Assembly (NCBI RefSeq): GCF_000702885.1
Contig: NZ_JNKO01000002.1
Location: forward strand, 124,001 to 188,000
Origin: Oribacterium sp. P6A1
GTDB taxonomy: Bacteria > Bacillota > Clostridia > Lachnospirales > Lachnospiraceae
Direction of reading: 5' to 3'
Length of the DNA stretch: 64,000 nucleotides
Part shown: positions 1 through 64,000 of the stretch, in pieces
Position numbering within the stretch: position 1 is the stretch's first letter
Layout of the letters: each line of letters opens with the position of its first letter
Made by a program: the position numbers and the translations under genes
The notes under the pieces: generated by a model
What the model was told of the DNA's origin: nothing
Seen by the model: the letters and a program-made list of their open reading frames with translations, nothing else
The model's database searches: none

Positions 1-38
1 AGCGGAGCAGTAAGAAATAAACCGGTTCGATGCCGTTT

Positions 39-87
39 TACTAAACTCCCGGGGAATGTGTTGGAAATATTCCCCGGGAGTTTAGTA
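39..87. repeat. 18-bp perfect inverted repeat (long hairpin)
   Basis: Bases 39-56 are the exact reverse complement of 70-87, around a 13-nt spacer, with a very GC-rich centre (CTCCCGGGGAA). Neither side carries a T-run, so it is not a textbook intrinsic terminator. It may be the 3' stem-loop of a gene outside the window on the left. A shorter GGG/CCC hairpin follows near 107-123. Confidence 0.6.
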
Positions 88-132
88 TCGGATCTTGAGA
101 ATGAATCCCGGAAGTACCGGGAAGTATATATA

Positions 133-174
133 AAAGGTGCGAAAGGGCTGATATTTCAGCCTTTTCGCACCTTT
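133..174 (-). terminator. Intrinsic terminator overlapping the end of the membrane protein gene
   Basis: A 19-bp stem (133-151 with 156-174, one G-U pair) has a 4-nt loop. On the minus strand it is followed by a T-rich stretch. The last codons and stop of the minus-strand gene ending at 156 lie inside the stem's first arm, so coding sequence and terminator overlap. Confidence 0.75.
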
Positions 175-821
175 GCATTTACACATCGCTGTGCAATATA
201 GTTATAAACAAAGTCGTAGTCGGAAGGTTCCACATAAATCTGATTATGGTCCAGAAGTTTATTGACCTTTATTACACACATCCATCTGCTGCCGATTACC
301 TGTCGAACATTTATAAAATCCGAGGTAGAGGTATTGCGGGTCGCGGCAAGCATGCCTGTTCCGATGGTTCCGGCCCTTCCTGAAGCGATTCCAGCCATGG
401 CTGTGAGCCATCCCAGGGCTTCCGATTTCTTAAACTGACTCGGCAGCTGTATATGGACTACCTTTTCCTCGTCCATTTCAAACAGAACCATATATTTAAA
501 ACCATACATTGCAGCCAGAATGATATATGATAAGATGACTACTCCTATAAAGAAAAGAATGACCCAAAAGCCTATTATCCATTCATCCGGATCTATGGCC
601 GGGGTTATGCTTCCATCTTCGATAAGATCAATAAGCAGTGCAAATATGGCGATTATTGCTGCGGACATACCAAGAACCCTGAATACGGTAAATAAGATAA
701 CAGGATTTTTGAGCATAGGAAACTCATATATCCATCGGTACTTGCCGTCGGGACAGAGATAGACATTTTCCGTTACTCTTTCGCCATTGATGATTCCGGG
801 TGTGTTCTGGTTATTGTTCAT
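156..821 (-). CDS. Hypothetical two-helix membrane protein
   Basis: I do not recognise this 221-residue protein. It has a soluble N-terminus (about residues 1-38), two hydrophobic segments (about 40-65 and 82-112) and a C-terminal cytosolic-looking half that contains a Gly/Ala-rich stretch (GIASGRAGTIGTGMLAA). There is no signal peptide or known catalytic motif. It is transcribed alone, divergent from cytX, and its 3' end is inside a terminator stem. The ATG at 821 follows an AT-rich region with a modest GAGGTG-like ribosome site on the minus strand. The function is unknown. Confidence 0.7.
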   Translation of the reverse strand: MNNNQNTPGIINGERVTENVYLCPDGKYRWIYEFPMLKNPVILFTVFRVLGMSAAIIAIFALLIDLIEDGSITPAIDPDEWIIGFWVILFFIGVVILSYIILAAMYGFKYMVLFEMDEEKVVHIQLPSQFKKSEALGWLTAMAGIASGRAGTIGTGMLAATRNTSTSDFINVRQVIGSRWMCVIKVNKLLDHNQIYVEPSDYDFVYNYIAQRCVNAKVRKG

Positions 822-960
822 AGTTGTTCACCTCAAATTATCATAATAATGGTGGACATAAGAAATATATAACGCCACATGTTTCTATAGTATGGTATCG
901 ACACAAATTAACAGAAATATTCATTAAAGTATGTAATACGGGCAGTCTCTATCTGATATA

Positions 961-989
961 TTGACAGTATAATACTGTAAAAATATAAT
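961..989 (+). promoter_or_regulatory. Consensus sigma-A promoter for the cytX riboswitch transcript
   Basis: A perfect TTGACA (961-966) is separated by exactly 17 bp from a perfect TATAAT (984-989). Transcription would begin near 996, just before the TPP aptamer. Only sequence match supports this, but it is as good as a promoter can look. Confidence 0.85.
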
Positions 990-1003
990 TGTAAGCGAAC
1001 AAT

Positions 1004-1089
1004 TTAACGGGGAGCTCGTAGACGGGCTGAGAGGGAATGATCAATTCCGACCCACAACCTGATTTGGATAATGCCAACGTAGGTAAATA
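1004..1089 (+). ncRNA. TPP (THI-box) riboswitch aptamer
   Basis: The region carries the hallmark blocks of the thiamin pyrophosphate aptamer: GGGGAGC, then GGGCTGAGAGG (about 1024-1034), then ACCTGATTTGGATAATGCCA (about 1057-1076) and the closing CGTAGG. It sits between a strong promoter and an intrinsic terminator upstream of cytX. That is the standard arrangement in which bound TPP favours termination. Confidence 0.95.
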
Positions 1090-1112
1090 CCGTAATTTGA
1101 TTTTATCAGTGG

Positions 1113-1144
1113 AAGCGTTGTCCCCCGTGGGCGGCGCTTTTTTT
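1113..1144 (+). terminator. Riboswitch-controlled terminator
   Basis: AAGCGTTG (1113-1120) pairs with CGGCGCTT (1132-1139), with a C-rich/G-rich loop that can extend the stem, followed by seven Ts (1138-1144). Its position 24 nt after the aptamer marks it as the riboswitch expression platform. Confidence 0.85.
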
Positions 1145-1146
1145 GT

Positions 1147-1236
1147 GATAAGGCCGTCAAGTGCATATCATGTGTACATGGTTATGTATTTGACAGCCAA
1201 CGCGGAATCGAGTAGGGTATTTTCCCCTATTCGATT
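1147..1236 (+). repeat. Family-2 structured element, copy 1
   Basis: This 90-nt element begins with GATAAGGCC three bases after the riboswitch terminator T-run and ends before the cytX ribosome site. Hairpin I pairs 1152-1160 with 1190-1198 (one mismatch). Hairpin II pairs 1206-1217 with 1225-1236 (12 bp, one G-U). A second copy lies on the minus strand at 22996-23086, sharing the GATAAGGCC border, the GCCAACG joint and the hairpin II left arm. Here it forms the 5' untranslated region of cytX. No known family is assigned. Confidence 0.75.
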
Positions 1237-1268
1237 GGCAATATCCATTTTATTCTTGGAGGGATGAT

Positions 1269-2453
1269 ATGGAAAAAAAGACAACGGTTTTTGACAATGC
1301 ACTTATCTGGTTCGGTGCGGGGGTATCGATAGCTGAGATACTGACAGGTACTTATCTGGCACCTCTGGGATTTCAGAGGGGACTCCTGGCTGTTCTGCTG
1401 GGACATCTTATCGGTGGCGTTCTGTTCTATCTTGCGGGGATGATAAGCGGACAAACCGGAAAGAGTGCCATGGAGACGGTTAAGATGACCTTTGGAAACC
1501 GGGGCGGAATGTTGTTTGCGGCACTGAATGTACTTCAGCTTGTAGGCTGGACTGCCATTATGATTTATGACGGGGCTCTTTCCGCTGCCGGAATATGGAA
1601 TACGGATAAAAACATCTGGTGTCTGATCATCGGAGGGCTTATCATTCTGTGGATAATGGTAGGTGTGACTAATCTCGGAAAACTGAACCGTATTGCCATG
1701 ACGGCACTTTTCATTCTTTCGGTGGTTCTATGTGTTGTTATAGTGAGACAGGGAGGGGGAACTGCGGCAGCTGAAAGCATATCCTTCGGTGCGGCTTTGG
1801 AACTGTCGGTTTCCATGCCTTTGTCATGGCTTCCTGTGGTGGGTGATTACACAAGAGAGGCCGGGGATGCCCACAGGTCAACATTGGCAAGCACCATAGT
1901 CTACAATCTGGTGAGCTGCTGGATGTTTCTTATCGGAATGGGGGCGGCGCTGCTCACGGGAACATCTGACATAGCTGAGATAATGCTTAGGGCAGGTCTG
2001 GGAGCGGCAGGGCTTCTCATTATAGTGTTTTCAACAGTTACCACAACATTTCTGGATGCATTTTCGGCCGGTATCTCAGGAGAATCTCTTACAAAGCAGT
2101 TGAGCGGAAAGTCTATGGCCATTGCGGCTGCAGTAGTGGGAATTGCAGGAGCTGTATTCTATCCTATGGATGATATCACAGGCTTTTTGTATCTGATCGG
2201 TTCGGTCTTTGCACCAATGGCGGCGGTTATGATAGGCACATGGTTCGTTCTCAAGACAAATTCAGAGCATAAGTCCTTCGATTTTGTGAATCTGCTCCTG
2301 TGGCTTGCCGGTTTTGTGCTTTATCGCTATCTCATGCAGCTGGATATTCCTGTGGGATATACGCTCCCTGATATTCTTTTCACTACCATACTCACGGTAA
2401 TTGTAGGAAAAGTACTGATGGCTGATTACGGTCAGACCCGATACTCCGAATAA
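1269..2453 (+). CDS. cytX: CytX, putative hydroxymethylpyrimidine transporter (NCS1 family)
   Basis: This is a 394-residue polytopic membrane protein of the nucleobase:cation symporter-1 family, of normal family length. The N-terminal segment with ALIWFGAGVSIAEILTGTY is typical of CytX. CytX is predicted to import the pyrimidine precursor of thiamin, and the TPP riboswitch directly upstream supports that role over a general cytosine permease role. About twelve hydrophobic segments are visible. The ATG at 1269 follows GGAGGG. The gene is monocistronic, ending at a strong terminator. TPP should repress it. The substrate itself is inferred from context. Confidence 0.92.
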   Translation: MEKKTTVFDNALIWFGAGVSIAEILTGTYLAPLGFQRGLLAVLLGHLIGGVLFYLAGMISGQTGKSAMETVKMTFGNRGGMLFAALNVLQLVGWTAIMIYDGALSAAGIWNTDKNIWCLIIGGLIILWIMVGVTNLGKLNRIAMTALFILSVVLCVVIVRQGGGTAAAESISFGAALELSVSMPLSWLPVVGDYTREAGDAHRSTLASTIVYNLVSCWMFLIGMGAALLTGTSDIAEIMLRAGLGAAGLLIIVFSTVTTTFLDAFSAGISGESLTKQLSGKSMAIAAAVVGIAGAVFYPMDDITGFLYLIGSVFAPMAAVMIGTWFVLKTNSEHKSFDFVNLLLWLAGFVLYRYLMQLDIPVGYTLPDILFTTILTVIVGKVLMADYGQTRYSE

Positions 2454-2463
2454 CGAAATATCA

Positions 2464-2522
2464 CACGCGCCCGACAGTCAGGAAGTGAACTCCTTCAGGA
2501 CCTGTCCGGGTGCGATTTTTTT
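2464..2522 (+). terminator. Intrinsic terminator of cytX
   Basis: A long GC-rich stem (about 2466-2477 with 2502-2514) contains a nested hairpin (AGGAAG/CTCCTT) and is followed by seven Ts at 2516-2522. Confidence 0.85.
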
Positions 2523-2551
2523 GTTTCAGGATATAATAACATGCCCTTAAA

Positions 2552-2566
2552 TGTAAGCGCTTAACA
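2552..2566. promoter_or_regulatory. Possible cre-like (CcpA) site
   Basis: TGTAAGCGCTTAACA resembles the catabolite-responsive element core TGWAARCGYTWNCA, with an imperfect right end. It lies about 110 bp upstream of the formyltransferase-like gene. A separate 8-bp inverted repeat, ATACCACA (2583-2590) with TGTGGTAT (2622-2629), lies closer to the gene. Sequence resemblance is the only support. Confidence 0.3.
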
Positions 2567-2676
2567 TGACGCAGAATCTTTAATACCACATCTTCGCGAA
2601 TTAATGTCAAATTCAATGAAGTGTGGTATATTTAATAGTAATTATAAGGGACGCCTAATGCGTGAAAGGACAGGTT

Positions 2677-3534
2677 ATGAAAGTAGTGTATTTGGGAACG
2701 GATGCAATGCTTCCTTGTTTTTCTTATTTCTTAAAAGAGCATGAAATCATGGCATTATATATATGCGGAAACAGAGAAGATTACTTTCGTGAAGAAGCTA
2801 TCCGCAGGATGGCAGAAAAAGAAGGCATTCCTGTATTTAGTGAGACTATTGATGAGACGGCAGAAAGAAAGTTTATTGCTGAAGGCTGTCAGCTATTTGT
2901 CAGTGCGGACTATGGCAGAAAAATACCGGTTCTTCCGGAAGAAGATGGGTTTTTCGGGATAAACATTCATACAGCTCTGCTTCCGGAGGGGCGAAGCTAT
3001 TGCCCTATAGAGTGTGCTCTTGAGAGGGGAGAGAGATGTACCGGAGTAACTATACATAAGCTGATATATGAGTTTGACAAGGGTGATATATTGATGCAGC
3101 AGGAAGTTCCTATCTGGAAAGACTGTGACAGTATAGATCTGTATCTCAAGTGTGCAAATGTAGCTGAAGCACTTCTTCGCGATATGATGAGGGATTTCAC
3201 GAAGACCTGGAAGGAAGCGAAACCTCAAAAAGGGAAAGGTTCGACCTGGAAGCTAAGGGAATTCCAAAGGGCCAGACTCAGCCACGAGATGGATGTTGAT
3301 GAAGCGTGGGAGATATACAGGATATATAATCGCATGACCAGAGTGAAAATAGATGAAGATGTCTATTTCGTACTGAGTATGGAAACAGGAAATGTGCCGA
3401 TAAAGTATGATACAGTGAAACTTGGAGAGATTACATTGTTCCGCTTAAGAAACGGATATGTAAGACTGTTCCTTGAAAAGGCAGAGAACCCTAAAGCAGT
3501 ATGGGAAAGTGAGAGTTATCCATTCAGATTTTGA
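2677..3534 (+). CDS. Formyltransferase-fold protein (Fmt/ArnA_N-like)
   Basis: This 285-residue protein resembles the N-terminal domain of folate-dependent formyltransferases. Residues about 95-160 hold the family signature, with NIH (catalytic Asn and His) in INIHTALLP and the catalytic Asp in EFDKGDIL, so the N-H-D triad appears intact. The C-terminal ~90 residues do not look like the tRNA-binding domain of methionyl-tRNA formyltransferase, so a sugar or other amine is a more likely substrate. The substrate is unknown. I chose the ATG at 2677, which sits 6 bases after AAAGGA, over the GTG at 2662. It heads a co-directional run with a PP2C-type phosphatase. Confidence 0.75.
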   Translation: MKVVYLGTDAMLPCFSYFLKEHEIMALYICGNREDYFREEAIRRMAEKEGIPVFSETIDETAERKFIAEGCQLFVSADYGRKIPVLPEEDGFFGINIHTALLPEGRSYCPIECALERGERCTGVTIHKLIYEFDKGDILMQQEVPIWKDCDSIDLYLKCANVAEALLRDMMRDFTKTWKEAKPQKGKGSTWKLREFQRARLSHEMDVDEAWEIYRIYNRMTRVKIDEDVYFVLSMETGNVPIKYDTVKLGEITLFRLRNGYVRLFLEKAENPKAVWESESYPFRF

Positions 3535-3561
3535 AAAAAGGTGCTTTTATAGGAGGATAGT

Positions 3562-5193
3562 ATGGGAGAGGGTAATGCAGCTTCAAAAAAACATTCATTG
3601 AGCAGGAAGTTTTTCATCAGGCTTCTCATTCTTTTTGTGGTCCTTTGGGCACTTATCAGTCTGAGCGTTACGATATTCTATAAAAACAACATGGAAGAAA
3701 AGTACACCCATACTGCTTTTTCCCAGGCACAGATCGCTGCCATGACTGTGGACGGAAATAAGATAAAAAAGTATGAGACAACGCTTGAGAAAGATGATTA
3801 CTATGAGCAGGTTCTGAAAAAGCTGAAAGCTCAGAAGAGTGTATCCGGTTTAAAGTATCTTTATATAGTTGTTCCCAAGGAGGAGGAATACCTGTACATC
3901 TGGGATGCCGGAGATCCTGCTTCAGAAGAAGGTGTATGTGATCTTGGGGCTGCGGACAGCTATTACGGCGGTGGAGATGAGGTTATGAAAGCAGCATTTC
4001 GGGGTGATACCGGAGGCAGAATGCTTATTACCAGAAGCCCCAGTTACGGATATGTTGCATCAGCATTTTATCCTATATATGATTCCGAGGGTGAACCTGT
4101 GGCTTTGTCTTCGGTGGATATCTCCATGGAAGAGATTATTTCAGACATTCTCAAATTTCTTCTTGTCAATTCTCTTTTCATGATTTTTATTATGTTGCTG
4201 TCCAGTATTCTTTATTATAGAGCCATTTCAAGAAGCATCATTATGCCGGTTCAGAAGCTTGAAGAGATGGTCAAGCTTTTTGTTTCCAATCAGATGGAAA
4301 AGGGAGATGTTCTTGTTCCGGATATCCATACAGGTGACGAAATTGAGGAACTTGCAGACTCTTTCTCCAGAATGTCTGTTGAACTCAAAACATATATCAA
4401 CAATTTTGAGACGGTAACCAAGGAAAAAGAAAGAATCAGTACCGAATTGCATGTTGCTACCCAGATTCAGGCAGATATGCTTCCCCGTATATTCCCGCCT
4501 TTCCCTTACAGAAAAGAGTTTGACCTGTATGCTTCCATGACTCCTGCAAAAGAGGTTGGAGGAGATTTTTATGATTTCTTCATGGTGGATGATGATCATA
4601 TTGCGCTGGTTATCGCAGATGTATCCGGAAAGGGCGTTCCGGCAGCACTGTTCATGGTAATAGCAAAGACTCTGTTAAAGAACCGTTCACAGATGAAAGG
4701 TTCCACACCTACAGAGATTTTTGGAGATGTCAATAATCAGTTGTGTGAGGGCAATGAAGCAAGTCTGTTTGTAACGGTCTGGCTCTGCATAGTAGAGGTT
4801 TCAACCGGACATTGTATGGTTGCCAATGCGGGCCACGAGCATCCTGTGGTTAAGAGAAAAGGCGGCAGATATGAAGTAATTGACTATAAGCATTCGCCTG
4901 CTCTTGCGGTAATGGAAGATATGGTTTTCCGTCAGCATGATTTTCAGCTGGAGCCCGGAGATACTATCTTTGTTTACACAGATGGTGTTCCGGAGGCGAC
5001 AAATGCTTCAAATGAACTTTTCGGAACCGAGCGTATGCTTGAGACATTAAATGCCGAACCTGAGGCCTGTGTGGAAGATGTTTTGCATAATATGAAAGCC
5101 GGTATTGATGCCTTTGTGAAGGATGCTCCGCAGTTTGATGACATTACTATGCTTGCTTTCCATTATAAAGGTTCATCTGATCAGGCAGACTAG
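3562..5193 (+). CDS. Membrane-bound sensor with SpoIIE/RsbU PP2C phosphatase domain
   Basis: A serine/threonine phosphatase of 543 residues. In order it has a transmembrane helix (about 17-37), an extracytoplasmic sensing region (about 40-190), a second helix (about 195-218), a HAMP-like linker (about 218-270), a short coiled stretch and a SpoIIE domain (about 310-540). The metal-binding PP2C motifs are present: GGDFYDF, ADVSGKGVPAALF, TDGVPEAT and FDDITML. Such proteins usually dephosphorylate anti-anti-sigma factors of the STAS family, but none is encoded nearby. The start at 3562 follows AGGAGG. Extracellular signal input is inferred from topology. Confidence 0.9.
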   Translation: MGEGNAASKKHSLSRKFFIRLLILFVVLWALISLSVTIFYKNNMEEKYTHTAFSQAQIAAMTVDGNKIKKYETTLEKDDYYEQVLKKLKAQKSVSGLKYLYIVVPKEEEYLYIWDAGDPASEEGVCDLGAADSYYGGGDEVMKAAFRGDTGGRMLITRSPSYGYVASAFYPIYDSEGEPVALSSVDISMEEIISDILKFLLVNSLFMIFIMLLSSILYYRAISRSIIMPVQKLEEMVKLFVSNQMEKGDVLVPDIHTGDEIEELADSFSRMSVELKTYINNFETVTKEKERISTELHVATQIQADMLPRIFPPFPYRKEFDLYASMTPAKEVGGDFYDFFMVDDDHIALVIADVSGKGVPAALFMVIAKTLLKNRSQMKGSTPTEIFGDVNNQLCEGNEASLFVTVWLCIVEVSTGHCMVANAGHEHPVVKRKGGRYEVIDYKHSPALAVMEDMVFRQHDFQLEPGDTIFVYTDGVPEATNASNELFGTERMLETLNAEPEACVEDVLHNMKAGIDAFVKDAPQFDDITMLAFHYKGSSDQAD

Positions 5194-5220
5194 AAATGGT
5201 ACGTAGTATGAGGTGATGGT

Positions 5221-6144
5221 TTGAAAAAACATGAGAGTAATCTTGTTGTGTTATCTGTTATGCTGTGCTGGGCTTCAGCCTATGTTTTCATCAAGGGTCT
5301 GCCGCAGGAGCTTTCGGATTTCGGATATCTGGCGCTGATGAATGGTATAGCGGCAGTGATACTGGCAGTCATATTTGCGCGGAGATTTCGCTATCTGAAT
5401 AAAAGTAATATCAAGCATGGAGTGCTTCTTGGGCTGCTTATGATGCTGGTGCTTTTATTTGAAAAGGAGGGAGTGGACAGGCTGACTGCATCGTCTGCCA
5501 GTATACTTACGTCGCTTGATATACTGATAGTACCTACACTTATGCTGGTTTTTTATCGAAGGAGGCCGCCAAAAAAACAAGTTGTTGCCATAGCCTTTAT
5601 TCTGGCGGGAGTTATCAGTACAAACGGGCTTTCGCTAAAGGATTTTCCCATAGTCGGAACTTTGTTCATGTTGGGAGACTGTGTGTGCATGTCTCTTTAT
5701 ACCGTTGTTGCAAATAAATACTGTAAAAAGGATGATGCAATCTTACTTGCGGTAAATCAGATAGTTACCATGGCGATTGCGGCCATGATCTTGTGGACCG
5801 TTGAGGAACCGGGTATGATTTTCAGACTGAATTATACCCCGGCGCTGGCATCCTCGCTGTTTGTTCTTGCATTATTTACAAAAGCGTATGCGTATATAAT
5901 GCTGATGTTCGGTCAGGCATATGCGGACCCTGTGGATGTGGTTATCATTTTTGCTCTGGAGCCTGTTGTCACTATGATACTTGCAGTGTTTATTCCTTCT
6001 GCTTTTGGAGGTGTAGAGGAGAATTTTTCGATCACAACGCTGTTAGGCGCTATTCTTATCGCAATAGGAGCTGTGATAGGAGAGGTTGATATAAAACGGT
6101 TTATAAGACGGTTCAGAGGAGGGGTGGAGTGTGCAAAGACTTGA
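5221..6144 (+). CDS. EamA/DMT-family transporter
   Basis: A 307-residue integral membrane protein with about ten hydrophobic segments, laid out as two EamA repeats, characteristic of the drug/metabolite transporter superfamily. Signatures include CWASAYVFIKG near the N-terminus and the EP motif (ALEPVVTMILAV) late in the second repeat. It starts with TTG at 5221 preceded by AGGTG, 28 nt after the phosphatase gene, and overlaps the next gene by 14 nt, so the three genes are probably one transcript. The transported compound cannot be inferred. Confidence 0.88.
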   Translation: MKKHESNLVVLSVMLCWASAYVFIKGLPQELSDFGYLALMNGIAAVILAVIFARRFRYLNKSNIKHGVLLGLLMMLVLLFEKEGVDRLTASSASILTSLDILIVPTLMLVFYRRRPPKKQVVAIAFILAGVISTNGLSLKDFPIVGTLFMLGDCVCMSLYTVVANKYCKKDDAILLAVNQIVTMAIAAMILWTVEEPGMIFRLNYTPALASSLFVLALFTKAYAYIMLMFGQAYADPVDVVIIFALEPVVTMILAVFIPSAFGGVEENFSITTLLGAILIAIGAVIGEVDIKRFIRRFRGGVECAKT

Positions 6145-6847
6145 AACAAAAAAGAGTTCCCAGGTCCTCGTTATATTACTGGCTTTTCTGATCCATGGCA
6201 TCGGAATATATTTTAATGTCATGGTGCTTGTTGAAGGATTTACGGAAGTAAGGCCTGTCAATGCGGTCCCTGTTCCTGCCGGACTTTTTTTCGGACCGGT
6301 TGCAGGTATTGCATGTGCTTTCGGAAATCTGCTGGCAGACTGTTTCGGACAGTTGGCGCCTTCGTCGGTGGTGGGATTTATCGGTAACTTTCTGGCAGCC
6401 TATCTGCCTTTCAAATTATGGTATCTTTACACAGATGAAGAGCCTAATGTTCATAGGCTCAAAAACCTTTTCATATATGTCTGGGTTACATTTATTGCGG
6501 CTATTGCGGTAGCCTGTATGATTGGCAGCCTGTTATGGACGGCGTTCGGAGTCTGGACGGATAGTCTTACTCTCTATATCTTCATGAATGACTTTTGCTT
6601 CCCTCTTTTTTTTGGTCTTCCTGTTTTTATAGTTTTGACTTCTCCGACTATAAATATAGTATGCGTAAAGCCTGTAAAAAGTATTATCAGGCTTCCGGAC
6701 AGAATAAAAAGAATATGTGTCATCGTATATGCCGTAGTTCTGACAGTGATTTTCTTTTTGACGCATTTCGGGGTAGAGAATATGAAGGGCATTATGTGGA
6801 TTTTATATCTTCCTGCGGCAGTTCTCACCTTGATTCTTACACTGTGA
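6131..6847 (+). CDS. Membrane protein resembling an ECF transporter S component
   Basis: This 238-residue protein has about six hydrophobic segments. The stretch with GLFFGPVAGIACAFGNLLAD resembles the Gly-rich loop of substrate-binding (S) components of energy-coupling factor vitamin transporters. No ECF ATPase or T component is nearby, so it may use shared ones, or it may be a membrane sensor partner of the adjacent phosphatase and cyclase. It starts with GTG at 6131, inside the end of the preceding gene, with AGGAGG upstream, indicating translational coupling. The assignment is by resemblance only. Confidence 0.6.
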   Translation: MQRLETKKSSQVLVILLAFLIHGIGIYFNVMVLVEGFTEVRPVNAVPVPAGLFFGPVAGIACAFGNLLADCFGQLAPSSVVGFIGNFLAAYLPFKLWYLYTDEEPNVHRLKNLFIYVWVTFIAAIAVACMIGSLLWTAFGVWTDSLTLYIFMNDFCFPLFFGLPVFIVLTSPTINIVCVKPVKSIIRLPDRIKRICVIVYAVVLTVIFFLTHFGVENMKGIMWILYLPAAVLTLILTL

Positions 6848-6920
6848 CAGTATTCAGGTATCAGCTGAAAAGAGTTTTATTGGTTTCTTTTATATAGGTG
6901 TTTTTACGAAAGGTTATGAT

Positions 6921-8759
6921 ATGCCGATAAATAATTCGAAACATCATAAACATTTAAAAACATTTGGCATCGTACTGATAGTTGTTATTATATTTATCCT
7001 GAGTTTTTTTAGGTGGCTGTTTTATGTTTCAAAACAGAATACGGTCAATACGTGGAAAAACTCCGTCACAAGGGTAGCGGGTGATGCGGAATACTACCTC
7101 ATTATGCCTGTCCATGCCATACAGTTCACGGCTGTACAGGTGGAGAAGATGCTGGATAAAGATATGCCGGTTGAAACCATACAGGATTATCTCGTGCAGC
7201 AATCCGGAGTCTATTCAAATATAATTGAAAGCAACCATACCGGTATATATGGTTACTGTAAAGGAACATATCTGAATGGTTCGGGATGGGTGCCGGATGA
7301 GAGATATGCTCCAAGAGAACGTCCATGGTATATTGATGCCATAATTGCGAATGGAGAGGTTGCTTTTGTCCAGCCATACTACAATTTTCAGACGAAAACC
7401 ATGATGATGTCAGTAAGCAAGATGCTCTCTGATGGTGAGAGCGTTGTATCCATGGACATATTTCTGGACGGACTTCAGGCTATGGTTGAGAAAATAAATG
7501 GGGCCGACAACATTGATTCCGTTATTGTTATGGCCGATGATGGATTTGTGGTGTCTCATTCAAATCCGGCCGAAATCGGAGTCAGGTACCTTGAGAGTAA
7601 AGATGAGTACAAGAAGAGCCTGGCAAAAAATGTTTTAAATTCGGATGAAAGCACCTTTTCTCTGAATGCGGCTGATAAGAAGACCATGGTCTTTTCGGAG
7701 AAGATCAACAATAACTGGTATGTGATTTTTATCCTGGATGAAAATAAACTGTTTGGATCTCTTCAGTTTATCTATCTCTTTTCTGCAGTGGCTCTTTTGG
7801 CTGCAATTATCTCGCTTTTGATGCTGTTCTATGTGTTCCATACAAAGTATATCGAAGCCGAGGAGCTGTCTCACGATATCCAGGCGGTGGCCAATATTTA
7901 TGCCGCTGTGTACAGGATAAACATTAAAACAAATCACGCCAGACTCTTGAGAATCACCGGAAAGTTTGATCCTCTTATGGAGGGCGGAGTATATGATTAT
8001 AACGGACCGCTTCCTGATCTGATTAAGCTTTTTGCAGCTGATCAGTCGAGAGATACACTCATAAACTTTCTTGACAAGAGCACCTATGAGGAACGCCTCA
8101 GAGAAAGCAATTCTCTTTCCCATGAGTTTTTGGATAAGAATGAAAGGTGGATAAGAGTACAGCTTATTGAGGTTGACAGAGATGATGATGGTAATCTCCT
8201 GCATGTCATGTGGGCGTTTGAGTCCATAGATGAAGACAGGAAACAGAGGGAGAGCCTTAAGCTTCTGGCTGAAACGGATGCCATGACGGGAATAAAGAAC
8301 AGGAAGGGCGGAGAAGCCAGAATACGGGAGGCGATGGCTGAAGGAACCAAGGGAATGTTCATTCTTGTGGATGCGGATCATTTCAAATCTGTTAATGATG
8401 ATTTCGGTCATGACGTGGGAGACAAGGTTATAATCACCATTGCAGATTGTCTGAGAAGAACATTCAGAGATTCGGATATAGTATTCCGTTTGGGGGGTGA
8501 TGAGTTCGCGGCTTTTGCGCCAACTGTGGAAACCGAGGAAATCGGCAGACGTATCATCAGAAGACTTTATGACAACATTGAAATGGTGGATATTCCTGAG
8601 ATGAAGGGCAGAAGGATAACCATAAGTGTCGGCGCAACTTTTTATCCCGCAGACAGAAATGATTCCTTTGATGCTATGTATCAGAGAGCGGATAAAGGAA
8701 TGTATGAAAGTAAGAAGCAGGAAGGGAATGCCCTTTCGTTCAATAGGGGAGAATTGTAG
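6921..8759 (+). CDS. Cache-domain diguanylate cyclase
   Basis: A 612-residue signalling protein. A transmembrane helix (about 12-33) is followed by a long extracytoplasmic Cache-type region (about 40-275, with the YAPRERPWY signature), a second helix (about 280-305), a PAS-like segment (about 320-440) and a GGDEF domain (about 450-610). The active-site GGDEF is intact in FRLGGDEFA near residue 523. RDSD lies five residues upstream and matches the RxxD inhibitory site, so it should make c-di-GMP with product feedback. It follows the ECF S-like gene by 73 nt and ends the signalling cluster. The ligand is unknown. Confidence 0.93.
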   Translation: MPINNSKHHKHLKTFGIVLIVVIIFILSFFRWLFYVSKQNTVNTWKNSVTRVAGDAEYYLIMPVHAIQFTAVQVEKMLDKDMPVETIQDYLVQQSGVYSNIIESNHTGIYGYCKGTYLNGSGWVPDERYAPRERPWYIDAIIANGEVAFVQPYYNFQTKTMMMSVSKMLSDGESVVSMDIFLDGLQAMVEKINGADNIDSVIVMADDGFVVSHSNPAEIGVRYLESKDEYKKSLAKNVLNSDESTFSLNAADKKTMVFSEKINNNWYVIFILDENKLFGSLQFIYLFSAVALLAAIISLLMLFYVFHTKYIEAEELSHDIQAVANIYAAVYRINIKTNHARLLRITGKFDPLMEGGVYDYNGPLPDLIKLFAADQSRDTLINFLDKSTYEERLRESNSLSHEFLDKNERWIRVQLIEVDRDDDGNLLHVMWAFESIDEDRKQRESLKLLAETDAMTGIKNRKGGEARIREAMAEGTKGMFILVDADHFKSVNDDFGHDVGDKVIITIADCLRRTFRDSDIVFRLGGDEFAAFAPTVETEEIGRRIIRRLYDNIEMVDIPEMKGRRITISVGATFYPADRNDSFDAMYQRADKGMYESKKQEGNALSFNRGEL

Positions 8760-8849
8760 GTTCTTAGATCAGGAATGGATTCTTTCCGGCCTGTCCCGTC
8801 ATATAGATCCGATAGAAAGAAATTATTAGAAAAAGGATATATTTATATA

Positions 8850-8893
8850 TACCCTCTTTATGAAATGCAAGGATTTGTTTCATAAAGAGGGTA
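8850..8893. terminator. Probable terminator hairpin downstream of the diguanylate cyclase
   Basis: A 16-bp perfect stem (8850-8865 with 8878-8893) has a 12-nt loop and AT-rich flanks on both sides. The T-tract is short and interrupted, so it is a moderate terminator. The rest of the 380-bp gap before the hydrogenase operon is AT-rich and likely holds its promoter: TTGATA at 8935-8940 lies 17 bp from AATAAT at 8958-8963. It also contains a 10-bp palindrome, ATTGTACAAT, near 9025-9034. Confidence 0.6.
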
Positions 8894-9139
8894 TTATTAT
8901 GCGTTAATTCGCGGAGAACATCTGATATTGACTATTGATAAATGTTTAACCAATAGAAATAATCTATATTATATACAATGATTGCTACATAATTAACAGT
9001 AAACTGCCCATAATAGAATAAAAAATTGTACAATATTTATTTACAAATTGGTTTTTTAGTGGTTCAATCTTACTTAGACACTAAGATTTGATGTGATTTC
9101 TGCTTGAGAAATTACATTGGGAAGTAAGGAGGAGACACC

Positions 9140-10972
9140 ATGAGTAGATTGAGCATTGTAACACAAAACAATGCTATGAAAACGGTGGAAGATCTTTATA
9201 AGGATCTTGAACGAAGGATAACAGCCAGTCAGCCCGGATTATGTCCGGTAGACCTGGCTGCATCTTTTTTGCACCTTTGCCACGCTCAGTCCTGTGGAAA
9301 GTGTGTTCCGTGCCGTATAGGATTAGGACAGCTGGAGCTGCTGATCGAATCCGTTCTTGACGGCACTGCCACTATGGAGACATTGAAAGTAATAGAACAG
9401 ACTGCGGAAAGCATCTATTTTTCTGCGGATTGTGCCATAGGCTCAGAAGCGGCCAGAATGGTACTTAAGGGCATCAGAGGTTTCAGGGATGATTATGAAG
9501 AGCATGTTCTTCACGGACGCTGTTCGGGACACCAGGATCAGCCGGTTCCTTGTGTTTCACAGTGTCCTGCCCATGTGGACATACCGGGATATATTTCACT
9601 GATACATGAGGGAAGATATAATGATGCGGTTGCTCTTATCAGGAAGGATAATCCGTTCCCTGCAGTTTGCGGCATGATCTGTGAACATCCCTGTGAAGTT
9701 CGCTGCCGCAGGACTATGGTAGATGACCCTATCAATATTCGTGGATTGAAAAAGTTTGCCGTAGAGCATGAGGATGAGTTCAGAATAGGTGACAGGCAGC
9801 CTGCTACAGGAAAGAAGGTTGCGGTTGTGGGCGGAGGTCCGGCAGGACTTTCTGCAGCATATTATCTTTCTCTGATGGGACATGAAGTTGTGGTTTATGA
9901 GCAGAGAAAGAAGGCAGGAGGAATGCTCCGTTACGGTATTCCGGCATATCGACTCCCAAGAGAAGCCCTTGATGCAGAGATCGAATGCCTGAAGAAGAGC
10001 GGATTTACCATCAGGACTGATGTCAGCATCGGAAAGGATGTTTCCATTGCCGAACTCAGAGATCAGTATGATGCCATGTTTGTGGCCATAGGAGCCCATA
10101 CCGACAAAAAGATCGGTATAGAGGGAGAGGACGCCAAGGGGGTTATTTCAGCGGTTGAGATGCTGCGAGCAATAGGAGATGATGATTATCCTGATTTCAC
10201 AGGAATGGATATAGCTGTTGTTGGCGGCGGTAATGTCGCTATGGATGTTGCCCGTTCTGCCATCAGATGCAATGCAAAATCTGTAAAGATCCTTTACAGA
10301 AGAAGAATCAGCGATATGACTGCGCTTCCCGAGGAAGTTGAGGGAGCTATCGCTGACGGCTGTGAGGTGGTTGAGCTTCATGCACCTCTCCGTATAGAGA
10401 AAAATGAAGACGATACAGTAGCTGCTATATGGGTTCAGCCCCAGATAGTGGGACCTATCAGGGACGGAAGACCCAAGCCTGTTTCTGCCGATACAGAGGA
10501 AGTACGTATTCCCTGCGACAGAGTTCTCGTTGCCATCGGACAGGGTATAGATTCAATGAAGTTTGGTGAGTACGGTATTCCTGTTGAACGTGGTCATATC
10601 GATGCCTTTGATACCAGTGATATCCGTGACAAGGAAGGGGTATTTGCAGGCGGAGACTGTGTTACAGGTCCTGCAACTGTTATACGTGCCATTGCGGCAG
10701 GAAAAGTGGCAGCTGCGAACATAGATGAGTATCTTGGCTTCTTCCATGAGATAAAGTCAGACATTGACCTTCCTCCGGTTCGTTTTGATGATCATAAGCC
10801 CTGCGGAAGAGTCAATATGAAGGAGCGTTCACCTGAAGAAAGAAAGCATGACTTCAAGCTTATGGAATGTGGTATGTCTCATCAGGAGGCATGTCAGGAA
10901 TCCGGCAGATGTCTGCATTGTGATCACTTCGGATACGGAATCTTCAAAGGAGGCAGAGAAGCAAAATGGTAA
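9140..10972 (+). CDS. NuoF-type Fe-S domain fused to a GltD-like NAD(P)H-dependent flavoprotein
   Basis: A 610-residue fusion. Residues about 35-110 match the [4Fe-4S]-binding segment of NuoF-type subunits (C52, C55 and C58 in CGKCVPCR, plus C98). The FMN/NADH-binding part of NuoF is absent. Residues about 125-540 match the GltD/glutamate synthase small-subunit family, with a Cys-rich N-terminus (PCVSQCPAHVDIP, ICEHPCEVRC), an FAD GGGPAG motif near 229 and an NAD(P) GGGNVA motif near 371. It overlaps the hydrogenase gene by 7 nt, so it probably passes electrons between NAD(P)H and the hydrogenase. It has a strong AGGAGG site. Confidence 0.88.
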   Translation: MSRLSIVTQNNAMKTVEDLYKDLERRITASQPGLCPVDLAASFLHLCHAQSCGKCVPCRIGLGQLELLIESVLDGTATMETLKVIEQTAESIYFSADCAIGSEAARMVLKGIRGFRDDYEEHVLHGRCSGHQDQPVPCVSQCPAHVDIPGYISLIHEGRYNDAVALIRKDNPFPAVCGMICEHPCEVRCRRTMVDDPINIRGLKKFAVEHEDEFRIGDRQPATGKKVAVVGGGPAGLSAAYYLSLMGHEVVVYEQRKKAGGMLRYGIPAYRLPREALDAEIECLKKSGFTIRTDVSIGKDVSIAELRDQYDAMFVAIGAHTDKKIGIEGEDAKGVISAVEMLRAIGDDDYPDFTGMDIAVVGGGNVAMDVARSAIRCNAKSVKILYRRRISDMTALPEEVEGAIADGCEVVELHAPLRIEKNEDDTVAAIWVQPQIVGPIRDGRPKPVSADTEEVRIPCDRVLVAIGQGIDSMKFGEYGIPVERGHIDAFDTSDIRDKEGVFAGGDCVTGPATVIRAIAAGKVAAANIDEYLGFFHEIKSDIDLPPVRFDDHKPCGRVNMKERSPEERKHDFKLMECGMSHQEACQESGRCLHCDHFGYGIFKGGREAKW

Positions 10973-12699
10973 ATGTTACGATAGACGGAATTAATATACA
11001 GGTTCCCGAAAAGACAACTATACTGGATGCTGCCTCTCAGGCAGGAGTCCATATTCCCACACTCTGTTTCATGAAGGAACTCAATGAAATAGGAGCATGC
11101 AGGGTTTGCGTCGTTGAAGTTGAGGGTTACGACAGACTGTTCACAGCCTGCAACAATACGGTAGCAGAAGGTATGGTGATCCATACAAATTCAAAGAAGG
11201 CGAGAGATGCGAGAAAGGTCAATGTCAAGCTCATCCTTTCCCAGCACAACACCAACTGTGCGGTTTGCGTCCGCAGCGGCAACTGTACTTTGCAGAAGGT
11301 TGCCAATGATCTTAATGTGCACAGCCTTCCTTACAAGAAACTGCTTCCCGAGAATCATGGAAGCCATAAGTTCCCGCTTATAAGAGATTATGACAAGTGT
11401 ATCAAGTGCATGCGTTGTATACAGGTATGTGACAAGATTCAGAATACAAATATCTGGGATGTTGTTAATACAGGCTCCAGGGTGACTGTTGATGTTACCG
11501 GGGCTTATAATCTTGAGGATTCACAGTGTGCTCTTTGCGGACAGTGTATCACTCACTGTCCTGTAGGTGCCCTTCGCGAGCGTGATGATGTGGATCGTGT
11601 ACTTGAAGCTGTGGAAGATCCCAACAAGATAACAGTTGTTCAGATAGCTCCATCCATTCGTGCGGCATGGGGAGAGCCTTTTGGACTGGATCCTGAATTT
11701 GCAACTGTTAAGCGTCTTGCGGCAGCCCTCAGAAGAGTTGGTGTTGACTATGTATTTGATACCAACTTTACAGCTGACCTGACCATCATGGAGGAGGGGT
11801 CTGAGTTTGTTGAAAAGCTCTCACATCCTGAAAAGAACAAATTCCCTATGTTCACTTCCTGCTGTCCGGGCTGGGTAAGATATGTGAAGGCACATTATCC
11901 CGAGTTTGTTGATCAGCTTTCCAGTGCCAAGTCTCCCCAGCAGATGTTCGGAGCTGTGGCTAAGAGCTATTTTGCGGAGAAGCTTAATGTTGATCCATCA
12001 AAGATCTTCTGCATATCCATCATGCCTTGTCTTGCCAAGAAGGCAGAGTGCGCATATCCGTCCATGGTTGATGCTCAGGGTGATCCTGAGGTTGACTGCT
12101 CACTTACAACCCGTGAGGTGAACCGGCTCATCCGTTCGGAACAGATCATTGTAAAGGATCTTCCGGAAGAAGAACTGGATATGCCATTCGGTATAGGCTC
12201 CGGCGCCGGCAACATCTTCGGAGCTACAGGCGGAGTTATGGAAGCTGCTCTCAGAAGCGCATACTATCTTGTGAATAAGAAGAATCCCGACCCCGATGCA
12301 TTTAAGGCTGTACGAGGTATGGACGGATGGAAGGAAGCGGAGTTCGAGCTTGGCGGAAAGACTCTTAAGGTTGCGGTTACAAACGGTCTCGGCAATGCAA
12401 ACAAGCTTCTTACCTACCTTAAGCAGGGCCGCGTAAAGTATGATTTTGTTGAAGTTATGGCCTGCCCCGGAGGCTGCGTAGGCGGCGGCGGACAGCCTAT
12501 TCATGACGGTGTAGAGATGGCACCGGAAAGAGCTCCGATTCTCTACTCACAGGATAAGAGCATGAAACTTCGTTTTTCTCATGAGAATCCTTCTGTGGCA
12601 GAGGCTTACAGGGAATACTTTGAGGCACCTCTTTCGGAAAAGTCTCATCATCTTCTCCATACAGACCATCATGCATGGAAGATGCCCGGAGAAAAATAA
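10966..12699 (+). CDS. hydA: [FeFe] hydrogenase, group A
   Basis: A 577-residue enzyme for reversible H2 production. The N-terminus has a 2Fe-2S ferredoxin-like domain (CFMKELNEIGACRVC), a His/Cys cluster (HNTNCAVCVRSGNC) and two 4Fe-4S sites (CIKCMRCIQVC, CALCGQCITHC). All H-cluster motifs are intact: TSCCPGW at about 297, MPCLAKKAE at about 353 and EVMACPGGCVGGGGQP at about 496. Domain content and length fit the M3-type enzymes. The pairing with a GltD-like partner is the context reported for group A2 hydrogenases. Maturases (HydE/F/G) are not in this window. It is cytoplasmic, with no signal peptide. Confidence 0.95.
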   Translation: MVNVTIDGINIQVPEKTTILDAASQAGVHIPTLCFMKELNEIGACRVCVVEVEGYDRLFTACNNTVAEGMVIHTNSKKARDARKVNVKLILSQHNTNCAVCVRSGNCTLQKVANDLNVHSLPYKKLLPENHGSHKFPLIRDYDKCIKCMRCIQVCDKIQNTNIWDVVNTGSRVTVDVTGAYNLEDSQCALCGQCITHCPVGALRERDDVDRVLEAVEDPNKITVVQIAPSIRAAWGEPFGLDPEFATVKRLAAALRRVGVDYVFDTNFTADLTIMEEGSEFVEKLSHPEKNKFPMFTSCCPGWVRYVKAHYPEFVDQLSSAKSPQQMFGAVAKSYFAEKLNVDPSKIFCISIMPCLAKKAECAYPSMVDAQGDPEVDCSLTTREVNRLIRSEQIIVKDLPEEELDMPFGIGSGAGNIFGATGGVMEAALRSAYYLVNKKNPDPDAFKAVRGMDGWKEAEFELGGKTLKVAVTNGLGNANKLLTYLKQGRVKYDFVEVMACPGGCVGGGGQPIHDGVEMAPERAPILYSQDKSMKLRFSHENPSVAEAYREYFEAPLSEKSHHLLHTDHHAWKMPGEK

Positions 12700-12709
12700 A
12701 AATTTTACG

Positions 12710-12739
12710 GACCTCACACCGGAAGGTGCGGGGTCTTTT
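12710..12739 (+). terminator. Terminator of the hydrogenase operon
   Basis: An 11-bp stem with one mismatch (12710-12720 with 12725-12735) has a GGAA tetraloop and a short T-run (TTTTCTGTT). Confidence 0.75.
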
Positions 12740-12760
12740 CTGTTGTCAGGCCGATGATGC

Positions 12761-12870
12761 CCGGCATTCACACATTCGTGTGCATAGAGCAGGAATCCTT
12801 ACAGATTCCTTTGAAGCGCTCAAAGCCGCGTGGCTCCTTCGATTAAAAATCGAAGGCAGTTGTGATGCGG
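12761..12870 (+). other. Multi-hairpin intergenic region between hydA and the Crp/Fnr regulator
   Basis: Three short perfect hairpins follow one another: CACAC/GTGTG (12769-12782), GGAATC/GATTCC (12793-12810) and CCTTCGATT/AATCGAAGG (12836-12856). A further loose pairing (about 12761-12772 with 12861-12870) could close them into one unit. No second copy is visible in the window. It may be a leader of the regulator gene or a small RNA; nothing stronger can be said. Confidence 0.4.
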
Positions 12871-12996
12871 AACACTCATAACTCACTTCCTTTTGCCATG
12901 TAAAACGACTACGTTATTCGTATTCCGGTGGGTCATAATAGAAGAATGCAAAAGACCGTTGCGTATGCAACGAAAATGAAATAGAATAGGAACATT

Positions 12997-13656
12997 ATGA
13001 AAAAAGAGATTACATATAAGGATATCCCGTTATTTGCCAATATCAAAGAGATGGATCTGAATCAGCTGTTTACCTGCCTTCGAAGTTATAAGCAGAAATA
13101 CAAGCGGGGAGAGAATATCATAATGGAACAGGACAATGTCCAGTATATAGGAGTTGTACTGTCCGGTATGGTACACATGCTGAAGGATGATATCTGGGGA
13201 AACCAGACGCTTCTCGGGTTTATGGAGCCCGGAGAACTCATCGGAGAGAGCTTTGCCGTTCGGCGGTCAACGGAATCCTATGTCAGGTTTCAGGCTGTCA
13301 AGGATTCGGAAATCATATTTCTTGCGGCATCCAGTATCATACATAACTGTCCTAGACAATGCGGCTTTCATGCCCAGATAACCCAGAATATGTTTCAGCT
13401 TATGGGAGAGAAAACTGTACAGCTTATGGAGAAGATAGAGGTATCGTCCAAATCTTCCTTAAGAGATAAGATACTTGCCTATCTCTCTCTTATGTCCCAG
13501 AAACAGAATTCAAGATATATAGAGTCACCTCTTACAAGGACCGAGCTTGCGGAATATCTCTGTGCCAACAGAAGTGCCATGACCAGGGAGCTTGCGGCCA
13601 TGAAGGAGGAAGGCATACTCGATTATGATAAAAATACCTACAATCTGAAAAAGTAA
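12997..13656 (+). CDS. Crp/Fnr-family transcription regulator
   Basis: A 219-residue regulator with an N-terminal cyclic-nucleotide-binding-like sensor fold (about 15-125) and a C-terminal winged helix-turn-helix (about 150-215, with LTRTELAEYLCANRSAMTRE as the recognition helix region). There is no Fnr-type four-Cys cluster, so it is not an oxygen sensor of the classical kind; the effector is unknown. It is probably co-transcribed with the membrane protein gene that starts 11 nt downstream. Its position after the hydrogenase genes makes them candidate targets, which is inference. Confidence 0.9.
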   Translation: MKKEITYKDIPLFANIKEMDLNQLFTCLRSYKQKYKRGENIIMEQDNVQYIGVVLSGMVHMLKDDIWGNQTLLGFMEPGELIGESFAVRRSTESYVRFQAVKDSEIIFLAASSIIHNCPRQCGFHAQITQNMFQLMGEKTVQLMEKIEVSSKSSLRDKILAYLSLMSQKQNSRYIESPLTRTELAEYLCANRSAMTRELAAMKEEGILDYDKNTYNLKK

Positions 13657-13666
13657 AGGAATACAA

Positions 13667-14665
13667 ATGGATAAAAAGACTTTAAAGATCACCTACGGTG
13701 CCATGATTGTGGCTCTTTTCGGAGTGCTTCTTTTGATAAACAGGCAGACCGGAGGAATGTTCCAGGGTATACTGCTGTACATTCTTCCCATTCCCATGGT
13801 TGCCTATGGGGCAAGATACGGCTGGAAAGCAAGTATAGCGGCCTGGGCGGCTGCGACCTTCATAAGCATTTTCGTGAGTACCCCTACAACCATCATCTAT
13901 GCAGCCTGTGAGGCATTTCTTGGTATGGTTCTGGGAACCTGTATTTATCACAAAAAGGATATGACCAGGTCTCTTCTTCTGATAATGTTTCTCTGCGTTA
14001 TTTCGGAGCTTTTCAATGCTGTGATTATTACTGCCCTATCGGGTCAGAGTCTTTCCATGTATGTGAAAGAGATGCAGGAAGGCATGAATCAGTCTATGGA
14101 GCTGATGAGTAAATATATGGGCTCCGATCCGCGGATGGAGTCACAGATCTCCCTTATGAAATCCATGATGTCAGATGCCTTCATAGCAAGGATTCTTCTG
14201 GTGTCTATGGCTTTTGGAGGGGCTGTTCAGGGCTTTATCATATATGAAGTGAGCCTCCTTATACTGAGACGTCTTCATATCGCAGTTCCTAAGCCAAAGC
14301 CCGTTGCTCTCTATACACCGCCCTCATGGACGGCATACCTTGGGATAGTGACCTTTATGCTTTATAATTACACCTTTGCAAAGCCCTTTGAAAATGAAGT
14401 GGTTCAGAGCGTGGCGCAGGTTGCAGGTATAGTGGGAGTTATGTATCTGATGTGTTTCGGCGTCATAGCCGTAACTCTGCTGGTTCAGGTTTACATAACC
14501 AGGGTAAAGCTTGTGGTTGGTATCATGGGATTTCTGAGTCTTTTTATGATGCCTCAGTTGGTTCTCATACTGGGAATCTTTTATGTGGCAGGACAGCTTC
14601 ACAGATTTCTGTTAAGGAAGCTGGGATATGAAGTGCAGGAATTGTCTGATAAACGAATGGGCTGA
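13667..14665 (+). CDS. DUF2232 (YybS-like) membrane protein
   Basis: A 332-residue integral membrane protein with about eight hydrophobic segments and a Met-rich loop near residues 125-165. The overall pattern (ILLYILPIPMVAYGARYGWKAS near the N-terminus) matches the YybS/DUF2232 family, which is distantly related to ECF S components and has no agreed function. It follows the Crp/Fnr gene by 11 nt with AGGAATACAA as ribosome site and ends at a clear terminator, so the two form a small operon. Confidence 0.8.
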   Translation: MDKKTLKITYGAMIVALFGVLLLINRQTGGMFQGILLYILPIPMVAYGARYGWKASIAAWAAATFISIFVSTPTTIIYAACEAFLGMVLGTCIYHKKDMTRSLLLIMFLCVISELFNAVIITALSGQSLSMYVKEMQEGMNQSMELMSKYMGSDPRMESQISLMKSMMSDAFIARILLVSMAFGGAVQGFIIYEVSLLILRRLHIAVPKPKPVALYTPPSWTAYLGIVTFMLYNYTFAKPFENEVVQSVAQVAGIVGVMYLMCFGVIAVTLLVQVYITRVKLVVGIMGFLSLFMMPQLVLILGIFYVAGQLHRFLLRKLGYEVQELSDKRMG

Positions 14666-14688
14666 TTTTTAATATAAAAAGATTTTTG

Positions 14689-14727
14689 GTGCAGATGCCG
14701 GTTTATAGACCCTCATCTGCACTTTTT
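14689..14727 (+). terminator. Intrinsic terminator after the DUF2232 gene
   Basis: GTGCAGATG (14689-14697) pairs with CATCTGCAC (14714-14722), followed by TTTTT. Confidence 0.85.
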
Positions 14728-14793
14728 ATATTTAAAATGTCTTATTTGTTCCGATTTCTGATATAGTATATGTATAAGATGATGGTGGAACAG

Positions 14794-14813
14794 TTTCAAA
14801 CCTGGGTTTGAAA
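14794..14813. promoter_or_regulatory. 20-bp palindrome upstream of the cytidylate kinase-like gene
   Basis: TTTCAAACC and GGTTTGAAA face each other across TG, giving a near-perfect palindrome about 70 bp before the start codon and downstream of AT-rich TATA-like sequence. It could be an operator or a leader hairpin; only symmetry supports it. Confidence 0.35.
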
Positions 14814-14885
14814 AGCGCTTTTACACTGACATCTTATTATTACTTGGACGTAATGTATGGTTTCGTTCAAAAGGAGAGGCAGAGT

Positions 14886-15476
14886 ATGGAATATAAGGTA
14901 ATTACAATCAGCCGTAATTATGGAAGTCACGGACACGAACTTGCTCAGAAACTGAGTGACAGACTTGGGATACCGTATTACGACAGAGACTTTGTACGTA
15001 AGACGGCTGAAGAGAGCGGTTTTTCTCAGGAGCTTATAGATGAAGATGGTGAAAAGATAAAGATGGGAACAAAATTTCTCGAGATGCTGTCACCGGCTTC
15101 ACTTAATTCAAGTCATGATGAAATATTTAAGGCACAGAGCAGAGTTGTACTGGAGCTCACGGCTTCACCCTGTATCATAGTGGGAAGATGTTCCAATTAT
15201 ATACTCAGGGAGGCAGGAATCCCCTCTTTTGATATATATCTTACAGCTGACAGTTCATGGCGTATTGATAACTCCCTGAATCACAAGGTAAAGAAGGAAG
15301 ATGTTACAGAACAGTACTTAGTCAGGAAGGATAATGAGAGAAGCGATTATTACAAGCTCTATACAGGGCATCCCATGGGAATGGCTTCGGACTATACCAT
15401 TTGTCTTGACGTGGGAAAGCTGGGGATGGACAAATGTGTAGATATCATCTGTGATCTTCTAGAGCAGCCTAAATAA
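14886..15476 (+). CDS. Cytidylate kinase-like family protein
   Basis: A 196-residue protein of the cytidylate kinase-like family (AAA/P-loop NMP-kinase fold). The N-terminus ITISRNYGSHGHELAQKLS replaces the classical Walker A with the family's SR-YGS-G-E form. It is shorter than true Cmk and lacks the CMP-binding insert, so its nucleotide role is uncertain. I start it at the ATG at 14886, which has AAAAGGAGAGG just upstream; an in-frame upstream start at 14808 would add 26 residues with no family similarity. Confidence 0.8.
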   Translation: MEYKVITISRNYGSHGHELAQKLSDRLGIPYYDRDFVRKTAEESGFSQELIDEDGEKIKMGTKFLEMLSPASLNSSHDEIFKAQSRVVLELTASPCIIVGRCSNYILREAGIPSFDIYLTADSSWRIDNSLNHKVKKEDVTEQYLVRKDNERSDYYKLYTGHPMGMASDYTICLDVGKLGMDKCVDIICDLLEQPK

Positions 15477-15510
15477 AGACTTCCGTAGTGAATATACAGA
15501 GATTTGTGTT

Positions 15511-15559
15511 ATAATACCCGTATTCTTGCATAAAACGCTGGAATATGGGTATTATTTTA
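15511..15559 (+). terminator. Intrinsic terminator
   Basis: A 15-bp AT-rich stem (15511-15525 with 15541-15555, one G-U) is followed by TTTTAAT. It separates the cytidylate kinase-like gene from argC. Confidence 0.75.
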
Positions 15560-15661
15560 ATAAATATGCATCGTGCTGAATAAAATCAGAATCAGCCGGC
15601 TGCATCGTGACATAGGTTTTAACTAAATGCATAGCTGTTTGAAAGAAAAGAGGAGATGGCA

Positions 15662-16594
15662 ATGAAAACAAAAATTTACATTGACGGACAAAGCGGCACC
15701 ACAGGTCTTCAGATTTATGACCGTATCGGATCAAGAGAGGATTTGGATCTGCTCCGTATTCCTGAAGATAAACGTCATGATACAGAGGAACGTAAAAAGT
15801 ATCTCAATGCTGCAGATATCGTGTTTCTTTGCCTGCCTGATGACGGAGCCAGAGAAGCGGTTTCGCTTATTGACAATGCTTCTGTCAGAGTTATTGATGC
15901 TTCAACAGCTCACAGAACAAATGATGACTGGGTGTATGGTTTTCCGGAGTTTTCAAAGGAGCAGAGGGAGGCTGTACGTACAGGTAAAAGGATCGCGAAT
16001 CCGGGATGCCATGCCACAGGCTTTATTTCAGTGACTGCGCCTCTTGTACGCATGGGTATACTTCCAAAGGATTATCCTGTTACCTGCTATTCACTTACAG
16101 GCTATTCAGGCGGCGGAAAAAAGATGATACAGGATTATGAGACAGAAGGACGTTCAGAGCTTCTCAGCGCTCCCGGAATCTATGGACTGAATCTAAAGCA
16201 CAAGCATATTCCCGAGATGCAGAAAATGACAGGTCTTTCTTACCCGCCTGTTTTTATGCCTGTAGTTGACGATTATTATAAAGGCATGGCAACCACTATC
16301 ATGCTTCAGAACAGACTTCTTAAGGGTAATCCAACAGCAGAGAACATTTGTGAGAAACTGCAGGAGTACTATAAGGATGAGCATTTTGTGAAGGTGGTTC
16401 CTTTCGGTGAAAATGACAGTAAGCTTTATGCCAACAGGCTTGCGGGAACAAATGAGCTTCAGATCGTAGTGTGCGGATATGAGGATCAGACATCTGTTAC
16501 GGCACTCTTTGATAATCTCGGAAAAGGTGCCAGCGGAGCAGCGGTTCAGAATATGAACATCATGCTGGGACTTCCTGAGGATACGGGACTTTAA
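15662..16594 (+). CDS. argC: N-acetyl-gamma-glutamyl-phosphate reductase
   Basis: This enzyme reduces N-acetylglutamyl phosphate to the semialdehyde with NADPH, in arginine biosynthesis. At 310 residues it fits the shorter type-2 ArgC family. The NAD(P)-binding start (IDGQSGTTGLQIYDRI) and the active-site Cys in NPGCHATG near residue 115 are present. The ATG at 15662 has AGAGGAG at a normal distance; the ATG at 15656 would overlap the ribosome site. No other arginine genes are adjacent. It ends without an obvious terminator. Confidence 0.93.
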   Translation: MKTKIYIDGQSGTTGLQIYDRIGSREDLDLLRIPEDKRHDTEERKKYLNAADIVFLCLPDDGAREAVSLIDNASVRVIDASTAHRTNDDWVYGFPEFSKEQREAVRTGKRIANPGCHATGFISVTAPLVRMGILPKDYPVTCYSLTGYSGGGKKMIQDYETEGRSELLSAPGIYGLNLKHKHIPEMQKMTGLSYPPVFMPVVDDYYKGMATTIMLQNRLLKGNPTAENICEKLQEYYKDEHFVKVVPFGENDSKLYANRLAGTNELQIVVCGYEDQTSVTALFDNLGKGASGAAVQNMNIMLGLPEDTGL

Positions 16595-16778
16595 AAGCCC
16601 AATCCATAACGAATGATGTACAGTGAAAAAAATACGATCACTTCCGGTTATGTCTGACGCTATGAAATATGTATGGCTTGAAGACTTCCCCGGAGTTTAT
16701 TGTAGTGTAAAATAGTGTGAAATAATCGTTTTGCAAGTATATAATTGAGTTATGATTTTTCGTCAGGAGGAAATAATT

Positions 16779-18425
16779 ATGCGTAGTGATTTAGTTAAGA
16801 AGGGTATAGAGCACACTCCTCATCGCTCACTTTTAAAGGCGGACGGACTTACGGACGAGCAGATGAGACGCCCTCTTATAGGTATCGTAAACTCCTTTAC
16901 AGAGGTTGTTCCGGGGCATGAGCATCTTCAGCAGATTGCAAGAGCCGTAAAGGACGGAGTTCTGATGGCAGGGGGAACACCTCTTGAATTCAATACCATT
17001 GCCGTATGCGACGGTATCGCCATGGGACATGACGGCATGCACTTCTCACTGTCATCACGTGAGCTCATCACCGATACCATCGAGTGTATGGCCACAGGAC
17101 ATGCTCTTGATGCCCTTGTATTTATTCCTAACTGTGACAAGATCGTTCCGGGAATGCTTCTGGCTGCACTTCGTCTCAATCTTCCATGTGTATTTGTTTC
17201 CGGCGGACCGATGCTTTCACTTCATCAGCGTGACCTGAACACAGCTTTTGAGGCAGTGGGTGCCTACAAGGCGGGCCTTATGGATGAAGCAGGTGTTATG
17301 GATGTTGAGAACAGCTGCTGTCCGACCTGCGGTTCCTGCTCAGGTATGTTCACTGCAAACTCCATGAATTCACTTTGTGAGGTTCTCGGTATGGCACTTC
17401 CCGGAAACGGAACCATTCCGGCAGTTTATTCAGAGAGAATCCGTCTTGCAAAGACTGCCGGTATGCAGGTCATGAAGGTTCTGGAGCAGGATCTTCGCCC
17501 AAGAGACATTATCAAAGCGGAGACTATAGAAAATGCCATTACAGTGGATATGGCTCTCGGATGTTCAACCAATACAGCCCTTCATCTTATGGCTGTGGCA
17601 CATGAGGCAGGTTTCCCCTTCGATCTTCACAAGATCAATGAGATTTCAGACAGAACACCAAATCTTTGTCACCTTGCGCCTGCGGGACATCACCATATGC
17701 AGGATCTCATGGAGGCCGGCGGTATCTATGCGGTTATTCATGAACTTGACGAGCATGGACTCATTCACAGAGATTGCAAGACCGTTCTCGGCGTGACTAT
17801 AGGTGAGGCAACAAAGGGTGCAGTAAACAGAAATCCTGAGGTTATAAGACCTTTTGATAATCCATATCTTAAGGAAGGCGGACTTGCGGTTCTTTACGGA
17901 AATCTGGCACCTCACGGTTCAATCGTTAAGCGTTCGGCTGTTGCACCTGAGATGATGGTGAATGAGTGCACCGCAAGAGTATTTAACTCGGAAGAAGAAG
18001 CCATCGGTGCAATCTATGGCGGAAAGATCAAGGCAGGAGACTGTGTTGTCATCAGATATGAAGGCCCTGCAGGAGGTCCGGGAATGAGAGAAATGCTCAG
18101 TCCTACATCTGCTATCGCAGGCATGAAGCTTGATACAACAGTTGCCCTTGTAACAGACGGACGTTTCTCAGGAGCATCCCGCGGCGCTGCCATCGGACAT
18201 GTTTCACCTGAGGCTCAGGCCGGTGGCCCTATCGCATATGTAAAGGATGGAGACAAGATAAAGATCGATATCCCTAACTATTCCATCCAGCTTCTGGTTT
18301 CCGATGAGGAGATGGAGGAGCGTAAGAAAACCATGCAGGTTCGCGAGCAGCGTAATCTGACAGGTTACCTGAGAAAATATGCAAAGCTTGTTCATTCTGC
18401 TGATACAGGAGCTATCGTAGAGTGA
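16779..18425 (+). CDS. ilvD: Dihydroxy-acid dehydratase
   Basis: A 548-residue Fe-S dehydratase for valine, leucine and isoleucine biosynthesis. The cluster and active-site motifs CDKIVPGM and [18 protein letters not shown] are present, as is the C-terminal [10 protein letters not shown] block. I place the start at the ATG at 16779 (MRSDLVKKG), nine bases behind AGGAGG; an upstream in-frame ATG at 16752 precedes that site and is unlikely. The 184-bp gap before it shows no T-box or obvious leader. leuA is also in this window but 25 kb away. Confidence 0.96.
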
Positions 18426-18453
18426 TACTGAAAAAATAACATGTGATACTTCG

Positions 18454-18476
18454 GGGCAGACTTAGGTCTGCCCTCG
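18454..18476 (+). terminator. Hairpin after ilvD, probable terminator
   Basis: GGGCAGAC (18454-18461) pairs with GTCTGCCC (18466-18473), followed by TCGTTGTT, a weak T-tract. Confidence 0.6.
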
Positions 18477-18533
18477 TTGTTATGTTACAATGTACAAAGA
18501 ATGATCAATCCGGTTTTGCAAGGAGGTAAGGTA

Positions 18534-19490
18534 ATGAAGATTTTAGGCGCGATGCCGTTTACTGACGATGATAAAAAGTATCTTGAAAACATCGCGAAAG
18601 ACTGCGAATTCGTGTATAAAAACAAGGAATCAGTGGGTGAAGATGATGTTCAGGACATAGATATTATTCTTGGCAATGTATCGCCGGATGTCATATCACG
18701 GGCACCTAAGCTCAGATGGCTTCAGACCAATTCCGCAGGGGTTGATGTTTACTGTAAGGATGGGATTCTCCGCCAGGATACTTTACTGACCAGTGCCTCC
18801 GGTGCCTACGATACGACGGTTTCCGAGTGGATGGTATCTGTATGCTTCATGCTGGCCCGTAAGGAAGACTTATATATGCGTAATCAGGTAGAAAAGCTTT
18901 GGAAGCATGAGGGCAAAGTAGTGTCTATAGAAGATTCGGTGACGCTGGTGCTGGGGCTTGGTTCCATAGGTAAGCATTATGCGAAAAAGATGCATGCCCT
19001 GGGAAGCTATGTAATCGGTGTAACGAAAAACCGGCATAGTGAAAAACCGGACTTCGTTGATGAACTTTCAACCGTTGAGAATCTTGATGAGCTGCTGCCA
19101 AGGGCCGACTATGTTGCAATGGTGCTTCCGGGAACGGCGGAAAATGTTCACATCATAGATGCTGAACGTCTTAAGCTGATGAAGCCCACTGCTTTCATAA
19201 TCAATGCAGGCCGCGGTAATGCTATAGACGGCGTGGCACTTAATGCCGCACTCAGGAACGGAAGTATAGGCGGCGCAGCCCTTGATGTTACGGATCCTGA
19301 ACCGCTTCCTGAGACAGATCCTTTGTGGGATGCCCCAAGATGCATCATTACCCCGCACATTGCCGGACAGTTCTATCTCAAAAAGACCTTCGAGAATATC
19401 GTGAAGATCACAGGAGAAAATCTTGAAAAGTATCTGTCCGGAGACATAGAGGGGATGAGAAACAAAGTGGATCACAAAAAGGGATACTAA
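18534..19490 (+). CDS. D-2-hydroxyacid dehydrogenase family protein
   Basis: A 318-residue NAD-dependent dehydrogenase. The Rossmann motif LGLGSIGKHYAKK is near residue 140. The catalytic trio is recognisable: Arg in NAGRGNAID, Glu in DPEPLPETDP and His in TPHIAG. The substrate may be an alpha-keto acid or a related D-hydroxyacid. The ATG at 18534 follows AAGGAGG. It reads toward the secreted flavin reductase gene, which is convergent, with structured element copy A between them. A link between the two (a hydroxy/keto acid and an electron acceptor) is speculation. Confidence 0.88.
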   Translation: MKILGAMPFTDDDKKYLENIAKDCEFVYKNKESVGEDDVQDIDIILGNVSPDVISRAPKLRWLQTNSAGVDVYCKDGILRQDTLLTSASGAYDTTVSEWMVSVCFMLARKEDLYMRNQVEKLWKHEGKVVSIEDSVTLVLGLGSIGKHYAKKMHALGSYVIGVTKNRHSEKPDFVDELSTVENLDELLPRADYVAMVLPGTAENVHIIDAERLKLMKPTAFIINAGRGNAIDGVALNAALRNGSIGGAALDVTDPEPLPETDPLWDAPRCIITPHIAGQFYLKKTFENIVKITGENLEKYLSGDIEGMRNKVDHKKGY

Positions 19491-19542
19491 TAAGAAGTTA
19501 AGTATAAATCTTCCAACATATCTTTATTGCTAAGTAACGTGA

Positions 19543-19697
19543 AGAAAATGCAAGGGATGGGTGACTGGGCTTGCGAGTTGAAAGAACAGACTGATTGCTA
19601 TGTACGAACCGGATGCACTTTTGTGCAGCCGGAGCGAACATAGCAAGAAGGATGTACTTTCAATCTCGTGGGCCGTCACCCGCCCCTTGCATTTTCT
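19543..19697 (+). repeat. Family-1 structured element, copy A
   Basis: This 155-nt region folds into one long articulated stem: 14 bp (19543-19556 with 19684-19697); 7 bp (19559-19565 with 19675-19681); 10 bp plus 7 bp around a 1-nt bulge (19568-19584 with 19657-19674); 9 bp (19595-19603 with 19638-19646); then CCGG/CCGG and GCAC/GTGC capped by TTTT. Copy B is at 49389-49542. Between the copies, 19568-19591 and 19649-19665 are identical, including the internal loop AACAGA opposite GGATGTA. It begins 53 nt after the dehydrogenase stop. Confidence 0.8.
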
Positions 19698-19726
19698 GTA
19701 CTATTTCAAATTATATTCGTTGAACC

Positions 19727-21922
19727 TCAGATCTCAGCCGCAGCATTCTCTCCGGCAACCTTACCATAGTACATAGCCATGGAGTGGCTCACGCCCTTAA
19801 GACCGATAGGATATTCCATTCCGAAACGTCCGCCCTGCATGTTTCCGGCAACATAAAGACCCTTGATGATCTCTCCGCAAACCTGACGGCCCATTTCATC
19901 AGTCACCTCTGTAAAGGTGTGGCAGTCCTCATCGGATTCAAGACCTCCGATGCAAACAAGCATAATGGCTGTTGTGAACTGGTCTGCATAGAAAGGAGCT
20001 GTATCTACAGGCATGAGACGGCTTGGAACCTTGTGGAAATCCTCGTCATAGCCTGCGGCTGCAAGCTCGTTATATCTCTTGATTGACAGAAGTGCCTGCT
20101 TCTGGGCAGCTGTATCGTCAGGATATACCTTTTCAACCAGCTCTTCCAGGGTATCAGCCTTCAGGCATCTGCCGTCCTGAACAGCCGCTTCAAGCTGATA
20201 AGGACTCTTCCAGTTACGGTAGGTCTGGTTGTTCTTTGGAGCTTCGTCTATGGAAGCATAGTCCTCAAAGTAGCATGCTCCTCCGTGAGCCGCCGGCATA
20301 TGTGTAACCTGCTCTGGCCAGTTTGCATCAAAGAACTGCCAGCTCTGCATAAGTCTTGTCTGCTCAATCTGATTTTCAAGCTGCTGTCCCGGAAGATCCT
20401 CGCACATGAAACGCCTGCCGTCCATATCAAGGTTCAGGAAGCCGGCATTACCCATGACACCTACGCCGGAAAGATCGGCTCCGCCGCCCATATGGTGAAT
20501 CATAGGGGCATTGTAGCCCATGATCTTTGCGCCTGCCCATGCGCCCATTCTGAGACCGTCACCCTGGTTTGTAGGTACACCGTTTACGTCAAAGGAGGTG
20601 AAGAGTCTGTTGTTTGCGTGGGTCTTCATTACATCCGGAGCAAAGTGCTTCATTGCAGCATCATTGGAACCGTAATCGCCGGTAGAAAGGATTACACCCT
20701 TCTTTGCGGTTATCTTCAGGTACTTGCCCTTGTCTGAAGACTGAGGGTCGTCATTTAATGCATATACACCCACGCATTTTCCGTTTTCCATGATGAGCTT
20801 TCTTCCGAAGTGACCGAAGTAAGCCTCAACTTTGCCTGTTGCCAGAGCCTTTTCCCAGTTTGCATTGAAGGTGGCAGACTGATTGGGAAGGAATTCAACC
20901 GAAGTCGGGTAGCATGGGAAACGCTCTTCCTTCCAGTTGTATACATGCTCCTTTCCGTTTTCATCCTTGTAGGATGGAAGAGGACGGAAGATGGGAACCA
21001 TGAAATCATCTGCATTCTCATCTTCGATAGCCTGTCTTGTCTCATCGGCTATGAAGAGATGGTCATCAGCGTCGGTCCACCAGTCAAAAGCTTCACCGAT
21101 GTTGTCGGCCCACTTCTTTGCTATGCTTCTCTTTACACGATATGAAGATTCATTAACATGAGAGTCGATGATCTCATCAACTTCCTCTCTTGTTAATGCT
21201 CTCTCCGGCCAGCAGGCGTTAAGCTTTGGACTGTTGATAACCGCATATTCGCCTGAACGGCAGCAAGGGGACGCTGCACCGTCTATTCCGATTACAGAGG
21301 CGTCTTTTTCGGCTGCAGCTCTTGCTGCGGCAACGCCGGCTACACCCAGACCTACAACCACAACATCAGCTTCAACTTCGGAATAGATATCACTGTCCTT
21401 GATATCAGGTTCTTCTCCGAGCCACTCATCCTGAGAGCTTCCTGAAGCAGCTGCTCCTGAAGCTGCCTGTAACTCGCCCTTTGCCTGGGCTATACAATTT
21501 GCGGCAGCCTTCTTTACTGCATTTGATGTTACAGTTGCGCCTGATACTGCATCCACCTCTGCACTCTGGGCATCAAGAATGGCTTTGGACAAAGGTTCAG
21601 GAGTTGCTGTTCCGAGACCCTCCGTTTCACCTGCAGCATCAATGACCACATCGGTTATACTGCTTTCATCAAAGGTCATGGTGACAGTTACATCACTCTG
21701 CAGCCCCTTTTCTACTGCGGTATATGTTCCCGGTGTATAAAGTGATTTTGTAACTGCTTCTGTGGCAGCGGCAGACTGTGATGTCTCTGCAGCAGCAGTT
21801 GTAGCCTCAGGTACATTGGAGTTACAACCTGTAAGGGTTCCTACCACGGCACCGGCTGTTAATGTTACAGCACCTGCTGCGGTGCCTCTGAGAAAGTCTC
21901 TTCTGGAAATCAGTTTAGCCAT
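19727..21922 (-). CDS. Secreted flavin reductase (FMN-binding plus fumarate-reductase-like FAD domain)
   Basis: A 731-residue exported flavoprotein. The N-terminus carries SRRDFLRG, a hydrophobic stretch and LTGC, so it reads as a twin-arginine and/or lipoprotein signal. After a Thr/Ala linker, residues about 58-145 form an FMN-binding domain with the covalent-attachment motif SGAT near 128. The remainder is the FAD_binding_2 domain of fumarate reductase/flavocytochrome c relatives (GLGVAGVAAARAAAEK). Such enzymes reduce alkenes such as fumarate, urocanate or acrylates outside the membrane; this substrate is unknown. It is divergent from a LysR regulator. Confidence 0.9.
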   Translation of the reverse strand: MAKLISRRDFLRGTAAGAVTLTAGAVVGTLTGCNSNVPEATTAAAETSQSAAATEAVTKSLYTPGTYTAVEKGLQSDVTVTMTFDESSITDVVIDAAGETEGLGTATPEPLSKAILDAQSAEVDAVSGATVTSNAVKKAAANCIAQAKGELQAASGAAASGSSQDEWLGEEPDIKDSDIYSEVEADVVVVGLGVAGVAAARAAAEKDASVIGIDGAASPCCRSGEYAVINSPKLNACWPERALTREEVDEIIDSHVNESSYRVKRSIAKKWADNIGEAFDWWTDADDHLFIADETRQAIEDENADDFMVPIFRPLPSYKDENGKEHVYNWKEERFPCYPTSVEFLPNQSATFNANWEKALATGKVEAYFGHFGRKLIMENGKCVGVYALNDDPQSSDKGKYLKITAKKGVILSTGDYGSNDAAMKHFAPDVMKTHANNRLFTSFDVNGVPTNQGDGLRMGAWAGAKIMGYNAPMIHHMGGGADLSGVGVMGNAGFLNLDMDGRRFMCEDLPGQQLENQIEQTRLMQSWQFFDANWPEQVTHMPAAHGGACYFEDYASIDEAPKNNQTYRNWKSPYQLEAAVQDGRCLKADTLEELVEKVYPDDTAAQKQALLSIKRYNELAAAGYDEDFHKVPSRLMPVDTAPFYADQFTTAIMLVCIGGLESDEDCHTFTEVTDEMGRQVCGEIIKGLYVAGNMQGGRFGMEYPIGLKGVSHSMAMYYGKVAGENAAAEI

Positions 21923-21960
21923 TTTTCCTCCTTGGGGACCTCAAAATGAGTCCGATAATT

Positions 21961-22080
21961 ATTAACACATACTAAATAGATTAAGCCAAATCTTTGGCAT
22001 ATATTTAACAATATTTTCCCACAGCTTTTCTTGTTTGTATATTTCAGTTGTGTTAATGTGTATTCAGGTTTACTTAACAC
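21961..22080. promoter_or_regulatory. Divergent control region with repeated TTAACAC half-sites
   Basis: ATTAACACA (21961-21969) is the exact inverse of TGTGTTAAT (22049-22057), and a third TTAACAC lies at 22074-22080, just before the LysR ribosome site. The spacing and position between divergent genes suit a LysR-type regulator controlling itself and the flavin reductase. Binding is inferred. Confidence 0.45.
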
Positions 22081-22090
22081 CGGAGGCGAT

Positions 22091-22981
22091 ATGTACAGCA
22101 CACAGATAAAGACATTTCTCGAGGTATGTGAAAAGGGTAGTTTTAACAAAGCGGCGGCGGAACTATACATTACCCCAAGCGCGGTTCTTCAGCAGATAAA
22201 TTCTCTGGAAAAAAGACTTTCCGTACATCTCATGGTGAGGAACAGAGGAGGGGTGGAGCTGACCCCGGCAGGAGAATACCTGTATAAAGAAGCCACAGCA
22301 TGGATAAGACAGGGGGATGCCATACTTGAGGAAGTGCGTTACATCGCTGAACAGGAGAGTACCATATACATAGGCACTTCACTTCTTGAAAAGTGCAGGC
22401 TTCTGTATGAGCTGTGGATGCTGTATTCCTCCCAGAATGATAGTGTAAAGATTAATATGGTTTCCATAGATGCAGACCATCACATACCATCCCAGACGGA
22501 TATGGTGGAAAGTATCAACAGCGGTGTTCCCTGGATGAAGGAATGGGAATTTATAAAGATCTGTGATGTGCCCTTTGGAATTGCTGCTTCGGAACGTAAT
22601 CCTTTTTCCAGGAGGGAGCGACTGTCACCGGAGGAACTTCGCGGGGAAACAGTCATATGTTTCAGAGATGATGGATCGGAAACCATTCAGGACGTATTTG
22701 GCTGTTTGAAAGCCCATGAAGTAAAGCTGGATATACATGAGTATCCCAGCAATGCACTTCTTTGGGGGAGCGGCTTTAAGGATCAGCTGCTACTGGTGCC
22801 TATGTGCTGGAACGATATACTTCCCGGCATGAAGCTGATTCCGTGTACATGGGATTATGATCTTCCCTACGGGATATTTTACAGGAAGAATGCTTCAGAA
22901 ACGGTACGTAGTTTTCTTTCCTTTATTCGTAAGACCTACGAAGACGGCAACGAGCAGGGTATAGTGCCGGTACTGAACTAG
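22091..22981 (+). CDS. LysR-family transcription regulator
   Basis: A 296-residue regulator of typical length. The N-terminal winged helix-turn-helix (residues 1-62) has FNKAAAELYITPSAVLQQINSLEKRL, and the rest is a substrate-binding-like effector domain. I start it at the ATG at 22091, behind GGAGGCG. It is divergent from the secreted flavin reductase, which is the classic position for a LysR regulator that responds to the enzyme's substrate. The effector is unknown. Confidence 0.93.
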   Translation: MYSTQIKTFLEVCEKGSFNKAAAELYITPSAVLQQINSLEKRLSVHLMVRNRGGVELTPAGEYLYKEATAWIRQGDAILEEVRYIAEQESTIYIGTSLLEKCRLLYELWMLYSSQNDSVKINMVSIDADHHIPSQTDMVESINSGVPWMKEWEFIKICDVPFGIAASERNPFSRRERLSPEELRGETVICFRDDGSETIQDVFGCLKAHEVKLDIHEYPSNALLWGSGFKDQLLLVPMCWNDILPGMKLIPCTWDYDLPYGIFYRKNASETVRSFLSFIRKTYEDGNEQGIVPVLN

Positions 22982-22995
22982 TAAGGACGTATAAC

Positions 22996-23086
22996 AATCG
23001 AGTAGGGAAATTACGCCCTACTCGATTTCACGTTGGCCTTCACATGTGCTATTGTACAAGCACAACGCACGCGTGAAGGCCTTATC
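22996..23086 (-). repeat. Family-2 structured element, copy 2
   Basis: This is the minus-strand counterpart of the element at 1147-1236. Hairpin II is 12 bp and perfect (22996-23007 with 23016-23027). Hairpin I is 9 bp and perfect (23035-23043 with 23073-23081). Read on the minus strand it starts GATAAGGCC just behind the T-run of the minus-direction terminator at 23096-23127, the same arrangement as copy 1. Hairpin I arms differ from copy 1 at three pairs yet stay paired. Confidence 0.75.
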
Positions 23087-23095
23087 GCGAATAAA

Positions 23096-23127
23096 AAAGC
23101 GTAGCAGCCATAAAACTGCTACGCTTT
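23096..23127 (-). terminator. Intrinsic terminator of the SGNH-hydrolase pair
   Basis: A 12-bp stem (23096-23107 with 23116-23127) has an 8-nt loop. On the minus strand it is followed by a T-run, placing it 86 nt after the stop of the SGNH gene ending at 23213. Confidence 0.8.
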
Positions 23128-23145
23128 AAAAGATTAATTTTGGTG

Positions 23146-23175
23146 GTTCGGTACACAAGACCGAACTTTTTTTTT
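23146..23175 (+). terminator. Intrinsic terminator in the plus direction
   Basis: GTTCGGT (23146-23152) pairs with ACCGAAC (23160-23166), followed by nine Ts. It would stop plus-strand transcripts from the LysR gene. Confidence 0.85.
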
Positions 23176-23212
23176 CGCGATCAGGGGACACCGAATCACA
23201 TGAAAAATAGGT

Positions 23213-24178
23213 TTAAGCATTTGCAGCTGCAGTGTTCTCGGCAACTGTTTCAGCGGTTGTTTCTGCCGTAGTCTCTGTTACGTCATTTGCATGAAGGTAG
23301 TTCTGACTTGCTGCATACTCACGAAGGGCCTGAACCCAGATGACATAAGCGTCGGCATTCTGGTGAATGTACTCGTCTGTGCAGTACTTTGGATCAAGGT
23401 TTCCGTTTGCATCTGCAAGGCGGTTAGCGATGTCGATGTAGCCGTAGCCCTTTTCAGTGCAAAGCTCCTGAAGAGAAGTGTTGAGCTTACGGACTGTGTC
23501 ATTATCAAAAGCCCAGCTCTTGATGCCGGAAAGCTTTGTCTGAGCAGCAGGATAGATGTAGGTGGTGCTTATGATGGTTATGTCTGCAGCAGGATTTGCA
23601 GTTGCGATGCTGCTTATAAGTGACTTGTAGTTTGCAAGAACCTCGCTTGGACGTCCCTTGATGTCGTTGAGACCAAGTGAGAGATATACATGCTTTGCGC
23701 CCACAAGAGAAACAAGCTCATAAGCATAATGCTGTGCTCCTCCATACCAGAGATGGTTTACGCCTTCTGTGCCGATAGGCTGGATCTCATCATGGATGCT
23801 GTAACGGGCCTGAGTCTGGAAATTGATGTTTGCAAGTAAAGGATTCTGATTGCGGGCTATGCAATATCTCTTGAAACCGTCTGCAACGGAATCTCCTATG
23901 AGGATGGAATCCTTATAGAAATCAACTACGCGCTGATCCTCTGTAGCGTTCAGAACAGGGTCGGCCGAAAGATCTGAAGCCGCTGAGCTGTTGGAAGCTT
24001 CGGCTGAAGATTCTGCAGCGGCTTCTGCTGAGGCTTCAGTTACAGCGTTTGTCTCTGCTGCAACAGCGGCAGTTTCTGATGGTACGGAAGGACCATCTGC
24101 AAGTGATACGATTCCTGATGTGATGATCATGGATGCTGCAGCAGCTATAAGAGCTGCTTTACTAAAAGTTTTTTTCAT
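23213..24178 (-). CDS. Secreted SGNH/GDSL hydrolase-like protein, paralog 1
   Basis: A 321-residue protein with a signal peptide (about 1-27), a low-complexity Ala/Ser/Thr/Glu linker (about 28-80) and an SGNH-fold domain. The GDS nucleophile motif is SILIGDSVADGF (Ser near 97). The oxyanion block is GLND and the C-terminal Asp-His pair is in TDEYIHQN. These match blocks I, III and V of the SGNH family, so it should be an active esterase or deacylase at the cell surface. It lies 57 nt downstream of paralog 2 in the same direction. The start has AAAGGAGA upstream. Confidence 0.85.
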   Translation of the reverse strand: MKKTFSKAALIAAAASMIITSGIVSLADGPSVPSETAAVAAETNAVTEASAEAAAESSAEASNSSAASDLSADPVLNATEDQRVVDFYKDSILIGDSVADGFKRYCIARNQNPLLANINFQTQARYSIHDEIQPIGTEGVNHLWYGGAQHYAYELVSLVGAKHVYLSLGLNDIKGRPSEVLANYKSLISSIATANPAADITIISTTYIYPAAQTKLSGIKSWAFDNDTVRKLNTSLQELCTEKGYGYIDIANRLADANGNLDPKYCTDEYIHQNADAYVIWVQALREYAASQNYLHANDVTETTAETTAETVAENTAAANA

Positions 24179-24235
24179 ATCTATTCTCCTTTAGACCACA
24201 GAAAAAACAGGTTATTCTGCGGGGTCTATCACTGT

Positions 24236-25174
24236 TTATGCCATTCCCAGTTTCTTAAGCCCGTATTCCTTGAGGGCTGCTGTCCAGATGTCGTATGCCA
24301 GGTCGTTCTGGTGGATGTATTCATCTGAGCTGTAAACAGGATTCAGATCGCCATTTTCGTCTTTGAGACGGTCGGCAACATTGATGAAGTTCCATCCGTT
24401 AGCTATACATACCTGCTCCATGGTAGTGTTGAACTTTTTGACATTGGGACTGGTCATGGTTCCGTAATACTTGCCGGGATAAATGTAAGTGGCGCTGATA
24501 ACTGTGATATCAACTCCGGGATTTACGGCAATGATCTGGTTTATGAGCTTCTGATAATCCTCGATAACGCTGGGATACTGAACCTCTGTAGTGCCGAAGG
24601 ACAGGAATACATGCTTTGCACCCATGAGCTGTACGGAATCCCATACAAAGCGCTGCTGGCCTCTGTAGAAAGGATGGCGGCTGGTGGCGCTGATGGTTTC
24701 AAAGGCACCTTCTATATAGTAGCCGTTAGCTGTCAGGGACTGGAAGTTCTTGAGAACAGGATCCTCTGTGTGCTTTTTGGTGTAAAGAGCAAAGCCGTTT
24801 CCGATGGAATTTCCGATTATTACGGAGTTTTGGAATAGTTCGTCAAGAGCGGTGTTCTGAGAATCTGTCAGGGCAGATGTATCAATGGCGGATACAGGAC
24901 CGATAACGATGGCACCTGTCTGAGCTGTGTATGTTCCGAGAGCTGCCTGAACCGCCTGTAAGGACTCCAGGGTTGAAGCTGCAGCTTCGTTTTCAGTGGT
25001 TTCCGGGGTGGCAGAAGCATCTGTACTGCCCGGCATCGGGCCGAAAGAAGAATTGTAGCTGCTTAAGTCGATACCCTGTGCGCCTGTTGATGCGGCAAGG
25101 GCAGGAAAAACTCCTGTGCCTGTTACAAGAGCTGCGCTCAAAGCAAGGGTGGCAAGTTTTTTCATACGTCTCAT
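24236..25174 (-). CDS. Secreted SGNH-like protein, paralog 2, with altered active-site motifs
   Basis: A 312-residue paralog of the neighbouring SGNH protein with a signal peptide (about 1-28) and linker. The nucleophile motif is GNS (IIGNSIGNGF, Ser near 123) instead of GDS. The block that reads GLND in the other two paralogs reads GTTE here, so the oxyanion Asn is missing. The terminal Asp-His pair (SDEYIHQN) is retained. It may be a weak enzyme, a changed-specificity enzyme or a binding protein. The start at 25174 follows AGAGGTC. Confidence 0.82.
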   Translation of the reverse strand: MRRMKKLATLALSAALVTGTGVFPALAASTGAQGIDLSSYNSSFGPMPGSTDASATPETTENEAAASTLESLQAVQAALGTYTAQTGAIVIGPVSAIDTSALTDSQNTALDELFQNSVIIGNSIGNGFALYTKKHTEDPVLKNFQSLTANGYYIEGAFETISATSRHPFYRGQQRFVWDSVQLMGAKHVFLSFGTTEVQYPSVIEDYQKLINQIIAVNPGVDITVISATYIYPGKYYGTMTSPNVKKFNTTMEQVCIANGWNFINVADRLKDENGDLNPVYSSDEYIHQNDLAYDIWTAALKEYGLKKLGMA

Positions 25175-25347
25175 AAAAAAGACCTCTTTATTCTTTCAAT
25201 AAATTTACATGCATCATTTTAGCACAAGAAAAGTATATGGATTATAAAATCAACTGTCACAACGATTACAAATTACTGACGTGGCGGGGGAATCCGGTGG
25301 AAACGGTATTAGCTGCCCGGAATCAGCGACATGGTTTTATAATAAAA

Positions 25348-25385
25348 AAACCGGAACCAAAAGACCGAAGTCTCCGGATTCCGAT
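25348..25385 (-). terminator. Likely terminator of the tRNA-Gly transcript
   Basis: On the minus strand, CCGGAGAC-TTCG-GTC with an outer CCGGA/TTCCGG pairing is followed by a run of seven Ts, just after the tRNA 3' end. Confidence 0.6.
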
Positions 25386-25394
25386 TTCAAATCA

Positions 25395-25465
25395 AGCAGC
25401 TAACGGGAATCGAACCCGCCTCCTCGGCTTGGGAAGCCGATGTACTACCGATATACTATAGCTGC
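25395..25465 (-). tRNA. tRNA-Gly (anticodon CCC)
   Basis: The minus strand folds as a 71-nt tRNA without encoded CCA. The acceptor stem is GCAGCTA/TAGCTGC, the D-arm is typical of glycine tRNAs (GTATATCGGTAGTAC), the anticodon stem is TCGGC/GCCGA with loop TTCCCAA, and the T-arm is CGGGTTCGATTCCCG. The loop gives anticodon CCC, decoding GGG. Confidence 0.93.
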
Positions 25466-25553
25466 AACAATCACATGTCCTAAATTTTACTCTTAATTTT
25501 TATCAAGTCAACATGGATTTTATGTACTTTACATATAACGATCAAAATCCCGC

Positions 25554-25742
25554 TTACTTTTTATTCTTCCATTTTGTGTTGAAAAAATGAAAATATGAGT
25601 AAACCGCAATCACGCATATTACAAGGTTTATATAAAAATTGTCCGTATATCTGTATATGAGAGTTGCGATAAGAATACAGGTCACTATGATGAAGATATT
25701 CCGGTTTCTGTTAAGGGAATTTCTGATTTTCTGAAGATCCAT
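25554..25742 (-). CDS. Small hypothetical membrane protein
   Basis: A 62-residue protein with two predicted hydrophobic helices (about 16-30 and 36-52) and a basic C-terminus. Its ATG overlaps the stop codon of the flavin reductase gene in the form TAATG, which suggests translational coupling and supports it as a real gene. I recognise no family. Confidence 0.5.
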   Translation of the reverse strand: MDLQKIRNSLNRNRNIFIIVTCILIATLIYRYTDNFYINLVICVIAVYSYFHFFNTKWKNKK

Positions 25743-26446
25743 TATTTCGTACCTTTCTTTCGGCTTCCCGTATTTTTACGGTCTTTTGATTTCTTCTCTG
25801 ACTTATCACTCCGGCCATTAAAAAGAGCTTTCTTTTGAAATTCGGGTTTGACTTTCTTTGGGGTCTTTTTTCCGGCAACAGGCTTTTTTCGTACGGAGTA
25901 GCCGAAGCTTCCCAGCTTTTCTCCCAGGGACATATAATCTCCATGGGAATATGCCACAAGACCTACCTGATCCATGTGGAAGGCGTCCTTTTCATCTATG
26001 TACCGGTCGTCTACCTGAACAGCCACAACCTCTGCAAGGAACATATCATGAGTTCCGAGAGGAAGCACTTTGGTGACTCTGCATTCTATGGATACAGGAG
26101 CTTCTTCAATGGTGGGGGCGGAGACCACGGAAGCCTTTCCCTCATGAAGGCCCATCTCTTTCCATTTGTCCACCTTGGCAACGCTGCGGACTCCGCAGTA
26201 GTCCAATGCTTTCACCAGCTTTTCATCCGGAAGGTTTATTACAAACTCTCCTGATTCAACAAGCATCGGGTAGCTGCCTCTGTTCTTTCGTACAGAAATG
26301 TAAGCCATAGGCGGATCGGAACAGATGGTTCCGGTCCATGCAACAGTAATAATGTTTGTCTTTCCTGATTTATCTTTGAGGCTGACCATAACAGCCGGTA
26401 CGGGATATATGAAATTACCCGGTTTTTTAAATGCTATCTTTGCCAT
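25742..26446 (-). CDS. Flavin reductase-like protein with basic C-terminal tail
   Basis: A 234-residue protein whose first ~190 residues match the flavin reductase-like FMN-binding split-barrel family (PVPAVMVSL, TVAWTGTICSDPPMAYISVR, GEFVINLP). Members bind FMN and are often electron carriers or of unknown role. The last ~45 residues are Lys/Arg/Ser-rich and probably disordered; they are not part of the usual fold. It is coupled to the small membrane protein downstream through TAATG. The ATG is at 26446. Confidence 0.85.
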   Translation of the reverse strand: MAKIAFKKPGNFIYPVPAVMVSLKDKSGKTNIITVAWTGTICSDPPMAYISVRKNRGSYPMLVESGEFVINLPDEKLVKALDYCGVRSVAKVDKWKEMGLHEGKASVVSAPTIEEAPVSIECRVTKVLPLGTHDMFLAEVVAVQVDDRYIDEKDAFHMDQVGLVAYSHGDYMSLGEKLGSFGYSVRKKPVAGKKTPKKVKPEFQKKALFNGRSDKSEKKSKDRKNTGSRKKGTK

Positions 26447-26644
26447 AATTCTTCCAAATAATAAGTATGTTTCTGAATCAAGATTAATCTAATCTTGAAG
26501 CTATCATACGTCAAGCATATTAAAGCATTATCTGTATAAATACTTAACTGGACATAAAGCTTAGGCAGTAATAAGATTATTTCAGACGTATTTTTCAGGG
26601 TATTGCAAGACGAGGTTGAAAATCCGGCATGTACCGTCAGTTTT

Positions 26645-26659
26645 TGAGAATCATTCTCA
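26645..26659. promoter_or_regulatory. Fur-box-like palindrome upstream of SGNH paralog 3
   Basis: TGAGAATCATTCTCA is a perfect 7-1-7 inverted repeat, differing from the Fur consensus TGATAATNATTATCA only at one symmetric pair. It lies 31 bp upstream of the ATG and is followed by a further GTTCTCAG half-repeat. Iron control is an inference from sequence alone. Confidence 0.45.
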
Positions 26660-26690
26660 GAACGGCGTTCTCAGATTTAGGAGGGAAAAT

Positions 26691-27707
26691 ATGAGAAATC
26701 ATCGGATCATAGCGGCAATTCTGACTTTTACCGTATCCGTATGCCCATTGTCTTATTCTCATGCAGAGACATTGACAAACAGCGCGGATACAACAGCACT
26801 TTCATCATCCGTGGGCCCCACAGTGGGAACATATTCCGACGGAGCATCATCAGTTCCTGAAACCACAGGGGGTTCAAATTATCCGGCGGCTTTAGAAACA
26901 GCAGAGGAAACTGTTCAGGAAACAAAATCCTATGAAGAGATTCTGCTGGAGCAGCAGGCTCTTGAACAGGCCAGGCTTGCGGCTCTTGCCATGCATGCAG
27001 CGGATATCGGAAATTACTATAAGGATTCTGTGCTTATAGGCGATTCCGTGGCCATGGGATTTTCTCTTTATGCAGCAAGAAATGCCACCGCCCCGATTTT
27101 CCAGAATCTTAAATTTCTCACCAGAGGAAGCTATTCTGTTCATAATGCTTTTTCCAAGATTACAAGCAAATCCACGCACCCTATCTACGGGGGAGAGCAG
27201 CATTACATCTGGGATTCCATCAAGCTTGTCAATGCAAAGCACGTTTACTCTTTCTTCGGTCTGAACGATCTTTATGACGGAGTTGATTACACAGTTCAGA
27301 AATATCTGCAGCTTTTGGACAAGATCAAAACTGAAAATCCTGATGTGGATTTCACCATAGTAAGTACCACGCCTATGTATAAAGGTTCGGAAAAGAAGAA
27401 TCTTAACAATGCAAATATTCGTGCCCTCAATGAACAGATGAAGGCATTGGCTGCTGTGAACGGCTGGGGATTCATAGATGTGGCTACACCTCTCACGGAT
27501 TCAACAGGATATCTTGCTCCGAAATACTGCAGTGATAAGTATGTTCATCAGACCAATTCGGCTTATGCGGTATGGCAGCAGACTTTCGAGCAGTATGCAG
27601 AGCAGCATCTTAAGGATGGGGAGAATGAGGAAGAGATAAAAGAGACAAGGGTGGAAGAGTCGGCTCCTGATGCTATACGACCCACAGAGGCAGCATCTGC
27701 ATATTGA
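26691..27707 (+). CDS. Secreted SGNH/GDSL hydrolase-like protein, paralog 3
   Basis: A 338-residue protein with a signal peptide (about 1-25), a Ser/Thr/Glu-rich linker with a short helical Glu/Ala/Leu stretch (about 80-103) and an SGNH domain. The motifs are GDS (VLIGDSVAMGF, Ser near 119), GLND and SDKYVHQT, so the active site looks complete. A Glu-rich tail follows. It is clearly paralogous to the two minus-strand proteins at 23.2-25.2 kb but on the opposite strand. The ATG at 26691 follows AGGAGGG; an upstream in-frame start at 26616 is unlikely. Confidence 0.85.
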   Translation: MRNHRIIAAILTFTVSVCPLSYSHAETLTNSADTTALSSSVGPTVGTYSDGASSVPETTGGSNYPAALETAEETVQETKSYEEILLEQQALEQARLAALAMHAADIGNYYKDSVLIGDSVAMGFSLYAARNATAPIFQNLKFLTRGSYSVHNAFSKITSKSTHPIYGGEQHYIWDSIKLVNAKHVYSFFGLNDLYDGVDYTVQKYLQLLDKIKTENPDVDFTIVSTTPMYKGSEKKNLNNANIRALNEQMKALAAVNGWGFIDVATPLTDSTGYLAPKYCSDKYVHQTNSAYAVWQQTFEQYAEQHLKDGENEEEIKETRVEESAPDAIRPTEAASAY

Positions 27708-27871
27708 TGGGGACATCTGGAATAATAGGCTCAGAAGACGGTCTTCAACAGCAAAGAATATTGAAGTTTTAAGATTTTCTCTATATAATGGTGCAAGAGT
27801 TCAAATAAAGTAACACCCGGAGGCAGGGGCCGATGGGTTATGCAGAAACATAAACTAGAGGGAGAATGGTT

Positions 27872-28636
27872 ATGAGAAAGAACATTATCTGTACTACGGC
27901 TGCTGTACTTGCAGCATCAGCTCTGATTCTTAACGGATGCGGAGGAAGCTCTTCAGCTCAGGCTGTAACTACAGCTGCTGCAGAGACAACTGCAGCTGCC
28001 GAGGAAACAACAGCCGAAAAGGAGACAACAACTGCTGCAGAGACAACTACAGCCGAAAAGGAGACAACAACTGCTGCCGCAGAAGAGACAACAGCCGCTG
28101 CAGAGGAGTCATCTGAAGAAGAGACAACCAAGGAAGAGGAAACCACCAAGGAGTCCAAAGAAGAGACCACGACTGCTGAAGAAACAACAACTGCCGCAGA
28201 GACAACTACAGCCGCTGAAACAACAGCTGCAGAGACAACAGCTGCCCAGTCAGCCGGCATTGATCCCAGCGCTATCTACAGCAAGGTTACAGGACTTCTT
28301 CCGGGTATGATCACAGTTGATGCAAACTACATCTCAAACTACTATGGAATTGATGCTTCACAGCTTGAGGGTTATGTATTTGCCATGGCTGAGGATGTAA
28401 CCAAGGCTGATACAGTTGCTATACTTAAGGCTAAGGATGCTGCTTCTGTTGCAGCTCTCGCAGGACAGCTCAGCGCTGTTCAGCAGCAGAAGGCTCAGGA
28501 ACTTCAGGACTATATGCCTGAGCAGTATCAGATCGTAGCAGCAAGTGCCGTAAAGACAATCGGCAACTATGTATATCTGGTTATGTCATCAAACGGAGCT
28601 GCTATCGAGCAGACCATCGCAGCGAGCGTAGGCTGA
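27872..28636 (+). CDS. DUF4358 lipoprotein with Thr/Ala/Glu-repeat linker
   Basis: A 254-residue protein. The signal ends in the lipobox LNGC, so it should be a lipid-anchored surface protein. Residues about 30-125 are almost only Thr, Glu, Ala, Lys and Ser, in repeats of the type AEETTAEKETTTAAE. The C-terminal ~115 residues match the DUF4358 family, which has no assigned function and is common in Clostridia. The ATG at 27872 is better spaced from AGAGGGAGA than the ATG at 27866. It precedes the MBOAT gene and may belong to the same surface system. Confidence 0.82.
   Translation: MRKNIICTTAAVLAASALILNGCGGSSSAQAVTTAAAETTAAAEETTAEKETTTAAETTTAEKETTTAAAEETTAAAEESSEEETTKEEETTKESKEETTTAEETTTAAETTTAAETTAAETTAAQSAGIDPSAIYSKVTGLLPGMITVDANYISNYYGIDASQLEGYVFAMAEDVTKADTVAILKAKDAASVAALAGQLSAVQQQKAQELQDYMPEQYQIVAASAVKTIGNYVYLVMSSNGAAIEQTIAASVG
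28010..28077 (+). repeat. Direct repeat inside the lipoprotein linker
   Basis: A 29-bp unit occurs twice (28010-28038 and 28049-28077) with a 39-bp period, in frame, encoding the TAEKETTTAA part of the linker. Such repeats allow length change by slippage or recombination. Confidence 0.8.
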
Positions 28637-28707
28637 TAGGGAGAACTTAAAGAGCTTTGGTTAATACAAGGCTTTGGAAGACATTACAATAAAATGAATC
28701 ATTATTA

Positions 28708-28741
28708 TGGCAGGTGCAGGAATCGCACCTGCCATTTTTTT
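28708..28741 (+). terminator. Intrinsic terminator after the DUF4358 gene
   Basis: TGGCAGGTGC (28708-28717) pairs with GCACCTGCCA (28725-28734), followed by seven Ts. Confidence 0.9.
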
Positions 28742-28922
28742 CACGATTTGCCATAAGGCGGAATTGAGTATTCCGGACAGGGAGTATTCTTTATATTTCC
28801 CTTATACATATTGCCATCCAAAGGCATTTGATTGTAATATATGAGAGTTGCGGACAGTGTATCCTGCCATCAAGACAGGGATGCTTCGGTTCGAATCAAG
28901 TCTACACAAACGGAGTTAATTT

Positions 28923-30380
28923 ATGGTTTTCAGTAGTATTCCATTTTTGTTTTTCTTCCTTCCTCTGTGCCTGATACTTTACTATATGGTACCCTTCAAA
29001 GTGAAGAATTATGTGCTTCTTTTATTCTCGCTGGTTTTCTATGCATGGGGCGAGCCTATTTACATTCTGCTCATGCTTTTTGAGACATTATCCGACTATA
29101 CCCTCGGAAGATTAATGCATAAGGCGGGGGATAACACAGGACTTCGCAGGCTCTGCCTCGCCCTTTCGGTGATCATCGACCTGTCTGTTCTCGGATTTTT
29201 CAAATATGCGGATTTCCTTATAGAGTCTCTTAATGCAGCTTTAGGAACAGCCATCACGCCTTTTGGTCTGGGGCTTCCTATAGGAATCAGTTTTTTCACT
29301 TTCCAGACCATGAGCTACACCATCGATCTCTATAAAAGAGAGGTTAAGGTTGAGAAGAATTATTTCTATTATCTGACATATGTATCCATGTTCCCGCAGC
29401 TTATCGCAGGACCTATCGTAAGATTTTCAACTGTCAATGAAGAGCTTCATGACAGAAAGATTGATTTCGAAGGATTTATACAGGGAGGTCTCAGATTCCT
29501 TCAGGGCCTCTTCAAGAAAGTACTTCTTGCCAATACCATCGGTTCCTTGTGGGAGGTGATCAAGGCGGGAGCATTTGCATCCGCAGGAGAACTTAGCGTT
29601 GTCAGCGCATGGCTTGGGGCAATATGCTTTACACTTCAGCTTTATTTCGATTTCAGTGCCTACAGTGATATGGCCATAGGCATGGGAAGGATGCTGGGTT
29701 TCCATTATCTTGAAAACTTTAATTATCCTTTGAGTGCGGTTTCCGTAACAGACTTCTGGAGACGCTGGCATATTTCATTAAGTACATGGTTCCGTGACTA
29801 TGTTTACATTCCTCTTGGAGGTAATCGTCACGGGGAGCTGAAACAGCTGAGAAACATGTTTGTTGTATGGTTCCTGACAGGTCTATGGCACGGGGCGGCA
29901 TGGAACTTTATACTGTGGGGACTTTTTTACGGAGTGCTGCTGGCACTTGAAAAGAATGTGTGGGGCAGGTTCCTTAAAAAGCTTCCGGCTTTCCTTCAGC
30001 ACCTTTATGCCATGTTTATTTATGTGACAGGATTTATCATATTTGTATTTGATGATATGGGACAGCTGGGACATTATCTCGGAATCATGTTCGGTATGTC
30101 GGGAGCTCCTTTGTTCAATGCTGATTTTATATGGTATCTCAGAAACAATTTAATTCTGCTTATTCTGGGATGCATGATTTCGTTCCCGGTATATCCGTGG
30201 CTCAGAGGAAAGATAAGAAGTGTGGCAAAGGGAAACGGCAGGGCAGGCCTTTCCGAAATGATCACGAGGGAGACATTTATTACCATCATTAGATCGTCTT
30301 TCTACATTATTCTGTTTTTCCTGACCACGGCTTATCTTGTGAATGATACATATAATCCATTCCTTTATTTCAGATTCTGA
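28923..30380 (+). CDS. MBOAT family O-acyltransferase (AlgI/DltB-like)
   Basis: A 485-residue polytopic membrane protein of the membrane-bound O-acyltransferase family, of AlgI type. The N-terminus FSSIPFLFFFLPLCLILYY is typical. The conserved block WRRWHISLSTWFRDYVYIP and the catalytic His in TGLWHGAAWNF are present. AlgI-type proteins move acyl groups across the membrane for O-acetylation of surface glycans, together with an SGNH-fold AlgJ/AlgX partner. The DHHW protein downstream fills that position. The ATG at 28923 follows CGGAGTT. The glycan modified is unknown. Confidence 0.92.
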   Translation: MVFSSIPFLFFFLPLCLILYYMVPFKVKNYVLLLFSLVFYAWGEPIYILLMLFETLSDYTLGRLMHKAGDNTGLRRLCLALSVIIDLSVLGFFKYADFLIESLNAALGTAITPFGLGLPIGISFFTFQTMSYTIDLYKREVKVEKNYFYYLTYVSMFPQLIAGPIVRFSTVNEELHDRKIDFEGFIQGGLRFLQGLFKKVLLANTIGSLWEVIKAGAFASAGELSVVSAWLGAICFTLQLYFDFSAYSDMAIGMGRMLGFHYLENFNYPLSAVSVTDFWRRWHISLSTWFRDYVYIPLGGNRHGELKQLRNMFVVWFLTGLWHGAAWNFILWGLFYGVLLALEKNVWGRFLKKLPAFLQHLYAMFIYVTGFIIFVFDDMGQLGHYLGIMFGMSGAPLFNADFIWYLRNNLILLILGCMISFPVYPWLRGKIRSVAKGNGRAGLSEMITRETFITIIRSSFYIILFFLTTAYLVNDTYNPFLYFRF

Positions 30381-30469
30381 TGAGCCATGGGAATTATTTT
30401 TAAATAATCGTAAGGGCTTATGATGATCAGGGAAATTAAGACATTAACATCTGATAATTGGAGTTTATG

Positions 30470-31678
30470 ATGCAAAACGAATCAAATAAAAAAGAAGACT
30501 ATCTTCTGGCAGGTGTCCGGAATGTGGGTAATATCATTATCGTAATGACAGTTACTTTGGCCATACTTGTTTTCGGAGTCTGGTTTATGCTCTCACCTAA
30601 GAGAGAATTCAGTGAGAGCGAGAACAGACAGCTTGCACTGTGGCCGACCTACACTTTTCAGTCTCTGAAGGACGGTTCATACATGAGCGGTATACAGAGG
30701 TATCTGTCGGATCACTTCCCTGTTAGAGATCAGTTTATGACATTAAAGACAAAATCCGAGATAATGATGGGTAAGCAGGAAATCAACAACATCTATGTCG
30801 CAAAGGACGGTTTTCTCATTGAGGCTTATGATGAGCCAAAGCAGAACGAAAAGATCATAAATCAATTCGGAAAGCTTTATCAGAACATAACTACTGATGC
30901 AAGGAATAACATAAAGCTCATGCTTGTGCCGACGGCTGTGACTGTTTACAATGACAAGCTTCCCGCAGGTGCTCCGGATAAAGGTAACCTTTTGCAGCTT
31001 GAGACCATTGAAAAGCTCCGTGAGGCACTTCCCGGGTTAAAGTTTATCGATTGCTATGACGGGCTTCTTGAGGCTGCCCGGGCCGAAAAGAATGCTTCCG
31101 GATTTACCCCGCTTTACTATCGCACAGATCATCACTGGACAACCTATGGCGCGTATGTTTCGTACAGAGAGTACTGCAAGGCCGAAGGCATTGAACCTCT
31201 TCCCGAGTCGGCTTTTACAAAGACGGTAGTTACAGACAGCTTCCGTGGAACGGTTTATTCGAAACTAAACGATACTACTGTTCCCGGGGAGGAGATAACC
31301 ATTTATGAGAATCCGGACAATGCTTTAACCGTGGATTACACTGACTCACATGAGGTTACGGATACGCTTTATAACAGGGAGTATCTTGAGAAAAAGGACA
31401 AGTATTCCATGTTTCTCAATAACCTCCATCCTCTTATTGAGATTACAAATGAGACTGCGGATTCCGATAAGGTTATGGTGCTCATCAAGGACAGTTACGC
31501 AAATTCCATTGTGCCCTTCCTTGTAAACCACTACAAAAAGATTTATGTGTTCGATACCCGTTACTACCGTTTCGGACCTGCTTCATTTATCAATCAGCAT
31601 CCGGAGGTTACGGATGTGCTTATACTGTACAATATGAACACCATCGATACAGATCTGGGAATAGGCGGTATATTCTAA
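30470..31678 (+). CDS. DHHW-family (AlgJ/AlgX-like) acetylation partner
   Basis: A 402-residue protein with one N-terminal membrane anchor (about 21-45), then an extracytoplasmic domain. The YRTDHHWTTYGAYV block near residue 220 is the DHHW signature, and IKDSYANSIVPFL near 340 supplies the Ser of an SGNH-like active site. These proteins work with MBOAT transporters to attach acetyl groups to polysaccharides; the MBOAT gene ends 90 nt upstream. I use the ATG at 30470, six bases after GGAG; the ATG at 30467 and the TTG at 30458 are alternatives. Confidence 0.88.
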   Translation: MQNESNKKEDYLLAGVRNVGNIIIVMTVTLAILVFGVWFMLSPKREFSESENRQLALWPTYTFQSLKDGSYMSGIQRYLSDHFPVRDQFMTLKTKSEIMMGKQEINNIYVAKDGFLIEAYDEPKQNEKIINQFGKLYQNITTDARNNIKLMLVPTAVTVYNDKLPAGAPDKGNLLQLETIEKLREALPGLKFIDCYDGLLEAARAEKNASGFTPLYYRTDHHWTTYGAYVSYREYCKAEGIEPLPESAFTKTVVTDSFRGTVYSKLNDTTVPGEEITIYENPDNALTVDYTDSHEVTDTLYNREYLEKKDKYSMFLNNLHPLIEITNETADSDKVMVLIKDSYANSIVPFLVNHYKKIYVFDTRYYRFGPASFINQHPEVTDVLILYNMNTIDTDLGIGGIF

Positions 31679-31720
31679 GATTTTGAGAAGGGCTGAAGGT
31701 AACGATACAGCCTGATGATA

Positions 31721-31778
31721 AAAACCAAAGAGCCTGTGGCATCCATTTGAAAACGGATGCCACAGGCTCTTTGGTTTT
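31721..31778. terminator. Bidirectional terminator, 24-bp perfect stem
   Basis: 31721-31744 pairs exactly with 31755-31778 around a 10-nt loop, with a T-run in both orientations. It separates the convergent DHHW and oligopeptidase genes. Confidence 0.92.
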
Positions 31779-31802
31779 TTAGATATTTACGCTGACATTT
31801 GG

Positions 31803-33473
31803 TCAAAACCGTTCATCCAGCTTATTTACAATATATCGAAGGCATCCGTCCTCAAACACGTTATCGAGACCGGCCTTCTTCATGAGTCCGTTGTAGAAGT
31901 CTGAAGCTGAAAGCCTGCAGAGTTTAAGGTAGCTTTCCCATGCCTCACGGTAGTCTTTATCCATGCGGACCTTGTACTGGAGTGCATTGGCACCCGCGAT
32001 GCAGTAGTCAATGTAGTAGAGCGGGCTGTCATAGATATGGTGCTGCCGCTGCCAGTATCCGCCTTGCTCAAAGTAGTCATTACCTGTGTAGTCAAGGTGA
32101 GGCTTGTACTGACGCTCAAGGTCTCGCCATACCTCGTTTCGTGCCTTTGGTGTAAGACCCGGGTTTGAGTAAACGATGTCCTGATATTCATCCACCATGG
32201 TGCCGTAAGGGATGAACATGACCGCATCCATGAAATGCATTTTGATGTAGTCATCTGAACGATTGCCGAAAATCAGAGGCATCCATGGCTCTGTAAAGAA
32301 CTCCATAGACATAGAGTGGGTTTCCGCGATTTCCATGGTGATGTCATTATGCTCGATTACGGGATCTCCGGCGGTGATGTAGCCCTGGAAGGCGTGGCCG
32401 CATTCGTGGGTTATGACATCAGCATCTCCGGAGGTTCCGTTGAAGTTGGCAAATACGAAAGGAGCCTGATAGTCAGGGAGCATGGTCATATAACCGCCTG
32501 TCTTTTTGTTCTTTCTTCCCAGGACATCAAAGAGCTCAGAGTCGCACATGAAGTTAATGAATCTTCCGGTTTCCGGTGAGAGTTCATTGTACATTTTACG
32601 TCCGGCTAAAAGGATCTCCTCAGGGGTACCTATAGGAGCCGGGTTTCCGTTTGTAAAATAAACGCCTTCGTCTATGTAGCTAAGTCTGCTGAGCTTGAGC
32701 TGCCGGCGGCGCATATCGTGAAGCTTCTCTGCGAAAGGAACAAAATCACGCTTTACCTGTTTGCGGAACTCTTCTACATCGGAGCGGCCAAAGCTGTTTC
32801 GGTTCATTCTTGCGTAACCGAGAGGAAGGTAGTTCTCATGGCCCATGAGTTCGCCCTGTTCTGTACGGTTCTTTACAAGTTTGTCATAGAAGTCGTCAAG
32901 TTCTTCTTTGTGGGCTACAAAGAATTCACTGAACTTTTCCCATGCTTCCTTTCTTGTATTTCTGTCCTGATTATGGAGGTATGGATTCATGAGACTTAAG
33001 TTCAGTTCCTCACCGTTCCAAGGGATGCGTGCACTTGCAAGAAGCTTGTTGTATTCGGTCTGCAGTTTGTTTTCCTCCTGCATGAGGGGGATGAGCTTTT
33101 CGTCCACAGACTTCATGGCAAGTTCAATATTTTTGAAGGCCACCTTGCCTATTCGCTCTTCAAGATAAGGCCTGAACCTGGAATTAAAAAGCTTCTTCCT
33201 GTAGGAAACCACCAGATTCTGGAATACAGGCATGTTCTCGTCAAAATACTGCTGTTCTTCAAGAAGGGCCTCGTCTGACATGTCTATGTCTGAACGGATC
33301 ATGGCTATCTGCGACTCTGTCATAACATGGTTGTAAATTTTGTAAAATTCTTCGTGGACAGCGAACTGTTCTTCGCCGGAAGAGGCTTTGTCGAAACGCT
33401 CCTCCAGTTCCTTAAAGTCCTTTGTGAGTCCGGTGAAATCTATACGCTCGTAGGGCATTTCCGAAAATCTCAT
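31803..33473 (-). CDS. M3 family oligoendopeptidase (PepF-like)
   Basis: A 556-residue cytosolic zinc metallopeptidase that cuts short peptides. The zinc site HECGH is in ITHECGHAFQGY near residue 352, with a downstream Glu ligand in MEIAETHSMSMEFF. The length fits the PepF/M3 oligopeptidase group. There is no signal peptide. It starts at 33473 with AAAGGAGA upstream and is monocistronic, bounded by hairpins on both sides. Confidence 0.93.
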   Translation of the reverse strand: MRFSEMPYERIDFTGLTKDFKELEERFDKASSGEEQFAVHEEFYKIYNHVMTESQIAMIRSDIDMSDEALLEEQQYFDENMPVFQNLVVSYRKKLFNSRFRPYLEERIGKVAFKNIELAMKSVDEKLIPLMQEENKLQTEYNKLLASARIPWNGEELNLSLMNPYLHNQDRNTRKEAWEKFSEFFVAHKEELDDFYDKLVKNRTEQGELMGHENYLPLGYARMNRNSFGRSDVEEFRKQVKRDFVPFAEKLHDMRRRQLKLSRLSYIDEGVYFTNGNPAPIGTPEEILLAGRKMYNELSPETGRFINFMCDSELFDVLGRKNKKTGGYMTMLPDYQAPFVFANFNGTSGDADVITHECGHAFQGYITAGDPVIEHNDITMEIAETHSMSMEFFTEPWMPLIFGNRSDDYIKMHFMDAVMFIPYGTMVDEYQDIVYSNPGLTPKARNEVWRDLERQYKPHLDYTGNDYFEQGGYWQRQHHIYDSPLYYIDYCIAGANALQYKVRMDKDYREAWESYLKLCRLSASDFYNGLMKKAGLDNVFEDGCLRYIVNKLDERF

Positions 33474-33508
33474 TGATTATCTCCTTTCCGTTCTTTTTGA
33501 AAGAATAA

Positions 33509-33537
33509 GATTGCCTCGTCCGGAGGGCGAGGCAATC
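33509..33537 (-). terminator. Probable terminator after the deacetylase gene
   Basis: A 10-bp perfect stem (33509-33518 with 33528-33537) lies 75 nt past the stop codon on the minus strand, with a moderately T-rich tail (TTATTCTTTC). Confidence 0.6.
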
Positions 33538-33612
33538 AATGATTATCATTATATATATTGTTACGTTGTCTGCAATACATTTTTGTACTGCTGAAAAGTT
33601 TCCTTTGAATCA

Positions 33613-35133
33613 TCAATTCGGTGCAGCCGCCTGTATGGCATCTGACTGAACATCGCCTCCGGCCCCCGGATTCTGACCTACAGCCATCCATGCTGCGGTC
33701 TCTGAAACCTTTTGGGCCTCCTGGGCACTCGTAGGTACATAAGTGTCATCCTCCTCAGTGGGGGCTTCTATCACGTCGGCTTCGGTGGCTTCCGTTGCCG
33801 CTGCTGCCGTTTCTGTGGCTGAGGTTTCGGCTTCAGTGGCAGCCTTCGTGGTGCTCTGTTCGGATTTCCTGGTTTCCGAAGCGGTCTCCTTTGAGGCGGC
33901 TTTGGTGCTTGTTTCGGAAGATTTGGAAGAAGACTTTTCACTTGATTCCGAAACCGTTGATGAAGCTGAAGTGGTGCCTGCAGCAGCTGTCTCTGCATTA
34001 GTTGCATCAGGCGGAGCTGCATAAGGGAAAGAGGAATACTGCTTTCCGTTTCCTCCGTGGACCTCAGCATTATGGAAGGCAATAAGCTCCGAAACTGTTA
34101 CCAGCTGATAGCCCTGCTCATAAAGCCATGGGATAACCTCCTCAGAGGCTGCCTGAGTGGCGGAGTAGAGCTCGTGCATAAGGACAACGTCTCCGTCCTT
34201 TATCTGAGATTCGATGATATCAACGGTACTCTGTGCATTCTTTGTCTTCCAGTCGATGGTGTCAATGGACCAGAAAATCATGGGCTGGGTCACGGCGCTT
34301 CGTACAGCGTCGGTGATGATTCCTCCCGGAAGCCGCACAAGAGCCGGTGATACACCGGTGACTTCGAGGATCTTTGCATTGGTCTTTTCAAACTCTTCCC
34401 TGATATAGTCGGTGGACTTTTTGGAAAGTGAGGTATCGTGATCCCAGCTGTGGTTGGCTACCTCGTGTCCGTTTGCTGCCATGCGCTGAACTTCGGATGC
34501 AAATTCGTCTATACGGTTTCCTACCAGGAAGAAGGTTCCTCTTCCGTTGCAGGCTTCAAGCGCATCCATGATTTTTTCTCCTGTGGAGCCGTTTGGACCG
34601 TCGTCCCAGGTCAGAGCTACCATGGGCTTTGTGGTGTCAACGTATCTTCCGTTTGAAAGAACGTGAGTAGGGTCATAGGCTTCGGTGGTTTCGACAGTTG
34701 CTTCGGTACTTTCCGCGGCAGAGGATTCTGCTGCAAATGTCTGGCCCACTACATCAATGGAATCATTTCCTTTATTTATCTCGATGTTCTGCATGGCATC
34801 AACTTTCTGCTGCCTGCTGTCGGTTATATAGCCTGTGATTCCGGTGACAAATTTCCATACGACGAATACCACTGCGATAACACAGCCTAAAGCTATTAAA
34901 CGGTAGGTATAGGCTCTTTGACGGGCTTTCTTTTTACGCATGGCTCTTCGGTGCCGTTCCATCAGTTCCTGTTTTTCCGCGTTGGTCATCACCCGGTTCC
35001 TTCCGGTATGATTACGTTCCTGAGAGCGGTTGTCCCGGGATGAATATCTGTTTCCGGAGTTTCCGGAAGAATATTGACGGCCGGAACCTCCGTTATTTCT
35101 ATTGTTGTGGTCTGAATAATAGTTTCTTGCCAT
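33613..35133 (-). CDS. Membrane-anchored polysaccharide deacetylase (NodB domain)
   Basis: A 506-residue protein. The first ~75 residues are Asn/Ser/Arg-rich and cytosolic, then comes one membrane helix (about 76-100), a linker and a NodB domain (about 165-365). The deacetylase motifs are seen: TWDDGPNG, NHSWDH, RLPGG, FWSIDTIDWK and VVLMHE. The C-terminal ~120 residues are Thr/Ala/Ser/Glu low complexity. It probably removes acetyl groups from peptidoglycan GlcNAc, which gives lysozyme resistance in relatives; the exact glycan is not proven. Confidence 0.9.
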   Translation of the reverse strand: MARNYYSDHNNRNNGGSGRQYSSGNSGNRYSSRDNRSQERNHTGRNRVMTNAEKQELMERHRRAMRKKKARQRAYTYRLIALGCVIAVVFVVWKFVTGITGYITDSRQQKVDAMQNIEINKGNDSIDVVGQTFAAESSAAESTEATVETTEAYDPTHVLSNGRYVDTTKPMVALTWDDGPNGSTGEKIMDALEACNGRGTFFLVGNRIDEFASEVQRMAANGHEVANHSWDHDTSLSKKSTDYIREEFEKTNAKILEVTGVSPALVRLPGGIITDAVRSAVTQPMIFWSIDTIDWKTKNAQSTVDIIESQIKDGDVVLMHELYSATQAASEEVIPWLYEQGYQLVTVSELIAFHNAEVHGGNGKQYSSFPYAAPPDATNAETAAAGTTSASSTVSESSEKSSSKSSETSTKAASKETASETRKSEQSTTKAATEAETSATETAAAATEATEADVIEAPTEEDDTYVPTSAQEAQKVSETAAWMAVGQNPGAGGDVQSDAIQAAAPN

Positions 35134-35214
35134 TACATTAAACTCTTCTTAAAATTAATTTATTTATTTCTAACCTTGAATTATAAGGCATCATGCTTTA
35201 TATGAATACTATTT

Positions 35215-35247
35215 TTGACAAAAAAATAATTTATTTGTGAATATAGC
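35215..35247 (+). promoter_or_regulatory. Possible promoter upstream of the pseudouridine synthase gene
   Basis: TTGACA at 35215-35220 is a perfect -35. The -10 is weak (GAATAT at 35239 or TATAGC at 35242 with long spacing). The rest of this 317-bp gap, up to the gene at 35451, shows no ORF or strong hairpin. Confidence 0.35.
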
Positions 35248-35450
35248 AGACAAATAAGGCGTCAGGTTATTTTAGAGCCCTGGTATATACATGAATAAGA
35301 ATATGACGGGGACTTGGAAGAGAGCGGAATATATGATAATGTACCCATCTGAACCCCGGCTCTGATGATTTACGGGGAGTATAAACAGAGGCTGTTGATC
35401 TTTGCCCGGGAGGGGAAATCCTTCTCAGGGGAGCAGTAGGAGAATGATAT

Positions 35451-36317
35451 ATGCGTTTAGACAAGTATCTTGCCGACATGGGAGTCGGCAGCAGAAGCGA
35501 TATAAAGAAAGCCATTCGTAAGTGTAAGGTCACTGTGAACGGAGAGGTTGTCCGGGATGCCGGAGAGAATGTTCCGGAAGGAGCAGTGATTACTTTTTTT
35601 GATGAAGAGATCGCTTATCAGAAGTATCAGTACTATATGATGAATAAACCGGCGGGGGTCATTTCCGCAAGTGAGGATAAGCATCAGGAAACTGTTGTTG
35701 ATCTCATAAGAGATGATGTTTTCGGAGGACAGGTCCGCAAGGATCTTTTTCCTGTGGGGCGTCTGGATAAGGATACGGAGGGCCTTCTCATTATTACAAA
35801 TGACGGTAAGCTCTCACACAGACTTCTTTCGCCGAAGCATCATGTAGATAAGGCGTATTATGCTGTGGTGACGGGAACAGTGGGAGAAGAGGATACAGAG
35901 AAGTTCAGGAAAGGGATACGTTTCGACGAGCATCTCACAGCCATGCCGGCGGAGCTTGAGATCCTGAGTACCGGAAAGACGGTAAAGGAGCTTGCGGATA
36001 AGCTGCAGCTTTCCGTGGATCCGGAGAGATTTGAGAGAGTCAGACTTTCGGGTGCCCTGTTTGCAGGCGCGGAAGGTCCTGCTGCCATAACAGATGAAAC
36101 CCTTTGCTCCGAGGTGAAGGTGGTCATACAGGAAGGTAAGTTTCATCAGATAAAGAAGATGATAAGAGCTCTTCCGGGCGAAAAGGATGTTCTGTATCTG
36201 AAGAGAATGTCCATGGGAGACATTGCACTTGACGAGAGCCTTGCGCCCGGAGAGTACAGAAGTCTCACTGAGGAAGAGATGGAAATTTTGACAAAGTCCT
36301 GCGGCAATGAGGACTAA
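35451..36317 (+). CDS. Pseudouridine synthase, RsuA/RluB family
   Basis: A 288-residue rRNA-modifying enzyme. Residues 1-60 form an S4 RNA-binding domain (MRLDKYLADMGVGSRSDIKK) and the remainder is the catalytic domain with the Asp in GRLDKDTEGLLI near residue 106. It is somewhat longer than usual because of an insert around residues 170-220. RsuA-type enzymes modify 16S rRNA near position 516. It is followed 15 nt later by the DUF4317 gene, a likely operon partner. The start has AGGAG upstream. Confidence 0.9.
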   Translation: MRLDKYLADMGVGSRSDIKKAIRKCKVTVNGEVVRDAGENVPEGAVITFFDEEIAYQKYQYYMMNKPAGVISASEDKHQETVVDLIRDDVFGGQVRKDLFPVGRLDKDTEGLLIITNDGKLSHRLLSPKHHVDKAYYAVVTGTVGEEDTEKFRKGIRFDEHLTAMPAELEILSTGKTVKELADKLQLSVDPERFERVRLSGALFAGAEGPAAITDETLCSEVKVVIQEGKFHQIKKMIRALPGEKDVLYLKRMSMGDIALDESLAPGEYRSLTEEEMEILTKSCGNED

Positions 36318-36332
36318 AGGAGAATGTTGTAA

Positions 36333-37505
36333 ATGGATAAAAAGTCAGTAAGCGAGATCAAATCAAAGTGTTTTAATAAAAATGACTGCCGCATAGATCG
36401 TATGCGTGCCTGTTATGTCAATGAGGAGAAGGAGAAGATATCAACCTTCCATGATATGTTCCTGCAGCTTGAGGAGCAGGAGAGGGCTAAGTATTGTGAG
36501 CTTTTCAAACGTTCCATGTCGGGAAAGTTCGGAAGAAACCTGTTCAATGTAGAGTTTCCTGTTCCGGAGGAGATGGAGGGAGGACATCAGGAGTTCCTGT
36601 ACCGCCTTCAGAAGTCGGAGCTTAAGGATGATGGGCTTGTGGAGCAGCTTTTCGACAAGATCATCGGTTCCTACAGCTATCCGGGAAAGTATCTCATCAT
36701 ACTGACCCACGGAGTTTATGACATTCCCATGAAGCTTAAGGATCAGACAGTGCTTGATGATGCGAGTGAGTACGTCTACAGCTTCATCCTTTGCACCATC
36801 TGCCCTGTGGAGCTTCTCAGAGAGGGACTCTGTTATGATGTCAATGCCCAGACCTTCCTTAGCCGTACCGATGACTGGGCTGTAAAGAATCCGGAAACCG
36901 CATTCCTGTTCCCGGCTTTCAACTTCAGAAACACGGATATCCATAATTCACTCTACTTTACAAGACATCCCGAGGAACGTCATGAGGAGATTCCACTTGA
37001 TATTCTGGGAGCAGAGCTTTCCAGAACAGAGAAAGATCAGCAGCATGTTTTCAGAGAGATAATCGAAACTACTCTTTCCGGTGACTGTACGTTTGAGACT
37101 GTGAGAAACATTTCCGAAGAGATCAATGAGATGATCAGGGAGAACAGCAATGATAAGGAAAGCGATGATCATGTGGAGCTTGGAAAGGGAGATATGAGAA
37201 GACTCCTTGCTTCAAACGGAGCCACTGAAGAGCAGCTGAACCAGTTCGAGAGAATATATGATGAGGCTGTGGGAGATGACAATTCCCCGCTGGTTGCCGA
37301 GAATATCCAGGATCAGAAGCATCTGGTGGTGAAGTCACTTACCATGAAGCTGGATGTAAAATCTGAAAATGCCGATCTCGTGGAGACCCGTGTCATAGAC
37401 GGCAGAGAGTATCTTCTTATTCCTATTGCGGATGATATCGAGGTGAACGGAATAAAGATAAGACAGAATCTGAAGCCGGTGAAGGTGGAGGAAGAGAAAC
37501 AGTAA
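36333..37505 (+). CDS. DUF4317 family protein
   Basis: A 390-residue soluble acidic protein matching the DUF4317 family (MDKKSVSEIKSKCFNKNDCRIDRM at the N-terminus cut into its characteristic Lys/Cys pattern). The family is common in Clostridia and has no known function. There is no signal peptide or membrane segment. It is co-directional with the pseudouridine synthase gene at 15 nt spacing, and ends before a strong terminator shared with the convergent mnmA. The start has AAGGAGAA upstream. Confidence 0.85.
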   Translation: MDKKSVSEIKSKCFNKNDCRIDRMRACYVNEEKEKISTFHDMFLQLEEQERAKYCELFKRSMSGKFGRNLFNVEFPVPEEMEGGHQEFLYRLQKSELKDDGLVEQLFDKIIGSYSYPGKYLIILTHGVYDIPMKLKDQTVLDDASEYVYSFILCTICPVELLREGLCYDVNAQTFLSRTDDWAVKNPETAFLFPAFNFRNTDIHNSLYFTRHPEERHEEIPLDILGAELSRTEKDQQHVFREIIETTLSGDCTFETVRNISEEINEMIRENSNDKESDDHVELGKGDMRRLLASNGATEEQLNQFERIYDEAVGDDNSPLVAENIQDQKHLVVKSLTMKLDVKSENADLVETRVIDGREYLLIPIADDIEVNGIKIRQNLKPVKVEEEKQ

Positions 37506-37559
37506 AAGCTCAGTGGCAAAGGACAGGCAGCAGCCTGTTCCGTGAACCCGTGAAATCTA

Positions 37560-37620
37560 AAAGCCTGTGTATCCTGTAACCCTTAGCGATGGTTACAGGA
37601 TACACAGGCTTTGATTTTTT
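37560..37620. terminator. Bidirectional terminator, 22-bp perfect stem
   Basis: 37560-37581 pairs exactly with 37591-37612, followed by GATTTTTT. It lies between the convergent DUF4317 and mnmA genes and can serve both. Confidence 0.9.
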
Positions 37621-37632
37621 AAAGGAACTGAT

Positions 37633-38748
37633 TTAAGCGTTCTTCAGGGCTTTGACGATGGTACCTCCACCCACAACCAGATCTCCGTCATAGAGAACAA
37701 CGGCCTGCCCCGTGGCCACAGCCCGTTCGGGCTCATCAAAGGTTACTTTAACCTGACCGGTAAGCTTCCCGTTCTCATCTCTCAGGGCTTCCGCTGTGGC
37801 AGGAACTTCCTTTGCCTTATAACGGGTTTTTACGGTAACCCGTACAGGGCCTTCCGGTTCGTCGAAAGGTATCCAGTTAAAGCGGTCTGCAATAAGAGCC
37901 TTTGAGTAAAGCTCGGGACCTGTAGTAAGGATGACCTCGTTCTTTTCCATGTCTTTTCCACAGACATACATAGGCTGCTTAAGGGCGAGACCGAGACCTT
38001 TTCGCTGACCGATGGTGTAGCGGATGATGCCCTTGTGGGTTCCCAAAACATTGCCCTCTGTGTCGATGAAGTTTCCCGGAGCAAAGCTGCGGCCGGTATA
38101 GCGCTCGATGAAATCACCGTAGTCACCATTCACTACAAAACAGATATCCTGAGAATCGTGCTTGTGGGCGTTTATAAATCCGTGTTTCTCGGCTTCCACC
38201 CGGACTTCGTCCTTGGAGGCAAAGTTTCCAAGGGGAAACATGGTGTGGGCCAGCTGATCCTGATTCATGAAGTAAAGGACATAGCTCTGATCCTTTGCGA
38301 GATTTCGTGACTTTTTAAGAAGCCATCGTCCGGTGCCCGGATCCTGCTCGATTCTTGCGTAGTGTCCTGTGACTATGAGGTCGCAGCCCAATGTCTCCGC
38401 CCGGTGATACAGCTTTTCGTGCTTCATGTAGCGGTTACAGTCGATGCAGGGGTTAGGAGTGCCCCCTTCTTCATAAGTACGTATAAAGCGGTCAATAACC
38501 TGTTTGTCAAAGTCTTCTGTGAAATTGAAAACATAGTATGGCATGCCGAGGCTGGCAGCTACCTGACGGGCATCCTCAGTGTCCTCAAGGGTACAGCAGG
38601 TATTGGCTCGGCAATATCCTATGTCTTCGTTGTTATATAGCTTCATGGTGACGCCTATGCAGTCGTAGCCGGCTTCCCGCATAAGGGCAGCGGCCACAGA
38701 GCTGTCAACACCGCCGCTCATGGCGATTAATGCTTTCTTATTTTCCAT
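37633..38748 (-). CDS. mnmA: tRNA-specific 2-thiouridylase
   Basis: A 371-residue enzyme that thiolates U34 of Lys, Glu and Gln tRNAs. The ATP-binding PP-loop SGGVDSS is near residue 10. The two catalytic cysteines are in NPCIDCNRYMK and QDICFV. The ATG at 38748 has GGAGG nearby; the further upstream ATG at 38784 would precede the ribosome site. It is monocistronic on the minus strand. Confidence 0.96.
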   Translation of the reverse strand: MENKKALIAMSGGVDSSVAAALMREAGYDCIGVTMKLYNNEDIGYCRANTCCTLEDTEDARQVAASLGMPYYVFNFTEDFDKQVIDRFIRTYEEGGTPNPCIDCNRYMKHEKLYHRAETLGCDLIVTGHYARIEQDPGTGRWLLKKSRNLAKDQSYVLYFMNQDQLAHTMFPLGNFASKDEVRVEAEKHGFINAHKHDSQDICFVVNGDYGDFIERYTGRSFAPGNFIDTEGNVLGTHKGIIRYTIGQRKGLGLALKQPMYVCGKDMEKNEVILTTGPELYSKALIADRFNWIPFDEPEGPVRVTVKTRYKAKEVPATAEALRDENGKLTGQVKVTFDEPERAVATGQAVVLYDGDLVVGGGTIVKALKNA

Positions 38749-38811
38749 TTTTACCTCCGTGGGCCAGGTGCCCGCCTGTTTCATCCGGGGCGTATCTGTC
38801 CCATCAATAAA

Positions 38812-38833
38812 GTTTGAAAGTCTGCTTTCAAAC
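38812..38833. repeat. 9-bp inverted repeat between mnmA and rmlA
   Basis: GTTTGAAAG (38812-38820) and CTTTCAAAC (38825-38833) flank TCTG. It lies in the mnmA leader or rml upstream region. The rest of this 330-bp gap is AT-rich and holds the rml promoter. Confidence 0.5.
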
Positions 38834-38965
38834 CTTTCTTTCTATAGATAGCTTTCTTTGATTTAAGTGACTATAACATTACCGGACAGGCTTATCAAGG
38901 GGACAAAAACAGGCATTTTGTACGATTTTTAATGCTTTTTATGCGGAAATTAATGATATTTCAAT

Positions 38966-38994
38966 TTGTATATGGTAGTTGATTGTGTTAGAAT
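38966..38994 (+). promoter_or_regulatory. Probable promoter of the rml/polysaccharide operon
   Basis: TTGTAT (38966-38971) and TAGAAT (38989-38994) are 17 bp apart, with an extended -10 TG at 38986-38987. Transcription would begin about 80 bp before rmlA. Confidence 0.6.
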
Positions 38995-39078
38995 TTGGAA
39001 AGTATGTAGACATATCAGGCGTAGTATGCCCTTTTGAGTGAGGTTTAAAAAATCTGCCTGATAACTAAAGGAGATATT

Positions 39079-39969
39079 ATGAAGGGAATTATACTTGCCG
39101 GTGGATCCGGTACAAGATTATATCCGCTTACAAGAGTAACCTCCAAACAGTTACTTCCTATCTATGACAAACCGATGATCTATTATCCCCTGAGCGTTCT
39201 TATGAATGCCGGAATAAGAGACATTCTGCTTATTTCTACACCGAGTGATACACCGAGATTTCAGGAGCTTCTGGGAGACGGAAGTCAGTTCGGTATAAAT
39301 CTGGAATATAAGGTTCAGCCATCACCGGATGGACTTGCCCAGGCATTTATCCTCGGAGCAGAGTTTATAGGTAATGATTCCGTTGCCATGATCCTCGGTG
39401 ACAATATTTTCTCAGGACATGGATTCAAGAAGCTTCTTCGCAATGCAGCTTCCAAGACATCCGGTGCAACAGTTTTCGGATACTATGTTGATGATCCCGA
39501 GCGTTTCGGTATCGTTGAGTTCGACAAGACAGGAAAAGCTGTTTCCATCGAAGAGAAGCCTGAGCATCCAAAGTCAAACTATTGTGTAACAGGTCTTTAT
39601 TTCTATGACAACAAGGTTGTGGAGTATGCAAAGAACCTTAAGCCTTCAGCAAGAGGCGAACTTGAGATCACAGACCTTAACCGTATTTATCTTGAGAACG
39701 GTGAGCTTGATGTGACATTGCTTGGTCAGGGCTTCACATGGCTTGATACCGGAACCCACGATTCTCTTGTGGATGCCACCAACTTTGTATATACTATCGA
39801 AACTCATGAGCATCGTAAGATCGCCTGCCTGGAGGAGATTGCATATCTTAACGGATGGATCGACGAAGACAAGGTCAAGGAAGCTTACGAGATGTACAAG
39901 AAGAATGAGTACGGCCGTTATCTTAAGGATATACTTGACGGCAAGTATGTTGATAAGCTCACTGAGTGA
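39079..39969 (+). CDS. rmlA: Glucose-1-phosphate thymidylyltransferase
   Basis: A 296-residue nucleotidyltransferase making dTDP-glucose from glucose-1-phosphate and dTTP, the first step of dTDP-sugar synthesis. The N-terminal [13 protein letters not shown] motif and the EEKP block are intact, and length is standard. It opens the surface polysaccharide locus and is 24 nt from rmlB. AAAGGAGA precedes the start. Confidence 0.97.
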
Positions 39970-39992
39970 TTTTAAATAATGAGAGGTTTTAT

Positions 39993-41027
39993 ATGAAATA
40001 TATAGTAACAGGCGGCGCCGGATTTATCGGCGGCAACTTCATGCATTTTGCGGTCAATACTTATCCCGATGATCAGTGGATCTGTCTTGATGCACTTACC
40101 TACGCAGGAAATCTTGAGACACTTGCACCTCTTGAGGGCAAGCCTAACTACAAGTTCGTTAAGGGCGATATCGCAGACCGTGAGTTTGTATTCAAGCTTT
40201 TCGAGACAGAGAAGCCGGACGTTATCATTAACTTTGCGGCAGAGTCTCATGTAGACCGTTCCGTATCGGATCCCGGTATCTTCTTAAAGACCAATGTCGG
40301 CGGAACAGTAGCTCTTCTTGATGCATGCAAGGAGTACGGCATCAAGAGATATCATCAGGTATCTACAGATGAGGTTTACGGTGATCTTCCTCTTGACCGT
40401 CCTGACCTTTTCTTCACAGAGGACAACAAGATCAAGGCATCTTCACCATACTCTGCATCAAAGGCATCAGCAGATCTTTTTGTGCAGGCATACCACAGAA
40501 CCTTCGGTATCCCTACAACTATTTCAAGATGCTCAAACAACTACGGACCGTATCACTTCCCTGAGAAGCTTATTCCGCTGGTTATCTCGAGAGCACTCAA
40601 TGATGAGAAGATCCCTGTATACGGAAACGGTGCCAATGTCCGTGACTGGCTTTATGTAACAGATCACTGCAAGGCAATCGACCTTATCGTTCGTAACGGA
40701 AAGGTAGGGGAGGTTTACAATATCGGCGGACACAATGAGAGAACAAATCTTGAGGTTGTAAAGACCATCCTTAAGGCTCTCGGAAAGCCGGAGTCACTTA
40801 TCGAGTACGTTAAGGACAGACCGGGACACGACCAGAGATATGCTATGGATCCGACAAAGATGGAGACAGAGCTCGGTTGGAAGCCTGAGTATACCTTCGA
40901 CACAGGAATACCTGTGACCATCGACTGGTATCTCAACAACAAGGAGTGGTGGGAGCACATCATTTCCGGAGAATATCAGAGCTATTTCGACAAGATGTAT
41001 GTTGAAGGCAAGGGACTCAGCGACTGA
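39993..41027 (+). CDS. rmlB: dTDP-glucose 4,6-dehydratase
   Basis: A 344-residue short-chain dehydrogenase family enzyme making dTDP-4-keto-6-deoxyglucose. The NAD motif GGAGFIGGN is at the N-terminus, the TDEVYG block carries the active-site Asp-Glu, and YSASKASAD has the Tyr-Lys pair. The start is the ATG at 39993 behind GAGAGG. Its product can feed rhamnose or amino-sugar routes, such as the DegT aminotransferase downstream. Confidence 0.97.
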   Translation: MKYIVTGGAGFIGGNFMHFAVNTYPDDQWICLDALTYAGNLETLAPLEGKPNYKFVKGDIADREFVFKLFETEKPDVIINFAAESHVDRSVSDPGIFLKTNVGGTVALLDACKEYGIKRYHQVSTDEVYGDLPLDRPDLFFTEDNKIKASSPYSASKASADLFVQAYHRTFGIPTTISRCSNNYGPYHFPEKLIPLVISRALNDEKIPVYGNGANVRDWLYVTDHCKAIDLIVRNGKVGEVYNIGGHNERTNLEVVKTILKALGKPESLIEYVKDRPGHDQRYAMDPTKMETELGWKPEYTFDTGIPVTIDWYLNNKEWWEHIISGEYQSYFDKMYVEGKGLSD

Positions 41028-41108
41028 TGCTCCGTTATGCCTTGAAAAAGACTTTTTAGTTTAAAAATAAAAAAAGATAAGTGTGCCATTTCGTGGTATG
41101 CAGACAGA

Positions 41109-41134
41109 ATGAGGAGTGGATTTATGCTCCTCAT
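41109..41134 (+). other. Hairpin in the rmlB-rmlD gap
   Basis: ATGAGGAG (41109-41116) pairs with CTCCTCAT (41127-41134), followed by ATCTTTTA. It lies in the 133-nt gap before rmlD and could be a partial terminator or processing site. Confidence 0.4.
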
Positions 41135-41160
41135 ATCTTTTAATAGAAAGTGAGAATAAT

Positions 41161-42084
41161 GTGAAAGTATTTGTTACCGGTGTCGGTGGTCAGCTTGGCC
41201 ATGACGTTATGAATGAACTTGCAAAGAGAGGCTATGAGGGAATCGGTTCCGATCTTGCTCCTGTGTACAGCGGTATTCAGGATGACAGCGCGGTTACAAA
41301 GATGCCTTATGTTTCCATGGACATAACAGATCGGGAGCAGGTGGAGAAGGTGATTTCCGGGGCAGCACCTGATGTTATAGTTCATTGTGCCGCATGGACT
41401 GCAGTTGATCTTGCAGAGGATGAGGACAAGAAGGCAAAGGTAAAGGCTATAAACACCGATGGTGTGCAGAATATTGCGGATGTTGCAAAGAAGCTTGATG
41501 CAAAGATGATCTACATCTCAACGGATTATGTGTTTAATGGTCAGGGAACAGAGCCCTGGCTTCCGGACTGCAAGGATTATGCACCCCTTAACTACTATGG
41601 AGAGACAAAGCTTGGTGGAGAACTGGCGGTTGCCAACACTCTTGAAAAGTACTTCATTGTACGTATCGCCTGGGTATTCGGCCTTAACGGAAAGAATTTC
41701 ATCAAGACCATGCTTAATGTGGGTAAGACACACGATACGGTAAGAGTGGTAAATGATCAGATCGGAACACCTACTTATACACTGGATCTTTCAGTTCTTC
41801 TTGTGGATATGCTGGAAACCGAGAAGTACGGATATTATCACGCAACAAACGAAGGCGGATATATCAGCTGGTATGATTTCACGAAGGAAATCTACCGTCA
41901 GGCAGGCTATAAGACAGAGGTTAAGCCCGTAACAACAGAAGAGTATGGTCTCAGTAAGGCGGCCCGTCCCTTCAATTCAAGACTCGATAAGTCGAAGCTT
42001 GCGGAGAATGGTTTCAATCCGCTTCCGACATGGCAGGACGCTCTTTCAAGATATCTTGAAGCCTTAAAGGATATTGAGGTCTGA
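41161..42084 (+). CDS. rmlD: dTDP-4-dehydrorhamnose reductase
   Basis: A 307-residue NAD(P)H-dependent reductase completing dTDP-L-rhamnose. The GVGGQLGHDV nucleotide motif and the catalytic YGETKLGGE are present. Translation most likely starts at GTG 41161, giving the family-typical MKVFVTG; a GTG at 41116 would add unrelated residues. The 3,5-epimerase gene rmlC, which acts before this step, is absent from the window. A UUCG-loop terminator follows. Confidence 0.94.
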   Translation: MKVFVTGVGGQLGHDVMNELAKRGYEGIGSDLAPVYSGIQDDSAVTKMPYVSMDITDREQVEKVISGAAPDVIVHCAAWTAVDLAEDEDKKAKVKAINTDGVQNIADVAKKLDAKMIYISTDYVFNGQGTEPWLPDCKDYAPLNYYGETKLGGELAVANTLEKYFIVRIAWVFGLNGKNFIKTMLNVGKTHDTVRVVNDQIGTPTYTLDLSVLLVDMLETEKYGYYHATNEGGYISWYDFTKEIYRQAGYKTEVKPVTTEEYGLSKAARPFNSRLDKSKLAENGFNPLPTWQDALSRYLEALKDIEV

Positions 42085-42098
42085 GATAAAGAAAAAGC

Positions 42099-42126
42099 AG
42101 GGACTGTCTTCGGACAGTCCCTTTCA
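42099..42126 (+). terminator. Intrinsic terminator after rmlD
   Basis: A 10-bp stem (42099-42108 with 42113-42122) is closed by a stable TTCG tetraloop, with a short pyrimidine tail. Confidence 0.75.
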
Positions 42127-42215
42127 CTTCATAAAAGGCAGGAATTTTGTAAAGGATAATCCTGACAGCACCGGCTGAGAAGCAGCCCGGAATAATTTGT
42201 AAAATAGGAGTAATC

Positions 42216-43580
42216 ATGGGTAAATATTTTGGTACAGACGGATACCGCGGTGAGGCTAATGTGAACCTTACTGCAGACAGTGCTTTCCGTGTAGGCAAGT
42301 TTTTAGGATGGTATTACGGACAGGGTAAAAAGGAAGGTGAGCGCTGCCGTATCGTTATAGGTAAGGATACCCGCCGCTCAAGCTATATGTTTGAGTACGC
42401 TATTGCGGCCGGAATCACGGCAACAGGTGCTGATGCATACCTGCTTCACGTAACCACCACACCTTCTGTAGCATACGTTGCAAGATCAGAGGATTTTGAC
42501 TGCGGAGTTATGATCTCTGCATCACACAATCCTTTTTATGATAATGGTCTTAAGGTTATCAACGGAAACGGCGAGAAGCTTGGTGAGGATGTTATCGAGA
42601 AGATCGAGGACTATCTTGACGGGGTGACACCGGAGGTGCCTCTTGCAACAAGAGACAATATCGGACGCACTGTGGATTTCGCAGCAGGAAGAAACCGCTA
42701 TATCGGTTATCTTATTTCCCTTGCCACAAAGAGCTTTAAGGGCAAAAAGGTGGCTCTTGACTGTTCAAACGGTTCCGCATCATCAATCGCAAAATCTGTT
42801 TTTGACGCCCTTGGAGCAGACACACATGTTATTCACAATGAACCAAACGGCATAAACATTAACGATAAGTGCGGTTCAACACATATAGAGTCTCTTCAGA
42901 AGTTCGTCAAGGATCAGGGATGTGATGTGGGCTTTGCCTATGACGGAGATGCTGACAGGTGTCTCGCTATAGATGAGGACGGAAATCTCATCGACGGTGA
43001 CCAGATCATGTATGTATGCGGATGTTATATGAAGGAAAAGGGACAGCTTCAGGATGACACCATAGTAACTACCGTTATGTCAAATTTCGGTCTTTACAAG
43101 GCACTTGATGAGGTCGGAATAAAGTATGAGAAGACCAAGGTCGGCGACAGATTTGTTTATGAGAATATGTCCCAGAACGGCTTCTCTCTGGGCGGTGAGC
43201 AGTCCGGTCACATCATTTTCCTTAATCACGCAACCACAGGTGACGGAATCCTTACTTCCATAAAGGTGATGGAAACCATGCTGGCAAAGAAAAAATCTCT
43301 CAAGGAGCTGGCTTCACCGTTTACAGTGTTCCCTCAGGTACTCAAGAATGTCAGAGTTCTTGACAAGGAGGCTGCACAGAATGATGAGGCTGTTGTGGCT
43401 GCTGTGGAAAAGGTTACCGAAGAACTCGGATCTGACGGAAGAATACTGCTCAGAGCTTCTGGAACAGAGCCTCTTGTGAGAGTGATGGTTGAGGCCGACA
43501 CTGTCGATAAGTGTGACAAGTATGTGGATCAGGTTATAGATGTTATGAAAGAGAGGGGACTAGTCCTCGACGAACAATGA
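42216..43580 (+). CDS. glmM: Phosphohexomutase, GlmM-type
   Basis: A 454-residue alpha-D-phosphohexomutase. The N-terminal FGTDGYRGEAN, the phosphoserine loop SASHNP near residue 102, the metal loop DGDADRC near 243 and the C-terminal RASGTEPLVRVMVEA are all present. This pattern best fits phosphoglucosamine mutase, which makes glucosamine-1-phosphate for wall synthesis. A phosphoglucomutase role feeding rmlA cannot be excluded given the location. The start has TAGGAG upstream. Confidence 0.88.
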   Translation: MGKYFGTDGYRGEANVNLTADSAFRVGKFLGWYYGQGKKEGERCRIVIGKDTRRSSYMFEYAIAAGITATGADAYLLHVTTTPSVAYVARSEDFDCGVMISASHNPFYDNGLKVINGNGEKLGEDVIEKIEDYLDGVTPEVPLATRDNIGRTVDFAAGRNRYIGYLISLATKSFKGKKVALDCSNGSASSIAKSVFDALGADTHVIHNEPNGININDKCGSTHIESLQKFVKDQGCDVGFAYDGDADRCLAIDEDGNLIDGDQIMYVCGCYMKEKGQLQDDTIVTTVMSNFGLYKALDEVGIKYEKTKVGDRFVYENMSQNGFSLGGEQSGHIIFLNHATTGDGILTSIKVMETMLAKKKSLKELASPFTVFPQVLKNVRVLDKEAAQNDEAVVAAVEKVTEELGSDGRILLRASGTEPLVRVMVEADTVDKCDKYVDQVIDVMKERGLVLDEQ

Positions 43581-43734
43581 TAATATAATAAAAGAATGTG
43601 GGGAGCCTTTGGGCGTCTGTCTGTATAGAAGCTTCACATGGTCAGTGTCGGATTTAAACATGAGATCCGATATGGGATGCCGGTCTGTCTGATGAGAGAC
43701 CCAAAGACCGGTGTTCCGGGAAGGGAGATGACAT
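43581..43734 (+). promoter_or_regulatory. Structured leader of leuA
   Basis: The 154-nt leader can form two competing stems. CTTTGGG..TCT (43607-43618) pairs with AGACCCAAAG (43697-43706). CCGGTCT (43680-43686) pairs with AGACCGG (43705-43711). They share 43705-43706, so they are mutually exclusive. A small TCGGAT/ATCCGA hairpin lies between. There is no T-box motif. A 10-codon reading frame near 43596 has only one Leu codon, so classical leucine attenuation is not supported. Confidence 0.4.
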
Positions 43735-45486
43735 ATGTTGAATTACAAGCGTTACAGGAGATTTCCGGCATTTAAGTATCCGGAGAGAACATGGGTGGAT
43801 AATGAGATTACGGAAGCGCCGGTCTGGTGCTCTGTAGACCTTAGAGACGGTAATCAGGCACTTATTGATCCTATGAGTGTCGAGGAGAAGATAGAGTTTT
43901 TCCAGATGCTGGTGAAGCTTGGCTTTAAGGAAATCGAGGTTGGTTTTCCGGCTGCTTCACAGATTGAGTATGATTTCCTTCGTCAGCTTATCGAAAGAAA
44001 GATGATTCCTTCTGATGTTACCGTACAGGTGCTTGTTCAGTGCCGTGCCGAGCAGCTGGAGAAGACCTTTGAATGTCTTGAGGGTCTTGATAAGGCCATC
44101 GTTCATATATACAATTCAACTTCTGTTCTTCAGAGGGATGTTGTATTCAACAAATCGAAGGAAGAGATCATAGACATTGCCCTTACAGGCACAGAGCTTG
44201 TGAAGAAGTACGCCAAGGATTTCCCGGGAAATATCCGTCTTGAGTATTCACCCGAGTCCTTCACAGGAACGGAGATGGACTATGCTGCGGATATCTGCAA
44301 CGCTGTTCTTGATGCCTGGGGATGCAAAGAGGGAAGAGAGGTAATCATAAACCTTCCTTCAACAGTGGAGATGAATACTCCCAATGTCTATGCCGATCAG
44401 ATCGAGTATATGTGCAATCACCTTAAGCACAGAGAGCATGTGATAGTTTCCGTTCATCCCCATAACGATCGCGGAGAGGGCGTGGCTTCCACAGAGCTTG
44501 CCATGCTTGCGGGAGCAGACAGAGTTGAGGGAACGCTTTTCGGAAACGGAGAGAGAACCGGTAATGTAGACATTCTTACGGTTGCCTACAACATGTTCTC
44601 CCATGGAGTGGATCCAAAGCTTAACATTGAGGATATCAATTCCATAAAGGAAGTTTATGAGAGATGCACAAAGATGACTATCCCACCGAGAGCACCATAT
44701 GCGGGAGAACTTGTATTTACTGCTTTCTCGGGTTCACATCAGGATGCCATCAATAAGGGCGTAAAGGCCATGAATGACCGTCACTCAAAGATCTGGGAGG
44801 TTCCTTATCTTCCTATCGATCCGGCTGATATCGGAAGGATGTACGAGCCCATCGTTCGTATCAATTCACAGTCCGGAAAGGGCGGAGTCGCATTCGTCAT
44901 GGATTCCCAGTTCGGCTACAAGCTTCCTAAGGGAATGCAGAGAGAGTTTGCCGATTACATTCAGGAGGTTTCGGAGAAGGAAGGAGAGGTATCACCACAG
45001 GAAATCTTCGACATCTTCGATGCCCGTTATATCCAGACAAAGGAGCCTATGCATTTCAAGAATCTTCGTACTACAGATACGGAGAACGGAGAAGACAGCT
45101 TCACGACTCTTGCAAATGTCACCTATATGAATCACGGAGAACTGAAGACCTTCGGAGGTGTGGGTAACGGACCTATCGATTCTGTTGTTTCCGGTCTCAA
45201 TCATGAGCTTAACATCAGGTCAAAGGTTATCGATTATCAGGAGCATGCCCTTGGTTCAGGTTCAGGAGTTAAGGCTATTTCCTACATTCACCTTCTGGAT
45301 GTGGATACAGGAAAAACAAGCTACGGCGTAGGTGTTTCATCCAATATCACCCGTTCCTCAATCCGTGCTGTATTCAGTGCTGTAAACAGACTCTATTTCA
45401 AGAAAGAGGCTGAGGAGGCCGGAAGCAAGCGTGTGGAGATGCAGAGGGGCACAGAAAAGCCAAAGGGACTTTTCGGAAATTCCTAA
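43735..45486 (+). CDS. leuA: 2-isopropylmalate synthase
   Basis: A 583-residue enzyme that condenses acetyl-CoA and 2-ketoisovalerate in leucine synthesis. The N-terminal region (WCSVDLRDGNQALIDPM) and metal-site HPHNDRG near residue 240 are intact. The last ~120 residues form the regulatory domain. Length and N-terminus fit the longer LeuA type found in Actinobacteria and some Clostridia. Its position inside a polysaccharide locus is unusual; no other leu genes are adjacent. A GGAGG-like AGGGAGA site precedes the ATG. Confidence 0.95.
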   Translation: MLNYKRYRRFPAFKYPERTWVDNEITEAPVWCSVDLRDGNQALIDPMSVEEKIEFFQMLVKLGFKEIEVGFPAASQIEYDFLRQLIERKMIPSDVTVQVLVQCRAEQLEKTFECLEGLDKAIVHIYNSTSVLQRDVVFNKSKEEIIDIALTGTELVKKYAKDFPGNIRLEYSPESFTGTEMDYAADICNAVLDAWGCKEGREVIINLPSTVEMNTPNVYADQIEYMCNHLKHREHVIVSVHPHNDRGEGVASTELAMLAGADRVEGTLFGNGERTGNVDILTVAYNMFSHGVDPKLNIEDINSIKEVYERCTKMTIPPRAPYAGELVFTAFSGSHQDAINKGVKAMNDRHSKIWEVPYLPIDPADIGRMYEPIVRINSQSGKGGVAFVMDSQFGYKLPKGMQREFADYIQEVSEKEGEVSPQEIFDIFDARYIQTKEPMHFKNLRTTDTENGEDSFTTLANVTYMNHGELKTFGGVGNGPIDSVVSGLNHELNIRSKVIDYQEHALGSGSGVKAISYIHLLDVDTGKTSYGVGVSSNITRSSIRAVFSAVNRLYFKKEAEEAGSKRVEMQRGTEKPKGLFGNS

Positions 45487-45551
45487 AAAGAAAGTATAAA
45501 TCTCAGGTTTGGCTTCGTGCTGGACTTATACAGCAAAAAGTATATAATCAG

Positions 45552-45592
45552 AAAGGGCTCACCCCGAAATGGGGATGGGGCCCTTTAAAAAT
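45552..45592 (+). terminator. Intrinsic terminator after leuA
   Basis: AAAGGGC-TCA-CCCC pairs with GGGG-ATG-GGGCCCTTT around GAAAT, followed by a weak A/T tail (AAAAATTT). Confidence 0.7.
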
Positions 45593-45612
45593 TTAAGGAT
45601 AAACATATAGAT

Positions 45613-46587
45613 ATGAATATTGTATATGCATCTGATGATGGCTACTGTCAGCACATGGCAGTCTCCATTGTTTCATTAATTGAACATAACAGGGAAGAGC
45701 AGCTTAATTTCCATATTCTCTCTGATGCCATATCTGAGGATAACAAGGAAAAGGTCCGTCAGATGGTGAAGCTGTACGGAAGAAAGGTTACATTTTATCC
45801 TATAGAGCATCTGATGAAAGAGCTTGAGGATAAGATATACGGACTCGATACCGGCAGGTTCAGGATAACCACCCTGGCCAGACTTCTGATGGGCTCCATA
45901 CTTCCGGATACCGTGACGAAGGTGCTTTATCTTGACTGCGACACGGTGGTTCTTCGAAATCTTGCAGCCTTCTATGATTTGAGACTTAACGACTGTATAG
46001 CAGCCATGGCAGCGGAACCAACCATCTATCCCGAGGTCAGAGAGCTGGTGGGGCTTACGGAAGAAGACAACTATTATAATGCGGGAGTCATACTCTTCAA
46101 TCTTTCTGCCTGGCGTTTGGAAAATATGGAAGAGAACTGCCTTGCCTACTATAATTCCATGGGAGGGAAGCTTCCTTTTAATGATCAGGATGTTCTGAAT
46201 TATGTTCTGAAGGACCGTATCAAGAGGGTTGGGCAGACCTATGATTTCATAACCAATTACTATTATTTCAGATATTCGACTCTGGTTGAAAAATCTTCTG
46301 CCTATGCTTCGGGAGAATCAAGGGAGAGTTTCCATATGGCAAAGCATCATCCTCATATCGTGCATTTTGCATCGGATGAACGCCCCTGGAACAGAGGAAA
46401 CCTGAATCACTACAGCCGTGCGTATGATAAGTATCTGAGACTCACACCTTTTGCAGAGGCAGAAAAGATAAAGGGAAAAGAAGGTTACATGGCGGCATAC
46501 CATCTTATGAATGTGGCCACATTTATTGCGCCAAAGCTTCGCCAGTACATTTCGGATAAGTATTACAATGACAAGATTAAAAAATAA
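45613..46587 (+). CDS. Glycosyltransferase family 8 (LgtC-like)
   Basis: A 324-residue retaining glycosyltransferase. The N-terminal NIVYASDDGYCQHMAVSIVSL, the metal-binding DCDTV near residue 113, the YNAGVILFNL block and the C-terminal HFASDERPW match GT8. Such enzymes usually transfer Glc or Gal from a UDP-sugar. It is the first gene after leuA and overlaps the next gene by 20 nt, so it starts a new tightly packed glycosyltransferase operon. There is no membrane segment. The acceptor is unknown. Confidence 0.92.
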   Translation: MNIVYASDDGYCQHMAVSIVSLIEHNREEQLNFHILSDAISEDNKEKVRQMVKLYGRKVTFYPIEHLMKELEDKIYGLDTGRFRITTLARLLMGSILPDTVTKVLYLDCDTVVLRNLAAFYDLRLNDCIAAMAAEPTIYPEVRELVGLTEEDNYYNAGVILFNLSAWRLENMEENCLAYYNSMGGKLPFNDQDVLNYVLKDRIKRVGQTYDFITNYYYFRYSTLVEKSSAYASGESRESFHMAKHHPHIVHFASDERPWNRGNLNHYSRAYDKYLRLTPFAEAEKIKGKEGYMAAYHLMNVATFIAPKLRQYISDKYYNDKIKK

Positions 46588-47551
46588 AAAAATACTTCTC
46601 ATAATGCCGTATTTCTATAATTATGAGAAAGATATAAAGAAATGCCTTGAAAACGCAGGGGCAAAGGTCTGGCTTTTTGATACCAACCTTCATGCCCACA
46701 GTCTTTTTAACAAACTTTTGATGTTTTATACCGAGAAAATGAGGGACAGGCTGGTACTGAACTACTATGAAAAGTCTTTATCGGCTGTTCCGGAGGATAT
46801 AGACATCGTCTTTGTAATCAAAGGACAGTGGATGACGGATGAGGTACTTGAAAGACTGAGAAAAAGATATAGAGGAGCATCCTTCAGGATATATCAGTGG
46901 GACAGTATAGCCACATTTCCGGATCAGGAGCGGATAAATCCTCATTTTGACAAAATTTACACCTTTGATCCGGTGGACTCGGAGAATCAAAAATGGATTT
47001 ACAGACCTCTGTTTTTCAAAAAGGAGGAATGTAAGACAGGGGAAGATAAGAGATATGATCTCATCTTCCTCTGTTCCATGCATACAAGAAGGATGCAGGT
47101 TCTTATAGCCCTGAAGGAGCTTGCGGAGCGGTACGGAAAGACCCTTTTCGGATATATCTATGTTCCAAAGCTTCAGTATATACAGGAAGCGGTGCTTAAG
47201 AGAAACCCTCTGTACAAGGGAGCTGAGGAATCACTGCATTTTGATTCTCTCTCCATGGATAAAACTATGGATATATATAATCATACCCGCTGCTTTGTTG
47301 ACTATACTTTCCCTCAGCAGAACGGACTCAGCATGCGTACCATAGAGTCTGTGGGGCACAGATGTAAACTCATAACCAATAACAGACATGTTATGGATAC
47401 GGATTTTTATGATCCTGCCAATGTCTGCATATACGATCCCGACAACTTTTCGGTGCCGAAGGAATTTATAGAGGAACCGTACAAGGATATAGATGAGGCT
47501 GTTTATGACAGATACAGTCTGGAGGGATTTTTGAAGGAGATTTTGATTTAA
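46568..47551 (+). CDS. Putative glycosyltransferase (CgeB/LPS-biosynthesis-like)
   Basis: A 327-residue soluble protein. The pattern of an N-terminal KILLIMPYFYNYEKDI strand, a central DSxxTFPDQERINPHFDKIYTFD-like region and a C-terminal ITNNRHVMDTDFYDPANVCIYD block resembles GT-B glycosyltransferases annotated as CgeB or LPS core biosynthesis proteins. No DXD motif is expected. The start at 46568 overlaps the GT8 gene by 20 nt; a further upstream start is possible but lies deeper in that gene. The donor and acceptor are unknown. Confidence 0.7.
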   Translation: MTRLKNKKILLIMPYFYNYEKDIKKCLENAGAKVWLFDTNLHAHSLFNKLLMFYTEKMRDRLVLNYYEKSLSAVPEDIDIVFVIKGQWMTDEVLERLRKRYRGASFRIYQWDSIATFPDQERINPHFDKIYTFDPVDSENQKWIYRPLFFKKEECKTGEDKRYDLIFLCSMHTRRMQVLIALKELAERYGKTLFGYIYVPKLQYIQEAVLKRNPLYKGAEESLHFDSLSMDKTMDIYNHTRCFVDYTFPQQNGLSMRTIESVGHRCKLITNNRHVMDTDFYDPANVCIYDPDNFSVPKEFIEEPYKDIDEAVYDRYSLEGFLKEILI

Positions 47552-48385
47552 ATGAAAATTCTTGTAACCGGCGCAAACGGATATATCGGACAGGGGCTTG
47601 TAAAACAGCTTCTTAGTGATGGACATGAGGTAGTTGCCACCGATTTCAGAACGGATAACATTGATTCCCGTGCAGAGAAGGTGGCGCAGGATCTTTTTGC
47701 ATTGGAGGACCCCTATGAATTTTTCGGACAACCCGATGCATGTTTCCATCTTGCCTGGAGAAATGGTTTTGTGCATAACGACCCTTCACATATCGAAGAT
47801 CTGCCTAAGCATTTTTCTTTTCTCGAGAAGCTTATAAAGGCGGATATACCACAGCTTGCGGTTATGGGATCCATGCATGAGATAGGTTTCTTTGAGGGCT
47901 CCATAAAGCCGGATACCCCCTGCAATCCACAGTCTCTTTACGGCATTTCCAAGAATGCTCTTCGCCAGGCGGTGGAGCTTCTTTGCAAGAACAGGGAGAC
48001 TGTATTCCAGTGGGTGAGAGGCTATTACATAGTGGGTCATTCGGAGTACGGTTCTTCGATTTTCTCAAAGATCACAGCGGCTGAGAAGCGGGGAGACAGG
48101 GAGTTTCCCTTCACCATGGGGCAGAACCAGTGGGATTTCATCAATTATGACCGATTCTGTGAGATGCTTGCGGCTGTGATAGAACAGAAGGAGTTCAGAG
48201 GAATCATCAATGCCTGCTCGGGCTATCCGGAGAAGCTTGCCACAAGAGTTGAGAACTTCATAAAGGAAAACGGCTACAATATAGAGCTTAAGTATGGAGC
48301 ATTTCCCGACAGACCTTACGACAGTAAGGCAGTCTGGGGTGATGACTCAGTGATACGTAAGATAATGGAAAAGAGAGAAGCGTGA
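47552..48385 (+). CDS. NAD-dependent sugar epimerase/dehydratase family protein
   Basis: A 277-residue short-chain dehydrogenase/reductase of the extended type. TGANGYIGQGL is the nucleotide-binding motif, and YGISK near residue 130 has the catalytic Tyr-Lys. It is shorter than most epimerases, as in many dTDP-sugar reductases. The ATG directly abuts the preceding stop codon and its own stop overlaps the next ATG (TGATG), so it is translationally coupled on both sides. The exact sugar nucleotide is unknown. Confidence 0.86.
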   Translation: MKILVTGANGYIGQGLVKQLLSDGHEVVATDFRTDNIDSRAEKVAQDLFALEDPYEFFGQPDACFHLAWRNGFVHNDPSHIEDLPKHFSFLEKLIKADIPQLAVMGSMHEIGFFEGSIKPDTPCNPQSLYGISKNALRQAVELLCKNRETVFQWVRGYYIVGHSEYGSSIFSKITAAEKRGDREFPFTMGQNQWDFINYDRFCEMLAAVIEQKEFRGIINACSGYPEKLATRVENFIKENGYNIELKYGAFPDRPYDSKAVWGDDSVIRKIMEKREA

Positions 48386-49356
48386 TGGTGACTGTACTTT
48401 TGTGCACATATAACGGAGAAAAATATGTGAGGGAGCAGATTGAGTCTATCCTTACCCAGAGCTGTGAGGATTTCAGCATAGTGGTGTCGGATGACGGATC
48501 TAAGGACGGAACATTGCCGATAGTCCGTGAGCTTATGGAAAAGCATCCCGGAAAGATAAGACTTATTGAGCAGAATCCTCCCACAGGAAGTGCGGAGAGG
48601 CATTTCCTTAAGCTTCTTGCGGAAAAGCAGTACGGCATCGGAGATTACATCATGCTTTCCGATCAGGATGACGTATGGGATGCCCGTAAGATGGAAAAGA
48701 CACTCATGGAAATGCAGGCGCTGGAGGTAATCTACGGTAAGGATAAGCCTTTGCTTGTGCATTGTGATTCCGAGGTGGTGGATCAGGAGCTGAAAGCTGT
48801 TTCACCAAGTTATGTGGAGTATCAGAAAATGACCCCGGAAAGAAAGGGCCTTAATCAGCTTCTGGTTCAGAACAATGTTGTGGGCGGTGCCATGATGATA
48901 AACCGGGCCCTTGCGGAGCTTATAACCGAAGTACCGGAACATTGTGTCATGCATGACCAGTGGATAGCCCTTGTGGCGGCAGCCTTCGGTGAAATCAGGT
49001 TCATTCCCGAATCCCTGTATAAATACAGGCAGCATGGCAGTAATGTTCTGGGTGCCGAGAAGGGATCCCGTATCATGGAGGTGCTGGGAAGATTCGGAAT
49101 CGGAAGAAAAGACGGTAAGAGCAAGGCCGAGATGGATGAACATTCCCGAAAGGTGTACAGAGAGATGTTTCTGCAGGCAGAGTGCTTCAGGGAGATGTAT
49201 GAATCAAGGCTTTCAGAACAGCAGAAGAAGCTTTTGGATAGCTTTGTAAGCATACCTGAGAAGAACAGAATCGGAAAAATAATTACCATTCTCCGAGGCG
49301 GATTCACATACAATATGCTGCACAGAACTGTAGGGGAATGTCTGTTTATATGCTGA
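48385..49356 (+). CDS. Glycosyltransferase family 2 (rhamnosyltransferase-like)
   Basis: A 323-residue GT2 enzyme. VTVLLCTYNGEKYVREQI, the DDGS motif and SDQDDVWDARK are typical of the rhamnosyltransferase-like GT2 subgroup, and the PESLYKYRQHGSNVLG block completes the match. It would use dTDP-rhamnose if the rml pathway is complete in this cell. The start overlaps the preceding stop. It is followed by structured element copy B. An upstream GTG at 48382 is an alternative start. Confidence 0.9.
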   Translation: MVTVLLCTYNGEKYVREQIESILTQSCEDFSIVVSDDGSKDGTLPIVRELMEKHPGKIRLIEQNPPTGSAERHFLKLLAEKQYGIGDYIMLSDQDDVWDARKMEKTLMEMQALEVIYGKDKPLLVHCDSEVVDQELKAVSPSYVEYQKMTPERKGLNQLLVQNNVVGGAMMINRALAELITEVPEHCVMHDQWIALVAAAFGEIRFIPESLYKYRQHGSNVLGAEKGSRIMEVLGRFGIGRKDGKSKAEMDEHSRKVYREMFLQAECFREMYESRLSEQQKKLLDSFVSIPEKNRIGKIITILRGGFTYNMLHRTVGECLFIC

Positions 49357-49388
49357 GATTACATATTCATTTTTGATGTGTTTAGTCT

Positions 49389-49542
49389 GGAAAAGGCAAG
49401 GGATGTGTGCCAAGGCTTGCGAGTTGAAAGAACAGACGCACAGACATGTACAAGACCGGATGCACGTAGTGCAGACGGGACGGACATGTCGAGCAGGATG
49501 TACTTTCAATCGAGTGGGCCGGCACGCGCCATTGCCTTTTCC
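49389..49542 (+). repeat. Family-1 structured element, copy B
   Basis: This 154-nt region folds like copy A at 19543-19697: basal stem 49389-49399 with 49532-49542, then 49405-49411 with 49521-49527, then the conserved long stem 49414-49430 with 49503-49520, the distal stem 49443-49449 with 49484-49490, and a GCAC/GTGC tip. Two blocks are identical to copy A (49414-49437 and 49495-49511). The stems between them have changed while staying paired. It begins 33 nt after the preceding glycosyltransferase stop and fills most of the gap before the next. Confidence 0.8.
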
Positions 49543-49619
49543 TTCTGTACATATTGATGCTATACTGATCAATAAAATCATTTTAATGCAAAAAATAATT
49601 GAAACAGAAAGTTGGATAA

Positions 49620-50627
49620 ATGAGTAAAGTGGAGACTGATGTAAAAAGTGAGCATGATGATCCTGTAATGGTCTCTGTTTGCGTGGTGACCTACAATCAT
49701 GGAAAGTATATAGGTACCTGCCTTGATCATATTCTGGGACAGAACCGGGATTTCAGGATCGAGGTTCTGATTCATGACGATGCTTCTACGGACAATGCCC
49801 AGGAGGTCATAAGAAGTTATCAGGAAAGGTATCCGGATATCATAAAACCCATTCTCAGAACAGAGAATCAGTACAGCAAGGGTATAACCAATATTTCGGG
49901 TGCCTTTAATTTCCCGAGGGCAGTGGGAAAATATGTAGCTCTGACAGACGGGGATGATTACTGGTGTGACCCTGACAAGCTGAAAAAACAGGTGGGATAT
50001 ATGGAGGCGCATCCTGAGTGCGGTTTTACCTTCCATTCGGCAAGAGTGGTTACGGAGGATGGCTCTCTTGTAAACGGTGAACTTATGAGACCTTATAAAC
50101 AGTCCCGTGTGGTTAAACCGGAGGAGCTTGTGGATAAAGCAGTGGGCTCACCCTTTGCAAGTTTCCTTTTAAGGCGGGAAATCGTTGAAAAACTGCCGGA
50201 TTACTATGTGGATTGTCCGGTGGGAGACAGACCTCTGGAGCTTATGGCTGCTGCGGCCGGAGACAGCTATTACTTCGATGAACCTATGAGTGTATACAGA
50301 TTTTCCATAGGTGGATCATGGACACAGAGTCAGATGACAGGAGACTATGTAAAGAAGCAGAAGAAGTTCGCTGAGGATCTTTTCAGGATGTACAGGAGCT
50401 TTGATGAAGAGACAGGGGGAAGATTTCATGACGCAGCCATGAGGGCCGCCAGACGAAATGAGTTTCTTACCAATGTTAATGTCCGGGACTTTAAGGAGAT
50501 ATACAAGGCTGAGAACAAAGAGTTTTACAGTGAACTCAATTTCCGGGACAGATTCTTTATAGGATTTGAATATCGTATGCCTAGACTGTATAACTGGCTG
50601 CGTAACAGAAAAAATGGCAGAAAATAA
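49620..50627 (+). CDS. Glycosyltransferase family 2
   Basis: A 335-residue GT2 enzyme with VSVCVVTYNHGKYIGTCL, HDDASTDN and DGDDYWCDPDKL, which are the nucleotide-sugar and metal-binding blocks. The C-terminal third is basic. It overlaps the flippase gene by 14 nt, so the two are coupled. The gene begins 77 nt after structured element copy B. The sugar donor is unknown. Confidence 0.9.
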   Translation: MSKVETDVKSEHDDPVMVSVCVVTYNHGKYIGTCLDHILGQNRDFRIEVLIHDDASTDNAQEVIRSYQERYPDIIKPILRTENQYSKGITNISGAFNFPRAVGKYVALTDGDDYWCDPDKLKKQVGYMEAHPECGFTFHSARVVTEDGSLVNGELMRPYKQSRVVKPEELVDKAVGSPFASFLLRREIVEKLPDYYVDCPVGDRPLELMAAAAGDSYYFDEPMSVYRFSIGGSWTQSQMTGDYVKKQKKFAEDLFRMYRSFDEETGGRFHDAAMRAARRNEFLTNVNVRDFKEIYKAENKEFYSELNFRDRFFIGFEYRMPRLYNWLRNRKNGRK

Positions 50628-52062
50628 TAATTTGAAATTCAAGGTGATCAGAGGTCTTTTCTGGAAGATACTGGAACAGTGCGGTTCACAGGGAATACAG
50701 TTCGTGGTGGCACTGATGCTTGCCAGACTTATGACCCCTGAGGAATACGGAACCATAAGCCTCATCACTATATTTATAGCAATAGCGAATACTTTTATTC
50801 AGTCAGGTTTCGCAACGGCCCTTGTGCAGGGAAAAGATGTGCAGGAGGAGGACTACAGCTCAGTATTCTGGGTGAGCATGCTGCTTTCTGCAGTCTGCTA
50901 TTCTGTTCTTTTTATGGCTGCACCGTGGATAGCGGATTACTACAGAACTCTGGTACTCAGAGAGCTTGTAAGAGTAATGGGAGTTGTACTGTTTCCGGGA
51001 GCCGTGGTCTCCATACAGACGGCATTTGTGGCCAGAAATCTGAGATTTCAGCAGCTCTTCCAGTCCACTATGGCAGCCGTTATCATATCCGGCGGGGTGT
51101 CCATAGCCCTTGCCATGAGAGGGTTCGGAGTATGGGCCATGGCTGCGCAGCAGATAGTCTACTATTTCTCTCTTATGTTGGTAATGTTCATTACCCTGAG
51201 ATGGTATCCGGGGATCATCATTCATACCGGAAGGCTCAGGCAGCTGTTTTCCTTCGGCTGGAAGATACTGGTTTCGGGAATTATAGATGCGGTATGGCAG
51301 AATATCTACGGGCTCATCATCGGGAAAAAGTATTCAAGTGCGGATCTCGGTGCCTATAATCGAGGGGAGCAGTTCCCTAAGATAATCGCAACGAACCTTT
51401 CCACCGCGATTCAGTCGGTGATGCTGCCTGCCTACAGCAAAAAGCAGGACGATCCGGGGACACTTCGCCGTATGGCCAGCAGATCCATACGTTTAAGTGC
51501 ATTTGTGATTTTTCCCATGATGGCAGGACTGGCGGCGGTGGCTAAACCTCTGGTCATACTTCTTCTTACAGAAAAATGGATAGTGGCAGCGCCCTATCTT
51601 GTGCTTCTTGCGATAAGCTACGGAGTATACCCTATTCATATCATCAACCTTCAGGTCATGAATGCCATGGGAAGATCCGATCTCTTTCTGAAACTGGAGA
51701 TCATAAAAAAGGCAATAGGAGTAGTGATACTGCTTTTGAGTATTTCCCTGGGAATCTGGCCAATGCTTATTTTGAAGGTGGCTGATGAGTATCTTTGTAC
51801 GATTATCAATGCAGCTCCAAATAAAAAACTCATAGGCTACGGGCCTATGAGTCAATGGAAGGAAGTTCTTCCTACACTGATCATATCCGTTATCATGGGA
51901 GTCGGAGTATGGAGCCTGGAGCTCCTCGGTATGTCAGTGATGATCACTATTATAATTCAGGTGGCAGCAGGTACAGTGCTCTATATCGGGCTGTCCTGGC
52001 TGTTTAACCGCGAGCCTTTGCAGTATATTTTCGGATTAGTTTCGAACCGTACTCAAAGGTAG
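50614..52062 (+). CDS. Polysaccharide flippase (Wzx/MOP family), first copy
   Basis: A 482-residue polytopic protein with about twelve to fourteen hydrophobic segments. The N-terminal GLFWKILEQCGSQGIQFVVALMLARL-type start, split here by LARLMTPEEYG, is typical of the WzxC-like lipid-linked oligosaccharide flippases. It moves undecaprenyl-linked repeat units across the membrane. The ATG at 50614 lies within the end of the previous gene. Its 3' end overlaps the convergent minus-strand glycosyltransferase by 59 bp. Confidence 0.9.
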   Translation: MAENNNLKFKVIRGLFWKILEQCGSQGIQFVVALMLARLMTPEEYGTISLITIFIAIANTFIQSGFATALVQGKDVQEEDYSSVFWVSMLLSAVCYSVLFMAAPWIADYYRTLVLRELVRVMGVVLFPGAVVSIQTAFVARNLRFQQLFQSTMAAVIISGGVSIALAMRGFGVWAMAAQQIVYYFSLMLVMFITLRWYPGIIIHTGRLRQLFSFGWKILVSGIIDAVWQNIYGLIIGKKYSSADLGAYNRGEQFPKIIATNLSTAIQSVMLPAYSKKQDDPGTLRRMASRSIRLSAFVIFPMMAGLAAVAKPLVILLLTEKWIVAAPYLVLLAISYGVYPIHIINLQVMNAMGRSDLFLKLEIIKKAIGVVILLLSISLGIWPMLILKVADEYLCTIINAAPNKKLIGYGPMSQWKEVLPTLIISVIMGVGVWSLELLGMSVMITIIIQVAAGTVLYIGLSWLFNREPLQYIFGLVSNRTQR

Positions 52063-53155
52063 CTGTAATAAGTTTTAGTTCCAGAGTGAGGTATCGCATG
52101 GGCGGTACCTCATTTAATTTTGCCCTTTTCAGGCTTTTGGCCTTACGGATTCCTTCCATAAGTCCTGAGAAATATGCCTTTCCGAATCCCTTCTTAAAAA
52201 AGAAAAGCTGCTTGATGAGATAGCCTGCAAGTATAGGGAGGATATTCAGTATCACCATAAATGCCGGAAGATTCTTATAGAGAAGATATACGGAATTTCT
52301 TGCACTGAGTCTTACCTTAAATTCATTGTACTTTGAACCGCTGGTTCCTGAGCCCACATGCTGCACTACAGCTTCAGGGCAGTAGAGAACCTTGAAGCCA
52401 TATAACCGTGCTCTGAAACAGACATCTATATCCTCAAGGTAGGCAAAGTGGTTTTCATCAAAAAGACCGACTACCTTAAAAGCCGAGGTTCTGTACATGG
52501 CAGCGCCTGCGCAGGCGGAAAAGGTTTCAGACTCCCGGTTCCAAAGCTGGAGTGATGAGGGCTCATCAAGACCCCGCTGGAACTGCCAGCCAAGAACTGT
52601 GTACTGGTCTCCGGCATCGTCCATGACAGAGTTGTCGTGCATCTTTATCATCTTGCTGGAGAGAGCGAAGATACGGCCCGTGGCATCCGAATCCATTTTC
52701 TTTTCAAGAGATTTTACAAAATCAGGATCGATCTTAGTGTCGTTGTTAAGGAGCAGAGTGTAGGCTATATCATGATCAAGAGCCCAGTTTATGCCCTGAT
52801 TAACTGCCCCGGAAAAACCAAGATTGTCCTTGTTCAGTAGGAGTTTTCTGCGCACAGGATCCTTCTCATGCCACTTCTTAAGCCAGATCCTGTCTTCCTC
52901 GCCCGAACCGTTATCCACAACAAGAGTCAGGAAATCCGTGACTGTCTGAGCGTCAATGGCTGCCATACAGTCATCCAAAAATCTGAGGCCGTTGTAATTG
53001 GGGATAACGATTACGGTCCTGAATGTAGAAGGGTCAGGTTCATTTTTTTTATTGATATCTTCCGGTTCAAAAGCCGGTGACATAGTATCTGTGTATCTGT
53101 TTTTTGATTCAAAGGAAGAGGATGCTTCGTTTATGGTTTTATTCATAGTCGTCAT
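52004..53155 (-). CDS. Glycosyltransferase family 2 (rhamnosyl/galactofuranosyl-type)
   Basis: A 383-residue GT2 enzyme. After a ~45-residue polar N-terminal extension come VIVIPNYNGLRFLDDCM, the VDNGSG motif, LLNNDTKIDPDF and EDIDVCFRARLYGF, which match the WbbL-like rhamnosyltransferase group. A hydrophobic stretch near 300-325 suggests membrane association. It overlaps the upstream acyltransferase gene by 17 nt on the same strand and the convergent flippase by 59 nt. Confidence 0.88.
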   Translation of the reverse strand: MTTMNKTINEASSSFESKNRYTDTMSPAFEPEDINKKNEPDPSTFRTVIVIPNYNGLRFLDDCMAAIDAQTVTDFLTLVVDNGSGEEDRIWLKKWHEKDPVRRKLLLNKDNLGFSGAVNQGINWALDHDIAYTLLLNNDTKIDPDFVKSLEKKMDSDATGRIFALSSKMIKMHDNSVMDDAGDQYTVLGWQFQRGLDEPSSLQLWNRESETFSACAGAAMYRTSAFKVVGLFDENHFAYLEDIDVCFRARLYGFKVLYCPEAVVQHVGSGTSGSKYNEFKVRLSARNSVYLLYKNLPAFMVILNILPILAGYLIKQLFFFKKGFGKAYFSGLMEGIRKAKSLKRAKLNEVPPMRYLTLELKLITATFEYGSKLIRKYTAKARG

Positions 53156-54362
53156 TTCTTGTTTTTTTCGAGCCGAAAAAATTTAATCCTGTGTTAATGA
53201 TCTTTTTTATGCATGTCAGGGCCAATACGAGTACAGTTGTTACCGCAAATATAAAAAGCGTATATATAAGGCTGTAAAGTATAAGCCCTGCGGAGCTTTC
53301 TCCGAACACTCTGCTGAACCATGCCTCCACGCCTGCTGCACGAAAATGATTTGTGAAAATATAGTGCAGAAGATATATGGGGAAGGTGAATCTGCCCAGC
53401 AGGGATATGATTTTTGCAACCGTGCCCCGGAGGATATTTTCGGGAATCAGAAGTATGGCGCCGCTGAGTGCCAGGGTCTGAATACCGCATATCATTCCGT
53501 GCCAGCTTGTGAAGTAATAGTCCGTACTTAACTCTTCCGCCGTTCTTCCCGAAAGTATGCCTGTAAGATAGATATGCTTCTGAAGAAAGAACAGTATCAC
53601 TGAGCTAAGGACAAAAAGTATTATAAAAGAAAGCTGATAGAAGTAAATACCGTGTTTTAAAGTACCGGTTTCTTTGCCGGATTCATCATTGTGGTTTCTT
53701 ATCCTTTTTATAAAGGAGTAAAAAAGTAAACCGGCTACAGTGTACATGGCAGGCTTTCCGACTGATTCAGGAATATAGATGCCTACAGGCAGTATCACCA
53801 GGGCGCTCAGGTTCTGGAGAGTGAAGTGAAATACTGCGATCATAAGCATTGCCATGAGCACTTTTATCTCGTCATGTTTTACAAGAGTCAGTATCACGGG
53901 CATCCAAAACATCACACTTGCGTAACTGAATATGTACCAGAGATGGTCCGCATATAGACCGAATCGAACCGTGTCAAAGGCGAGAAAACCCTGCAGCATG
54001 TCCGAAAGAATGGTCAAAGGCCTGGAACTCAGTATGCTTTCCATGAGTGATATTTCAGGGTGATCTATCCATGGACGGATAAGTCCGAGAACAAATACGA
54101 AAGCAGCTGCAGGAAGTATGACTCCTGTAAGGAAACGCCCGAAAACATGTGAGAAGGTTTGCTTTTTATTTATAAAGAAGCCGCTGATGAGAAAGAAGGC
54201 GGCTACTGCCGGACCGTTCAGAACATATATAAGTACTGCAGCATCTCTTAAATCCGTACCGGAAAAAGGAAAAGGTCTGACATGGATCATTATGACCATA
54301 AGACAGGCGATTATACGGAGCAGCTCAACCCTGAGATCCTGCTTTTTTTTTACATCCTGCAT
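53139..54362 (-). CDS. Acyltransferase family 3 membrane protein
   Basis: A 407-residue protein with about ten membrane segments. The N-terminus LRVELLRIIACLMVIMIHV carries the R and H residues conserved in acyltransferase-3 proteins, and VAAFFLISGFFINKK follows. These proteins O-acylate surface sugars from cytosolic acyl donors. It is first in a two-gene minus-strand unit with the GT2 gene. GGAGG lies 10 nt before the ATG. Confidence 0.88.
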   Translation of the reverse strand: MQDVKKKQDLRVELLRIIACLMVIMIHVRPFPFSGTDLRDAAVLIYVLNGPAVAAFFLISGFFINKKQTFSHVFGRFLTGVILPAAAFVFVLGLIRPWIDHPEISLMESILSSRPLTILSDMLQGFLAFDTVRFGLYADHLWYIFSYASVMFWMPVILTLVKHDEIKVLMAMLMIAVFHFTLQNLSALVILPVGIYIPESVGKPAMYTVAGLLFYSFIKRIRNHNDESGKETGTLKHGIYFYQLSFIILFVLSSVILFFLQKHIYLTGILSGRTAEELSTDYYFTSWHGMICGIQTLALSGAILLIPENILRGTVAKIISLLGRFTFPIYLLHYIFTNHFRAAGVEAWFSRVFGESSAGLILYSLIYTLFIFAVTTVLVLALTCIKKIINTGLNFFGSKKTRNDDYE

Positions 54363-54542
54363 CTTGTTGCATCCTCCTGAAAATGGATTATTTCGGCATC
54401 AATACCGGAAAAATACGGGATGATGAAAAGTACCATCCTCATGTAATATGCTGCCCCATTATAACACGTTGAAGCAGAGGGTCAAAAGGCCCTGAAGGGA
54501 TTTGCACGGGGTGAAGAGGGTATATTTTTATGACAACAAAAA

Positions 54543-54570
54543 AGCGGAACAGATTTTCATCTGTTCCGCT
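54543..54570 (-). terminator. Intrinsic terminator of the L,D-transpeptidase gene
   Basis: AGCGGAACAGA (54543-54553) pairs with TCTGTTCCGCT (54560-54570). On the minus strand a T-run follows, 16 nt after the stop codon. Confidence 0.88.
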
Positions 54571-54585
54571 AAAAAAGAATCTATG

Positions 54586-56313
54586 TTACTGTGGCTCGCC
54601 TTCGCCTGAAGCTGCATCTGATTCAGCCTGAGCTGCTGCCTGAGCCGCAGCCTGAGCAGCTGCAGCGTCCTGAGCTGCTGTTATGACAGGATCGGTAGGA
54701 TCGAAGGTCTGGTTTCTCGGGATGGCCTGCTGGATAGCATCCTTCTCGATAGGACCCTTGTCCCACTTGTTGTTATAAATAGTAACTGTTGTTCCGTTAG
54801 GACAGTTGTTATAGATCCATGCACAGTCTACTGCACGAAGACGTACACATCCGCCGGACATGGAATCATCCATGTAGTTGTAATATATAGCGTCCATGGT
54901 GTTGGAGTCAGGTCTTGTATAGAGCAGTGAGTGGAGCAGGAAGTGTCCCTTAAATCTTGAAAGGAACTGACAGTAGCAGTCTGTATGCATGAAGTGCCAT
55001 CTGTACTTCTCATATATTGAGAAAGAACCGATAGGGGTATCATCACCTACTGTAACCATAAGTGTCTTATAAGGGATTGTGAAGTTTCCTGATGCATCCT
55101 GAGCAAGGATGTACATGGTTCTTGTGGCTTTGTTTATTCTGATGGCATAAGCACCCGGAGTTCCCATGACTTCTGAAAGATCCCTGAGAGCTACACCGCT
55201 TTCATCGAAGTAAATGTTGTAGCCGTCGATGACATTCCAGCCTGTAACCGCAACACCGTTGTTGAAGTAGTACTGGTTTGAATCTCCGTCAAAGCCCCAG
55301 CCTGTATATGAACGTCCGTCAGCTGTAACGTATGTGGCACCGTTCTCTGTCCAAAAGACACCTTCGTTGCTGTCGTTGGCCATAGGTTTTTCGGTTGAAT
55401 CATAGAACTCAACACCCTTCTTCCAAAGAGCAAGCTTGATGCCGACGATATAACGGTCATCGCCTATGGAACCTACTGCCTGTCCTTCAGGTGCCCAGTC
55501 AGTTACGGTACCGTCATTGAGAACCGCTCTGTAGTAAAGGTCTCCGAGATTGTGAGTATAACCCTTTACTCGGATCTGCATAGCGGAAACGATACCCTGG
55601 TTAGGAGTGGCCTCCTTTGATGTAGCCCATGGGCCCCATCCTGTTCCGTTGGAATAAGTTCTGTAGTACCATCTTCCTACATTGGCATGCTCAAGCATGA
55701 AACTTGTGAATCCGATTGCGGAATATGCAAAGGAATCGTTCTTTGAGGTTGTGCCCCAGTCAATACTTTTGCCTGAACCGTCATAAATGAAATAAGAACC
55801 TAAGGGAACCATGTTGAGAACAGGATCTGCTTCCATGTTTCCTTCATTTGGTGTTGTCATGTAGTTATAACGGATGGTTTCAACATCTGTCGGATCAACA
55901 GTGGGAAGAGTCTTTGTGCTTGCTGATACAAGATTTCCCTTTACGGCTGATGTTGATGCGGTTGTATTTGAAGCTGTTTCAGTTGTTGCCTCTGTGGTTG
56001 TTGTTTCAGCGGCTGCAACGCTTTCAGTTACGGCTGTCTGGGCATCCGGGGCAGAAGGCTCTCCCGGAACAGTAGCCTGAACAGTGGTATCGGTTGTGAC
56101 TGATGCGGCAGTTTCCGCAGAATCTGCAGTGGTTGTGGTCGGATCCTCGGCTATAACGACATTTGCTGACTGAACTCCTGCAGCGGTCGTTTCCTCAGTT
56201 ACCGTAGCCGCACCCGGTATCGCATCGGCAGGTGAAGCTGCGTATGCAGATATAGGCTGGGCCATCATGGCTGCTGCGGCAAGGAGTGCGACAGTACGTT
56301 TCATACTTATCAT
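54586..56313 (-). CDS. Secreted L,D-transpeptidase (YkuD) with wall-binding repeats
   Basis: A 575-residue exported protein. A signal peptide (about 1-26) is followed by a Thr/Ala/Glu linker (about 30-135). Residues about 140-290 contain two W-rich repeats of the clostridial ChW-like type (GWGPW). Two choline/glucan-binding-like YYF/YIYF repeats follow (about 325-375), then a YkuD domain (about 385-530). The catalytic Cys is in SGGCVRLRAVDCAW, with a His upstream in HFLLHSLLY. It would make 3-3 peptidoglycan cross-links or attach proteins to the wall. The start follows TTGGAGG. Confidence 0.88.
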   Translation of the reverse strand: MISMKRTVALLAAAAMMAQPISAYAASPADAIPGAATVTEETTAAGVQSANVVIAEDPTTTTADSAETAASVTTDTTVQATVPGEPSAPDAQTAVTESVAAAETTTTEATTETASNTTASTSAVKGNLVSASTKTLPTVDPTDVETIRYNYMTTPNEGNMEADPVLNMVPLGSYFIYDGSGKSIDWGTTSKNDSFAYSAIGFTSFMLEHANVGRWYYRTYSNGTGWGPWATSKEATPNQGIVSAMQIRVKGYTHNLGDLYYRAVLNDGTVTDWAPEGQAVGSIGDDRYIVGIKLALWKKGVEFYDSTEKPMANDSNEGVFWTENGATYVTADGRSYTGWGFDGDSNQYYFNNGVAVTGWNVIDGYNIYFDESGVALRDLSEVMGTPGAYAIRINKATRTMYILAQDASGNFTIPYKTLMVTVGDDTPIGSFSIYEKYRWHFMHTDCYCQFLSRFKGHFLLHSLLYTRPDSNTMDAIYYNYMDDSMSGGCVRLRAVDCAWIYNNCPNGTTVTIYNNKWDKGPIEKDAIQQAIPRNQTFDPTDPVITAAQDAAAAQAAAQAAAQAESDAASGEGEPQ

Positions 56314-56474
56314 TTTTTAATCCTCCAAGACTAAATCTATCAAAAATAACACGCATACACTTTATCACATGGGATTTGAAAGTTCCACCCGGGATTTACT
56401 TTTTATAGGCAATATTATAAAATCGTAAAGTATTGGCAATAAACTGCCTATTTTTGCGTTTTTTTGGAGTTAAA

Positions 56475-57587
56475 ATGTCGGATATAAATAAGAATATCAT
56501 AAATGTTACAAAGGCAAGTCTGCCTCCTTTTGATGAGTATACCGGGATGCTGAGAGAAATCTGGGACTCGGCGTGGCTCACCAATATGGGAAAGTTTCAT
56601 GAAGAGCTGAGGTCCAGACTCAGGGATTACCTGAAGGTCGGATCTGTACAGCTTTTTGTGAACGGACACAGCGCCCTTGAGTTTCTGATCCAGGCCATGG
56701 ATCTTTCGGGAGAGGTTATCACAACACCCTTCTCTTTTGCGTCAACTACACACGCCATCGTAAGGAACGGGCTTAAGCCTGTATTCTGCGATATTAATCT
56801 TCGGGACTATACATTGGACGCAGATAAGCTTGAAAGTCTCATTACTGATAAAACTTCTGCAATCCTTCCTGTGCATGTATACGGAAATATCTGCGACGTG
56901 GAAAAAATCAGGGAGATAGCAGACCGCCATCACCTCAAGGTACTGTATGACGCGGCTCATACCTTTGGAGAAGAGTATAAGGGTAAAGGAATCGGAAGTT
57001 TCGGTGATGCATCCATGTTCTCTTTCCATGCCACGAAGGTGTTCAATTCCATTGAAGGCGGAGCCATCACTACAGGGGAGCCGGATGAAAAGCTTATGGC
57101 AAAGCTTTATGAGCTGAAGAACTTCGGAATCCTGGGACAGGAAGAGGTGGCTTCTGTGGGAGGAAACGGCAAAATGAATGAATTTGCCGCCGCCATGGGC
57201 CTCTGCAACCTCCGTCATGTGGACAGCTACATAGAAAAGCGTAAGCTGGTTTATGAGCGTTATATGGAAAATCTCGGAGGAATTCCCGGAATCATACTTC
57301 CGGAACCGAACAGGGACGTTAAACCGAACTATGCATACATGCCGGTACGTTTCCATAATTACAAGAGAAACAGAGATGAGATCTTTGCCATCCTTAAGGA
57401 CGGACAGGTCAATGCCAGAAAGTATTTCTATCCCTGCATCAACGCTTACAGCTGCTACAGAGATCAGTATGATGTGAAGGATACGCCAAATGCTCTTCTT
57501 GCTTCAACTGAAATACTGACCCTTCCCATATTCCCGGATCTCAGTCTCGATGATGTAGACAGAATTTGTACTATGGTTTTGAACTAA
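56475..57587 (+). CDS. DegT/DnrJ/EryC1/StrS aminotransferase
   Basis: A 370-residue PLP enzyme that adds an amino group to keto-sugar nucleotides. The PLP-binding Lys is in FSFHATKVFNSIEGG near residue 185, and DAAHTFGEEYKGK holds the cofactor Asp. It could act on dTDP-4-keto-6-deoxyglucose from RmlB. The ATG at 56475 follows TTGGAG; an upstream in-frame start at 56433 precedes that site. It is 13 nt from an ATP-grasp gene, which suggests an acylated amino sugar. Confidence 0.92.
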   Translation: MSDINKNIINVTKASLPPFDEYTGMLREIWDSAWLTNMGKFHEELRSRLRDYLKVGSVQLFVNGHSALEFLIQAMDLSGEVITTPFSFASTTHAIVRNGLKPVFCDINLRDYTLDADKLESLITDKTSAILPVHVYGNICDVEKIREIADRHHLKVLYDAAHTFGEEYKGKGIGSFGDASMFSFHATKVFNSIEGGAITTGEPDEKLMAKLYELKNFGILGQEEVASVGGNGKMNEFAAAMGLCNLRHVDSYIEKRKLVYERYMENLGGIPGIILPEPNRDVKPNYAYMPVRFHNYKRNRDEIFAILKDGQVNARKYFYPCINAYSCYRDQYDVKDTPNALLASTEILTLPIFPDLSLDDVDRICTMVLN

Positions 57588-57600
57588 GAGGTAATACAGA

Positions 57601-58620
57601 ATGGAAAAAAGAACAGCGCTGGTCACAGCTATAGGTTCCTTTGCGGCAGATACTGTCATAAGGACTCTTCACGAAATGGGCTACAGAGTGGTCGGCAGTG
57701 ATATATATGAAAAGGAATGGGTGGCCAATTCTCTTGATGTGGATGCCTTTTATCAGGCGCCTTTCGCCAGCGATGAGGAGAAGTATATTTCCTTTATAAA
57801 AGATGTTTGCGAAAAGGAGAATGTGGAACGCATACTTCCTGTCATAGATCTGGAAATCGATGCCCTTAACCGACACAGGGATGAAATAGAAAAAGACGGT
57901 GTCAGGATCTGCATGTCGGATCATGATACCATAGAAGTCCTTCGTGACAAGTACAGGATGACTCAGCTTGTACGCAGTGTTCTGGACAGCCTGGAGGATG
58001 AGGAGCTCAAGTCGGCGGTTCGGGCCATTACTTCCATAAGGGCTTCGGAGGTGGACTTTGAGGAGGTTACATTCCCCATCATACTTAAACCGGTGGATGG
58101 CAGAAGCTCCTGCGGACTCTACAGGATCTTCCAGGAGGATCAGCTTGGCTTTGCATTCTCAAACATCATGGATCCTACAAAGCTGAATGATACATCACTG
58201 GAGAATTATATAGTCCAGCCTTTGATAAAGGGTAATGTAGTTACCGTGGATATCCTGAGAGACGGAGAGGGAAACTGTCGGGCCGTGCCCAGAGAGGAGC
58301 TCCTAAGGACTCCGAACGGTGCGGGACTCAGTGTCCGTGTGATGGAAGACAGAGCCCTTCAGAATGTCTGCTATAAGATAGCTGAACGGGCCGGAATAAA
58401 GGGATGCGTCAATTTTGAGTTCATAAAAGGCGAGAGTTCGGGAATCTACTATTTCATAGAATGTAATCCCCGTTTTTCGGGCGGTATAGCCTTTACCGAG
58501 CTTTCCGGTGTACCTATGATAAAAAATCATATGTATATTTTTGACGGAAAGCCTATGGAGGACATGCCTTTACAGAAATGCGGATTCATAACCAGAAAAT
58601 ATCAGGAAATCAGGATGTGA
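57601..58620 (+). CDS. ATP-grasp family ligase (CarB-like)
   Basis: A 339-residue ATP-grasp enzyme. The N-terminal TAIGSFAADTVIRTL is the pre-ATP-grasp fold. ILKPVDGRSSCGLYR binds ATP, and ECNPRFSGGIAF near residue 293 has the metal-binding Glu and Asn. Such enzymes join a carboxylate to an amine or thiol through an acyl phosphate. Next to a sugar aminotransferase it may put an amino acid on an amino sugar, which is inference. Its stop is directly followed by the next ATG. Confidence 0.88.
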   Translation: MEKRTALVTAIGSFAADTVIRTLHEMGYRVVGSDIYEKEWVANSLDVDAFYQAPFASDEEKYISFIKDVCEKENVERILPVIDLEIDALNRHRDEIEKDGVRICMSDHDTIEVLRDKYRMTQLVRSVLDSLEDEELKSAVRAITSIRASEVDFEEVTFPIILKPVDGRSSCGLYRIFQEDQLGFAFSNIMDPTKLNDTSLENYIVQPLIKGNVVTVDILRDGEGNCRAVPREELLRTPNGAGLSVRVMEDRALQNVCYKIAERAGIKGCVNFEFIKGESSGIYYFIECNPRFSGGIAFTELSGVPMIKNHMYIFDGKPMEDMPLQKCGFITRKYQEIRM

Positions 58621-58621
58621 T

Positions 58622-59350
58622 ATGAAAGAAAGCTTTGACAGAGAATCAAATAAGGGCAGAGTGATCCTTATCATTCCTGCATACAATGAGGCGAATAATC
58701 TTCCCAGGGTGGTAGCGGATATTCTTTCCCAGGATTTTCCCATGGACTATGTCATAGTCTCGGACGGTTCCACCGACGGGACCCACGAGCTTTGCGAAAG
58801 GGAACATTATAATTATATAGAGCTTCCGGTGAACCTCGGACTGGCGGGGTGTTTCCAGACAGGAATGAGGTATGCCTACAGAATGGGTTACAGTTTCGCA
58901 GTTCAGTTTGACGGAGACGGTCAGCACAGGGCTGCCGATGTGGAATCTCTGTACAATAAGATGAGAGAAGGAGACTATGATATAGTTCTCGGATCCCGTT
59001 TTCTTGATAAGAAGAAGGGCGGATCCATGAGAGAGATAGGCTCGAGACTTATTTCCATGGCCATCAGGTTTACTACGGGAAAGATGATCACAGATCCTAC
59101 CTGCGGCCTCAGGATGTACAGCCATAAAGTCATAGACGGCTTTGCCAACCGGCTTAACTACGGTCCGGAACCTGATACCATATCATATCTTATAAAAAAC
59201 GGCGCAAGAGTCGTTGAGGCACCTGTGACCATAGATGAGAGATTGTCCGGCGAGTCATATCTCCGTCCGGTAAATGCCATGAAATACATGGCCCGTATGC
59301 TCATCTCCATCCTGATCATTCAGAGAAGCAGGAAGAAGGAGCTGGTCTGA
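58622..59350 (+). CDS. Polyprenyl-phosphate sugar synthase-like GT2
   Basis: A 242-residue GT2 enzyme similar to dolichol-phosphate mannose synthase. IIPAYNEANNLPRVV, the DGSTDGT motif, FDGDGQH and the TDPTCGLRMYS block are present, with a hydrophobic segment near the C-terminus. It likely makes polyprenyl-phosphate-linked sugar. It is coupled to the ATP-grasp gene upstream and adjacent to the second flippase gene. Confidence 0.9.
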   Translation: MKESFDRESNKGRVILIIPAYNEANNLPRVVADILSQDFPMDYVIVSDGSTDGTHELCEREHYNYIELPVNLGLAGCFQTGMRYAYRMGYSFAVQFDGDGQHRAADVESLYNKMREGDYDIVLGSRFLDKKKGGSMREIGSRLISMAIRFTTGKMITDPTCGLRMYSHKVIDGFANRLNYGPEPDTISYLIKNGARVVEAPVTIDERLSGESYLRPVNAMKYMARMLISILIIQRSRKKELV

Positions 59351-59351
59351 G

Positions 59352-60662
59352 GTGTTGAATAAAGTGACAGATACTAAGAGAGATTTTTTGTGGAATGCCA
59401 TAGGCAGTTTCGTTTATGCCATGGCTTCCATCGTACTTGCATTTGCGGTCATCAGGATCGTTGGAGCCGATGACGGCGGTATATTTGGATTTGGCTTTTC
59501 CACCCTGGGACAGCAGATGTTCATCATCGCCTACTTTGGTATCAGACCCTTTCATATCACGGATATGAAAAAGCAGTTCAGCTTTGGGGATTATCTCTGC
59601 ACGAGGCGCATTACTTCACTACTGGCAGTTCTTGCCAGCTTTTTGTTTGTAGGGGGGCAGATGGCCTGGGGAAATTATGATCTCCACAAGTCAGTCATTC
59701 TTCTGCTTCTTTCAGCATACAAAATAGTGGACGGCTATGGGGACGTGTATGAGTCGGAGCTCCAGAGACAGGGATTTCTTTATAGAACCGGACAGTCACT
59801 GGCTTTCCGTACGGGTATTTCGGTAATAACACTTCTTTCGGTGCTTGTGCTGACAAAGAATCTTCTTGCGGCAGTGGCGGCAGCGGATGTAATGCAGCTT
59901 GCCGGAACCCATCTTTTTGCGGTCAGGGTCCTGGAGAAGGTTTCCGGAGTTGACAGAAATATGGTAAAAGAAAACATTAAGTCCATTATAGGTTCCACAG
60001 GACTTCTGTTCCTCAGCGTATTTGTGGATTTTTATATCTTTTCCGCTTCCAAATATGCAATAGACGCAAAGCTCAGGGATTCGGTGTCGGGATATTTTAA
60101 TGTGCTCTTTATGCCTACATCCTTCATTTATCTTATAGCGAATTTCCTGATAAGGCCTATGCTCACGAAGCTGGCGGATCAGTTTGCCATGAAGGATTCG
60201 GCTGCGTTTAAGAAGACTTCGGTCTATATGCTTAAGGCGGTTTCACTCCTCAGCGTAGTCATTATCGTCGGTGCGGTTATATTCGGCCGATTCGGACTTT
60301 GGATCTTTGAGCTTATTCTCGGAACAGGGGCAAAGGGAAAACTGGTGTCAGAGTATATGACATTTGTTCTGCTTATTGCCGGCGGAGCGCTTTATGCCTT
60401 TGCCAATGTAATGTACTATATTCTTGTCACCATGCGTAAGCAGTTTCATATTTTTGCAGGCTATGTTATGACTGCTGTAGTTGCGGTCTTTTCTGCCGAA
60501 GGTATGGTTCAGATGAAGGGTATGTTCGGTGGAGCAGTAAACTACTTTATGCTTATGGGGATTCTGGTTGTTCTCTTTTCCTTGTTTGCCTTTCAGGCGG
60601 TAAGGGAAATGGAACTTAAAGAAAAAAATGAAAACCGGGATTTTTCGGAAGAGGCAAAATAG
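59352..60662 (+). CDS. Polysaccharide flippase-like membrane protein, second copy
   Basis: A 436-residue protein with about twelve hydrophobic segments, in the MOP/Wzx superfamily but divergent from the flippase at 50.6 kb. The N-terminal FLWNAIGSFVYAMASIVLAFAV is typical of this group. The start is uncertain: GTG at 59352, TTG at 59355 or GTG at 59364, the last being best spaced from GAGGTG. A GT2 gene starts directly after its stop. The exported lipid-linked glycan is unknown. Confidence 0.82.
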   Translation: MLNKVTDTKRDFLWNAIGSFVYAMASIVLAFAVIRIVGADDGGIFGFGFSTLGQQMFIIAYFGIRPFHITDMKKQFSFGDYLCTRRITSLLAVLASFLFVGGQMAWGNYDLHKSVILLLLSAYKIVDGYGDVYESELQRQGFLYRTGQSLAFRTGISVITLLSVLVLTKNLLAAVAAADVMQLAGTHLFAVRVLEKVSGVDRNMVKENIKSIIGSTGLLFLSVFVDFYIFSASKYAIDAKLRDSVSGYFNVLFMPTSFIYLIANFLIRPMLTKLADQFAMKDSAAFKKTSVYMLKAVSLLSVVIIVGAVIFGRFGLWIFELILGTGAKGKLVSEYMTFVLLIAGGALYAFANVMYYILVTMRKQFHIFAGYVMTAVVAVFSAEGMVQMKGMFGGAVNYFMLMGILVVLFSLFAFQAVREMELKEKNENRDFSEEAK

Positions 60663-61652
60663 ATGAAAACAGTAGATGTTATCATACCCACATATAAGCC
60701 GGGGGAAAAATTCATAAGGCAGCAGAGGATGCTTCAGAAGCAGACCTATCCCGTAAACAGGATTATCATAGTGAACACCGAGGCTGAATTTTTGGACAGA
60801 AGCCTGCTTAAAGACTATGCCAATGTTTCCGTAACAGACATTTCCGCTTCGGAGTTCGATCATGGCGCCACCAGAAATCTGGGAGTGTCACTGTCCAAAG
60901 CGGATTATTTTCTGCTTATGACAGATGATGCAGTTCCAAAGGATGAAAAACTGGTGGAGCATCTTGTGGGAATGATGGAAAGAAAAAGCCTTAATGATTT
61001 AAGGGCAGAAAAAGACACCGCTTCTTATGATGCAGGTACAGGCCGTGATGAGGAGAAGAGCTGTGAGATAGCCGCTGTATACGGAAGACAGCTTGCTACC
61101 GTGGAAAGCTCGGAGGATGAGAAGTACTCAAGAAGTTTTAACTATCCGGACAGTTCCTTTGTAAAGACCATTGAAGATCTGCCTAGGCTTGGTATCAAAA
61201 CATTTTTTGAATCCAACGTATGCTGTCTTTACAGAAGAGATGTGTTTGAAAAACTGAAGGGTTTTCCGGAGCACACCATCTTTAATGAGGACATGATATA
61301 TTGCAGTAAGATGCTGAGAGCCGGATACGCCAGCGCATATTGTGCGGAGGCAGAAGTATTCCATGCACACAACTATAGCGGAATACAGCAGCTTAGACGT
61401 AATTTCGATCTGGGAGTATCCCAGGCGGATAATCCTGAGGTATTCGGAGGTTTAAGATCCGAGGGAGAGGGAATAAAGCTGGTAAAAGGAAATGCTTTAT
61501 CTCTTTTGAAAAAGGGAAAGATCTTATCCACTGTAAGACTTATCTTTATATCTGCATGCAAGTATTTGGGATATCGTCTGGGAAAGAACTATAAAAAGCT
61601 GTCCCGTAAGACTATCATGAAGCTGACCATGAATAAGCATTATTGGGACTGA
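60663..61652 (+). CDS. Glycosyltransferase family 2 (rhamnosyltransferase-like)
   Basis: A 329-residue GT2 enzyme. VDVIIPTYKPGEKF, the FDHGATRNLG block and MTDDAVPKDEKL are typical of rhamnosyltransferase-like GT2 proteins, and HNYSGIQQLRRNFDLGVSQ near residue 240 supports it. An insert of Glu/Asp/Lys-rich residues lies around 115-135. Its ATG immediately follows the flippase stop codon. Confidence 0.88.
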   Translation: MKTVDVIIPTYKPGEKFIRQQRMLQKQTYPVNRIIIVNTEAEFLDRSLLKDYANVSVTDISASEFDHGATRNLGVSLSKADYFLLMTDDAVPKDEKLVEHLVGMMERKSLNDLRAEKDTASYDAGTGRDEEKSCEIAAVYGRQLATVESSEDEKYSRSFNYPDSSFVKTIEDLPRLGIKTFFESNVCCLYRRDVFEKLKGFPEHTIFNEDMIYCSKMLRAGYASAYCAEAEVFHAHNYSGIQQLRRNFDLGVSQADNPEVFGGLRSEGEGIKLVKGNALSLLKKGKILSTVRLIFISACKYLGYRLGKNYKKLSRKTIMKLTMNKHYWD

Positions 61653-61757
61653 AGGTTTATATTTTGTGATGATTTCCCGGAATGAACAGGTTATGGGGCA
61701 GGACGGGTCTTATACTGATTTCCCGGGATCATCACTTCATAAAGGAGATTTATCGTT

Positions 61758-62195
61758 ATGATGACGCCGCTTTTCAGAGTAGTGCTGGTGGCAGTATCTG
61801 TTGCAACGCTGTGGATAGTGCTTGGCAGGATACGTAAGTCAAAATTAAATATAGAGGACTCTATTTTCTGGATACTGCTGGTATTCATGTTCGTGGTCTT
61901 CGCGGTATTCCCTTCGGTGCCGGACACTCTGGCAGGCCTTTTGGGAATCTACAGTACCGCGAATTTTCTGTTCCTTTTCATGATATTCATACTGATCATG
62001 AGGCTTTTTTCCATGAGTATGCGGGTGAGTTCACTTGAGGACAAGGTGAGAAGTCTCGTTCAGGAGATAGCCCTGAGAGATAAGATGAAAATGGATGAGA
62101 AAGAGGCGGGAGCCGCGGTTAAGGACCTTTCGGAAGAAGAGGCTCCTGTGAATAGCGTGATATCAAAGGAAAAGTCCGAAGGACAGGGTGAATGA
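61758..62195 (+). CDS. DUF2304 membrane protein
   Basis: A 145-residue small membrane protein with three hydrophobic segments (about 5-22, 36-58, 66-88) and a charged coiled tail, matching DUF2304. This family usually sits beside DPM1-like GT2 genes and is thought to assist them; here one is at 58.6 kb. The ATG is at 61758, with a second ATG at 61761, behind AAAGGAGA. A 105-nt gap separates it from the preceding GT2. Confidence 0.85.
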   Translation: MMTPLFRVVLVAVSVATLWIVLGRIRKSKLNIEDSIFWILLVFMFVVFAVFPSVPDTLAGLLGIYSTANFLFLFMIFILIMRLFSMSMRVSSLEDKVRSLVQEIALRDKMKMDEKEAGAAVKDLSEEEAPVNSVISKEKSEGQGE

Positions 62196-62196
62196 T

Positions 62197-63480
62197 ATGG
62201 CCGAAGGTAAACAGAGATCGCTTTTATGGGATATCTTTAAGGGATTCGGAATAATATTCATTGTGTTTGGCCATACCGGAAAGGTGGGGGGAGCCATAGT
62301 TTATCTTTTTCATCTGGCTCTTTTCTTTTTTGTGACGGGATATTTTTTTAATGAGGAAAAGTATGGCGACAGGCCCTTTGTTTATCTGGGACACCGTATA
62401 GCAGGGGCATGGCCCAAGTATGTGTTCTACTGTACTTTCTTTGCTCTTACTCACAACTATGCGGTCATTCATGGACTTATGACAGAGGGCTCGGTGATTT
62501 ACGGTACTTCCGAATTCATACAATCGGTTATGGGAAGTATGGTCTTTGAAAGACCGGAGCTGTATTCGGGACCCATGTGGTTTGTGCCGCTGTGGCTTTT
62601 GGGAGCCGGTCTCTTTGCAGGAGTGGTACATGTGTCGGGAGGACTCGCGGAGTATCTGGTGAAGCTTAGGATAAAGACCTCTTTCAGAAGGATTGATAAA
62701 AAGGTGATGGGAACTGTAGAGGATGGTCCTTCGGCATCTTCCGACGGGAAGGATAAAAATCCGGGACCGGAATTGACGCAAAAGAGGAAGAGGAGAGTAA
62801 GCTCCTATGAAGTTCTGAAACAGGCGGTTGTTGTCATTCTGACAGCTGCGTGTATAGTTGTGGGGCAGTTCGCGGTGGATAATGGAATAAATATTCTTTA
62901 TCACATGGAACTTGCATTTGTGATTGAACCGTTTTTTGCCCTTGGGTATTTTATGCGGAAGTATCTTCCGGATATTCAGGAGAAGCTTCCGGTTCCATTG
63001 ATGATTGTTCTTTCTGCAGTGATATTCTATATTTTTACAAGGTTTATCGAAGCCGGAATATGGTTTGATCTTGCAAGTCAGCTTATATTCGGAATGTGGT
63101 TTTATGTGGGCGGAATACTGGGAATAGTATTTACCATATTTATCTCAAAACTCCTTGAGAAAATCAGGATTCCGGATGAAGCGATGAAGAAGATTCCCAT
63201 AATAAAAAATGCCGCAAATCCCATTGCGGGACTTGTGGCTCTTGCAGGGCGTTACAGCTTTGATATTATGGCTCTTCATATTTTTGTGTTTAAGATGCTG
63301 GACATGGTGCTGAGAAAGGTCTATTACCATGATCCGGGGATGAGTCTGTCACAGTATCCCTCACCCCTGTCCATGGAGTGGTGGATACTGTACCTTGTGG
63401 TAGCAGTGATGGTTCCTCTTTTGGCCGGTGTGATTTCAGACAAAGTAAAGTCGGCTGTCAAAGCCGGTTTAAGGCATTGA
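62197..63480 (+). CDS. Acyltransferase family 3 membrane protein (fucose-4-O-acetylase-like)
   Basis: A 427-residue protein with about ten membrane segments and a charged cytosolic loop around residues 155-200 with basic Lys/Arg clusters. The N-terminal WDIFKGFGIIFIVFGHTGKVGG carries the conserved His of acyltransferase-3 and FVTGYFFNEEKYG follows. It likely acylates a surface sugar. The ATG at 62197 is chosen; a GTG at 62188 would overlap the DUF2304 stop. Its 3' end overlaps the convergent gene by 23 bp. Confidence 0.85.
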   Translation: MAEGKQRSLLWDIFKGFGIIFIVFGHTGKVGGAIVYLFHLALFFFVTGYFFNEEKYGDRPFVYLGHRIAGAWPKYVFYCTFFALTHNYAVIHGLMTEGSVIYGTSEFIQSVMGSMVFERPELYSGPMWFVPLWLLGAGLFAGVVHVSGGLAEYLVKLRIKTSFRRIDKKVMGTVEDGPSASSDGKDKNPGPELTQKRKRRVSSYEVLKQAVVVILTAACIVVGQFAVDNGINILYHMELAFVIEPFFALGYFMRKYLPDIQEKLPVPLMIVLSAVIFYIFTRFIEAGIWFDLASQLIFGMWFYVGGILGIVFTIFISKLLEKIRIPDEAMKKIPIIKNAANPIAGLVALAGRYSFDIMALHIFVFKMLDMVLRKVYYHDPGMSLSQYPSPLSMEWWILYLVVAVMVPLLAGVISDKVKSAVKAGLRH

Positions 63481-64000
63481 CCAAAAAACGGATTATTCTG
63501 TTCTGAAGCTTTCCTACGGTCATTTCATAGATGGGAGCCGTTATGAAAAGTGCTGTGAAAGTAGCTGCTGCGATGATGATAAATTCCTTACTGTAGGAAA
63601 TGCGGTTCACCATCAGGATGTAGAGCTTCAGGGAAAGACAGCATATCAGCGGAAAGTGAATAAGGTATACCGAAAAGTTAGTTGGAGCGAGGCGTTTCAT
63701 GATGCCTGGCTCCAATATTTTTTGCAGAAAACTGCAGTTCATGATACCCATGATAATGAAAAAGCTGAATCCGATGACCCAGTACATATTCCATGTAAAG
63801 TAAGGGAGAAGCTCCGGAAAGTGCCTGTGAACAAAGGGGCTTATGAAATTCACGAGTCCTCCCGCATCCAGTATGATGGGTATCAGAGCTGCCATCATAA
63901 AGATCAGATCATAGACCGGTGTTCCGCTGCCGCCGGTTTTCAGTTTTTCTTTTATGAATTTGTCGAGATGCATCATCACCGAGCCGAGAAGTACCAGCAC
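63458..64000 (-). CDS. Acyltransferase family 3 membrane protein, partial (N-terminus beyond the window)
   Basis: The C-terminal 180 residues of a polytopic membrane protein with at least four hydrophobic segments. The layout (WNMYWVIGFSFFIIMG, NFSVYLIHFPLICC) matches the C-terminal half of acyltransferase-3 proteins. The reading frame is open at the window edge, so the true start lies outside. It is convergent with the acyltransferase gene at 62-63 kb and overlaps it by 23 bp. Confidence 0.75.
   Translation of the reverse strand: MLVLLGSVMMHLDKFIKEKLKTGGSGTPVYDLIFMMAALIPIILDAGGLVNFISPFVHRHFPELLPYFTWNMYWVIGFSFFIIMGIMNCSFLQKILEPGIMKRLAPTNFSVYLIHFPLICCLSLKLYILMVNRISYSKEFIIIAAATFTALFITAPIYEMTVGKLQNRIIRFLVNALNRL

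Follow-up and report, generated by a model that had tools for sequence, protein, structure and literature searches.

A 155-nt palindrome and its second copy

The window, a 64,000-nt stretch of the Oribacterium sp. P6A1 genome, carries a 155-nt palindrome, copy A, between a 2-hydroxyacid dehydrogenase gene and a flavoprotein gene on the opposite strand (both named by Pfam matches; Table 1). A preliminary description made from the sequence had proposed that this region folds almost end to end, and folding bears this out: copy A reaches –100.2 kcal/mol against a mean of –42.3 for shuffled sequences (z –15.2), a value equaled by none of 200 shuffles. Complementarity is 91% for its outer arms (19543-19565 with 19675-19697) and 78% for its inner arms, and it scores 149.2 bits against the family model described below, over 19544-19696. 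The second copy claimed for the window is real as well, copy B being 80% identical to copy A across 154 columns (blastn). Both blocks said to be identical in the two copies, of 24 nt (GGCTTGCGAGTTGAAAGAACAGAC) and 17 nt (AGGATGTACTTTCAATC), are present, and the paired changes listed at 19560/19680, 19564/19676, 19598/19643, and 19599/19642 all read as described. The motif at the end of the right flank also borders plain hairpins.

Table 1. Coordinates of the palindromic element, its parts, and associated repeats (window positions unless a locus is named)
Feature	Position	Strand	Basis
Copy A, whole palindromic element, 155 nt	19543..19697	+	Fold z; family-model score
Copy B	49389..49542	+	156.7 bits to family model; Pfam neighbors are glycosyltransferase family 2 on both sides
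Left flank outside palindrome, AACGTGA	19536..19542	+	Commonest left-flank kind (flank composition, 75 copies)
Right flank outside palindrome, GTACTATTTCAA; commonest form GTACCATTTCAA	19698..19709	+	Flank composition, 75 copies
Near-invariant block, left half GGCTTGCGAG	19568..19577	+	Wobble pairs in alignment A4
Near-invariant block, right half CTCGTGGGCC	19665..19674	+	Alignment A4
Exchangeable core TTGAAAGAACA...TGTACTTTCAA	19578..19663	+	Separate histories of core and outer arms; other cores at orthologous loci
Possible relic of a copy, CCTCCGTGGGCCAGGTGCCCGCC, weak	38754..38776	+	By eye, orthologous-locus comparison
Type-2 repeat	L095:683-803	reverse	
Type-2 repeat	L257:153-265		
Type-2 repeat	L263:97-209		
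Type-2 repeat	L267:97-209		

Other features of the window were recorded alongside. An Rfam scan of the whole window at the gathering threshold placed nothing on the element and matched only a tRNA and a TPP riboswitch elsewhere, the latter at 998-1103 (57.3 bits). Two further strong inverted repeats, at 31720-31779 and 37553-37619, look by eye like ordinary terminators. Another short repeat, at 22996-23088, shares 85% identity with sequence flanking a copy in genome G014 (L107) and starts in a small palindrome around AATCGAGTAGGG...CCCTACTCGATT. The locus of the possible relic is occupied by the element in G004, G012, and G014, and the first bases of the relic may be a ribosome-binding site read backwards. 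The dehydrogenase gene beside copy A (18477-19490) is flipped relative to its other neighbor in G004 and G014, and in G014 it is flanked by elements on both sides, as expected from recombination between inverted copies.

A repeat family of Oribacterium and its kin

A covariance model was built from eight copies collected with blast and was then run on genomes. The source genome holds eight strong copies (134–161 bits), with weaker relatives on contigs C7, C8, and C29. Nine of 98 genomes match at E ≤ 0.001, all from one genus, Oribacterium and its kin, in which 9 of the 17 genomes match, the source genome included. Under stricter filters the model returned nothing from 43 genomes that represent the family’s other genera or from 38 genomes of the order’s other families, and a laxer search of the eight same-genus genomes without matches was again empty. 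Carrier genomes hold between 5 (G008) and at least 30 (G014) copies at divergent places; the assembly of one of them, G010, is only 73% complete. Elements matching the model at 106.9 bits or above are 149–160 nt long, and 100 copies listed across genomes served as the working set. An exact-pattern scan of genome contigs from 84,980 species hit 39 stretches, all in Oribacterium or in Lachnospiraceae bacterium JC7, and no match to the element appeared in plasmids and phages (blastn) or, with one exact pattern, in viral contigs. Copy A is a member of a real, dispersed, noncoding family of palindromes seen only in a part of Oribacterium and its kin.

The search of relatives advocated in the preliminary description thus yielded many further copies and strong covariation, and the adverse outcome that it had envisaged, a lack of both additional copies and covariation among related genomes, did not occur. 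It had recognized no known family, and Rfam gave no match to the element either, also in a lax search (E ≤ 10) of loci L001–L003. The other finding that it had named as telling against its proposal, a hit to Rfam or to the end of an IS or MITE, came out divided, with no Rfam match and with an anatomy that is MITE-like. Searches of the literature on palindromic repeats and structured RNA motifs of Oribacterium and on MITEs of Lachnospiraceae showed no description of the family among the papers listed. So far as these searches reach the family is undescribed, while its broad kind, palindromic and nonautonomous repeats resembling MITEs, REPINs, and ERICs, is already known.

Anatomy and covariation

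Alignment A4 comprises 72 of the 100 listed copies, the other 28 having been left out by hand, close orthologues, tip-deleted copies, and divergent subfamilies among them. Its consensus fold has 48 pairs, and 96.3% of 3445 cells pair. Both sides have changed at 32 of the 48 pairs, and on each of five covariation measures the observed value was out of reach of all 500 shuffles. Two neighboring wobble pairs, a tandem U.G/G.U (U19572.G19670 and G19573.U19669 in copy A), are invariant in 72 of 72 copies, and a third wobble position is U.G in 56 and U-A in 16. Conservation extends beyond the palindrome for about 9 nt on the left and 12 nt on the right.

The conserved internal loop that had been proposed, AACAGA facing GGATGTA, holds for copies A and B and for part of the family but not as a general feature. 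AACA is missing from the stretch searched in 24 of the 93 full-length copies, and among the 69 that have it, at least two of the eight bases from AACA onward are unpaired in 43 and at most one in 26, so that the loop is common, yet a good third of the scorable copies are almost wholly paired there. The idea of a sarcin-ricin-like loop was dropped because many copies pair at this place. The core arms each carry GAACA and then TGTNC, usually 12 or 13 nt apart (loose patterns found in the left arm of 75 and the right arm of 77 of 93 copies), an arrangement that would suit a protein site on double-stranded DNA or RNA just as well. At the apex, C(GNNA)G and C(GAA)G loops are frequent, and such loops favor DNA hairpins. 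Outside the wobble block, a strand-neutral comparison of the two arms of 93 copies gave 232 G.U against 121 A.C mismatches on the plus strand, beside 660 others, a count from related copies whose events are not independent and in which 39 of the 121 A.C cases sit at two positions beside a bulge. This G.U excess favors some constraint on the plus strand as RNA or single-stranded DNA.

Persistence, core exchange, nesting, and decay at orthologous loci

Orthologous loci were identified through their flanks, and copies are orthologous at many of them; the site of L083:3001, for example, is occupied in G010, G011, G014, G015, and G016. Non-orthologous copies share a core identity of 0.97 with outer arms at 0.78–0.87 and flanks at 0.44–0.49, whereas one orthologous pair has outer arms at 0.97 and a core at 0.74 (an automatic split into modules failed for 6 of 93 copies). 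These identities point to separate histories of core and outer arms. Upstream of a gene whose product starts MVNRVYVEKK, which we take to be purL-like, G000 and G012 carry the type-1 core, the similar outer arms of G014 and G016 enclose a core of 121 nt that is unrelated to it (‘type-2’), and neither is present in G010, G011, and G015. Nesting was seen in L099 compared with L132, in L105 compared with L128 and L152, and also in L111; in both L099 and L105 the place of the orthologous element’s core is taken by a complete element. The nested cases could be products of ectopic recombination.

Decay is visible in G015, where one copy, intact in G000, has lost its tip, and at the sites of 13 copies (5 from G015 and 8 from G004) that were probed in relatives with joined flanks, L075 being left out with flanks 6 kb apart in G011. 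Among 17 site comparisons judged by eye, 8 have the outer stem on both sides and have lost the center (L073, L078, and L079 in G011; L078 in G000; L113, L119, and L130 in G014; L117 in G012), and 6 of these keep a right-arm fragment. Only pieces are left at L079 in G000, L118 in G014, L114 in G012, and L121 in both G014 and G012, and no element remnant was seen by eye at L080 in G011 or L131 in G012. The L114 site in G014 is filled with another core, and L131 in G014 gave no printed sequence. The same loci are thus occupied, vacant, or scarred in different relatives, vacancy often being a secondary deletion. With many of the vacant sites being scars left by deletion, there are few clear recent insertions. 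The short plain hairpin L035 had been considered as a possible empty target, a reading that was dropped because several such short forms keep a right-arm fragment and are deletion products.

Copies of this family persist at orthologous loci, exchange cores between loci, nest, and decay by loss of the center. With its full, core-swapped, nested, and deleted forms at orthologous loci, the family lends itself to tracing how arms are corrected, cores exchanged, and palindromes lost. At L082:3001-3155 and L084:385-539, on two contigs of one genome and near the contig ends, the element is flipped between the same short flanks, which is either a true inversion or an assembly effect.

The type-2 repeat is a separate structured element of 110–121 nt with 6–9 matches per genome in six Oribacterium genomes. 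Three of its copies in G015 lie directly upstream of 16S rRNA genes, which Rfam SSU matches place at L257:1-151, L263:1-95, and L267:1-95 on the minus strand. Other copies stand in for the main family’s core or break into it, in six cases immediately following CTTGC. At the gathering threshold Rfam offered no family for the type-2 repeat at the three 16S-side loci and four type-2-core loci, the miRNA-like matches at the latter four falling below that threshold.

Position relative to genes

Genes were called with a simple longest-ORF script, and stops are therefore firmer than starts. The 100 copies lie in ++ (38), –– (22), +– (21), and –+ (15) orientation to their neighbor genes, with one neighbor missing for 4; ORFs of at least 90 aa cross the element in 15 of the 100 and were set aside on the assumption that they are spurious. 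In 43 copies a minus-strand neighbor has its stop codon facing the right end, no more than 35 nt away in 31 of them; for the left end, 60 copies have a facing stop and 11 have it within that distance, a difference (Fisher p 5e-8) computed on copies that include orthologues and are not independent. In antisense tandem contexts, 20 of 21 copies lie closer to the stop than to the start that follows, a 22nd copy (L101:1437) that would count against having been left out by hand; in sense tandem contexts 23 of 38 are nearer the stop, which is no significant preference (p 0.26). Toward the G+C stem and T run of an intrinsic terminator, the element has by sequence the outer stem plus TTTTCTGT; at copy A a simple terminator scan found none, its loop limit of 3–8 excluding so long a hairpin. 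A role as a 3′-end hairpin is plausible for one orientation because the right end so often lies within 35 nt of a facing stop, and the element may mark gene ends in Oribacterium.

Could the element then be a functional cis-acting RNA, a terminator or mRNA-stabilizing hairpin in the 3′ region of mRNAs that is selected copy by copy, with its spread secondary? Such selection would account for the right end’s proximity to facing stops and for the antisense tandem copies, but sense tandem copies show no significant preference, 18 of the 100 copies face a stop with neither end, and some copies lie in the direction of transcription between genes resembling a pur series, presumably so from their start peptides. 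The null terminator scan at copy A, within its loop limit, also weighs against it. Center-deletion scars that retain the outer stem and the T-rich end fit the same alternative, although palindrome instability also predicts loss of the center with retention of the stem. We regard a cis-acting RNA as a possible explanation, if a doubtful one.

What the covariation means

Of 19 ortholog pairs, 11 kept their core (693 pairs compared, summed by hand). These 11 show 24 one-sided changes, 11 keeping and 13 breaking the pairing, and 8 two-sided changes, all still paired, against about 0.6 double changes expected under independent change. Four of the eight double changes lie side by side in two couples, the arrangement expected of single templated events. 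Where the core was replaced or had diverged (8 ortholog pairs), 27 double changes keep the pairing and 11 break it. Pair-by-pair selection therefore seems weak, since breaking changes are common. Template switching in replication can create and maintain hairpin stems (PMC8794818), and compensatory changes are reported to be common in REPINs (PMC3116915).

Because palindrome arms can be corrected at the DNA level, and because REPINs show the same pattern, covariation is insufficient here as proof of RNA function. From the conserved loop and the compensatory stems, the preliminary description had suggested a functional RNA or a mobile RNA-structured repeat; the mobile repeat fits best, and a functional RNA does not follow from those two features, the loop not being general and copies lying in all four orientations to their neighbor genes. 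The family is a natural case of textbook covariation within a dispersed palindrome, a case clear enough to calibrate how far covariation can be trusted as proof of RNA function.

A palindromic repeat that probably spread as DNA

We consider it probable that copy A belongs to a palindromic MITE-like repeat family, of the REPIN, ERIC, or Correia kind, that spread as DNA and whose copies were later tolerated or came to serve as 3′ hairpins. The element, made up of outer arms, the near-invariant tandem U.G/G.U block, and the core, folds end to end as single-stranded DNA or RNA and would have moved in DNA form, aided by a transposase or recombinase. Template switching between the arms during replication would largely keep them complementary, and selection would spare the wobble block, by which the folded strand would be recognized. 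Copies, once placed, would serve or be tolerated as hairpins near gene 3′ ends. In favor of this reading we counted the dispersal of copies in all orientations, orthologous copies, core exchange, nesting, center deletions, and arm correction. Against it we counted that no mobilizer or target duplication was found in the searches below, the scarcity of clear recent insertions, the ORFs across 15 of 100 copies, the 11 pairing-breaking double changes in the core-replaced or diverged ortholog pairs, and the excess of G.U over A.C, which could mean selection on a plus-strand RNA.

The family is of interest for its modular exchange and its invariant wobble, and the two would be joined in a modular, strand-specific hairpin mobile element whose enzyme reads the folded strand through the tandem wobble (CUUGCG against CGUGRG) and places cores into block-bearing hairpins. 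We think this unlikely. If true, the enzyme would be of a kind not previously linked to such repeats, the outer arms would be a scaffold, and the cassette would be the core, the whole element, or the type-2 element. Should the wobble block prove to be recognized by a protein, it would point the way to the mobilizer.

Candidate mobilizers and remaining alternatives

Four candidate mobilizers were compared between the nine carriers and the eight non-carriers of the genus, and all were rejected, none being both in all carriers and absent from non-carriers. The Y1 transposase (PF01797) occurs in 9 of 17 genomes, five of them carriers (G000, G004, G008, G012, and G014) and four non-carriers (G001, G006, G009, and G013), with four carriers lacking it (G010, G011, G015, and G016). 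IS110 (PF01548) is in 8 of 9 carriers and 6 of 8 non-carriers, the reverse transcriptase RVT_1 (PF00078) in 7 of 9 and 4 of 8, and DDE_3 (PF13358) in 3 of 9 and 1 of 8. No target-site duplication was detected in the 57 of 100 copies taken for that test (best z 5.2, against 3.1–5.6 in 20 permutations); not every MITE family shows one. Matches to the right-end motif number 36, of which 30 have loci, and in the 15 without a type-1 core that were inspected by eye, about 330 nt each, no transposase-carrying relative was seen. Since the tested protein families do not track the element and no target-site duplication emerged, we infer the mechanism of spread from anatomy only.

The Y1 distribution and the flanks bear on the proposal that the copies are REPINs proper, doublets moved by a resident RAYT (Y1 transposase). 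REPINs have, according to PMC3116915, a similar architecture of conserved parts and a variable spacer of nearly fixed length, with similar compensatory changes and extragenic dispersal, but Y1 is absent from four carriers, among them the 73% complete G010, and present in four non-carriers. Of the 75 copies that the flank tables cover (25 of 100 lacked anchors), 8 have GTAG no more than 8 nt to the left of the palindrome base, which is some support yet not the rule, given GTGA in 24 and GAAG in 23. Among REPIN/RAYT features the compensatory hairpin changes were found, and a resident Y1 and a GTAG-type base tetranucleotide were not; because these two features fail, we did not file the element as a REPIN, an identity that we hold quite improbable.

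A trans-acting or ligand-binding RNA, like a small RNA or riboswitch with the near-invariant block as its active part, would explain why the wobble pairs never vary and why G.U exceeds A.C on the plus strand, but not why each carrier holds its copies at so many divergent places and in any orientation, nor why an unrelated element can replace the core at the same locus; with Rfam also silent, it is very improbable. The chance reading, in which copy A would be an ordinary long terminator whose second copy is fortuitous, as the existence of short plain hairpins with the same ends might suggest, is refuted by the fold z, the 72 aligned copies, and the shuffles.

Comparison with known repeats

As a palindromic MITE-like repeat, the element has the features of bacterial MITEs in its size (about 100–200 bp), its terminal inverted repeats with a long stem-loop fold, its multiple dispersed and mostly intergenic copies, and its presence or absence at orthologous sites; no target-site duplication was detected at the termini. 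The plain short hairpins L035, L242, and L248 share its base (AGAAAA..., ...TTTTCT), and L242 and L248 its right-end motif; unlike it, they have no core, and several comparable short forms are deletion products of full elements.

REPINs, as PMC3116915 describes them, are likewise extragenic, dispersed inverted-repeat hairpins that combine conserved segments with a spacer in which length is important and the two sides change in concert. The element differs in occurring in four of nine carriers without a Y1 transposase match, in having GTAG at only 8 of 75 bases, in being about twice the 71-bp GI spacing, and in exchanging its cores independently of the outer arms.

The ERIC/IRU, Correia/NEMIS, and RUP MITEs are alike in being 100–200 bp long and largely intergenic, with terminal inverted repeats and transcripts foldable into long stem loops, and one Correia form of about 155 bp has a 50-bp internal segment that a form of about 107 bp lacks (PMC2229807). 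In contrast to these families, the element has no detected target duplication or related IS and differs in sequence and host; it is, moreover, nearly wholly palindromic and nests in its own kind.
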